In this document: positions 1 through 34,100 of the stretch, piece by piece
Layout of the letters: the number at the start of each line of letters is the position of its first letter
Position numbering within the stretch: the first letter of the stretch is position 1
Assembly (NCBI GenBank): GCA_947588755.1
Contig: CANPZB010000015.1
Span: 1 to 34,100 of the forward strand
Reading direction: 5' to 3'
Source of the DNA: Candidatus Gastranaerophilales bacterium
GTDB taxonomy: Bacteria; Cyanobacteriota; Vampirovibrionia; Gastranaerophilales; Gastranaerophilaceae
DNA: 34,100 bases
Translations under genes and position numbers: made by a program
Notes under the pieces: model-generated
Database searches by the model: none
Seen by the model: the letters and a program-made list of their open reading frames with translations, nothing else
What the model was told of the DNA's origin: nothing

Positions 1-629
1 ACTTTGTACAATGTATAAGCCTGATTTAAAACACTGTACATTTTTTTCAACTTATTAACAGTAACTTTTTCCTGATATTTTTGAATTAATGACGGCATGG
101 TCATTGCAGCCACAACGCCGATGATACCGAGGGTGATTAGAACTTCCGCCAGAGTGAATGCGGCTATACGTTTGTTGTGTTGCTGCTCTACGTGCGTAGC
201 ACCCTCGGCGAGAGTGAAACCGAATTTTCGTGAAAGGTGAGAAGTGAAAAGTGAGAGGACCTTATCGGCACTACGTGCAAAATGATAGGCTGGATTGCTT
301 TGCATTCGCTCGCAATGACCGTACACCTCCATGTCACCCTGAACCCACCCCATGTCATGCTGAACTTGTTTCAGCATCTGAGCCTTGTCGGGTCTCACTG
401 TCTTTTCGACCCCGTCGTTTTTAATCAAACTGTCATCCTGAACTTGCGAATTTGCGGACGGACGGAGTGGTAACGAGTCCGGATAGCGAACAGATTGAGC
501 ATGCTGTGGCAGAGCCACAAATGCGAAACTCTGTGAGCGTGGAGCAAATTCAAGACGTTTCAGGGTCTTACCATTGTCGGGTCTTACAGTCTTTCCCAAA
601 ATTGTTGCGTTTTTAATTTCTTTTTTCAT
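1..629 (-). CDS. Type IV prepilin-like protein with long repeat-derived leader (3' end beyond window)
   Basis: Read on the minus strand from an ATG at 629 preceded by AGGAA, the frame stays open for 209 codons to the window edge. Residues 158-181 are a classic class III signal and pilin helix: FTLAEVLITLG, then IIGVVAAMTMPSLI, with Glu at +5 and Ala at -1. The family is cleaved by prepilin peptidase and built into type IV pilus or pseudopilus fibres. The preceding 157 residues are very unusual: normal leaders have under about 30. They translate dispersed repeats, including a REP hairpin read as QMLKQVQHD, a second repeat read as MQSNPAYHFARSADK, and an extra FTLAEGATHV motif at 138 preceded by Gly, the canonical -1 residue. 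An internal ATG at 305 (residue 109) is an alternative start. The pilin identity is secure; how much of the leader is translated is not known. Confidence 0.8.
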   Translation of the reverse strand, partial: MKKEIKNATILGKTVRPDNGKTLKRLEFAPRSQSFAFVALPQHAQSVRYPDSLPLRPSANSQVQDDSLIKNDGVEKTVRPDKAQMLKQVQHDMGWVQGDMEVYGHCERMQSNPAYHFARSADKVLSLFTSHLSRKFGFTLAEGATHVEQQHNKRIAAFTLAEVLITLGIIGVVAAMTMPSLIQKYQEKVTVNKLKKMYSVLNQAYTLYK

Positions 630-659
630 TTTTTAGTTCCTTTCTTGTTTTTATTTATT

Positions 660-1030
660 ACTCTTTATTGAAAACTATAACTATACATGTCACCCTGAAT
701 TCATTTCAGGGTCTTATTTATTCGGTATTGGTACATAATCCTAAACCGTCTTGGATATACTCCAATGCATGCAGGGGCTTGTTATTCATCATAGTTGTGG
801 ACATTGACTTTGGTTTAGTTTCTTTTCTATTTAAAGACTTAATAAGGCTTAGATGCTGAAACAAGTTCAGCATGACATGTTGTTGTTCGGTATAACATGG
901 CACTGAATAATTGCCTTCGGCAAAAGATCCTGAAACAAGTTCAGGATGACATGGGGTGGATTCAACCTTATCCCCCGTCCGTCCGTAAATCCGCAAGTTC
1001 AGCATGACATGATCTTTCAGGATGATATGA
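660..1030. repeat. Repeat island 1 (REP-like hairpins)
   Basis: This stretch upstream of the left prepilin holds several copies of a hairpin with 8-bp arms and a 5-nt loop: 692-712 (ACCCTGAA/TTCAGGGT), 853-873 (ATGCTGAA/TTCAGCAT) and 927-947 (ATCCTGAA/TTCAGGAT). A half copy lies near 990-1010. A further copy, 357-377, lies inside the prepilin leader. Most are followed or preceded by a TGACATG tag. A small hairpin, TTGCC-ttc-GGCAA, is at 911-923. A second repeat block (CCGTCCGTAAATCCGCAAG type, about 972-996) recurs near 430-465 and 17637-17655. Short open frames here, for example 718-1005 on the minus strand, are only translations of the repeats. Confidence 0.85.
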
Positions 1031-1296
1031 TAAAAATCCCCACGACAAAATGAGGGACAAAAATTAATCCCTTTAAAATTACCCCAAAAACGAAAAACGG
1101 CTAAAATACAGTCATAGAGCGGGTTTACAGACTCGGGGGGGGGGTGAATGCTAAAACTTCAAAATTCGATTTATTCATAATTTTTTCATTAACTCCCAAA
1201 TTTTCGGTGTTTCGCACCGGAGTACTTCCCGATTGAAATATTTCAACCTTACTTTAATATTATAACACTTTTTACAAAAATTTCAAGTGTAATAAT
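1031..1296. other. Gene-free stretch with a G10 tract
   Basis: No gene is visible. A run of ten G lies at 1135-1144, preceded by C and followed by TGA, in otherwise AT-rich sequence. A small stem CGGTG-tttcg-CACCG lies at 1205-1219. Two more G10 runs in the window also sit beside repeat islands (17692-17701 and 33684-33693). Confidence 0.7.
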
Positions 1297-1314
1297 TGTA
1301 ACAGAATGTTAACA
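1297..1314. promoter_or_regulatory. Candidate operator TGTAACA-N3-TGTTAACA upstream of the 1411 gene
   Basis: TGTAACA, three bases, then the palindrome TGTTAACA, about 97 bp upstream of the ATG at 1411. The same pair of half-sites, with small variation, lies 78-98 bp upstream of the three coiled-coil genes starting at 11089, 16436 and 19460. A TATACT -10-like box follows at 1350-1355 without a clear -35, which would fit an activator-dependent promoter; that is inference. Confidence 0.5.
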
Positions 1315-1410
1315 TTTTTTTTATTAAAAAGGCAATTTTTTTAAAACTATATACTTTATATATATGTAAGAGATATAAAGAGAAGAAAACGAGAAAGAGA
1401 GCAAAAGAAA

Positions 1411-1674
1411 ATGGCAACATTCACAACAAATAGCAATACAAACGGCCAATTCGGTACTTTGGTTAGAAACAGAAATAAAAGAAACGGTTTAAATTCGGCA
1501 GAATTTGATTATTTTGCGGTTAAAGACAGAAGAATGCGTTTTAACAGTGCTAAAGACCCTATTTATTATGTTTTTGACTGTATTGAAAACAGACCTGTTA
1601 AGACACTCGCCAAAGAATTTGTAAAAGACTCATTTTTTGAAATAGCAAACTTTGTTTCAAAAGTCGTCAGATAG
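1411..1674 (+). CDS. Hypothetical protein, 87 residues
   Basis: A small basic protein, not recognised. The N-terminus (MATFTTNSNTNGQFGTL) is Ser/Thr/Asn-rich; the centre is rich in Arg, Lys and Asp; the C-terminal third is amphipathic and helical (KEFVKDSFFEIANFVSKVV). There is no signal peptide or membrane segment. It is probably a real gene: it has its own upstream region with an operator-like motif, a purine-rich stretch before the ATG, and a good terminator 37 nt after the stop. The upstream motif and the sequence TACTTTATATA-y-ATG resemble those upstream of the coiled-coil gene at 16089-16436, suggesting joint regulation. Function unknown. Confidence 0.65.
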   Translation: MATFTTNSNTNGQFGTLVRNRNKRNGLNSAEFDYFAVKDRRMRFNSAKDPIYYVFDCIENRPVKTLAKEFVKDSFFEIANFVSKVVR

Positions 1675-1710
1675 TCAATAGGAATATAAAAGGAAAAGGA
1701 TAAAGAATTT

Positions 1711-1739
1711 AAAGAGATGGTTTTCATCTCTTTTTTTTT
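1711..1739 (+). terminator. Rho-independent terminator
   Basis: Nine-bp stem AAAGAGATG (1711-1719) / CATCTCTTT (1725-1733), loop GTTTT, followed by a T run to 1739. It ends the 1411 transcript. The T run touches the stop codon of convergent priA. Confidence 0.85.
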
Positions 1740-3972
1740 ATAATATATCCAAAGGATCGACGTCTGCCGCAAGCCGCACATCTTTTGGCATGGTAATTCT
1801 GCTTAAAAATCCCGAAACAAACTGATGTCCTTTTATATCGGCTTTGTTTTTCAGGATTATTTGATATCTGTACAACCCGTTAATTCTTTCAATAACACAT
1901 GCACTTGGCCCGAGAATATCAAGTCTTTCGGTAAAACCTAATTTTTCCGTCATGACAGACATTCTTAAAGCTATTTCCCGAGCGGATTTTTCCGCACGAA
2001 AGTTGTTCGTTGAACTGATGATAAGTCTGATTATTTTACTGAAAGGCGGGTAATCAAATTCTTCCCGTGCGGATATTTCCGTATTGTAGAATTCCGAATA
2101 GTTTTGTGATTTTGCACTTGCCAGAGCGTAAAAATCGGGGTTATAAGTTTGAAACATCACAGACCCGCTGTATTCACCTCGTCCGGCACGTCCCGCAACC
2201 TGTGTTAACAGTTGAAATCCTCTTTCGCTTGCACGAAAATCAGGTAAATTGAAACTTGCATCGGCAGAAATTACCCCAACCAAAGTTACATTGGGATTAT
2301 CCAGACCTTTTGCTATCATTTGAGTACCGACAAGTATATCAATGTCACCTTGCTGGAAGCGTTCCAAAAGCCTTATATGCTCTCCTTTTCTTGTAAGTAT
2401 ATCGCTGTCTATCCTTTCAATTCTGTGCTGCGGGAAAAGTTCACGAATATAATGTTCAATTTTTTGAGTTCCTGCCCCGCTGTTTTTTAAAGCGTCAGAC
2501 CCGCATTGCGGGCAAAAGTCGGGAAAAATTGAAATATGGTTGCAATAATGACATTTAAGACGGTTTTCTTTGGCATGCCATATCATAGGTATGGCACAAT
2601 TCGGGCATTCGATTACATGACCGCAGGATTGACACTGCGTAAACGTGGAAAATCCTCTGCGATTTATTAAAATTATTACTTGTTTACCGTTATCGAGTGT
2701 TTTTTTAATTTCCGTTTGAAGCGGAACGGAAATAAGGTTTTTATATGCCGCACGACCGTATTCTTGCATATTAATAACGGTTACGGGCGGAATTTTGGCA
2801 TTGTTGTACCGGTGTTTAAGTTCAAAAAGTGAATTTGTGTTTATTGCCCTGTAGTAAGACGAAATATCGGGAGTGGCAGAGCCTGAAACGAGAGCACAGT
2901 CATGAAATTCCGCGAGTTTTCTTGCAACGGTTCTCGCATCGTATCTGGGTGCGGGATTTGTTTGTTTATATGCACTTTCATGTTCTTCATCTATTATTAT
3001 AAGTCCGATATTTTGCAGGGGTGCAAATACCGCAGAACGTGCTCCCGCCAAGATTTTAATCTCATTTTTATACAGTTTTTGCCAAACATCATACCTTTCA
3101 CCTTCGGAAATACTGCTGTGCCATATTGCAACGTCTGATGTCCCGAATTTTTTTGCCAAACGCTTGGACAACTGGGACGCCAATGCAATTTCCGGTGCCA
3201 GAAAAAGTACGTTTTTACCTGACTTTATGGTGTCGTCAATGAGTTTAAAATAGACTTCGGTTTTGCCCGAAGCCGTAACTCCATGCAATAAAATGTTATT
3301 TTTACTTTTTGAATTTTTGATTTGTTTTTTTATACCTTCATAAACCTGTTTTTGTTCGTCGGTTAAATTAAAAAGCGGTTCGGTTTCTTTAATTTGTAAA
3401 ATGTCAAGCGGATTTCTGTAAAGTTCTTCTTCCGTAATACGCAAACAGCCGAGTTTTTCAAGTTTTTTAACGGTGTTTCTCGTGGTCTTGGCATATTTTT
3501 CAAAAAATATTAAGGGCATTTTACCTGATTTTTTCAGAATTTCAAGTACTTGAATTTGTCTTTTTGATGCGTTATCGAATGTTATAAATTCAACGGATAG
3601 CTCTTTTTTTGACTCTTTTTCTATTAATTTTAACGGAATAGCCGTGTTTAATACCGTTACCAAATCGCAGCAGTAATAATTCGCTATCCATTCCAGCAGT
3701 TTAAGATATTCGACGGAAAAAAGCGGGGTTTCGTCGAGTATTTTGTTGATTTTTTTAGCTTTAATCTCCTGCGGAAGGTAGTCCGAAAAACCTGCACAAA
3801 ACGCCTTTATTAATCCTTGTCTGCCGAAAGGCACAAGAATAGCCTGACCGATTTTGATTTTATTTTTCATTTCGTCAGGTATAATGTAGCTGTACGTTTT
3901 TACTCCCAACCCTTTGATGTTTACAAGGGCAAGTGCGTATTTGTTGTTATTATAATCAGAATTTTCCGCCAT
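1738..3972 (-). CDS. priA: Primosomal protein N' (replication restart helicase PriA)
   Basis: A 3'-5' superfamily 2 DNA helicase that recognises abandoned forks and reloads the replisome. An N-terminal DNA-binding region is followed by a helicase core with Walker A GVTASGKT at about 231-238 and DEEH at about 328-331. Eight cysteines in four pairs (about 447/450, 456/459, 474/477, 487/490) form the two-zinc insertion typical of PriA. The C-terminal helicase lobe has GTQMIAKGLD and QVAGRAGRG. I place the start at the ATG at 3972 (MAENSDYNN), giving 744 residues, because this leaves 16 nt after the PC4-like gene; a longer reading from 4050 would overlap that gene. The SD is weak, suggesting cotranscription with the PC4-like gene. 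Confidence 0.95.
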   Translation of the reverse strand: MAENSDYNNNKYALALVNIKGLGVKTYSYIIPDEMKNKIKIGQAILVPFGRQGLIKAFCAGFSDYLPQEIKAKKINKILDETPLFSVEYLKLLEWIANYYCCDLVTVLNTAIPLKLIEKESKKELSVEFITFDNASKRQIQVLEILKKSGKMPLIFFEKYAKTTRNTVKKLEKLGCLRITEEELYRNPLDILQIKETEPLFNLTDEQKQVYEGIKKQIKNSKSKNNILLHGVTASGKTEVYFKLIDDTIKSGKNVLFLAPEIALASQLSKRLAKKFGTSDVAIWHSSISEGERYDVWQKLYKNEIKILAGARSAVFAPLQNIGLIIIDEEHESAYKQTNPAPRYDARTVARKLAEFHDCALVSGSATPDISSYYRAINTNSLFELKHRYNNAKIPPVTVINMQEYGRAAYKNLISVPLQTEIKKTLDNGKQVIILINRRGFSTFTQCQSCGHVIECPNCAIPMIWHAKENRLKCHYCNHISIFPDFCPQCGSDALKNSGAGTQKIEHYIRELFPQHRIERIDSDILTRKGEHIRLLERFQQGDIDILVGTQMIAKGLDNPNVTLVGVISADASFNLPDFRASERGFQLLTQVAGRAGRGEYSGSVMFQTYNPDFYALASAKSQNYSEFYNTEISAREEFDYPPFSKIIRLIISSTNNFRAEKSAREIALRMSVMTEKLGFTERLDILGPSACVIERINGLYRYQIILKNKADIKGHQFVSGFLSRITMPKDVRLAADVDPLDIL

Positions 3973-3988
3973 TAAAAAGTTTTTCCGA

Positions 3989-4225
3989 TTATTCAGCTTC
4001 CGCCATAAATTCTTTGCGGGCATCCTGTATGGCTTCTTCAAGCAAATCAAGCTGTTCGGGAGAGAAAGTTACCCCTTTTTTGGTCGGAAGCCAGGTTGAA
4101 CCGCCGTCTGTTGTATAAAAAATTCTCATATTAAGGTAGCTTTTGCCTTTGTATTCGCTGACGGAAATTTGTAATTGTTCGGTATCAGTTCTTTCGATTG
4201 TAGCTAAAATTTTTGAATCTGCCAT
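3989..4225 (-). CDS. PC4/YdbC-like single-stranded nucleic-acid-binding protein
   Basis: 78 residues matching the transcriptional coactivator p15/PC4 fold: a beta sheet (ISVSEYKGKSYLNMRIFY), the loop DGGSTWLPTKKGVTF, then a C-terminal helix (SPEQLDLLEEAIQDARKEF). The KKG near residue 50 and the following helix are the family's most recognisable part. Bacterial members bind ssDNA or RNA, with broadly undefined roles. It has a good SD (AAGGAG). Its position 16 nt before priA suggests they are cotranscribed, which fits an ssDNA-related job. It is divergent from dapB. Confidence 0.8.
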   Translation of the reverse strand: MADSKILATIERTDTEQLQISVSEYKGKSYLNMRIFYTTDGGSTWLPTKKGVTFSPEQLDLLEEAIQDARKEFMAEAE

Positions 4226-4327
4226 GTTAGTCTCCTTATTTCTCAGTTATTAATTTTTACTTTTATATATTACCACAGAAATTTTTTTATGTTAAAGTTA
4301 ATATTATTTGAATAAGAGGTGTTAATT

Positions 4328-5077
4328 ATGATAAAAATTGCCGTATGCGGTGCTTTGGGAAAAATGGGAAAAGAAGTTTGCAATGCCGTAGATGAATGTG
4401 ATTTTACCGAACTTAGTGCGAAAATTGATATTGCCGCTCAGGATATGTATCATTCAATAGAAGAAGTTCACAGGGTTCAAGACATAGATGTTTTGATTGA
4501 TTTTACCCAGCCTGCTTCAATTTTCAATAATGCTGAATATTGTATAAATAACGGCATAAAAATAGTTGTCGGTACAACAGGTTTAACCGATGAGCAAATC
4601 GAATATTTGAAAGAATTATCAGAAAAAAAAGGTACAGGCTGTTTTATTGCACCTAATTTTTCTACGGGTGCCGTTTTAATGATGATGTTTTCAAAACTGG
4701 CTGCTAAATATTTTGATAACGCCGAAATTATTGAACTTCATCACAACCAGAAGAAAGATGCACCGTCAGGTACGGCAATAAAGACCGCAAAACTTATGTC
4801 GGAAGCCAAATCAGATTTTACAAGCGGAAATTGCCCCGAAATAGAAACCGTAAAGGGTGCAAGAGGTGGTAAATCTTATTCCGATATTCATATTCATTCA
4901 GTCAGAGTTCCCGGATATATTGCTTCTCAGGAGGTTATTTTCGGTTCTCCGGGACAAATAATGACCGTCCGCCATGATACTATGGACAGAAAATGTTACA
5001 TGCAAGGTGTTTTACTTGCCGTGAAATACTTGTATGAAAATAATAACTTTACTTACGGACTTGAAAATATACTATAA
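4328..5077 (+). CDS. dapB: 4-hydroxy-tetrahydrodipicolinate reductase
   Basis: Reduces 4-hydroxy-tetrahydrodipicolinate with NAD(P)H in the lysine/diaminopimelate pathway, feeding peptidoglycan. Visible: nucleotide-binding GALGKMG near residues 8-14; FTQPASI; the GTTG loop; APNFSTGAVLM; and the catalytic/substrate stretch ELHHNQKKDAPSGTA, which holds the catalytic His and Lys. 249 residues is slightly shorter than the common 265-270. The ATG at 4328 is chosen over a GTG at 4319 because AAGAGGTG lies about 7 nt upstream of it. The gene stands alone, divergent from the PC4-like/priA pair. Confidence 0.96.
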   Translation: MIKIAVCGALGKMGKEVCNAVDECDFTELSAKIDIAAQDMYHSIEEVHRVQDIDVLIDFTQPASIFNNAEYCINNGIKIVVGTTGLTDEQIEYLKELSEKKGTGCFIAPNFSTGAVLMMMFSKLAAKYFDNAEIIELHHNQKKDAPSGTAIKTAKLMSEAKSDFTSGNCPEIETVKGARGGKSYSDIHIHSVRVPGYIASQEVIFGSPGQIMTVRHDTMDRKCYMQGVLLAVKYLYENNNFTYGLENIL

Positions 5078-5209
5078 GTCAGTAAGAATTTATTTCTTTG
5101 GGCGGGCAATGTTCCGCATTGCAGAATAAGTGTTAATTTGCCCTTATTTAGTTTTGTAAAAAAATTGCTCTTTATGCCAAAAAAGCGTGTAAAAATCCCG
5201 AAAACGGGG

Positions 5210-5325
5210 TATAATATATATAGGAAGTCCCTGATTTAAGGACTAATCAGGTTTCCGATGAGTGTTATTCCCCCACCCACTCTTAAATAAAAAAGGTATC
5301 CGGTTACTCAATTATTGGTGATGAC
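5210..5325 (+). promoter_or_regulatory. Promoter and structured leader of the phosphodiester glycosidase gene
   Basis: TATAAT at 5210-5215 without a clear -35. The leader holds two interleaved complementary pairs: AGTCC (5226-5230)/GGACT (5240-5244) and CTGATT (5231-5236)/AATCAG (5245-5250). They could form alternative hairpins or a small pseudoknot. A 10-codon ORF (MSVIPPPTLK, 5258-5290) contains Pro-Pro-Pro. GTATCC (5297-5302) can pair with GGATAC (5327-5332), which would enclose the start codon region. No known riboswitch class was recognised. Confidence 0.35.
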
Positions 5326-6600
5326 ATGGATACGCTGTTTTTATGCCCCCAAATTAAAAATTTTAAAGATGTTAAGTTTTTAGAAAAACTTATTGATACA
5401 TCGTTTATTTGTTTTTTAATTATTTCGCAAAGTCTGTTTCCTCTTTTTGCAAGTGACGGTTATAAAGTTGCACAATCCGTTATTCCTTTGCGGGCGGGCA
5501 ATATTGAACAGATTAAAGAAAAAGTTATGTATGAACTTTCCGAACAAAAACGCAAAGAGGATTTTGATAAGGACGTTATAAACAAATATCCTAACGCTGT
5601 TATTAGCGATGTTACGGATGGCGTAAAACACATTAAACTTACAAAATATTATGCGGGAAAACCGGTAAGAATTAATGTTGTGGAGGTAAATCAAAGGATA
5701 GCAAAAAACCTTGAATTAACACCTGCACTTTCTTCCGATACGAATTTAAAAAGCAGAACAAAAATTTCTTCCATTGCAAAGAACAACAATGCCGTAGTCG
5801 CATTAAACGGCACGTATTTTAAGCCGCAAACCGGAGTTCCTCTGGGAGCTTTAATGATTGACAAAAAAATATACACAGGTCCGATTTACGACAGGGTTGC
5901 AATAGGAATATTTGATGACGGTTTTGATATTGCCAGAATACAGTTAAATGCGGCTATAGAAGGCAGTGGAATAACCGTTAAAGTTGATAATATTAATCAA
6001 CCGCGAATACTTTCGACTTACGTACTGGTTTATACGGGCGAGTGGGGTAAACTTTCACCTTACGCACCCAAGTACGGAATGAACTTGCTTGTTGAAAACG
6101 GTAAGATAACGAAAGCTTCCGCTAATCCGATAGAAATAGGCAAAGACAGTTTTGTAATATCAGGGCCGAAAAATCTTTTACAACCGCTGTTAATCAAGAA
6201 GGATGCAAAATTATCAATAAAAACAATTCCCGAGTGGAATGGCGTTAAAGACATAATAAGCGGAGGGCCTTACCTTGTAAAAGACGGAGAGGTATTTGTT
6301 GACATGACGGCACAAAAGCTGGGTTCAATAGGCGGAAGAAATCCCCGCAGTGCAATAGGTTACACTTCCCAAAACAATCTTATTCTTGTTGCGGTTGACG
6401 GGCGTGAAGGGAGTTCAATAGGCATGACTTTAACTGAGCTTGCGGCATTTATGCGGTCAATAGGATGTGTAAATGCCATGAATTTGGACGGCGGGGGGTC
6501 TACCGTAATGTATGTTAACGGACAAATAGTTAACAAACCGAATGTAACAGGCGGAATACCTATTTCCAATGCGATAGTTTTATCAAAAACAACAGACTGA
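5326..6600 (+). CDS. Secreted phosphodiester glycosidase (NAGPA/DUF2233 family)
   Basis: 424 residues. The C-terminal ~300 residues match the phosphodiester glycosidase fold of the human uncovering enzyme NAGPA and bacterial DUF2233 proteins: ALNGTYF, GGPYLVKDG, GGRNPRSAIG, LVAVDGRE, MTLTELAAFM and NLDGGGSTVMYVNG, with the hallmark DGGGS. A hydrophobic stretch at about 28-42 (FICFLIISQSLFPLF) followed by ASDG looks like a signal peptide with a long, atypical n-region. Bacterial members cleave sugar phosphodiesters at the cell surface; the substrate here is unknown. SD GGTGAT lies about 6 nt before the ATG. The stop at 6600 is one base from the convergent acyltransferase stop. Confidence 0.85.
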   Translation: MDTLFLCPQIKNFKDVKFLEKLIDTSFICFLIISQSLFPLFASDGYKVAQSVIPLRAGNIEQIKEKVMYELSEQKRKEDFDKDVINKYPNAVISDVTDGVKHIKLTKYYAGKPVRINVVEVNQRIAKNLELTPALSSDTNLKSRTKISSIAKNNNAVVALNGTYFKPQTGVPLGALMIDKKIYTGPIYDRVAIGIFDDGFDIARIQLNAAIEGSGITVKVDNINQPRILSTYVLVYTGEWGKLSPYAPKYGMNLLVENGKITKASANPIEIGKDSFVISGPKNLLQPLLIKKDAKLSIKTIPEWNGVKDIISGGPYLVKDGEVFVDMTAQKLGSIGGRNPRSAIGYTSQNNLILVAVDGREGSSIGMTLTELAAFMRSIGCVNAMNLDGGGSTVMYVNGQIVNKPNVTGGIPISNAIVLSKTTD

Positions 6601-6601
6601 A

Positions 6602-7429
6602 TTAAACATCGGCAACGGGCGGAAGGTCTATTTTTTTTAGCCTTTGTTCTATTCTGCGATACCATTTTAAATGCTGTTTAAATAAAATATTATACTGTGT
6701 AATATCGCCCTGTGAAATTTCTAATGCCTGATTATCACAAACTTTTTGAAGTGAGTGTTCTAGCATGTGAGTTAACTCTTTTCTTTCAAAGTTTCTGTCG
6801 TCGAAAAGTTCAATTCTTTGACCGAATTCAACAACAACTTCGGGTCTGTTGTCACGGAAGAAACAGTAATCAATAGCTATCGGGATAAGATTTATTTTCC
6901 CGTACCTTTTTATTGCGTTTTTGGCGATATATGCCAGACCTGTTTGAAATTCAATAGGTCTGAAATGAGGCGGTCTTATAATTCCTTGCGGGAAAATACA
7001 AAGAATATTTCTTAAATCGCCGAGTACGTCTACGGAATATTTTAGAGCTTTCATTGCCGACTGCGGAGACTTTTTGTTAACACTGTACGCCCCCCCGCGT
7101 CGAAGTAACGGAAATCTGTTTAATTCTTCGACCATAAGACGTATTTCTTTATGACAAATCCTGTGTGCGATATTGTAAAATACTATTCCGTCCCACCAGT
7201 TGCAATGCGGTGCAAAGAGAATAGTCGGAGCATTTTCGTCTCTTTCATAAAAATTTTCCGCACCTTTGTATCGGAACGCATAAAATCGATTTTGAAGCAT
7301 ATTAAAGAAAAACATGCTCGCAACCCACAGCCAGAATTTACTTGTTTTGGCCGGTTTAAATTTTTCTTCCCTGTTCCTCAATTTAGTGGGAGGAATATCG
7401 CAATATAATTGTTCATCTGTAGCTGTCAT
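6602..7429 (-). CDS. PlsC-type 1-acylglycerol-3-phosphate O-acyltransferase family protein
   Basis: 275 residues. The acyltransferase H-x4-D motif is seen in APHCNWWDGIVF, and the glycerophosphate-binding motif appears as FPQGIIRPP (family form FPEGT), so Glu is replaced by Gln. Hydrophobic or aromatic residues at about 30-55 (FWLWVASMFFFNML) probably anchor it to the membrane. The family acylates lysophosphatidic acid or related lipids in phospholipid or glycolipid synthesis; the real acceptor cannot be read from the sequence. Convergent with the phosphodiester glycosidase; single gene. Confidence 0.8.
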   Translation of the reverse strand: MTATDEQLYCDIPPTKLRNREEKFKPAKTSKFWLWVASMFFFNMLQNRFYAFRYKGAENFYERDENAPTILFAPHCNWWDGIVFYNIAHRICHKEIRLMVEELNRFPLLRRGGAYSVNKKSPQSAMKALKYSVDVLGDLRNILCIFPQGIIRPPHFRPIEFQTGLAYIAKNAIKRYGKINLIPIAIDYCFFRDNRPEVVVEFGQRIELFDDRNFERKELTHMLEHSLQKVCDNQALEISQGDITQYNILFKQHLKWYRRIEQRLKKIDLPPVADV

Positions 7430-7535
7430 AAAAATATTTTACTTCATAATAAATGAATAGTGAATATATGATTTTACATTTTTAAGAAAAATTAACTTAC
7501 GTGAAAATTATTTTTTACAAAAAGCATGAATTAGT

Positions 7536-7563
7536 TTGTCAAAAATCATGTTTGTGTGATAAT
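7536..7563 (+). promoter_or_regulatory. Sigma-70 promoter of fusA
   Basis: -35 TTGTCA (7536-7541), 16-bp spacer, -10 GATAAT (7558-7563), about 60 bp before the fusA ATG. The rest of the 7430-7625 gap is AT-rich with no gene. Confidence 0.6.
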
Positions 7564-7625
7564 TATTATGAAGCTAAAATATTAAATAGCGAAGTACACT
7601 ATGAATAAATAAGGAAAAAGTAAAA

Positions 7626-9713
7626 ATGGCAAGAAAAACTCCATTAGAAAAAATCAGAAACATTGGTATTGCCGCACACATAGATGCGGGCAAAACCACT
7701 ACAACCGAACGTATTTTGTTCTACACGGGCAAGACTCATAAAATCGGTGAAGTTCATGACGGTGCTGCCGTAACCGACTTTATGGAACAGGAACGTGAAA
7801 GAGGTATTACAATTCAGTCCGCTGCGGTAACTGCGGAATGGAAAGGACATCAAATTAACATTATTGATACTCCGGGACACGTTGACTTTACTATTGAAGT
7901 TGAACGTTCTTTGCGTGTATTGGACGGTGTTGTTGCCGTATTCTGTGCAGTCGGCGGTGTTCAGTCCCAATCGGAAACTGTTTGGCGTCAGGCTAACAGA
8001 TATGAAGTTCCGAGAATGGTTTTTGTCAATAAAATGGACAGAACCGGTGCAAACTTCTATCGTGTTGTTGACCAGATTAGAAACAGACTCGGAGCTAACG
8101 CTCATCCCATCAGATTACCTATAGGTGCTGAGGACAAATTCCAGGGTCTGGTTGATTTGTTTGAAATGAAAGCTTATATTTACACAAACGATTTAGGTAC
8201 GGATATAAAAGAGGAAGAAATTCCCGCCGATATGGCAGACAAGGCAAAAGAATACAGAGATGCACTTGTTGAAGCCATTGCGGAATGCGATGACGATGTT
8301 ATGATGAAGTACCTTGAAGGCGAAGAAATCTCAATCGAAGAACTTAAAAAAGGCTTGAGAAAAGGTGTTTGCGAAAACAAAATCGTCCCCGTAACTTGCG
8401 GTACGGCATTCAAAAACAAAGGTGTTCAATTACTTTTGGACTCCGTAGTTGAGTTAATGCCTTCACCTGTTGACGTTAAAGCTATTGAAGGTGAACTTGA
8501 AGACGGTACAAGAACCGAAAGACATTCTTCCGACGAAGAACCTTTCTCGGCACTTGCATTTAAGGTTATGACTGACCCCTATGTAGGTCGTTTGACTTTC
8601 TTGAGAATATATTCAGGAAAATTAACTTCCGGTTCTTACGTATTGAACGCAACTAACGGTAAAAAAGAACGTATATCAAGGCTTGTACAAATGTATGCTG
8701 ACCAGAGAATTGAAGAAAACGAAGTATATGCAGGCGATATATGTGCAGCCGTAGGTTTGAAAGATACAACAACAGGCGACACTCTTTGTGATGAAAAAAG
8801 CCCGATTATCTTAGAAAAAATGACCTTCCCCGAACCGGTTATTTCGGTAGCTATTGAGCCTAAAACGAAAGCCGATCAGGACAAAATGGGTATTGCACTT
8901 CAAAAACTTGCGGAAGAAGACCCGTCATTCCGTGTCAAATCCGATACCGAAACAGGTCAGACAATTATATCCGGTATGGGTGAACTTCACCTTGATATTA
9001 TTGTTGACCGTTTGATGAGGGAATTTAAGGTTGACGCGAATGTAGGTAAGCCTCAGGTTGCGTATCGTGAAACAATTCGCGGTAATGCGGATCAGGATTC
9101 CAAATTCATCCGTCAATCAGGTGGTAAAGGTCAGTACGGACACGTTAAAATCAGAATTGCTCCTGCGGATGAAAATGCCGGATTTGTATTTGAAAACAAA
9201 ATCGTCGGCGGTGCCATTCCTAAAGAATATATCGAACCTGCAAGAAAAGGTATGGAAGAAGCACTTGAAGGCGGTATTCTGGCAGGTTTCCCGATGATAG
9301 ACGTAAAAGTTGAACTTTATGACGGTTCGTTCCACGAAGTTGACTCATCGGAAATGGCATTTAAAATAGCAGGTTCAATGGCTATTAAAGAAGGGTGCAG
9401 AAAAGCTAAACCCTGCATACTTGAACCTATGATGAAGGTAGAAATTGAAGTTCCCGAAGAAAACACGGGCGACATAATCGGGGATATATCTTCCCGCCGC
9501 GGACGTGTTGAAGGTATGGAAATCATTGAAGGTACAGGTATTCAAAAAATTAATGCAATAGTACCTCTCGGTGAAATGTTCGGATATGCTACCGACATAC
9601 GTTCAAAAACTCAAGGACGCGGTACTTTCTCAATGGAATTCAAATGCTACGAACAAGTTCCGGCAAATATTGAAAAAGAAATCATTGAGAAATCAGGTGC
9701 AAGCAAAGAATAG
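7626..9713 (+). CDS. fusA: Elongation factor G
   Basis: 695 residues, the family's normal length. Translocation GTPase of the ribosome. The G1 loop [13 protein letters not shown] is at about 17-29, with the switch region [12 protein letters not shown]3 DTPGHVDF and G4 NKMD. Domain II, domain IV (including GGKGQYGHV) and domain V ([18 protein letters not shown]) are all present. SD AAGGAAAA precedes the ATG. It has its own promoter and strong terminator; rpsL, rpsG and tuf are not adjacent, so it lies outside the usual str operon. The sequence looks like a canonical housekeeping EF-G rather than a diverged paralogue. Confidence 0.97.
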
Positions 9714-9741
9714 AATTTGTTTAAATTCTTTGATATTTTGC

Positions 9742-9774
9742 AAAAAGACAGGATTAATTTCCTGTCTTTTTGTT
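9742..9774 (+). terminator. Rho-independent terminator of fusA
   Basis: Eleven-bp stem AAAAAGACAGG (9742-9752) / CCTGTCTTTTT (9761-9771) with an 8-nt loop and a T-rich tail. Confidence 0.9.
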
Positions 9775-9778
9775 TAAT

Positions 9779-9805
9779 AAAAAACCGCTTTTTTAAGTAA
9801 GCGGT
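9779..9805 (-). terminator. Rho-independent terminator of coiled-coil gene A
   Basis: Read on the minus strand: stem ACCGCTT/AAGCGGT (arms 9799-9805 and 9784-9790) followed by six T (9779-9784). It lies 58 nt after the stop of the gene at 9863-11089. Confidence 0.8.
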
Positions 9806-9862
9806 CGGGAAAGTCAAAATTTTTGTTCTTAAGGAAATTAAAATATATAGGAATCAAATTTA

Positions 9863-11089
9863 TTAACCGAATGTATTAAACGATTTTTCGACGTTTTTAT
9901 CAATAATGTTTTTAACCGAATCGTATTCTGTTTGCAATGCACTATGTTCGGTATCAAGTTTTTTTAGTTCAAGGTCGAGTTTTTTATCTTTTCTTTCGAG
10001 GTCATCCAAATCTTGTGTATATTTAGTTTCAGCTGCCGCAATTTTTTGTTCGTCTTTTACTTCTTCAATGGATTCATCATCGCTTATGGAAGTGGAAACG
10101 AAAGTTTTCTTGGAGGTGCTGTAATATTCCAGAAGCAATTCACCTTTTCTGAGCATTTCTTCAAAAGTTGAACGGTCTTTTTCGGGTGAACTTTTTTCAT
10201 CTCTAACGTATTTGTAATTACCTGTTCCGTCTAAAGCCAAACTTGCCTGATTAGTATAAGCAAAATATCCTGAGGACTGCATTTTGTAGAACAGATTTTT
10301 ATAATAAGCGATAGCTGACACATTGTCGGCATCTGATGCGTTTTTATAGTTATTTACATCATAGTGTGTACTCAAGTAGGCTTCAGTAATCGCAGCCGCA
10401 TAATCATATAATTCACGTTGAGCCTGAGTAGTGCCTTCATAGTTTATCGGTACTTCTTTACCTTTTTCAGAATAATGTGCATAACCATATAAATATTTAT
10501 TGGTGTCTTTTTCGTATACATCGGTCCAACCGAATTGTGTATAAAGTCCTTCTTCCTTATCAATTTCGTGACCGTCGCTGTCATTGGTTTCTAAATCCAA
10601 ATCTACACCGATACTTTCAAAATATTTATCCCATGCCTGATGGACTTTTTCCGCAGCGGCCTGTTGATTTGTATCTTCAGAATTATCATTTTCGTCATAT
10701 CTAATTGTTAAATCCGATTGTGAGTACCCCAAGGCTTTAAGAAATCTGTTGAAGTCTCCGTTGCAGTCTTTATAAGCATCCGCAATTTTGGCGGTAACCA
10801 TAATTCTGCCCATGGTATCTGTTACAACATATTGTTTGGATTCTTCAAACATTTGCATACCGGTCATCAAACCGTAAGAAATATCTTTATAAATAGCTTC
10901 CGAGCCGTTAAATCCCGTCAAAACAGTAAGTTTTGTAGCTGACAATGCTTCGTTGTATTCGGCATTAACCTGCTGGGTTTGGTCTGCTAATCTTTGTTTT
11001 GAATAAGAAACAGCCTGACCTGAATTTTCGTTGTCGGTCAATCTGGCTGTTATACTTAGTAAACGTGCTTGTGAAGCTGACATTCCCAT
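9863..11089 (-). CDS. Uncharacterised coiled-coil protein A (axial/secreted-like family)
   Basis: 408 residues, not a known family to me. It begins MGMSASQARLLSITARLTD and continues as a helix to about residue 75 (EYNEALSATKL). The central ~250 residues are acidic and rich in Asp, Asn and Tyr. The last ~65 residues are a Lys/Glu/Asp/Leu coiled coil (KLDLELKKLDTEHSALQTEY) ending in KNVEKSFNTFG. The protein at 17733-19460 shares both ends: QARLL-IT-R, LS-TKL, LDTE, TEYD, KN-EKSF. There is no signal peptide or membrane segment. Helical conserved ends around a variable middle recall flagellin-type axial proteins; this is an analogy only. It has its own terminator, a sigma-28-like element and a 26-bp dyad upstream. 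SD GAAAGGAAAT precedes the ATG at 11089. Confidence 0.8.
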   Translation of the reverse strand: MGMSASQARLLSITARLTDNENSGQAVSYSKQRLADQTQQVNAEYNEALSATKLTVLTGFNGSEAIYKDISYGLMTGMQMFEESKQYVVTDTMGRIMVTAKIADAYKDCNGDFNRFLKALGYSQSDLTIRYDENDNSEDTNQQAAAEKVHQAWDKYFESIGVDLDLETNDSDGHEIDKEEGLYTQFGWTDVYEKDTNKYLYGYAHYSEKGKEVPINYEGTTQAQRELYDYAAAITEAYLSTHYDVNNYKNASDADNVSAIAYYKNLFYKMQSSGYFAYTNQASLALDGTGNYKYVRDEKSSPEKDRSTFEEMLRKGELLLEYYSTSKKTFVSTSISDDESIEEVKDEQKIAAAETKYTQDLDDLERKDKKLDLELKKLDTEHSALQTEYDSVKNIIDKNVEKSFNTFG

Positions 11090-11123
11090 GATTTATTTCC
11101 TTTCAATAGTTTCTGTAATCATG

Positions 11124-11151
11124 TTTACGGCACATTTTGCTTTGAACTTTA
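11124..11151 (-). promoter_or_regulatory. Sigma-28-like promoter of coiled-coil gene A
   Basis: On the minus strand TAAAGTTC (first four bases 11151-11148), then GCCGTAAA (11131-11124), with 16 nt between TAAA and GCCG. The classical FliA/sigma-28 promoter is TAAA-N15-GCCGATAA. The gene at 17733-19460 has the same arrangement with the same 16-nt distance. Conventional sigma-70 boxes are not evident here. Confidence 0.5.
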
Positions 11152-11162
11152 AATTTTTAACC

Positions 11163-11188
11163 GATATGTTAACAAATTGTAACATATC
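11163..11188. promoter_or_regulatory. 26-bp perfect dyad (candidate operator) upstream of gene A
   Basis: GATATGTTA (11163-11171) and TAACATATC (11180-11188) are perfect 9-bp inverted repeats with an 8-bp spacer. The site contains TGTTAACA (11167-11174) and TGTAACA (11178-11184), the half-sites found upstream of the other three genes of this putative regulon. It ends about 15 bp upstream of the sigma-28-like element. Confidence 0.6.
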
Positions 11189-11191
11189 AGA

Positions 11192-11212
11192 TACCGATTA
11201 ATTACCGATTAA
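11192..11212. repeat. Direct repeat TACCGATTAA x2, 11-bp period
   Basis: TACCGATTAA at 11192-11201 and 11203-11212, one helical turn apart, between gene A and glmS and next to the 26-bp dyad. A degenerate relative, TAACCGATAT, is at 11158-11167. This spacing is typical of OmpR/PhoB-type boxes, but no regulator is known here. Confidence 0.45.
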
Positions 11213-11269
11213 CTTTGTAAAATTTTGATGTAAAACTTTTATAAGGATATTTAATTTTGAGTTTTTCAA

Positions 11270-11278
11270 TGTTATAAT
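11270..11278 (+). promoter_or_regulatory. Extended -10 promoter of glmS
   Basis: TGTTATAAT: TG at 11270-11271 plus TATAAT at 11273-11278, 28 bp before the glmS ATG, with no strong -35. The same AATGTTATAATT string lies just upstream of the RgpF-like gene (TATAAT at 16549-16554). Confidence 0.55.
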
Positions 11279-11306
11279 TCACTATATTGATTACGGAGAG
11301 GAAAAT

Positions 11307-13151
11307 ATGTGCGGAATAGTAGGATATGCAGGTAACAAATCAGTAGTTGATATACTTTTGGACGGCTTGGAACAGCTGGAATACAGAGGATACGATTCCT
11401 CGGGTATTGCCGTAAAGTGTAAAGACGGTATAAAAGTATATAAAGCCGAAGGAAAACTCGGAAATTTGCGTAATGTTTTGAGTAATTGCCTTGATGAATT
11501 TAAAACTTCTACCTGCGGTATCGGACATATAAGATGGGCAACTCATGGTGCTCCTACGGTTTTGAACGCTCATCCGCATACTTGTACCTGCGGTAATCTG
11601 GTTATTGTTCATAACGGTATAATAGAAAATTACAAAGAATTACGCGAAAAACTTACCGCTTCGGGTTGTACTTTTCGCTCTCAAACTGATACGGAAGCGG
11701 TTGCACATCTTGTCGCTCGCAAGTATTTTGAAGTAAAAGATTTAACCGAAGCTGTCAGACTCGCTTCCAAAGAACTCGAGGGGGCTTACGCACTTTGTGT
11801 AATGCACAACGATTATAATAACACCATAGTCGCAACAAAAAGAAACGCTCCGTTACTTATCGGTTACGGAGAGAATGAATTCTTTGCGGCATCTGATGTC
11901 CCGGCAATTATTAAGCATACCAACAAAGCGGTTTATCTTAACGATAACGAAATAGCTACACTTAACCCCGCAGGAATTAAATTTATTGACGGAGAAGGAA
12001 ACGTAATAACCCCAAGGGTTGAAACGCTTCCATGGGAGCCTGTTGCACTCAGTAAAATGGGTTATAAGCACTTTATGCTTAAGGAAATCCATGAGCAGTC
12101 CGATGTAATAAGGAATATTCTTATCGGTAAATTGCATGCACCTGATGAAAATATCGTATTAAACGAAGTTAAGCTTGATAAAAATACATTGAAAAATCTT
12201 AACCGTATTCAAATTGTAGCCTGCGGAACTTCTTTGCATGCGGCAATGGTAGGAAAGTATCTGATAGAGAATTTCTGTGATATTGCGGTTGATGTGGAAG
12301 CCTCCAGTGAATATATTTACAGAAAAACGGTTACTGACACTCATACTCTGGTAATAGGTGTTTCACAGTCAGGCGAAACTGCTGATACTTTGACTGCCGT
12401 AAAACAGTCAAAAGCACGCGGTTCGCATATCCTTATTATAACAAACAGACCCGACAGTGCCATGGCAAGAGAAGCCGACAGCCTTGTCCCTGTTAACGCT
12501 GGGATTGAAGTTTCGGTTGCCGCAACAAAATCTTACACGGCACAGCTTATGGCATTTTATCTTTTGGCATTGTATATGGCGGAAATTAAAGAAAGCATGA
12601 GCAAAACGGATTTACAGGCTTTGAAGGCCGAAATGATGCAGCTTCCGCAAAAGGTTGACCAAATTCTTGCACAAACTGACGAAATTAAAAAATGTGCTCA
12701 TGCATTTGCCAATACAAAGAACTTTATTTACGTGGCAAGGGGGATAAATTATCCTACTGCACTTGAAGGAGCGTTAAAGCTAAAAGAAATCAGCTATATT
12801 AACGCAACGGGTTATCCCGCGGGCGAACTTAAACATGGGCCGATAGCCATGCTTGATGAAACAATGCCTGTGCTTTCAATATTAATGCTTGGAACGGTTT
12901 ATGAAAAAATCCTTTCAAACAGTGAAGAAGCTAAGGCAAGAAATGCACAAATGATAGCATTAACGAATTCCGATGATAAAAAACTTGATGATTTATTTGA
13001 TTATATAATCCGAGTTCCTGCCGTACAAGAGTTGTTTTCGCCCATAATAGCAATGGTTCCTTTGCAGCTTTTGGCTTACTATATTGCCGAATTTTTGGGT
13101 AAAGACGTTGACCAGCCCAGAAACCTCGCTAAATCGGTAACTGTTGAATGA
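11307..13151 (+). CDS. glmS: Glutamine--fructose-6-phosphate aminotransferase (isomerizing)
   Basis: 614 residues, normal length. It makes glucosamine-6-phosphate from fructose-6-phosphate and glutamine, the first step to UDP-GlcNAc. The N-terminal glutaminase domain starts MCGIVGYAG with the nucleophile Cys2, then GIGHIRWATHG and HNGIIENY. Two SIS sugar-binding domains follow (CGTSLHAA, SQSGETADT; later GRGINYPTALEGALKLKEI in the variant ARGINYPTALEG, GELKHGPIA). The C-terminus is LAKSVTVE. The SD (GGAGAGGAAAA) is strong. The stop overlaps the start of a 50-codon ORF. No glmS ribozyme was recognised in the short leader. Confidence 0.97.
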   Translation: MCGIVGYAGNKSVVDILLDGLEQLEYRGYDSSGIAVKCKDGIKVYKAEGKLGNLRNVLSNCLDEFKTSTCGIGHIRWATHGAPTVLNAHPHTCTCGNLVIVHNGIIENYKELREKLTASGCTFRSQTDTEAVAHLVARKYFEVKDLTEAVRLASKELEGAYALCVMHNDYNNTIVATKRNAPLLIGYGENEFFAASDVPAIIKHTNKAVYLNDNEIATLNPAGIKFIDGEGNVITPRVETLPWEPVALSKMGYKHFMLKEIHEQSDVIRNILIGKLHAPDENIVLNEVKLDKNTLKNLNRIQIVACGTSLHAAMVGKYLIENFCDIAVDVEASSEYIYRKTVTDTHTLVIGVSQSGETADTLTAVKQSKARGSHILIITNRPDSAMAREADSLVPVNAGIEVSVAATKSYTAQLMAFYLLALYMAEIKESMSKTDLQALKAEMMQLPQKVDQILAQTDEIKKCAHAFANTKNFIYVARGINYPTALEGALKLKEISYINATGYPAGELKHGPIAMLDETMPVLSILMLGTVYEKILSNSEEAKARNAQMIALTNSDDKKLDDLFDYIIRVPAVQELFSPIIAMVPLQLLAYYIAEFLGKDVDQPRNLAKSVTVE

Positions 13152-13300
13152 TTAAATCAGATTTAATAAAAATTAAAAATACGGGTAATATTAATGATTT
13201 TCTTATCGAAAACAGTTTAAAAGATAAGAATATTGTTCGTTGGGCTGTAGTAGCCGTCGACGAAGAATTTATCACGATAAGCTTATCGTACGAAATATAA
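13148..13300 (+). CDS. Small ORF coupled to glmS, 50 residues, unknown
   Basis: The ATG (13148-13150) overlaps the glmS stop as ATGA, the classic arrangement for translational coupling. The product (MIKSDLIKIKNTGNINDFLI to VRWAVVAVDEEFITISLSYEI) alternates a short helix and beta strands, with no signal or membrane segment. It is not recognised. Codon use resembles its neighbours. It ends 4 nt before the end of the convergent XRE gene. Confidence 0.55.
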   Translation: MIKSDLIKIKNTGNINDFLIENSLKDKNIVRWAVVAVDEEFITISLSYEI

Positions 13301-13304
13301 TTTT

Positions 13305-13523
13305 TTAAAGCGGTTTTAAAAACAGATTGGAAATATTTATATCAAGAGCCTCGGAGATTTTAAGCAGAGTAGTATATTTTGGGTCATTCACGCCGCATTC
13401 TATGCAGCTGATTGCCCGTCGGGACAAATCAGTTTTTTCGGCAAGTTCTTCTTGCGACAACCCCTTTTTTAAACGTTCAAATCTGATTCTTTGACCTAAA
13501 ATGAGTAATTTATCATTTTTCAT
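13305..13523 (-). CDS. XRE-family helix-turn-helix regulator, 72 residues
   Basis: Almost the whole protein is one Cro/C1-type HTH domain: LGQRIRFERLKKGLSQEELA, then DLSRRAISCIECGVNDPKYTTLLKISEALDI. There is no extra sensor domain. It probably dimerises and represses a nearby promoter. It is divergent from the prepilin at 13646, whose sigma-70 promoter (13540-13568) lies directly in front of it, so that promoter and its own are the obvious candidate targets; this is inference. Confidence 0.85.
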   Translation of the reverse strand: MKNDKLLILGQRIRFERLKKGLSQEELAEKTDLSRRAISCIECGVNDPKYTTLLKISEALDINISNLFLKPL

Positions 13524-13539
13524 AACTCAATTTTATTTG

Positions 13540-13568
13540 TTGACAAAATTTACTCTATGCTATAAAAT
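13540..13568 (+). promoter_or_regulatory. Sigma-70 promoter of the 13646 prepilin gene
   Basis: -35 TTGACA (13540-13545), 17-bp spacer, -10 TAAAAT (13563-13568). It lies between the divergent XRE regulator and the prepilin gene, leaving a leader of about 70 nt. Confidence 0.75.
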
Positions 13569-13645
13569 TATCTTATGATAACTATAAATCATAAAAATGA
13601 AGAATTATACACAATTCTGATTTGCATGATAAAGGAGAATAGGAC

Positions 13646-14428
13646 ATGAAAAGGAATTTAAAAATCGCTTTTACTCTGGCAGAAGTTCTAATCACCCTCG
13701 GGATAATTGGTGTTGTTGCGGCAATGACTATGCCGTCATTAATTCAAAAACATCAGGAAAGAGAAACTGTCGTTAAACTAAAGAAATTTTACAGTACAAT
13801 TTCACAAAGTTATCTGTTTGCCGTGCAAGAATACGGAACACCCTCGGAATGGGGAATAACAGGCAGAGATGTAGGAAGTAAAGACAAGAATGAGGAGTCC
13901 TATGCCGCAACAAACGCAATTCTTGTACGTGACAGGCTTTTAAAAAATGTCAAAAAGACCCGTGTCTGTGATAATGCAAAAAACCAAAAAGCTTGCGGGT
14001 TTGCTAATGAAATTTATTTTTTAGACGGTCAAACAAAGGATTCTACAATATCAGGTTCTTCTGCCTTAACGGCTTCAGCAGCTCTGGCTGACGGTAGTTC
14101 TGTGATGTTTATTGCAAATGGTGCAGCCCTAAGTAACAGAGGTCCGGGTGCATTAGCTTATACTGCCGGAATTATATATTATGATATTAACGGGATTAAA
14201 CCGCCCAATACTTACGGAAAAGATTTCTTTTTCTTTTATTTGACTAACCAAAATATTATGCCTTGCGGTACGGAAGATGAAACACTTTATACTTTTAATA
14301 ATAATTGCGTTAACGTCCGCAACCAGGCAGGTGTGGGCTGTACAGCTTGGGTAATTTTTAACGAAAACATGGATTACCTGCATTGTGATGATTTGTCTTG
14401 GAACGGTAAACATAAGTGTTCTGACTAA
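13646..14428 (+). CDS. Type IV prepilin-like protein
   Basis: 260 residues with a normal short leader (MKRNLKIA) and prepilin cleavage before FTLAEVLITLG, with Glu at +5 and Ala instead of Gly at -1. The hydrophobic helix IIGVVAAMTMPSLIQ follows, then a globular domain with about seven cysteines, including a pair around CDNAKNQKAC and others in CGTEDETLYTFNNNC, VGCTAW and the final HKC. Such proteins assemble into type IV pili or pseudopili, or stay as minor pilins. SD AAAGGAGAATAGG. No other pilus gene is adjacent, as is common for scattered pilins in this lineage. The last eight codons recur twice downstream. Confidence 0.9.
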   Translation: MKRNLKIAFTLAEVLITLGIIGVVAAMTMPSLIQKHQERETVVKLKKFYSTISQSYLFAVQEYGTPSEWGITGRDVGSKDKNEESYAATNAILVRDRLLKNVKKTRVCDNAKNQKACGFANEIYFLDGQTKDSTISGSSALTASAALADGSSVMFIANGAALSNRGPGALAYTAGIIYYDINGIKPPNTYGKDFFFFYLTNQNIMPCGTEDETLYTFNNNCVNVRNQAGVGCTAWVIFNENMDYLHCDDLSWNGKHKCSD

Positions 14429-14539
14429 AACCGTGTTGCAGGGTAAAAAAGGGAAGGGAAACACAAATGTTCTGACTAAGCCTGTCCCAGCGGGCTACGT
14501 GCGTAGCATTGGGATGGTAAGCATAAGTGTTCAGACTAA
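14405..14539 (+). repeat. Three degenerate copies of the prepilin 3' end
   Basis: The last eight codons of the prepilin (GKHKCSD plus stop) occur at 14405-14428, 14456-14479 and 14516-14539. All three translate identically, and every difference between them is at a third codon position (GGT/GGG, AAA/AAG, CAT/CAC, AAG/AAA, TCT/TCA). Copy 3 is preceded by TGG GAT, copy 1 by TGG AAC. Homology continues for about 10 nt past the stop in copies 1 and 3. Copies 2 and 3 lie outside any visible gene. Confidence 0.85.
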
Positions 14540-14622
14540 AACGGTGTGAAAAGTGAGAAGTGAGAGGTAGAAAGGTTCGTTACGGGTGCTTTAGCACCCG
14601 ATAAGGTCCTCTCACTTCTCAC
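14494..14622. repeat. Palindromic intergenic elements between prepilin and metK
   Basis: GCTACG-TG-CGTAGC (14494-14507) is also present inside the left prepilin leader (188-200). GTGAGAAGTGAGAGG (14553-14567) and its exact complement (14608-14622) form a 15-bp stem around an inner hairpin GGGTGCT-TT-AGCACCC (14584-14599). Twenty bases of this element (14598-14617) also match positions 249-268 in the left prepilin leader, on the opposite strand. The rest of 14623-14700 shows no gene. Confidence 0.8.
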
Positions 14623-14709
14623 CTCTCACCCAAAGAGGTAACAACGAAAAAATTAATATTTTTTTATAAAATATTTGCTTTTCAATGTTTACTGTTGTAA
14701 ACTTTATAG

Positions 14710-14756
14710 TGCCGGGTCGGAATTAAAAACCTTACCGGCATGTATAGAAATTAAGG
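14710..14756 (+). promoter_or_regulatory. Possible pseudoknot occluding the metK ribosome-binding site
   Basis: Stem 1: TGCCGG (14710-14715) / CCGGCA (14735-14740), 19-nt loop. The 3' part of the loop, CCTTA (14730-14734), is complementary to TAAGG (14752-14756) of the metK SD region, so an H-type pseudoknot could hide the SD. Small SAM-sensing riboswitches of this topology exist in front of methionine genes, but I do not see a consensus I can name. A GTTTAC-tgtt-GTAAAC dyad lies at about 14687-14702. Confidence 0.35.
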
Positions 14757-14765
14757 AGAAAAAAA

Positions 14766-16031
14766 ATGACACCAAAAAACTTTTTATTCACTTCCGAATC
14801 AGTTACGGAAGGTCACCCCGACAAAGTTTGCGACCAAATTTCAGACGCAATTTTGGACGAGTTTTTATCAAAGTATCCACAGGCACGTGTAGCGGCAGAA
14901 ACAACTGTTACTACGGGAATTGCACTTGTTTGCGGTGAAATTACGGCGGACTGTTATGTTGATATTCCCGCCGTTGTCAGAGATACCATTAAAAACATCG
15001 GTTATGTGGGCAATGCAGGCGGCGGTTTTGATTACAAAACCTGTGCGGTTTTAACGAGTATTGATGAGCAGTCGGCAGATATTGCGGGCGGTGTGAACAA
15101 AGCTTTTGAAACACGTTCCGATAATGCTGATACTTCGGTTTCGGAAACTGAAAACATCGGTGCGGGCGATCAGGGAATTATGTTCGGTTACGCTTGTAAC
15201 GAAACTCCCGAACTTATGCCGCTTCCTATCAGTCTGGCACACAAGCTTTCTTACAGGCTTGCTCAGATTAGGAAAGAGGGAATTGTTAACTATTTAAGAC
15301 CCGACGGAAAATCACAGGTTACGGTTGAATACGTTGACGGCAAACCTTCAAGAATAGATACGGTTTTAATATCCGCTCAGCATGACCCTGAAATTAACGG
15401 GATTTCCGATAATTCAAAAGTTCAGGAAATTATCAGAAATGATATTAAAAAATACGTTATAGATTTCGTTTTTGCACATGAAGATATAAAACTTGATGCA
15501 CGTACGAAAATTCTTGTAAACCCGTCAGGCAGATTTGTAGTAGGCGGTCCGCAGGGCGATGCAGGCTTGACCGGACGTAAGATTATTGTAGATACTTACG
15601 GCGGTTATTCGCGTCATGGCGGCGGTGCTTTTTCGGGCAAAGACCCTACAAAGGTTGACCGTTCTGCGGCTTATGCGGCACGCTGGGTTGCAAAAAACAT
15701 TGTAGCGGCAGGTCTTGCGGAAAAATGTGAAATCGAATTGGCTTATGCTATCGGTGTTGCTCAACCTGTTTCCGTAATGGTTGATACTTTCGGTACGGGC
15801 AGAATTTCAGACGATGAAATTTCAAGACTCGTCAGCAAAAACTTTGACTTGAGACCGGCAGCTATAATTAATCAGTTTGACTTACGCGGTTTGCCTGCTA
15901 AAAACGGCGGCAAGTTCTATCAATTATTGGCGGCTTACGGTCACATGGGCAGAACTGATATTGATGTTCCGTGGGAAAAAGTTAATAAAGCGGATATCTT
16001 GAAATCAGAAGCTCTGGCATTAAGTTGTTAG
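14766..16031 (+). CDS. metK: S-adenosylmethionine synthetase
   Basis: 421 residues, somewhat longer than the 384 of E. coli. It makes SAM from methionine and ATP. Diagnostic stretches: [18 protein letters not shown] (start of the ATP/Mg site), [15 protein letters not shown] (methionine-binding motif), [29 protein letters not shown] (P-loop-like phosphate binding) and [26 protein letters not shown] lies 7 nt before the ATG. It is monocistronic with a strong terminator, and functionally linked to ahcY at 26983. Confidence 0.97.
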
Positions 16032-16045
16032 ATTTTTGAGACAAT

Positions 16046-16076
16046 AAAAAACCCCTCCTTTTGGGAGGGGTTTTTT
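16046..16076. terminator. Strong bidirectional terminator between metK and gene C
   Basis: CCCCTCC (16052-16058) pairs with GGGAGGGG (16063-16070), flanked by six A on one side and six T on the other, so it can work on both convergent transcripts. Confidence 0.92.
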
Positions 16077-16088
16077 GTTTTTCTTTTG

Positions 16089-16436
16089 TTAACTTCCTAT
16101 CAGGTTCAAGCCGCAAGACGTTTTGATATTGCTGTTGACAAGGTTTTTCAATGCGGAAATTTCGTTTTCCAAAACACTTATCTGGGTATCCAGTGAGTCT
16201 TGCCTTGATTCTAAAATTTCACTTTCAAGTTCAAGTTGTTTGTAATTCGGGTCGTCGTCGTAACTTTTATAACCTGTTGATGATGCAGTGCCGTCTGTCG
16301 GATATTGATCCGTAATGTAGCCCATTTCTTTTGTACACTGATTAATTCTGTTCATTACTAAAGTTTGTTCAAATTGTAATTGGCTTTTTTGAAGTGTAAA
16401 CAAATTCTTTTGTGAATCTATTGCTAAAAAACTCAT
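16089..16436 (-). CDS. Uncharacterised coiled-coil protein C, small family member
   Basis: 115 residues from the ATG at 16436, chosen because AAGGAG lies 8 nt upstream; a longer reading from 16469 would place that SD inside the gene. The N-terminus (MSFLAIDSQKNLFTLQKSQL) is helical and loosely similar to the SQARLL-IT-R start of proteins A and B. A short Gly/Ser/Asp middle (about 45-65) follows. The C-terminal half is a coiled coil (SLDTQISVLENEISALKNLV) ending in NSNIKTSCG, resembling the LDTE/KN-EKSF ends of A and B. There is no signal peptide. It looks like the core of the family without the large central domain. Function unknown. Confidence 0.7.
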   Translation of the reverse strand: MSFLAIDSQKNLFTLQKSQLQFEQTLVMNRINQCTKEMGYITDQYPTDGTASSTGYKSYDDDPNYKQLELESEILESRQDSLDTQISVLENEISALKNLVNSNIKTSCGLNLIGS

Positions 16437-16516
16437 GGTATCTCTCCTTATTTTGTTAATTGCTCTCATGTATATAAAGTATTTTGGAAAACTCGTATTT
16501 CACAAGTTGCATTTTT

Positions 16517-16533
16517 TGTTACATTTGTTAACA
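16517..16533. promoter_or_regulatory. Candidate operator TGTTACA-N2-TGTTAACA upstream of gene C
   Basis: Third copy of the shared motif, 81 bp upstream of the gene C start. It also lies 16 bp before the extended -10 (TATAAT 16549-16554) of the divergent RgpF-like gene, so it could affect both. Confidence 0.55.
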
Positions 16534-16571
16534 TATTAAAATTTATGTTATAATTTAAACGGAGTTAAATT

Positions 16572-17477
16572 ATGAAAAGAGCGGCAATATTTGCACATTA
16601 CGACGAAAATAATATAATACGGGATTACTGTATTTATTATCTGCGAGCGTTAAAAAGTGTTTGTGACAAGGTAATTTTTGTTTCCTGCCGTGAACTGAGT
16701 GATACGGAAAAACAGAAATTAAATTCAATTGCTGATTATGTTATAAGTGAATTTCATAAAGAATACGATTTTGGTTCTTACAAACGCGGGTTTAAATATT
16801 TACTTGAAAACAAAATTCTTGATGATACGGACGAATTGATTTTTGTAAACGACAGTTGTTACGGGCCGTTTTATCCTCTTGAAAATATTTTTACCGCAAT
16901 GGAGAAGGAAAACATTGATTTTTGGGGGATGACAAAGAACAATTTCGGGTACAAAAAATATATTTTTGAAATTTTTGCCAAGCGTCCGCATATTCAGAGT
17001 TATTTTTTGGTTTTTAACAAAAACGTGTTTACGAGCAAAGTTTTTAAAGAATTTATGTTGTCGGTCTGTGAGCAGACGGAAAAAAGACAGGTAATAATAA
17101 ATTATGAAATCGGGTTAAGCGAAAAACTTGTCAGTGCGGGTTTTAAGTACGATGTTTGGGTAAAAGGTTATGAAAATATTAATAATCCTGCTGTTTTAAA
17201 ATGGCGGGATATAATAGTTAAAAATCACATGCCGTTTATGAAAAAGTCGCTAATAAAGCTGAAAAATAACGGTTCCGTGACTATTGCGGGTTATGAAGAT
17301 GTTATTTCGACTTTGGGCTATCCGCTTTCTTTGATGGAGATGCCGCGTCCTGTTAATAATTTTGTTCCTGCTTCGGTAAAATGGTTTATTTACGGGAATT
17401 TAGTGAATTTTCCGTATATTTTTCGAAAACCTTTTACTTTGCTTATAAATAAGGTATTCAAATTTGTTAAAGACTAG
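16572..17477 (+). CDS. RgpF-like rhamnan/glycan synthesis protein
   Basis: 301 residues of the rhamnan synthesis F (RgpF) family. Diagnostic parts are KEYDFGSYKRGFKYL, DELIFVNDSCYGPFYPL, DFWGMTKN and HIQSYFLVFNKNVF, which match the conserved core of RgpF-type glycosyltransferases that extend rhamnose-rich or related surface polysaccharides. It is intracellular or membrane-associated, with no signal peptide. CGGAG precedes the ATG, and an extended -10 (TGTTATAAT) is only 17 bp upstream, so the leader is very short. It stands alone rather than in a polysaccharide cluster; GT2 at 28253 may act in related pathways. Confidence 0.85.
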   Translation: MKRAAIFAHYDENNIIRDYCIYYLRALKSVCDKVIFVSCRELSDTEKQKLNSIADYVISEFHKEYDFGSYKRGFKYLLENKILDDTDELIFVNDSCYGPFYPLENIFTAMEKENIDFWGMTKNNFGYKKYIFEIFAKRPHIQSYFLVFNKNVFTSKVFKEFMLSVCEQTEKRQVIINYEIGLSEKLVSAGFKYDVWVKGYENINNPAVLKWRDIIVKNHMPFMKKSLIKLKNNGSVTIAGYEDVISTLGYPLSLMEMPRPVNNFVPASVKWFIYGNLVNFPYIFRKPFTLLINKVFKFVKD

Positions 17478-17731
17478 GGCGGCGGTGCATGATGTTTAAG
17501 GGTCTTAGAATTTTCGTGGCTAAAATGATTTAAGATACTGAACAAATGCGACGAAATAAGATCCTGAAACAAGTTCAGGATGACATGTGGGAGTTTAGGA
17601 CGACATGGGGTGGTTTCAGCCTTTCTGCCCTCCGCTGCCGTCCGCAAATCCGCAGTTCAGGATGACATGTGGGTTCAGGATGACATGTTGTGGGGGGGGG
17701 GTGATATCCGCTGTAAAAGACTGCCCGAAAA
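17478..17731. repeat. Repeat island 2 with G10 tract
   Basis: No gene. A full REP-like hairpin ATCCTGAA-ACAAG-TTCAGGAT lies at 17561-17581, with half copies near 17656-17664 and 17674-17683, each followed by TGACATG. The CCGTCCGCAAATCCGCAG block (17637-17654) also occurs in island 1. A run of ten G (17692-17701) is followed by TGA and lies about 31 nt past the stop of gene B. Confidence 0.85.
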
Positions 17732-17732
17732 G

Positions 17733-19460
17733 CTATGCACTGTAACGCTTAAATGATTTTTCTATATTCTTGGTCAATGTATTTTTTATCGTATCGTATT
17801 CGGTAGTAAGCGATGTAATCTCAGTATCAAGATTTTTCATTTTGAGGTCTATTGTTTGTTCTTTACTGCTCAATTTAGCTTTCATTGTGTTGTATTTCGC
17901 TTCGGCTCTGGCTACGGCTTCATCATCCGTTACTTCTTTGATATAAGTATCGGTGCCGTAGTTAATCTGATAATAAAAACCGTCATCTTTTTGTCTGGTT
18001 ATGAACATAGAACCGTTTTGTATCATTTTTTGTAAATAATCAGCGTCTAAAACATTGTCATTTTCCATCCAGCCGTTTATACAAATCTGGTTTAATAACG
18101 TATCATAGAATTGTGATATTCTGGCAGAGTCGGAATCGTATGTTTTTTCACCGTCTTTGATTTCATATATATAATTCGGGTCAGCTTTGGTAACCAATTC
18201 TTTTTCATCAAGAACTCCCATAGTAGGTTGGTAAATATTACCGCCTTCTATACCGCTCATAAAATCGACAAAGTATGACAAGAATGCTTGTGCGATGTTA
18301 TTAAGGTTAACGGCAGCTGCCGAATTGAATTTTTTACCAATTACACCACCTTTATAGTGTGATGTTACAACGGTACCCAAATAATTTTCCGCACCTTTGA
18401 TGGCATTATCTTCATGTTCGCTTGCCTTACCTTTTTTAACACGCCATACACAACCTGCAGCTTGGCTTTTTAAATAGTCATCATCTTCCCAATTACTTTC
18501 ATTTCTTTTGTTATCAGGTGTAAAGCCGCCAGCGTCACCTGTCGGCATTATTTCTTTCATTTTTGTGAGTGCATAATTCAGAGCTTGTGTCGACCTCTGG
18601 TCGTTCGTTTTCAAAACTTTGGTAAATGCATCCTGCAAGAGCTGTAAGAAGGTACCGGAAATATATTCATTCAACTTTTGAACTTTGTCTTCAGGGTAGT
18701 GAGAATCATCTCCCGCACATGCAAATAAGTTATATTGTGTCTCATCTTTTATTAATTGTTCAAGTGTTACAGATGGATTCGCAGCTTTTGTAACTTTACC
18801 ATTACTCTCAACAGTTGCAACGGTTAAGTAGCCGAAATCGTATTTATCGTCACTACCCTTGGTAGCAGGCGGCAACTCAATAGTGCAACTCCTCAATAAA
18901 TCCAAGAGTGTTGTATTATCATCATTCAAAATTCCGCTGTTTAATTGTGTTTGGTATGTGAAATATACCGTTTCACTTCCGGTTTCACCCATACCCAAAT
19001 ATTGGTTATAAGGAATTTCTTGAAATTTCTTTGCCACAGACTCTGTAAGCAAACCGGATTCTTTACTGCAAAGTCCCTGCAAAAACTTGTTTCTGACTTC
19101 GCTCGAAGGGATAGTACCCAGACCTTCTGCGGGAATACCCGCCGCTTTTGCAGCAGCCGCATACGCCGTGTTTAATACAACTTTGCCCGATGCCGCAGAA
19201 ATAGTTACGGGGGTATAATCGTTTAATGTCGACGGAGTCATGAGCATTGTATAGTTTAATCGGTCGGTACTTGTACCGGTTCCGTAGTAATCATATATAA
19301 GTTTAGTCTGGCTTAAAGAATTCTGGTATTCACTCGATATGTTTTCCAAATCACGTGCAACCGAAAGCTTTTGGTGTGAAAGCTGCATGGACTGATATTC
19401 ACAGTCTGATTTCCTGCTTGTTATGGTTAACAGTCTGGCTTGTTGTGCCGCTAATCCCAT
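17733..19460 (-). CDS. Uncharacterised coiled-coil protein B (axial/secreted-like family)
   Basis: 575 residues, paralogous to protein A at both ends. The N-terminus MGLAAQQARLLTITSRKSD runs as a helix to about residue 70 (EYQNSLSQTKL). The C-terminal ~60 residues (LKMKNLDTEITSLTTEYD, ending KNIEKSFKRYSA) are coiled coil. The middle, about 420 residues, is unrelated to A by eye, rich in Asn, Asp, Thr and Tyr, with only five or so cysteines and no signal peptide or membrane segment. Helical ends around a variable centre fit a secreted filament, cap or translocator subunit, but this is inference. SD GAAAGGAAAA precedes the ATG. Its upstream region has the sigma-28-like element and shared operator motif in the same arrangement as gene A. 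Confidence 0.8.
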   Translation of the reverse strand: MGLAAQQARLLTITSRKSDCEYQSMQLSHQKLSVARDLENISSEYQNSLSQTKLIYDYYGTGTSTDRLNYTMLMTPSTLNDYTPVTISAASGKVVLNTAYAAAAKAAGIPAEGLGTIPSSEVRNKFLQGLCSKESGLLTESVAKKFQEIPYNQYLGMGETGSETVYFTYQTQLNSGILNDDNTTLLDLLRSCTIELPPATKGSDDKYDFGYLTVATVESNGKVTKAANPSVTLEQLIKDETQYNLFACAGDDSHYPEDKVQKLNEYISGTFLQLLQDAFTKVLKTNDQRSTQALNYALTKMKEIMPTGDAGGFTPDNKRNESNWEDDDYLKSQAAGCVWRVKKGKASEHEDNAIKGAENYLGTVVTSHYKGGVIGKKFNSAAAVNLNNIAQAFLSYFVDFMSGIEGGNIYQPTMGVLDEKELVTKADPNYIYEIKDGEKTYDSDSARISQFYDTLLNQICINGWMENDNVLDADYLQKMIQNGSMFITRQKDDGFYYQINYGTDTYIKEVTDDEAVARAEAKYNTMKAKLSSKEQTIDLKMKNLDTEITSLTTEYDTIKNTLTKNIEKSFKRYSA

Positions 19461-19513
19461 TTTGCCTGTTTTCCTTTCGTTTGCTTAGTAACTTGTATTT
19501 TATTTCATGTAGT

Positions 19514-19541
19514 ATGACGGCATTTGTTATTTAAAACTTTA
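19514..19541 (-). promoter_or_regulatory. Sigma-28-like promoter of coiled-coil gene B
   Basis: On the minus strand TAAAGTTT (TAAA at 19541-19538), then GCCGTCAT (19521-19514), with 16 nt between TAAA and GCCG, exactly as upstream of gene A. The operator-like motif ends 16 bp further upstream, against about 15 bp in gene A. Confidence 0.5.
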
Positions 19542-19557
19542 ATAAATAAATGATTTT

Positions 19558-19574
19558 TGTAACAAAATTTAACA
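19558..19574. promoter_or_regulatory. Candidate operator TGTAACA-N5-TAACA upstream of gene B
   Basis: The most degenerate copy of the shared motif: an intact TGTAACA half and a TTTAACA half instead of TGTTAACA. It lies 98 bp upstream of the gene B start. The rest of the 19461-19706 gap has no gene; a TATAAT for the following gene is near 19670. Confidence 0.45.
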
Positions 19575-19706
19575 ATTCAAATTACCCTAAATTCCTTGCC
19601 TGTTAAGTATTGTAAAAAATGCTCTTTAAGTAATATTAACCGAGTTAGAAATATATTGAAAAGTGGTATAATTATATCAGAAAGGTTTTTTTATCACTTA
19701 ACAAAT

Positions 19707-21344
19707 ATGACCAACCTGCAATTTCAAAATGATCTTGATAAGCTGACCGATGTTTTGCCGGATAAGGTAAAAAGATATATTGATTATGAAAAAATGGAGG
19801 ATGTTATTGAAATTGTTCTTGATATCGGAAGAACCCCCGAAATCAGGCATGCAGGCGGTAAAATAGATTACCTCGGCGATGAAATAGTTAGTGATAATGA
19901 TATAAATTATATTACCGAAAGAATTCAACAATTTACTTCCGATAACCGCTCGGGTATCCCCGGAACTTTACACAGGATTAGTGCTATCAGAAACAGACAG
20001 GGTAAAGTTATCGGACTTACCTGCAGAATAGGAAGGGTTGTAACGGGTACTATTGCCTGTATTAAAGATGTATGTATGATGAATAAAAGCATTCTTTTTT
20101 TGGGACGTCCCGGTGTCGGTAAAACTACCAAACTGAGAGAGATTTCAAGACTCGTTGCGGATGAACTCGGCAAAAGAGTCGTTATTGTTGATACTTCCAA
20201 TGAAATTGCAGGTGACGGTGATACACCTCATCCGGCTATCGGGCATGCCAGAAGAATGCAGGTTACACAGCCACAGTTTCAAAAAGATATTATGATTGAA
20301 GCTGTTGAAAATCATACTCCCGAAGTTATTGTTGTCGACGAAATAGGTACGGAAGAAGAAGCACAGGCTGCCAGAACCATTGCGGAACGCGGTGTCATGC
20401 TTATCGCAACCGCTCACGGTAACAGCCTTGAAAATTTGATTAAAAATCCCACTTTATCCGATTTGGTCGGAGGTATACAGTCGGTTACACTCGGAGATGA
20501 CGAAGCAAGAAGAAGGGCTTCTCAAAAAACCGTTCTGGAAAGAGAAAAACAGCCCACTTTTGATGTCGTTATTGAAATACTTGACAGAAATACTCTCGCT
20601 GTTTACAAAGATACGGCGGAAGCCGTTGATTACATACTGAGAGGATGGCCTATCAGACCCGAAATTCGCAAAGTAGATAAGGTCTATGACGAACAAAACG
20701 ATTCGGCTCAGGAACAAAAGATTGAAGAAAAACATCATATTTCCGAAATATCTTCCGAGATTAACAAGCTTGAAAAAAAGATAGAACCCTCTAGCAGTTT
20801 GCAATTCAGTTTTTCCAGACAAAAATACACCGATGAAGTTAAGGCTATCAAGAAAATATATCTCTATGCGGTTTCCAGAACAATTGTCGAAAAAGTTATC
20901 GAAAGACTTGATTTGAACGCCGAAATAACAAGAAATCTCGATGAAGCGGATATGGTTATTGCTCATAAAAATTTTGCCAAAGGCGGAGCAAGAATTCTTA
21001 GTACAGCTAATAATTACAGGTTACAAATTTTTTATATCAAAACTAATTCCATGGCTCAAATTCAAAAAGTCCTTAAAGATGCCTTGCAGATTACGGAAGC
21101 TTCGGAAACGCTTCAAGGGTATCTTGATGATACCGAACTTGCACTTGACGAAGCTAAAGACGCAATTAACAAAGTGCTTGCGGGAGCATCCGAAATTGAA
21201 CTCTCTCCGCAAAATCACCATATAAGAAAACTTCAACACGAACTGGTCGAACAACATAATCTTATCGGCAAATCGGTAGGCGAAGGCGATAAAAGACATT
21301 TGAAAATTATCGGAAATAACGATACTAAAAAAATATTTGATTAA
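19707..21344 (+). CDS. Ycf45-like AAA+ ATPase with R3H domain
   Basis: 545 residues from the ATG at 19707. An N-terminal region (MTNLQFQNDLDKLTDVLPDK) is followed by an AAA/SpoIIIAA-like ATPase domain with Walker A LGRPGVGKTTKLREI, Walker B PEVIVVDEIG and the downstream ATAHGNSLENLIKNP. A coiled linker follows, and the last ~60 residues form an R3H nucleic-acid-binding domain (HHIRKLQHELVEQHNL with Arg-x3-His spacing). This architecture is that of Ycf45 of cyanobacteria and plastids, supporting a cyanobacterial-lineage host. Its role is not settled; an ssDNA/RNA-linked ATPase is inferred. Upstream codons back to 19596 lack family similarity, and there is no clear SD at 19707. Confidence 0.88.
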   Translation: MTNLQFQNDLDKLTDVLPDKVKRYIDYEKMEDVIEIVLDIGRTPEIRHAGGKIDYLGDEIVSDNDINYITERIQQFTSDNRSGIPGTLHRISAIRNRQGKVIGLTCRIGRVVTGTIACIKDVCMMNKSILFLGRPGVGKTTKLREISRLVADELGKRVVIVDTSNEIAGDGDTPHPAIGHARRMQVTQPQFQKDIMIEAVENHTPEVIVVDEIGTEEEAQAARTIAERGVMLIATAHGNSLENLIKNPTLSDLVGGIQSVTLGDDEARRRASQKTVLEREKQPTFDVVIEILDRNTLAVYKDTAEAVDYILRGWPIRPEIRKVDKVYDEQNDSAQEQKIEEKHHISEISSEINKLEKKIEPSSSLQFSFSRQKYTDEVKAIKKIYLYAVSRTIVEKVIERLDLNAEITRNLDEADMVIAHKNFAKGGARILSTANNYRLQIFYIKTNSMAQIQKVLKDALQITEASETLQGYLDDTELALDEAKDAINKVLAGASEIELSPQNHHIRKLQHELVEQHNLIGKSVGEGDKRHLKIIGNNDTKKIFD

Positions 21345-21415
21345 AGCCGTTTTGCCCTCTGCATTTTTATGTTAATATATTTCTGCGGAAAATATTTACG
21401 AGGAAACCTTTAATT

Positions 21416-22513
21416 ATGCTCAGAACAGGAATAGTAGGATTACCCAATGTAGGCAAATCAACGTTGTTTAACGCACTTACCAGTGCAAAAAATGCCCAGA
21501 GTGCAAATTATCCGTTTTGCACAATAGAACCCAATGTCGGTGTCGTTAACGTGCCTGATGAAAGACTTGAAATCCTCGCAAAACTCTGCAAAACCGATGT
21601 TATTATTCCGACTGCCGTTGAGTTTGTCGACATCGCAGGTCTGGTTAAAGGTGCAAGTAAAGGCGAAGGACTCGGAAATCAATTCCTGCACAATATAAGA
21701 GAAGTTGATGCCATAATTCAGGTTGTAAGATGTTTTGACGATGACAATACAATTCATGTTTCGGGAAAAGTTGACCCTATTGCGGATATAGAAATTATAA
21801 ATACCGAACTCGCTCTTGCGGATATGGCTTCGGTTGAAAAACGTCAGGCTCGTATTGCCAAGCAAGCTAAAGGAGGCGATAAAGAAGCGGTTTTAGAAAA
21901 CAATGTTCTGAATAAACTTTCCGATTTGCTTGCAGGCGGTACTTTTATTAATATTAATGAACATTTTGAAGGCGATGAAATTCCCGTCGTAAAACAACTT
22001 AATCTTATGTCGGTTAAACCTGTGATTTATGTCGCGAATGTTTCCGAAATCGATTTGAAGTCAGGAAATGCATACAGTGAAAAGGTTCGGGAATACGCCG
22101 AAAAATACGGTGCTAAAACCGTTATAATTTCCGCAAAAATAGAAGAAGAACTTTGCGATTTGGGCAAGGATGAAGCTTTGGAATATTTAAAAGAACTCGG
22201 TGTTCCCGACAGCGGTATAAATCGTATGATTAAATCGGTTTATGAACTCTTGAAACTCAGAACATTTATTACCGCAGGTGAAAAAGAAGTCCATGCCTGG
22301 ACTGTTCCGGCAGGTGCGAAAGCTCCGCAGGCAGCAGGCGTTATTCATACCGATTTTGAAAAAGGATTTATCAGAGCGGAAATTACTCCCTATGAAGAAT
22401 TTGTTAAAAACGGTTCTTATAACGCTTGTAAAGAAAAAGGCGTAACCAGACTCGAAGGCAAAGATTACGTTATTCAAGACGGTGATTTGGTGCATTTCAG
22501 GTTTAATGTTTAA
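21416..22513 (+). CDS. ychF: Redox-regulated ATPase YchF (Obg-like, OLA1 family)
   Basis: 365 residues, normal length. An ancient P-loop ATPase of the Obg group that binds ribosomes and modulates translation and stress responses. G1 is GLPNVGKSTLFNAL (residues ~8-21), G3 is DIAGLVKGASKGEGLGNQFL, and the altered G4 is NVSE, which gives ATP preference in this family. A helical insertion is followed by the C-terminal TGS domain (HAWTVPAGAKAPQAAGVIH, FEKGFIRAE). SD GAGGAAA. It follows the ycf45-like gene by 71 nt and may share its transcript. Confidence 0.97.
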   Translation: MLRTGIVGLPNVGKSTLFNALTSAKNAQSANYPFCTIEPNVGVVNVPDERLEILAKLCKTDVIIPTAVEFVDIAGLVKGASKGEGLGNQFLHNIREVDAIIQVVRCFDDDNTIHVSGKVDPIADIEIINTELALADMASVEKRQARIAKQAKGGDKEAVLENNVLNKLSDLLAGGTFININEHFEGDEIPVVKQLNLMSVKPVIYVANVSEIDLKSGNAYSEKVREYAEKYGAKTVIISAKIEEELCDLGKDEALEYLKELGVPDSGINRMIKSVYELLKLRTFITAGEKEVHAWTVPAGAKAPQAAGVIHTDFEKGFIRAEITPYEEFVKNGSYNACKEKGVTRLEGKDYVIQDGDLVHFRFNV

Positions 22514-22527
22514 AAATAAGAACGGAT

Positions 22528-25500
22528 TTAAACATTTTTTAAGGATAATCTTTCGCCCAGTGAAACCGCTTTGTTTGTCGTGTACGGTTTTGAAACAAAA
22601 TGATATTGAGGATTATACAGTATTCGTCTGCCTTTAAAGTTTGGTTTGTATTCTTCACATTTTCCCGCGGTCATTCCCGGCATGTGATAAAGCACGAGTA
22701 CCGTGTCGTCAAATTCTATCGGTCCGTCCGCTCTGTTTTGTCCGTAATAGCGTTTGATAAAGTATTTGCCGTCAAATTCTCTTACTACATATTTTTCATC
22801 TTTGTTATATCCGTTTGCAAATATTGTACCGGGGGTTAAACCTGCGGCTGCACCAAGACGGACGTTGCTGCGGCTGCCCGAAGAAAGGTCTATCGAATCC
22901 AGTTTAATGTGCGAAGGTTCATATTCCTCCGAAAAATCTTTATGAACACCCGACGGATTTAAAAGCGATATAGCCATTGCTCCGTCAGAACTCTGGCGAA
23001 GAATACCCGTTATTTCCGTATTACTTCTTTGACCTGTCTTTTTGTCGTATGCATGTGCCTGCATAAGGTTTAATGTGAATGGAGCACCGTCATTCAAAGC
23101 ATGCATTTCCGGTCTTTTGCGAAATCCCAATAACATATCAAGTGCTTTTTTCTTTTCGTCCAAAAAGCCTTTGAAATCTTTGTCATTTTTGTCAAGCCAT
23201 TCGTTATGTATATAAGAACGGTTCTTTAAATAGATATTTTTCGTTTTTGTTTCGTAACCCGTTGTTCCTGCTTCATCACCCGAAAATAGTGTCGGGTTTC
23301 CGGGAAGGGCTACAAGATATTTCATTATGGCAAGGAATTTGCGATATGAAGGCTCTATAATGGTTTCAAAAGTATCATTAATTAAATCGCGTCTTTCATC
23401 ATCGTTTAATTTTAGTCCGTGTGCAAATTCGGCTTGCTCTATGACAGCTTCAATGGTTTTGTCAAAAGTGTTTACTCCGAATGAGTCTGCCTCAATGTGT
23501 TTGCCTTTATAAAAACCGTTCGATAAATCAGCTATTGAAGGAGAAATTTTTTCCCAGAGTTCTCTTTGTCTGGGAGTGTTTTCACCGTAGCGTTTTCTTA
23601 ATGTGTCGCCGAAAGCCCTGTTTAAAGCATCACCCATGGCTACTGCTTTACTGCTGACATCTGACCAGTTAAATTTTGATATTTCGTTATCGGGAATTTC
23701 CTTGCCGTCAAATCTGTCATTAAGTATTCGGTATGCAAGTTCCCTGTATTCGCCGTTATTTTTGTCGGTTAAATCGCTGTAAAAGAGTCCCATATCCGTG
23801 GACAGCACATGTAATATTCTGGGAAGATCGTGGTTGCCTGCCATAGTATACGAATATATAACCGAGGGAAGCGAAGCAGAATATAAAAATTCTTTCCGTT
23901 CTCCGTTTAGGCTCCCTATCAAAGTGTTAAACATCCTTTTGGTATCGCCTATGGTATAATCCGAACCGTCTTCGGAAGATTTTGTGAAAATATTTGCCAA
24001 ATCCTGATAAAAATTACTGTAATTAGCCTTTGTAGTTATTCCCGTTTTATTAAGGAATTGTCTTTCCGCTTCCGAAAAGTCAGGAAATTCCTCGGTATAT
24101 GGTGAATTGGTTTTGTGTACCAGTTCATATATTGCAGTGATTTCCGCGGTTAAATACGAATTCGGATTTTCATTCAGTACGGTTTTATTAAACTTTTTCC
24201 AAAAATTTATTGCGGATGTCCAACTTTGTCTAAAATTGTTATTTCTGTTTCTTAAAGAATTCAAATCCACAATATCTTTTGCGGCATCAATTCTCCAATC
24301 AAGACCGGCTTGCGTACGGTCTATAATCATATCCGCAAATTTGAAGCTTTCTGCGTTCGTGCCTTTTATGGATTTTGCCAGAGCGTCAACTAATTCTTCC
24401 TTATCCTTTGGTGAAATTTTCTCTATATGCCTTCTGATTTGTGAAATTATTTCTTCGGCTTCATTTTCCGGACAATCAGCATTAATACCTATTTCAGGCA
24501 AAGAAAGTTGTTTTAATTTTTTATAATCATATATTATTTCACCTTTATCGTTAGTTTTGAATTTCGCATCGGGTGACAATGATTTTATAACGGCAAATTT
24601 TGCTATTTCCTGTGTTAACAGCGGAATTACATATTTGCCGAAATCCGTAAGGTTTCCTGACTCGTCTTTTAAGCCGGAAGAAGGATTTTCAGATGTATGT
24701 TTTTTATTGATTTTGTCCAGAATTTCATTTGCAAAATTATACATTTGATTTGTATAAATATTATTCATTTCTTCAAATGTTTTTTTATATTCTTTATCAA
24801 CCGCAGATTTATTCTTAATAAAATCATATCTGGAAATACCTATGTCTTTTTCATCCTGAGCTCTTTTAGTCAGATAAGGGGAAGAAAATACCGCTGCTAT
24901 ATCATCTCCGAATTCAACCGAATCAAGCGGCATATCCATTAAGCCCGAAATTACCGCATCTTTGTATTTTATATCATTTTCGGATAAACTTTTAAGATTG
25001 TAATCCCCGTTTAGAACATTTTTGATTATGTCTTTGTTAATAAGTGTTTTAAGTTGTGTCGGGAAAATTTTATTGTCGCATTTATCCGTAATCATATTTA
25101 AGTATGCTTCACTTTCAGAGTTGTCGGAAGATTTACGGGTTTTCACTTCGGATTTTTTAATGTTTTGTGCCGCATTTAAAAGCAATATTTGGCGAGTTTT
25201 TCTTGTCCAGTACTGACCCGAAGTAATTGCATAATCTTGAACTTCTATATTCTTTTTCTTAAGAAGTTTAATCATTTCATTGCGTTCTTCGGTTGAAAGT
25301 GTTTGTTTTAAGTGTTTTGTATCGGTATGTGAGAAACCGTAATTAAGTTTAATTATATCGGAGTTTGAATCCCAGGTTTCTATACCGCTTTCAAATTTTT
25401 CTTCAAATTCAAAGTTCTCAAATTTTGTAAGCATTCTGGTTGCTTCAAAACTGTCAAGTTTAACGGGTTTTTTTGCTTTTTTGTTATGTTCGATAAGATT

Positions 25501-26787
25501 AAGTACGTTTTTATGGTAAGTTTTCGGATTTATCGGAAAACTATACGGTACAATGGTGTCATTGTGGTTGTTAATTTCAAAAATATTATCGGGCGAAAGT
25601 TTATCGTATGATTTGATAAGTTTTTGCGGGTCAAGTTTGGATACGTCTTTAATTAAACGCTTGTCGTAAACCTGAATATAAGTGGGTTTTTTACGATTGT
25701 AAGATTTATTTTTTTTGTAAGTTATTTTTCCGTTTTCATAAGAATATATATATTCAGAGTTTACGACTCTGTGTGCGACATTGGAATTTCCTTTATCATC
25801 AGTCATATTTTTCCCGAAAATTCCGAGAGTAAAAGGGTCATTTTGCAGTGCGTATATTCTGAACCAGTAAAAATACGGAGATTTTTCGCCCCATTTTAAA
25901 ATGTGTTTAAAATGTATACCTTCAAGTCCTTCATTTACAAAAGCACCATCGGATACAAAGTTTATACCTTTTGCAAACATTTTTCTCTGCAAAGAAGCGT
26001 AATTATTGATGTTTCCCAGTGAAAGTGCAGTTTGGAAACAATTTTTGTTCCAGTATGAATGAGAAGTCAGGCTGTCGTCAGTAAAAATCGGAGTTGATAT
26101 AATTCTTGTAAAATTATCAAATTTGCCGTTTTCAACGTCTTTTTCGAGTCCGGCAAGCGAACCGCCCAACTTGTTAACGAGGTTTTTTACGGATTTTTTG
26201 GCTTCGGGAAGATTTTTGTTTGCCGTTATTTTTGTCGGCTCTTTGTCGTCATATACCCAGTTTACATTGTAATTGTCGGGTATAACAAGCATCATTGCTC
26301 CGCCCCGATTAACCTTCGACATTCCGGGGTAAACAACATTATATATTTCATAGCCCATACCGGTTTTGGTACGCTTGTCAATTATATTCCCCGCGTCTGT
26401 TCTGAAAAATGTGTTGCCGGGATTGTTTTTTTCAACAATTTTATAGTGATATGCAAAAGGCTTGTCCCCGTTTAGCCCGTAATCCGAAAGATTAATGTAA
26501 TTTTTCCCCGACGTAAGTTTAAAACCTTTTTCACCGTTATATGTTTCATCTCTGAATAACTTACGTTCATATTCTCTGGATGTTAATATATCGTTTATAT
26601 CCAAATATTTTGATTTTTTATCCTGTTTTACGTCATAAAACTCTACATAGCAGTCATATTTATTTTGGTCAAAAGGAAAATTAAATTCATATACGGTTTC
26701 ACCTTTATTGTCAGCCAAAGGTTTGTAACCTTCGAATTTTACATTGGTTCCGTATTGTTTTTGACCCGTATAAAAACTTACTTTCAC
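22528..26787 (-). CDS. Giant GH13 alpha-amylase-like protein
   Basis: 1419 residues from a GTG at 26787, chosen because CGGAG lies 8 nt upstream; a TTG at 26826 is less likely. There is no signal peptide. The N-terminal ~160 residues are beta-rich. GH13 signatures: region I FVSDGAFVNEGLEG near 280-292; region II GLDWRIDAAKD with nucleophile Asp ~834; region III YLTAEITA with acid/base Glu ~882; region IV AGNHD with Asp ~987; then LPGNPTLFSGDEAG. All three catalytic acids are present, but region I has NE where most members have NH. About 540 residues lie between regions I and II, where domain B is normally short. A cytoplasmic glycogen or oligosaccharide-acting enzyme is likely; its substrate is unknown. 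Confidence 0.8.
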   Translation of the reverse strand: MKVSFYTGQKQYGTNVKFEGYKPLADNKGETVYEFNFPFDQNKYDCYVEFYDVKQDKKSKYLDINDILTSREYERKLFRDETYNGEKGFKLTSGKNYINLSDYGLNGDKPFAYHYKIVEKNNPGNTFFRTDAGNIIDKRTKTGMGYEIYNVVYPGMSKVNRGGAMMLVIPDNYNVNWVYDDKEPTKITANKNLPEAKKSVKNLVNKLGGSLAGLEKDVENGKFDNFTRIISTPIFTDDSLTSHSYWNKNCFQTALSLGNINNYASLQRKMFAKGINFVSDGAFVNEGLEGIHFKHILKWGEKSPYFYWFRIYALQNDPFTLGIFGKNMTDDKGNSNVAHRVVNSEYIYSYENGKITYKKNKSYNRKKPTYIQVYDKRLIKDVSKLDPQKLIKSYDKLSPDNIFEINNHNDTIVPYSFPINPKTYHKNVLNLIEHNKKAKKPVKLDSFEATRMLTKFENFEFEEKFESGIETWDSNSDIIKLNYGFSHTDTKHLKQTLSTEERNEMIKLLKKKNIEVQDYAITSGQYWTRKTRQILLLNAAQNIKKSEVKTRKSSDNSESEAYLNMITDKCDNKIFPTQLKTLINKDIIKNVLNGDYNLKSLSENDIKYKDAVISGLMDMPLDSVEFGDDIAAVFSSPYLTKRAQDEKDIGISRYDFIKNKSAVDKEYKKTFEEMNNIYTNQMYNFANEILDKINKKHTSENPSSGLKDESGNLTDFGKYVIPLLTQEIAKFAVIKSLSPDAKFKTNDKGEIIYDYKKLKQLSLPEIGINADCPENEAEEIISQIRRHIEKISPKDKEELVDALAKSIKGTNAESFKFADMIIDRTQAGLDWRIDAAKDIVDLNSLRNRNNNFRQSWTSAINFWKKFNKTVLNENPNSYLTAEITAIYELVHKTNSPYTEEFPDFSEAERQFLNKTGITTKANYSNFYQDLANIFTKSSEDGSDYTIGDTKRMFNTLIGSLNGERKEFLYSASLPSVIYSYTMAGNHDLPRILHVLSTDMGLFYSDLTDKNNGEYRELAYRILNDRFDGKEIPDNEISKFNWSDVSSKAVAMGDALNRAFGDTLRKRYGENTPRQRELWEKISPSIADLSNGFYKGKHIEADSFGVNTFDKTIEAVIEQAEFAHGLKLNDDERRDLINDTFETIIEPSYRKFLAIMKYLVALPGNPTLFSGDEAGTTGYETKTKNIYLKNRSYIHNEWLDKNDKDFKGFLDEKKKALDMLLGFRKRPEMHALNDGAPFTLNLMQAHAYDKKTGQRSNTEITGILRQSSDGAMAISLLNPSGVHKDFSEEYEPSHIKLDSIDLSSGSRSNVRLGAAAGLTPGTIFANGYNKDEKYVVREFDGKYFIKRYYGQNRADGPIEFDDTVLVLYHMPGMTAGKCEEYKPNFKGRRILYNPQYHFVSKPYTTNKAVSLGERLSLKNV

Positions 26788-26909
26788 TGATAGACTCCGT
26801 ACTGCATTAAATATAATGCCTCTCAATAATTTTTTTTGCTTTAAAACCTTTTTTTGTAAAGAAATTTTTACATATTATTAACTGATTTAAGAAAAAAATA
26901 TCATTGTGA

Positions 26910-26944
26910 TTGCTATTTGATATTTAGTATCTATAATACTAAAT
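26910..26944 (+). promoter_or_regulatory. ahcY promoter overlapped by a perfect dyad
   Basis: -35-like TTGCTA (26910-26915), 16-bp spacer, -10 TATAAT (26932-26937). The -10 sits in the dyad ATTTAGTAT (26922-26930) / ATACTAAAT (26936-26944), a 9-bp perfect inverted repeat with a 5-bp spacer, the position expected for a repressor site. No known consensus was recognised. Confidence 0.6.
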
Positions 26945-26982
26945 GTATAGTAATATTATAGTTAAAATATAGGAGAAATTAA

Positions 26983-28251
<1,269 letters not shown>

Positions 28252-28252
28252 A

Positions 28253-29197
28253 CTAAAATTTCAGGATTTGTTTTATAACGTAAAAATACGATAAAAATAC
28301 TGTCAATGAGAATTTGGCAGTATTTTTTTTGCCGAACTTTTCTTCAAAATCCTTTCTTTTGGATTTAAGGAATTTTAAAGTTAACGGTCTGATTTTCATG
28401 TTATTTTTTATATTTAAAACAGTGGTAAAATCATTATTGTAACGTTTATTTCCGCAAACAAAAGTCGAATGCCCCGAATTCATGTTGTGCCTTCTGTATC
28501 CTGCTAAAGGTAAATATATTATTGCCGAACCGCCTATGAGGTTTGCAAGGTTAAACAAAAATTTATCGGGACAAATTCTCCAGTCCTGCGGTGTCGGATA
28601 TGAGAGCAAAATTTCTATTGAGGATTTTCTGAACATTGCCGAACTTGAAGGCGACCACCACCAGCCCCCGAAAGGTGCTGATTTTATATCGAGAATTTTG
28701 TAGTCAATTTCATCGGGAACAAAATCCATAATGCTGTCCAAACTTTTTGCGGGAAATGATTTTTGCTTTTGCGGAGATGATACCGAATACATCGTATGAA
28801 TTTCATCATTTTCGCCTATTTCAAAAATCTGAGATGACGTAAATGCGACAGATGTGGATAAATGTACTCTCAAATGCGTGTTAGCATAGTCTTTTACGAT
28901 TATGTCATCGCTGTCTATAAAGCTTATAAATTGCCCGTTTGCTTCTTTAAGCCCCGTTTGAAACGCTTTTAATTGCCCGTAATTATATTCATGTTCTGTT
29001 AATTTTATATTCAAATCCCGATTTTCCGATATAAATTTTTTAATTAACTCAACGGAATTGTCACTTGACTTGTCGTCAACGACTATGATTTCAATATTTT
29101 TGTAAGTCTGTGATTTTATGCTTTCCAGAGTTTTCAGAATATATTTTTCATAGTTGTAAGAAGTTACGACAAAAGTAACCAGAGGCATCTCAGGCAT
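28253..29197 (-). CDS. Family 2 glycosyltransferase
   Basis: 314 residues from the ATG at 29197, preferred to an upstream ATG at 29227 because AAAGGAG lies 9 nt before it. GT-A fold: PLVTFVVTSYNYEKYILKTL, IIVVDDKSSDNS (nucleotide-binding Asp) and FISFIDSDD (metal-binding DxD-type motif). GGWWWSPSSSAMFRKS follows in the acceptor part. It probably adds a sugar to a surface glycan; donor and acceptor are unknown. Its start overlaps the stop of the DUF475 gene by 8 nt (ATGCCTGA), so it is the last gene of the minus-strand operon. Confidence 0.9.
   Translation of the reverse strand: MPEMPLVTFVVTSYNYEKYILKTLESIKSQTYKNIEIIVVDDKSSDNSVELIKKFISENRDLNIKLTEHEYNYGQLKAFQTGLKEANGQFISFIDSDDIIVKDYANTHLRVHLSTSVAFTSSQIFEIGENDEIHTMYSVSSPQKQKSFPAKSLDSIMDFVPDEIDYKILDIKSAPFGGWWWSPSSSAMFRKSSIEILLSYPTPQDWRICPDKFLFNLANLIGGSAIIYLPLAGYRRHNMNSGHSTFVCGNKRYNNDFTTVLNIKNNMKIRPLTLKFLKSKRKDFEEKFGKKNTAKFSLTVFLSYFYVIKQILKF
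28293..28330 (+). terminator. Terminator of ahcY inside the 3' end of the convergent GT2 gene
   Basis: AAAAATACTGTCAA (28293-28306) pairs with TTTGGCAGTATTTTT (28313-28327; one G-T pair), followed by T to 28330. It lies within the coding end of the minus-strand glycosyltransferase gene. Confidence 0.7.
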
Positions 29198-30266
29198 TGA
29201 TATCGCTCCTTTGGTTTTGTTCGGCAAGAAGTCTGTCTCTTTTTTTGTTATAAAGAATTGACGAAAATAATGCTGACAATATAAATACCAAACCTATAAT
29301 TCCCGTCAGAACTTCAGGTACTTCTCTTACTGCGGAAACAAGCATAAGACAGGATAAAGCACCTATTGCCCAGTGTGCTCCATGTTCAAGATACATAAAT
29401 TTTGTTAATGTCTTTTTGTCAACGAGCATTACCGTTAAAGAGCGTACAAACATTGCACCTATCGCAAGACCAATGGTTATTATTATAATATCTTTACTTA
29501 AGGCAAATGCACCAAGAACCCCGTCCAAGGAAAACGATGCATCAATTAATTCCAGATATATAAAGCTTACCAAACCTGAACATTTTGCACACTCGCCTAA
29601 TTTTGCCATTTGCATCTGCTCATGTTTTTCAAGATAATGCGTAAAACCGTCAATCGCCAAATATGTAATTATTCCAAAAATTCCTGAAATCAGAATGTTT
29701 GTTTTTGTATCGGCAGGTATAAAATGTTGCGTAAACAAAAGTAAAATCAGTGATATAACTATTTCTATGCCCTTTATATTATCAAGATGCGACAACCAAT
29801 TTTCAAGCGGTTTTATCCAGTGTATTGTTTTTTCGGTGTCAAAAAAGTAATTAAGAAACAGCATCATCAAAAACATTCCGCCGAAAGTAACAATGGGAGC
29901 GTGTGTTAAATGCAAATAATGTGCATACTGTGCCGAATCGCTAAGGGCAATTTTAGTAACCTGAATCATACTTATACGGGCAAAAATCGACACAACGAGT
30001 ACGGGGAACAAAAATCTCATTCCGAATACTGCAATTGCAATACCCCACGTAAGAAATCTTTTTTGCCATATTTTAGCCATTTTCTCAAGTTTCATTGCGT
30101 TAACAACGGCATTATCAAAAGACAGGCTTACTTCCAAAATACCTAAGACCAACGCTATAAAAATACACGCAATACCGCTTCCCGCAATGTTATGTTCTCC
30201 CCAAAGATATGCAAGTGTTAAGCCTATTGCCGTTACTATATAAGAACCTGTAAAATACTTTAACAT
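29190..30266 (-). CDS. DUF475/TerC-superfamily integral membrane protein
   Basis: 358 residues with about nine transmembrane helices. It begins MLKYFTGSYIVTAIGLTLAY. Two acidic membrane motifs of the TerC superfamily are seen: EVSLSFDNAVVNA near 46-58 and ELIDASFSLDGVLGAFALS near 237-255, where the Asp residues probably bind a cation. A cytosolic loop with CAKC lies between them. Relatives (TerC, Alx, YkoY) handle metal ions such as manganese, some loading secreted enzymes; transport here is inferred. It sits 16 nt after folD and overlaps GT2. Confidence 0.85.
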   Translation of the reverse strand: MLKYFTGSYIVTAIGLTLAYLWGEHNIAGSGIACIFIALVLGILEVSLSFDNAVVNAMKLEKMAKIWQKRFLTWGIAIAVFGMRFLFPVLVVSIFARISMIQVTKIALSDSAQYAHYLHLTHAPIVTFGGMFLMMLFLNYFFDTEKTIHWIKPLENWLSHLDNIKGIEIVISLILLLFTQHFIPADTKTNILISGIFGIITYLAIDGFTHYLEKHEQMQMAKLGECAKCSGLVSFIYLELIDASFSLDGVLGAFALSKDIIIITIGLAIGAMFVRSLTVMLVDKKTLTKFMYLEHGAHWAIGALSCLMLVSAVREVPEVLTGIIGLVFILSALFSSILYNKKRDRLLAEQNQRSDINA

Positions 30267-30282
30267 ATATTCTCTCCCGAGT

Positions 30283-31128
30283 TTATTTATTGTTCAAACT
30301 TTTTTCATATAATTCAACCGTATTCAGCATTAAAGAAATTATCGTCATTGGACCGACCCCGCCAGGAACAGGCGAAATGTAAGATATATCGGGATAGACA
30401 TCGCTAAAATCAACATCCCCGCGTGTTTTTCCGTTTTCATCTTTAAATATGCCGACATCAATGACTACACTGCCTTTTTTTACCATACCTTTTTTAATAA
30501 TGTCATGACCGGTTGCGGATATTAATATATCTGCCGTTTTTGTTATTTGTTCAAGATTTTTTGTATAACTGTGACATAAAGTTACGGTAGCATTGTTATT
30601 TAACATCATCATTGCAAGCGGTTTACCTGCAATGTTTGAACGTCCGACAATTACGACATGTTTTCCCTCTAATGTAATATTATATTCTTTTAACAGCAAA
30701 AGAATTCCTTTCGGAGTACAAGGGTATACAAAAGGTTCTTCCCCGCTGAAAAGTTTGCCCGAATTGTAAAACGTAAATCCGTCAACATCTTTTTGCGGAT
30801 TAATTGCGTCAATAATTTTAAATTTGTCAATATGCGGGGGCAGAGGAAGCTGTACCAAAATCGCGTTAACATTGTCATTATTATTTAATTCATTTATTTT
30901 ATTTATTATAACTTCTTGCGGAGTATCTATGTCATAATGAATAATTTCCGAGTGAATACCGAGTTTTTCAGCGGTTTTTTTCTTATTATTTACATATAAA
31001 ATACTCGCAGGATTATCACCGACAAGAATTACGGACAGTCCCGGTTTTTTATCAAAACCGTCAACCTTTACCTTTAACTGTTGTAACAGCTTTTCCTTTA
31101 AAGCTTTTCCATCCAATGTTACGGTCAT
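30283..31128 (-). CDS. folD: Bifunctional methylene-THF dehydrogenase / methenyl-THF cyclohydrolase
   Basis: 281 residues, normal length. Interconverts 5,10-methylene-, methenyl- and 10-formyl-THF with NADP, supplying C1 units. The catalytic Tyr/Lys region is seen as SILYVNNKKKTAEKLGI; QLPLPPHID and PQKDVDGF form the folate site. VVIVGRSNIAGKPLAMMML is the nucleotide-binding loop, and SPVPGGVGPMTI the family signature. It lies one base downstream of the CooC-like stop, so it is tightly coupled in the operon. Confidence 0.97.
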   Translation of the reverse strand: MTVTLDGKALKEKLLQQLKVKVDGFDKKPGLSVILVGDNPASILYVNNKKKTAEKLGIHSEIIHYDIDTPQEVIINKINELNNNDNVNAILVQLPLPPHIDKFKIIDAINPQKDVDGFTFYNSGKLFSGEEPFVYPCTPKGILLLLKEYNITLEGKHVVIVGRSNIAGKPLAMMMLNNNATVTLCHSYTKNLEQITKTADILISATGHDIIKKGMVKKGSVVIDVGIFKDENGKTRGDVDFSDVYPDISYISPVPGGVGPMTIISLMLNTVELYEKSLNNK

Positions 31129-31129
31129 T

Positions 31130-31888
31130 CTACACCTGCTCTCTTGTTTGAGGAAGATTTAACCTGAAATAAAATTGTTTTATTGAATTTTGTATCTGAT
31201 TTGATTCTTTTGATACGGAATTTTCTTTAAGTCCTTCATCGAAAGGAATTACCCCGAGAACATCCAAATCGTATTTTTTTAATAAATCATAAACCGATGT
31301 AATATCATTGCCTTCCACTTTGTTGATTACAACACCTATTTGTCCGCCCGCAGCGTATTTTGAGCTGAATTCTTCTATTCTTTTGGCAAGATGAGCACTT
31401 TCATCAGTCGGATTTGCGATTATCAATGTGGTATCAATATCCGTATCTACAAGCTGATTAAGGTATTTCAGGTCAAATTCGCAATCAAAAATAACTATAT
31501 CATAACGTTCTATAAGCTTAAGAACAGCATCATTAATTTGTCCCGTAATCGGGCATCTGCAATCTTTTGAGCCTACAAACCATGAAACTACCAAATCAAC
31601 ATTATTTCCAATCGGAACAACAATATCTTCCATAGCCCACTCAACAAATTCCTGTTTTGACATTCCTTCGGGAATTCCGGTTTTATATTCGTGTTTACCG
31701 CTTCTTATGCCGTATATTGTTTGTCTGACATCAAGACCGAAACTGTGTCCGAGTTCTCCCGCCAAATCATTATCAAACAACAAAACGGATTTTTCGGGGA
31801 AATATTCCTGAAAAATTCTTAAAAAAGCTTTTGTTATTGTTGTTTTACCGCTTCCGCCCTTACCTGTTATCGCAAGTTTAATTGTCAA
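31130..31888 (-). CDS. CooC/AcsF-like metal-insertion ATPase (MinD/ParA superfamily)
   Basis: 252 residues. The deviant Walker A is AITGKGGSGKTTITKAF (residues ~6-22), with switch-like DNDLAGELG, Walker B VIFDCEFD and IIANPTDES. Cys110-x-Cys112 (SKDCRCPITG) matches the CxC motif by which CooC proteins bind metal between subunits while maturing the nickel site of CO dehydrogenase. No CODH gene is visible here, so the client is unknown. The start is a TTG at 31888 overlapping the stop of the MetE/UROD-like gene as TTGA, with AAAGG 8 nt upstream. The N-terminus, beginning just before the P-loop, supports this start. Confidence 0.85.
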   Translation of the reverse strand: MTIKLAITGKGGSGKTTITKAFLRIFQEYFPEKSVLLFDNDLAGELGHSFGLDVRQTIYGIRSGKHEYKTGIPEGMSKQEFVEWAMEDIVVPIGNNVDLVVSWFVGSKDCRCPITGQINDAVLKLIERYDIVIFDCEFDLKYLNQLVDTDIDTTLIIANPTDESAHLAKRIEEFSSKYAAGGQIGVVINKVEGNDITSVYDLLKKYDLDVLGVIPFDEGLKENSVSKESNQIQNSIKQFYFRLNLPQTREQV

Positions 31889-32967
31889 ATGGAATACCTT
31901 TCTCTCAATTTTTTTGATAGTTCTCCGGTTAAACTCATTGCTTTTCTTGCAAGTTCTTCACTTAGCGAACCCGCACCGCAAGACGGTGTTATTAATGAGT
32001 TATCTGTTATAAGTTTCTCATTAATTCCTTTATTAGTCAAATATTTTACGGCTTTGTTAAATACTTCGGTCAAACTTTCCAAATCGGCATTTGCGAGAAC
32101 TTCCGCATCAAGAGTAGGTACGACTCCCCAGGCAATTTTTCCTCCGTTTTGCAAAAATTTGTCAACGTCCTTTGCGAACAAACTCAAATTTTGTGCATAG
32201 CAAAATGCATCAAGGTTTATAATATCTACTCCCGTTTCCAGAGGAATTCTCCAGTCGCATTTCCCGCAACAGTGAATTGCACTGACTGCTCCTGCTGATT
32301 TTATTGCCGAGACTATTTCTTTCAGCATTTCAATAACTTCGGTTTCCGTAATTGTAATATATGCCGAAGTTCCCAGTTGGGAAATAGTCGGTTCATCAAT
32401 AAATATTATGGGTTTGGTGGTTTTGTTTGCCGATTTAATTTTATCAATTTGCCATAAAGCCTTAATTATAAGCGTTTTTATGATAATTTCACGGAGTGTT
32501 TCGTCATATATGGCAGATTTTCCCTGACTGTCGTTTAATGAACATGACAGAGTAAAAGGTCCTACAATTTGTGCTTTTGCGTAATCGGGTTTTGTTTCCT
32601 TAATAATATTTAAAAATTCGGGAAAAGCACAGGAGTTATTTGTACTAATCCTGTATTTGTCAGGAACATGTTTTTGCGGGTCGGTGATAATATTTTCGTA
32701 ATCAATACAAAATTCCTCCAAATCCTGAAAGAATTTTTCGCTTTCCGTTTCAAGCAGAATATTCCCGTTATCGTTAAAAAACGAAGGCATGTTTTCCAAA
32801 TACTGGATAATCATATCTTCGTTTTTATTTACTTTAGCCAGTTGGGGGCAAAAAGGGATTTCCTTGAAAAACTCTTTTACAAGGTTCATTGCTTCTTGTG
32901 CATTTTTATGCGGAAGTGAACCTATTGCAAGGCATTGAAGTTTTAAATCAGAGTTTTTCGGTTCCAT
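31885..32967 (-). CDS. UROD/MetE-like methyltransferase (core-MetE type)
   Basis: 360 residues, a single-barrel protein of the uroporphyrinogen decarboxylase/cobalamin-independent methionine synthase superfamily, far shorter than MetE (~755). N-terminal GSLPHKNAQEAM; QIVGPFTLSCSL; IFIDEPTIS; then AIHCCGKCDW, giving an H-x-C pair (His232, Cys234); and TPSCGAGSL (Cys330), which resembles the MetE zinc ligands. Core MetE proteins in anaerobes are folate-independent methionine synthases taking methyl groups from corrinoid proteins; methanol or methylamine corrinoid methyltransferases share this fold too. Its operon mates CooC-like and FolD favour a C1 role. The exact methyl donor cannot be read. 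It begins 8 nt after the rplI stop. Confidence 0.8.
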   Translation of the reverse strand: MEPKNSDLKLQCLAIGSLPHKNAQEAMNLVKEFFKEIPFCPQLAKVNKNEDMIIQYLENMPSFFNDNGNILLETESEKFFQDLEEFCIDYENIITDPQKHVPDKYRISTNNSCAFPEFLNIIKETKPDYAKAQIVGPFTLSCSLNDSQGKSAIYDETLREIIIKTLIIKALWQIDKIKSANKTTKPIIFIDEPTISQLGTSAYITITETEVIEMLKEIVSAIKSAGAVSAIHCCGKCDWRIPLETGVDIINLDAFCYAQNLSLFAKDVDKFLQNGGKIAWGVVPTLDAEVLANADLESLTEVFNKAVKYLTNKGINEKLITDNSLITPSCGAGSLSEELARKAMSLTGELSKKLRERYSI

Positions 32968-32975
32968 TTATGTCC

Positions 32976-33479
32976 TTACTGATTTTCTTCGACTGTTTCG
33001 GTTTCTTCTTCTACTGATTCTTTAACGATTTCGGAAGCCGTAACTACCACCGTAAGTTCAGCCTTAACTTTTGAAGTAAGTTTTATGAGCATTTTATATT
33101 CACCGATTTTGTTAATAGGTGCACTCAAAGAAACATTTTTTCTGTCAATTTCAATACCTGACTTAGCATGTAATTCTTCGGTCAATTTTTTGGTTGTGAT
33201 AGTACCGAATAATTTGCCTGATTCACCTGCTTTAGCTGTTAATTCAAGCTTGGCAAGTTCTTCAATTTTCTTGGCTGTTTCCAAAGCTTGTGCATGGAGT
33301 TTTTCTTGTTTAGCTTTAATTCTTGCGATATTTTGTTCTCTGTTTTTCAAAGCACCTTCCGTTGCGATTTCCGCCACGGAATTCGGAAGCAAAAAGTTTC
33401 TTGCATAACCGTCTTTTACGTTAACTATATCGCCTGCTTCACCCAGATTTTGAACATCTTTTCTTAATATAACTTGCAT
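32976..33479 (-). CDS. rplI: Ribosomal protein bL9
   Basis: 167 residues. The N-terminal rRNA-binding domain is textbook (MQVILRKDVQNLGEAGDIVN, VKDGYARNFLLP), a long connecting helix follows (NREQNIARIKAKQEKLHAQA), then the C-terminal domain (GKLFGTITTKKLTEEL). The tail SVEEETETVEENQ is an acidic extension beyond the usual ~150 residues. SD AAGGAG lies 7 nt before the ATG. It is the first gene of the six-gene operon and so may link C1/envelope genes to growth rate. Confidence 0.97.
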   Translation of the reverse strand: MQVILRKDVQNLGEAGDIVNVKDGYARNFLLPNSVAEIATEGALKNREQNIARIKAKQEKLHAQALETAKKIEELAKLELTAKAGESGKLFGTITTKKLTEELHAKSGIEIDRKNVSLSAPINKIGEYKMLIKLTSKVKAELTVVVTASEIVKESVEEETETVEENQ

Positions 33480-33560
33480 TGTAATTCTCCTTTTCTATTT
33501 ATATTTCGCTATAGACAAATGCTATAACAAACAAAATTTATTGTCGATAGTTTTTTGCAT

Positions 33561-33611
33561 AATGTAAAGTTAAAGACTTTTCTTGACAAAACTTAAAGAA
33601 AATGTTAGAAT
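33561..33611. promoter_or_regulatory. Back-to-back promoters sharing their -35 region
   Basis: Plus strand: TTGACA (33583-33588), 17-bp spacer, TAGAAT (33606-33611), directed at the short ORF at 33652. Minus strand: TTGTCA (33589-33584), 17-bp spacer, TACATT (33566-33561), directed at rplI. The two -35 boxes overlap by five bases, so they should compete for polymerase. Confidence 0.65.
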
Positions 33612-33651
33612 TCGTTTGTAAATGGGAATAATAGAAATAGGGGGTCATGAA

Positions 33652-33696
33652 ATGGCAGACGCAGAGATTAAAAACGGACAAGTGGGGGGGGGGTAA
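33652..33696 (+). CDS. Short ORF (14 codons) ended at a G10 tract; possibly a frame-shifted gene start
   Basis: ATG with AGGGGG seven bases upstream and a near-consensus sigma-70 promoter. Product MADAEIKNGQV followed by GGG and TAA. The glycines come from a run of ten G (33684-33693). Adding one G would put the ORF in a frame with no stop from 33693 to the window edge (about 150 codons in all), through repeat island 3. It could be a phase-variable gene, a homopolymer error in an intact gene, a decayed gene or a leader peptide. The start signals are too good to dismiss; the product is unknown. Confidence 0.4.
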   Translation: MADAEIKNGQVGGG

Positions 33697-34100
33697 ACCG
33701 CTCATACCATAGGTTTTGGCGATTTTTTAATTTTTTATTAAGCCCCGAAAATTTGGATTTTCATTCTGTCATCCTGAACCATGATGTCATCCTGAACTTT
33801 GCACATGTCATGGTGACCCCTTTACATGTCATCCTGAACTCGTTTGACTGCTTTTGCCGAAATCTTTTGATTTCGTGCAAAATGTCCCAATGCGGGCAGG
33901 ATCTTAAATATACATTATCGTTGCAAACAAACATTTTGCATAGGCTATGGCGTGGAAGGACATGTGTCCTTGTCACCATGAATGACCATGTCATGGTAAA
34001 CCCTTTACATGTCATCCCCCATGTCATCCTGAACTTGTTTCAGGATCTTATTTCGTGGCATTGGTTCAGTATCTTAATTGTACGAAAGACCCTGAAATGA
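33697..34100. repeat. Repeat island 3 at the right edge
   Basis: Full REP-like hairpin ATCCTGAA-CTTGT-TTCAGGAT at 34026-34046, plus half copies CATCCTGAAC near 33770-33780, 33788-33798 and 33829-33839. A stem CGAAATC-tttt-GATTTCG (33858-33875) lies inside TTTTGC/GCAAAA arms. The final bases 34084-34100 match the first half of the ACCCTGAAATGA hairpin seen at 692-712, so the window stops in the middle of a repeat. An open frame from 33753 to the edge is a translation of repeats (VILNLFQDL). Confidence 0.85.

Follow-up and report, generated by a model that had tools for sequence, protein, structure and literature searches.

The window analysed here, a stretch of 34,100 nucleotides from a Candidatus Gastranaerophilales genome, carries a prepilin gene whose last codons are followed by two further copies of the same short coding block, separated by spacers of different types and flanked downstream by a palindromic region (Table 1). 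The predicted preprotein has a short, ordinary leader, MKRNLKIA, followed by FTLAEVLITLGIIG, which represents the N-terminal cleavage and methylation motif of type IV prepilins. Its match to the Pfam N_methyl model PF07963 (E=4e-4) lies just under the curated cut-off, and that to the GFxxxE prepilin domain model TIGR02532 is below cut-off. The module that forms the orphan copy within the palindromic flank recurs at prepilin starts, where it encodes the leader of many other prepilins.

Table 1. Features of the prepilin locus, with positions given in the window.
Feature	Position	Strand	Remarks
Prepilin gene	13646..14428	+	ORF ending in the class-1 tail ...DYLHCDDLSWNGKHKCSD-stop; PF07963 and GFxxxE matches below cut-off; 119 related hits in genome
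Tail copy 1, GGTAAACATAAGTGTTCTGACTAA	14405..14428	+	Last 7 codons and stop of the prepilin ORF
Spacer type B, AACCGTGTTGCAGGGTAAAAAAGGGAA	14429..14455	+	Type B also at loci L009 and L021
Tail copy 2, GGGAAACACAAATGTTCTGACTAA	14456..14479	+	Outside any plausible gene
Spacer type A, 36 nt	14480..14515	+	Hairpin core GCTACGTGCGTAGC at 14494-14507 within TCCCA/TGGGA
Tail copy 3, GGTAAGCATAAGTGTTCAGACTAA	14516..14539	+	Outside any plausible gene
Palindromic flank, GTGAAAAGTGAGAAGTGAGAGG / CCTCTCACTTCTCACCTCTCAC	14540..14641		Inverted repeat
Orphan copy of leader-encoding repeat	14585-14641	+ frame	Inside the palindromic flank; translation GALAPDKVLSLLTSHPKR-stop

A first-pass annotation of the window had reported that GKHKCSD-stop is encoded three times, with silent differences in five of the eight codons, and that copies 2 and 3 lie outside any gene. 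All of this was confirmed: 100 dinucleotide shuffles yielded no match to the block, the variable codons are codons 1, 2, 3, 4 and 6, with synonymous changes throughout, and neither downstream copy belongs to a plausible gene. The repeat exceeds the 24 nt of the tail itself, as copies 1 and 3 are 87% identical over 39 nt and their similarity continues beyond the stop codon, and the codon directly before the tails changes non-silently (Asn/Glu/Asp). Because the tail spacings differ, being 51 and 60 in the window and 50, 52 or 59 at other loci, the frame between copies is not conserved, which speaks against readthrough or alternative C-termini.

The host genome, a Gastranaerophilales-like draft of 1.83 Mb in 89 contigs that is 99.8% complete, contains 119 prepilin-like matches; many of the arrays lie near contig ends. 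The degenerate pattern for GKHKCSD-stop, hereafter class 1, gave 38 exact matches in this genome and none in the controls. Of these, 22 are first copies, each the end of a prepilin reading frame, with two located at contig edges. The other 16 lie downstream at intervals of 50-60 bp, and the arrays number 11, each with two or three copies. Every one of the 11 arrays with at least two exact copies follows a prepilin wherever the upstream gene is on the contig, and the block was nowhere seen in the host genome as a noncoding repeat unrelated to pilins. Three types of class-1 spacers were found: type A, which contains a hairpin and occurs at no fewer than nine loci, and the A-rich types B and C. 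Decayed class-1 copies are few and intergenic (C25:446, C26:15252, C44:6575).

Arrays of this kind are not restricted to one peptide. When the last 27 nt of 75 prepilins were compared with the 300 nt that follow each of them, at least 19 of 27 positions matched in 17 cases and at least 20 in 15, with the reversed query reaching 19 once and never 20. The downstream copies belong to three unrelated classes, GKHKCSD-stop, EIKDDYPW-stop and P[DK]DYPxKF-stop, each with its own spacers. The second class has units of 134-135 bp in up to three copies, with mostly synonymous variants, and the third has units of 61-63 bp. In most cases, a short, strong hairpin directly precedes the downstream tail copy.

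Outside the host, in a comparison that covers one genome per species, nearly all named genomes sharing the GKHKCSD tail are Candidatus Gastranaerophilales, and 59 sampled genomes of the family have almost no class-1 tails. Arrays are present in two genomes besides the host. The first, Lapin-014 bin53, has about thirty class-1 tails, with 60-bp units as in the host and the core of spacer type A; one of its loci (L236) is a simple local tandem duplication in which gene and copy both have a nonsynonymous CGT. The second, G026, which represents a different genus, has an EIKDDYPW-stop array whose hairpin is nearly as in the host and whose tail codons follow G026's own choice. Because other Gastranaerophilales have single GKHKCSD tails without arrays, it is most likely that the tail has long belonged to the pilins and that the arrays arose later.

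Relative to their consensus, the 16 class-1 downstream copies of the host differ by 31 synonymous and 0 nonsynonymous changes. As these copies had been picked by their coding pattern, degenerate copies and those of Lapin-014 were added to the test. The widened set showed 67 synonymous versus 13 nonsynonymous differences or, counting distinct variants, 11 versus 9, where about 18% synonymous would be expected (p=2e-4). The tail encoded by a downstream copy is in some cases that of another paralogue (PKDYPYKF behind PKDYPLKF, PDDYPFKF behind PDDYPIKF and EIKDDYPIKL behind EIKDDYPW), and 9 of the 16 class-1 copies carry a haplotype also found in a gene tail. The proposal that the copies evolved as coding sequence is thus supported. 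Of the two origins suggested for them in the first-pass annotation, 3' ends of lost paralogous prepilins agree with the coding origin, with the position behind prepilins and with longer prepilin 3' fossils that lack their gene at L189 (IIEYGGWKIKNDYPWERVMPEP) and L249. The alternative, a store of exchangeable C-terminal ends, holds in part: exchange is supported, as tails are unlinked from gene bodies, whereas a store that diversifies the C-terminus is unsupported in class 1, because all its tails give one peptide and the spacers are out of frame.

How the ends of these genes relate to their bodies is seen in paralogues with 75-98% identical bodies, which as a rule have neither leader nor 3' flank in common. 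The limits of homology are the FTLAE codons on the left and the stop codon on the right. Where the bodies of a pair are at least 80% identical, identity drops from about 0.9 just inside these limits to 27-30% farther than 30 nt upstream of the FTLAE codons and to 27-32% past the stop, and the leader type is common to 2 of 21 close pairs, with 3.0 expected by chance. In 14 of 14 independent close pairs, the mature region was less similar over its first 45 nt than over the following 60 nt (sign test p=1e-4); the 45-nt segment encodes the most conserved peptide, its amino acids are about as conserved in close pairs as those of the next stretch, and its nucleotide similarity in such pairs is about the same as in unrelated ones. 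At the other end, the last 24 nt of class-1 genes have similarities of 0.858, 0.865 and 0.857 in close, middle and far pairs, respectively, the close-pair value resting on 5 non-independent pairs. The stretch from 24 to 108 nt upstream tracks the body, with identity at 48-108 nt falling from 0.86 in close pairs to 0.50 in far ones. In L087 and L088, whose bodies are 95% identical, the tail haplotype switches right after TGGAACGG. In their synonymous haplotypes, the first ~45 nt and the last 24 nt show essentially no linkage to the body; both gene ends behave as if they belonged to the locus, and the middle as if it were mobile.

The tails are best explained, with a probability of about 0.6, by ectopic recombination (gene conversion) among the dispersed prepilins, with crossovers in their short shared coding ends; homologous recombination as the process is inferred from the mosaic pattern of the sequences. 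On this view, the tails sit at a boundary of recombination within a large gene family scattered over the genome, in which the body of a prepilin at one locus would be overwritten by that from another, through ectopic gene conversion or double crossover. On the left, the crossover would lie in the roughly 45 nt that encode the conserved FTLAEVLITLGIIG; on the right, it would lie in the conserved tail codons (W-x-GKHKCSD-stop in class 1) or immediately ahead of them, so that leader, first codons, tail and downstream flank would stay with each locus. An extra tail could arise when the right crossover uses another tail copy or, alternatively, when an incoming gene end is inserted with its 3' spacer upstream of the old resident's tail. 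The downstream copies would accordingly be displaced or hitchhiking 3' ends, fossils spread with exchanged gene ends, and continuing exchange would keep them similar to real gene tails. Against gene conversion counts the length of the shared tail, only about 24-36 bp, which is short for RecA-type recombination. It is rather doubtful that the repeated tails are a maintained recombination device, serving as landing pads that raise the rate of body swaps among about a hundred dispersed loci with different repeat-encoded leaders. If they were, an uncultured cyanobacterial lineage that lacks photosynthesis would diversify its pilins without recourse to silent cassettes. The data indicate that a very large surface-pilin repertoire is apparently reshuffled continually in abundant, mostly uncultured gut bacteria, and leader type, tail haplotype and fossil tails might serve as readable markers for measuring exchange directly in metagenomes.

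The main rival to recombination among gene bodies, tentative but not negligible, assumes mobile or slipping 3' units. Composed of spacer, hairpin and tail, these units of 50-135 bp would insert at the 3' ends of prepilin genes, or be duplicated there, and restore the last codons, much like the elements that insert at tRNA 3' ends; bodies would be uninvolved, and slippage at the hairpins during replication would alter the copy number. That each class has one or a few fixed spacer-hairpin units would fit this view, as would the hairpin that immediately precedes most of the downstream copies (GCTACGTGCGTAGC, CCGGACTTCGTCCGG, CGGGCTTTGCCCG), the class-2 hairpin nearly unchanged in another genus, the near-identical 135-bp units in L159 and the local duplication in L236, and the constant position of the hairpins and their junction near a Trp codon in two classes is suggestive. 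Such units, however, leave unexplained the unlinked leaders and first codons, the copies with other paralogues' tails, and the fact that close paralogues as a rule differ in the flank beyond the tail, and three unrelated classes would each require their own element. The Y1, REP-associated transposase (PF01797) is absent from the genome, which also speaks against REP/RAYT elements. A diversity-generating retroelement was rejected because variation between copies is overwhelmingly synonymous rather than adenine-directed and nonsynonymous, and the sole RVT_1 match of the genome lies elsewhere, on contig C9 (L272), and not next to the repeats. This reverse-transcriptase gene adjoins one for a DnaB-like helicase and is perhaps of the retron or abortive-infection type. 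A mobile phage origin was likewise discarded, as only two viral-contig matches were obtained, both to one out-of-context sequence that is not a prepilin.

Plain tandem duplication and decay, which would make the copies leftovers of old tandem prepilin arrays or of lost genes and involve no ongoing exchange, appears improbable. The fossil ends at L189 and L249 and the three decayed copies listed above are in keeping with it, but dead copies would gain nonsynonymous changes, and none is found in 16 of about 21 downstream copies of the host. Moreover, class-1 copies within an array are no closer than copies from different arrays (2.86 versus 2.95 differences, permutation p=0.40), and simple recent tandem duplication is therefore rejected as the sole account for the host, though seen at L236. 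Conservation of the arrays as a functional noncoding 3' structure of RNA or DNA, such as a terminator, a regulatory RNA or a processing signal, is the least credible of these accounts. Hairpins do occur in most spacers, but the array RNA folds no better than shuffled sequences (z=-0.16), no Rfam family scores over threshold, the window has no terminator-like site, and the variation follows codon positions.

The leaders of 82 prepilin N-termini were read and fall into a handful of types. Their peptides are encoded by palindromic repeats (ALAPDKNFSLFTSHFSRK, KILKRVQDDK, GATHVARQHNKRR, NPRHV..) that are dispersed and shuffled among genes, and such repeat-encoded leaders occur at prepilin starts genome-wide (e.g., L097, L087, L089, L058, L043). 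In some of them the conserved motif is partly duplicated (FTLAE-GATHVARQHNKRRAA-FTLAEV), an arrangement that forms a 5' counterpart of the 3' arrays and is also found in Lapin-014 and another Gastranaerophilales MAG (L260, L262, L222). The idea of a prepilin cassette with the GCTACGTGCGTAGC palindrome at both ends was dropped, since the palindrome-bearing leader is not coupled to downstream spacer A in the host.

Among known systems, the closest in its working is pilE/pilS of Neisseria, where pilin gene conversion occurs and pilin loci carry at their 3' end a short conserved repeat (Sma/Cla, 66 bp) that has been proposed to aid recombination (PMC4023411). Tails and spacers likewise form a conserved repeat at the 3' ends of host pilin genes, but this repeat is the coding tail itself, class by class, and hence differs in kind from Sma/Cla. 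In Neisseria, silent cassettes donate segments to a single expressed gene, whereas in the host bodies would be exchanged among about a hundred genes that are dispersed, mostly full-length and provided with leaders; among the 82 N-termini, no arrangement of one expressed gene with 5'-truncated silent copies was found, only one clear internal truncated copy was noticed (L176), and a search of the window for a Neisseria-type G4 motif, with up to 3 mismatches allowed, gave no match. Gene conversion in the host would extend that process from a silent-cassette speciality of pathogens to genome-wide exchange among full-length genes. In the R64 pilV shufflon and in Moraxella bovis pilin inversion, a dedicated recombinase inverts C-terminal segments and thereby changes the C-terminus. 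The likeness lies in exchange at pilin 3' ends at short repeats; in contrast to those systems, the host copies are direct, in the same orientation, and silent in class 1. Rickettsia palindromic elements and PARCELs are dispersed repeats of palindromic form that are translated into protein (PMC2996958), as are the host leaders ALAPDK.., KILKRVQDD and GATHVARQHNK; unlike those elements, the host repeats supply prepilin leader peptides, and the 3' arrays consist of copied host coding sequence. With integron cassette arrays, the likeness is one of geometry only, a gene followed by a repeated 3' site. A termite-gut relative has been described only as having pilA and pilus genes (PMC5877343), and no published description of such tail arrays in the Gastranaerophilales lineage was found in the open-licence literature.

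Several minor features accompany the arrays. At three loci of Lapin-014 (L231, L209, L232), a dispersed repeat of roughly 100 bases (TCTTGGATTTGC...GCAAATCCGCTG) is nested in the loop of the spacer-A palindrome, and the 60-bp unit may be its short form. Another prepilin, with a double-FTLAE leader (FGFTLAEGATHVEQQHNKRIAA followed by FTLAEVLITLG), occupies the minus strand at positions 1-260 of the window and is cut by its left edge. In G026, of the same family and another genus, glmS adjoins metK directly upstream with no prepilin between them (L268), and the prepilin locus of the window is therefore not conserved. Upstream of metK, at 14711-14759, lies a compact conserved element (CCGGGTYGGAATTAAAAAMCTTACCGG..AAGGAG) that is present in 8 of 8 genomes aligned; it scores below threshold in Rfam and possibly represents an unlisted metK leader riboswitch.

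Follow-up and report, generated by a model that had tools for sequence, protein, structure and literature searches.

The right edge of contig C15 from this Candidatus Gastranaerophilales genome raises the question of whether a gene can be switched on and off there by the length of a homopolymer tract and, if so, which gene. The Gastranaerophilales are non-photosynthetic Cyanobacteriota, and the window analyzed here is a stretch of 34,100 nucleotides (C15:1-34100) whose last base is also the end of the contig. On the plus strand, a promoter matching 11 of 12 consensus positions (TTGACA-N17-TAGAAT, 33583-33611) and a Shine-Dalgarno (SD) sequence (GGGGG, 33640-33644) precede an ATG at 33652, from which a leader ORF (33652-33696) encodes MADAEIKNGQVGGG and then reaches TAA at 33694-33696, just after a run of ten G (33684-33693). 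The preliminary description had reported the same promoter, SD, ATG, MADAEIKNGQV, G10 and stop, and each was found in place. Because the tract falls after the start codon and ahead of the remaining leader sequence, a one-base change in the window copy switches what is read: the assembled G10 form (OFF) gives a product of 14 amino acids, and G11 (ON) opens the frame to 34098. That a change in tract length would switch the leader frame follows from the sequence.

A frame scan showed that the remainder of the leader ORF in this +1 (ON) frame (33694-34100, plus strand) consists of dispersed repeats and closes with TGA at 34098-34100. Its first stop ends 407 bases past the tract, where 407 bases are left. 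An eleventh G indeed opens a long frame, as proposed earlier, and the accompanying claim that this frame is stop-free to the window edge was off by one codon. The frame also ends without any domain, the outcome that had been named as speaking against a phase-variable gene; yet by comparison with the other copies described below, a leader stop is expected just before a separate prepilin ORF.

The segment at 33578-33760 recurs dozens of times at ~85-97% identity in this genome (1.83 Mb, 89 contigs), and many contigs terminate within this head repeat. The promoter of the 25 type A heads that have one shows TAGAAT with a spacer of 17 in 16 cases and TATAAT with a spacer of 16 in nine; the search pattern for this count included the ATG, which makes it no test of ATG conservation, and the copies themselves show the ATG by eye. 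Type B heads share sequence with type A from the tract onward, and in a third type the sense strand carries a C tract, after which comes GAGTCTGTAAACCC. One head of this third type lies at the left edge of the window, where a minus-strand leader ORF (718-1178, ATG at 1178-1176, +1-frame stop at 718 by frame scan) carries a C10 tract (1135-1144) that leaves it OFF. Downstream on the same strand are the SD module AGAAAGGA (638-645) and a prepilin with a repeat-coded leader that is cut by the window edge (3-629). As a separate observation, a second motif, FTLAEGATHV, stands ~20 residues before FTLAEVL in the prepilins at 158-218 of the window (minus strand) and at L013, L026, L030 and L039, and these doubled FTLAE motifs look like leader duplication.

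A census of 38 cassettes found 22 G10, eight G9, four C10, one C11 and one G6 tract, as well as two interrupted tracts. Paralogous tracts within the genome thus have lengths of 9, 10 and 11, among them the G9, G10, C10 and C11 relatives of the right-edge tract, and the ON register is assembled in a single cassette, the C11 of L017. The right-edge head had no match in phage and plasmid collections, and a pattern scan gave none in viral contigs and one in genome contigs, in Luteimonas. An Rfam search of the head returned no match, a tRNA search found none, and its predicted RNA folding is nothing special (z -0.91). Poly-G tracts occur elsewhere too. A further G10 lies at 17692-17701 of the window, just past the ORF at 16572-17477 and near ATGTCATCCTGAAC-type repeats, with neither a leader ORF nor a prepilin assigned to it. 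At L229 (G000 contig C18, 1-14000), a cluster resembling those for surface-polysaccharide synthesis, with ORFs that look by eye like methyltransferases, aminotransferases and glycosyltransferases, has several poly-G tracts within the ends of ORFs or close to them (e.g. ..SGGGAIAGV, ..SGGGQCEPV) and perhaps includes more phase-variable genes.

What the heads precede is apparent from copies with enough downstream sequence, in which a prepilin (FTLAEVLITLGIIGVVAA or close to it) follows in the same direction 287-1114 bp past the tract. These are N_methyl class III leaders, FTLAE with a hydrophobic helix, and the right-edge contig ends before such a gene would appear. The exception is a second head at L030 (tract at 9150, reverse strand), for which the prepilin motif is absent from the 2.5 kb scanned. 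Genome-wide there are 104 matches to the N_methyl prepilin family (PF07963) in 1.83 Mb, together with one prepilin peptidase (PF01478) and four assembly ATPase (PF00437, T2SSE) matches over cut-off. A tract of at least eight G or C lies within 1.4 kb upstream of 30 of the 104 prepilins, one of which (C16:32848) owes it to a divergent neighbor, and a further 21 are within 1.4 kb of an upstream contig end; simple arithmetic from 92 tracts gives a chance expectation of ~7. The prepilin at 13646-14428 of the window has no G/C tract within 1.4 kb upstream. The parts that follow FTLAE in the L019, L021 and L026 prepilins match PF20318 (DUF6613), below cut-off for L026, and this part may be a pilin body of the lineage.

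For the right-edge copy itself, comparison of 22 contig ends (21 reported) pointed to contig C83, whose start equals the last 72 bases of the window and continues with an SD at 127 and FTLAE at 547. Since the shared 72 bases are repeat sequence, C83 is a candidate continuation past 34100 and not proof of one. The +1 stop of the window copy lies in the repeat context ACCCTGAAATGA, as do the stops of L012, L015, L017 and L039, each of which is followed by a prepilin SD. From this shared context, a prepilin SD is predicted ~23-109 nt to the right of 34100, followed by the prepilin.

The frame between tract and prepilin was compared in 25 of 28 rows, leaving out L013 (head of a divergent neighbor), L019 (direct fusion) and L224 (no AGAAAGGA). 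In all 25 pairs, at least 60% of the stretch between the tract and the prepilin SD (AGAAAGGA) is open in the ON frame, whose stop falls 23-109 nt upstream of that SD; the prepilin itself is a separate ORF. Of the remaining two frames, one reaches 60% in none of the pairs and the other in four of the 25. The ON frame is kept open though the intervening repeats differ among copies, and this conservation therefore points to selection for translation. The right-edge observation is more than chance, as the whole head recurs and so does the layout of an OFF G10 with an open +1 frame across differing downstream repeats.

The conserved ON frame raises the question of how the leader could act on a separate downstream gene. 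In the mechanism we propose, slipped-strand changes in the tract would switch the leader between the 14-residue product and a long one encoded by the repeats. With the leader ON, ribosomes translating the +1 frame would cover terminator-like hairpins formed by the repeats, allowing transcription to reach the prepilin, and in the OFF state the uncovered RNA would lead to early termination before it. The window copy carries such a hairpin, ATCCTGAACTTGTTTCAGGAT with a T-rich tail (34026-34046, plus strand), past the OFF stop and inside the ON frame, the arrangement known from the repeat-bearing leader ORF of Pil1 in Streptococcus gallolyticus. Elements of this class occur in 21 of the 25 leader ORFs and are absent from four. 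In total, leader ORFs hold 34 terminator-like hairpins vs 3.2 (sd 1.6) in shuffles, and prepilin leaders none vs 2.1, counts in which the repeat copies are not independent. The hairpins are weak, usually with three G-C pairs and interrupted T tails.

Hairpins with T-rich tails arise from forward copies of the dispersed repeats, which run forward in leader ORFs (71 vs 4) and reversed in prepilin leaders (63 vs 3). Read in reverse, the long repeat unit meets a stop in each of the three frames, so this orientation may partly reflect stop avoidance. Rho-dependent polarity was rejected as a source of the termination: the genome, 99.83% complete, has no Rho, its best TIGR00767 match reaching 50 bits against a cut-off of 509, and the available portion of one report likewise describes cyanobacteria as lacking Rho (PMC13289151).

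Translational coupling is the second possibility. Ribosomes that end the ON leader would reinitiate at, or aid, the prepilin SD 23-109 nt further on, and transcription would be unaffected. In its favor, the leader stop and the prepilin SD are separated by a constantly short distance in 25 of 25 pairs, but for coupling the longest of these gaps, at 109 nt, are rather wide. Coupling also seems unneeded, because the prepilin SD is predicted to be unpaired with or without leader cover (mean unpaired 0.80 vs 0.83, 21 cassettes), and we consider it unlikely. The same values do not support sequestration of the prepilin ribosome-binding site by inverse-complement repeats. On these folding predictions, prepilins with their own accessible SD could be expressed whatever the leader state.

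Relatives provided a wider view of the tracts. Head DNA was matched in four of 59 genomes searched, including its own, and the matches in the other three were short and weak. In the relative G021, whose head sequence is unrelated but has the same role of placing a tract before a prepilin, 69 of 84 prepilins have a tract of at least eight G or C within 800 bp upstream (median 99 bp, ~3.5 expected), out of 93 poly-G/C tracts in all. A strict pilin motif kept 49 tract-prepilin pairs, vs 69 with the looser count, and in 48 of these 49 the frame is open from tract to FTLAE, placing the tract inside the prepilin leader. All 48 open pairs need a tract length of 2 mod 3 for a continuous ORF, and 42 of the 48 have no ATG between tract and FTLAE. 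Their OFF tracts are 37 G10, five C10 and one G9, and their ON tracts three G11 and two C11. ATG, tract and prepilin are joined in seven of 29 other relatives, each judged from a single tract. Across 36 genomes, the number of prepilins correlates with the G9 count (Spearman 0.67), and the pilin-rich relatives G007, G020 and G026 have few G9 tracts. By these sequence comparisons, what is particular to this genome is the head DNA and not the principle.

These tract lengths also bear on whether the switch moves at all. The tract might be stable at 10, with a low level of ON product arising when polymerase or ribosomes slip on the run of G, and the narrow range of lengths fits this, since G10 makes up 37 of the 41 G tracts among the open pairs of G021 and 22 of 38 cassettes in the window genome. 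We regard this as improbable, given that both genomes also contain G9 and G11/C11 copies and that C tracts serve equally. Still less probable is that the short ORF and its frame are functionless, the head being a promoter-bearing mobile element or repeat scattered through the genome. Such an element would have a high copy number and would break contigs within the repeat, as seen here, but orientation before prepilins is fixed, the ON frame stays open in all 25 pairs although their repeats differ, and the unrelated head sequence of G021 does likewise.

Direct translational fusion, in which an extra G joins the ATG to the prepilin body in a single ORF like Neisseria opa leaders, describes a layout that does exist: in G021 (48 of 49 strict pairs), in the seven of 29 relatives mentioned above (one tract each), and at L019, where the ON product would have 346 amino acids. 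A continuous ORF of start, tract and surface protein is absent from the window copy, however, where the +1 frame stops at 34098-34100, and 25 other pairs in the genome also stop before a separate prepilin SD, making fusion very unlikely for the right-edge copy, where it is contradicted unless the assembled sequence is in error. The preliminary description was therefore right to expect a G-tract-controlled start with a pilin as its likely target past the edge, given the downstream prepilins of continuing copies and the tracts within relatives' prepilin leaders; its placement of the pilin in the same +1 frame did not survive the stop, and L019 is the only direct tract-prepilin fusion in the genome. 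Least probable of all is a role in pilin exchange, with recombination favored at the transcribed G run by analogy with the G4 that lies near pilE in Neisseria. A G run does lie beside a promoter before a large, repeat-rich pilin family, but a classic G4 has several spaced runs and this is a lone run of 10, some tracts read as C in the sense direction, and a hot spot does not predict the strict frame rule of G021.

We favor a phase-variable leader cistron before a prepilin, with leader translation relieving termination, as the likely nature of the right-edge feature. That it is a phase-variable pilin leader is highly probable, and the attenuation step taken by itself is evenly balanced. Phase variation is supported as anatomy and is unproven as behavior.

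Among known systems, translation-dependent anti-termination as in S. gallolyticus Pil1 appears to fit best. The available portion of that report describes leader-peptide phase variation with attenuation for Pil1 and Pil3, and translation of a longer leader was shown to prevent the terminator hairpin (PMC3894217). As described there, Pil1/Pil3 resemble the window genome in that pilus genes follow a short leader ORF containing a simple repeat, in that a frame change lengthens the product, and in that the prevalent state is the low one (PMC3894217). Pil1/Pil3 differ in that the repeat unit is GCAGA, the hairpin is single and strong (pil1: -18.7 kcal/mol), and the pili are sortase pili encoded at two loci (PMC3894217), whereas the window genome, known from sequence alone, has dozens of loci with G/C homopolymers and type IV-like prepilins, and its hairpins come from dispersed repeats.

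The Neisseria Opa family, according to the parts of two reports available, comprises ~11 genes, each of which carries a repeat of its own where the leader peptide is encoded and goes in or out of frame independently of the others (PMC3960869, PMC3745409). This layout, a family of surface-protein genes with one leader repeat each, matches G021, although Opa uses CTCTT pentamers and outer-membrane proteins in place of the homopolymers and prepilins of the window genome and G021. Unlike in Opa, the tract of the window genome sits in a separate upstream cistron. Poly-G/C phasomes, in which G/C homopolymer tracts switch surface genes, are described in the available text of reports on Campylobacter, Helicobacter canadensis and Neisseria (PMC6321876, PMC2823697, PMC5084427). 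The present tracts resemble these, but in G021 a single family, the prepilins, accounts for most tracts (69 prepilins, 93 tracts). A literature search with thin coverage of subscription journals, including the accessible part of a Melainabacteria paper (PMC5877343), found no report of phase-variable pilins in Gastranaerophilales.

As a form of homopolymer phase variation, the proposed two-cistron pilin leader would be unusual in scale. Single cells may switch individual pilins on or off at random by gain or loss of G. A bolder version, which we hold tentatively and rate slightly short of an even chance, is that each prepilin has an attenuator of its own, dozens in all, set independently by a homopolymer and dependent on translation. 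The repeats would serve both as stop-free coding sequence and as terminators, each cell would make a random draw from ~100 pilins, and the two-cistron layout would be derived from a family-wide system with the tract inside the prepilin leader. If true, the finding would explain the assembly breaks at these loci and the pilin calls that look truncated or frameshifted. It would also mean that members of one bacterial family hold up to ~110 prepilin genes in ~2 Mb genomes, that most prepilins of at least one member, G021, carry their own slippage switch, and that a very large combinatorial system of surface variation exists outside the pathogens in which poly-G phasomes are usual.
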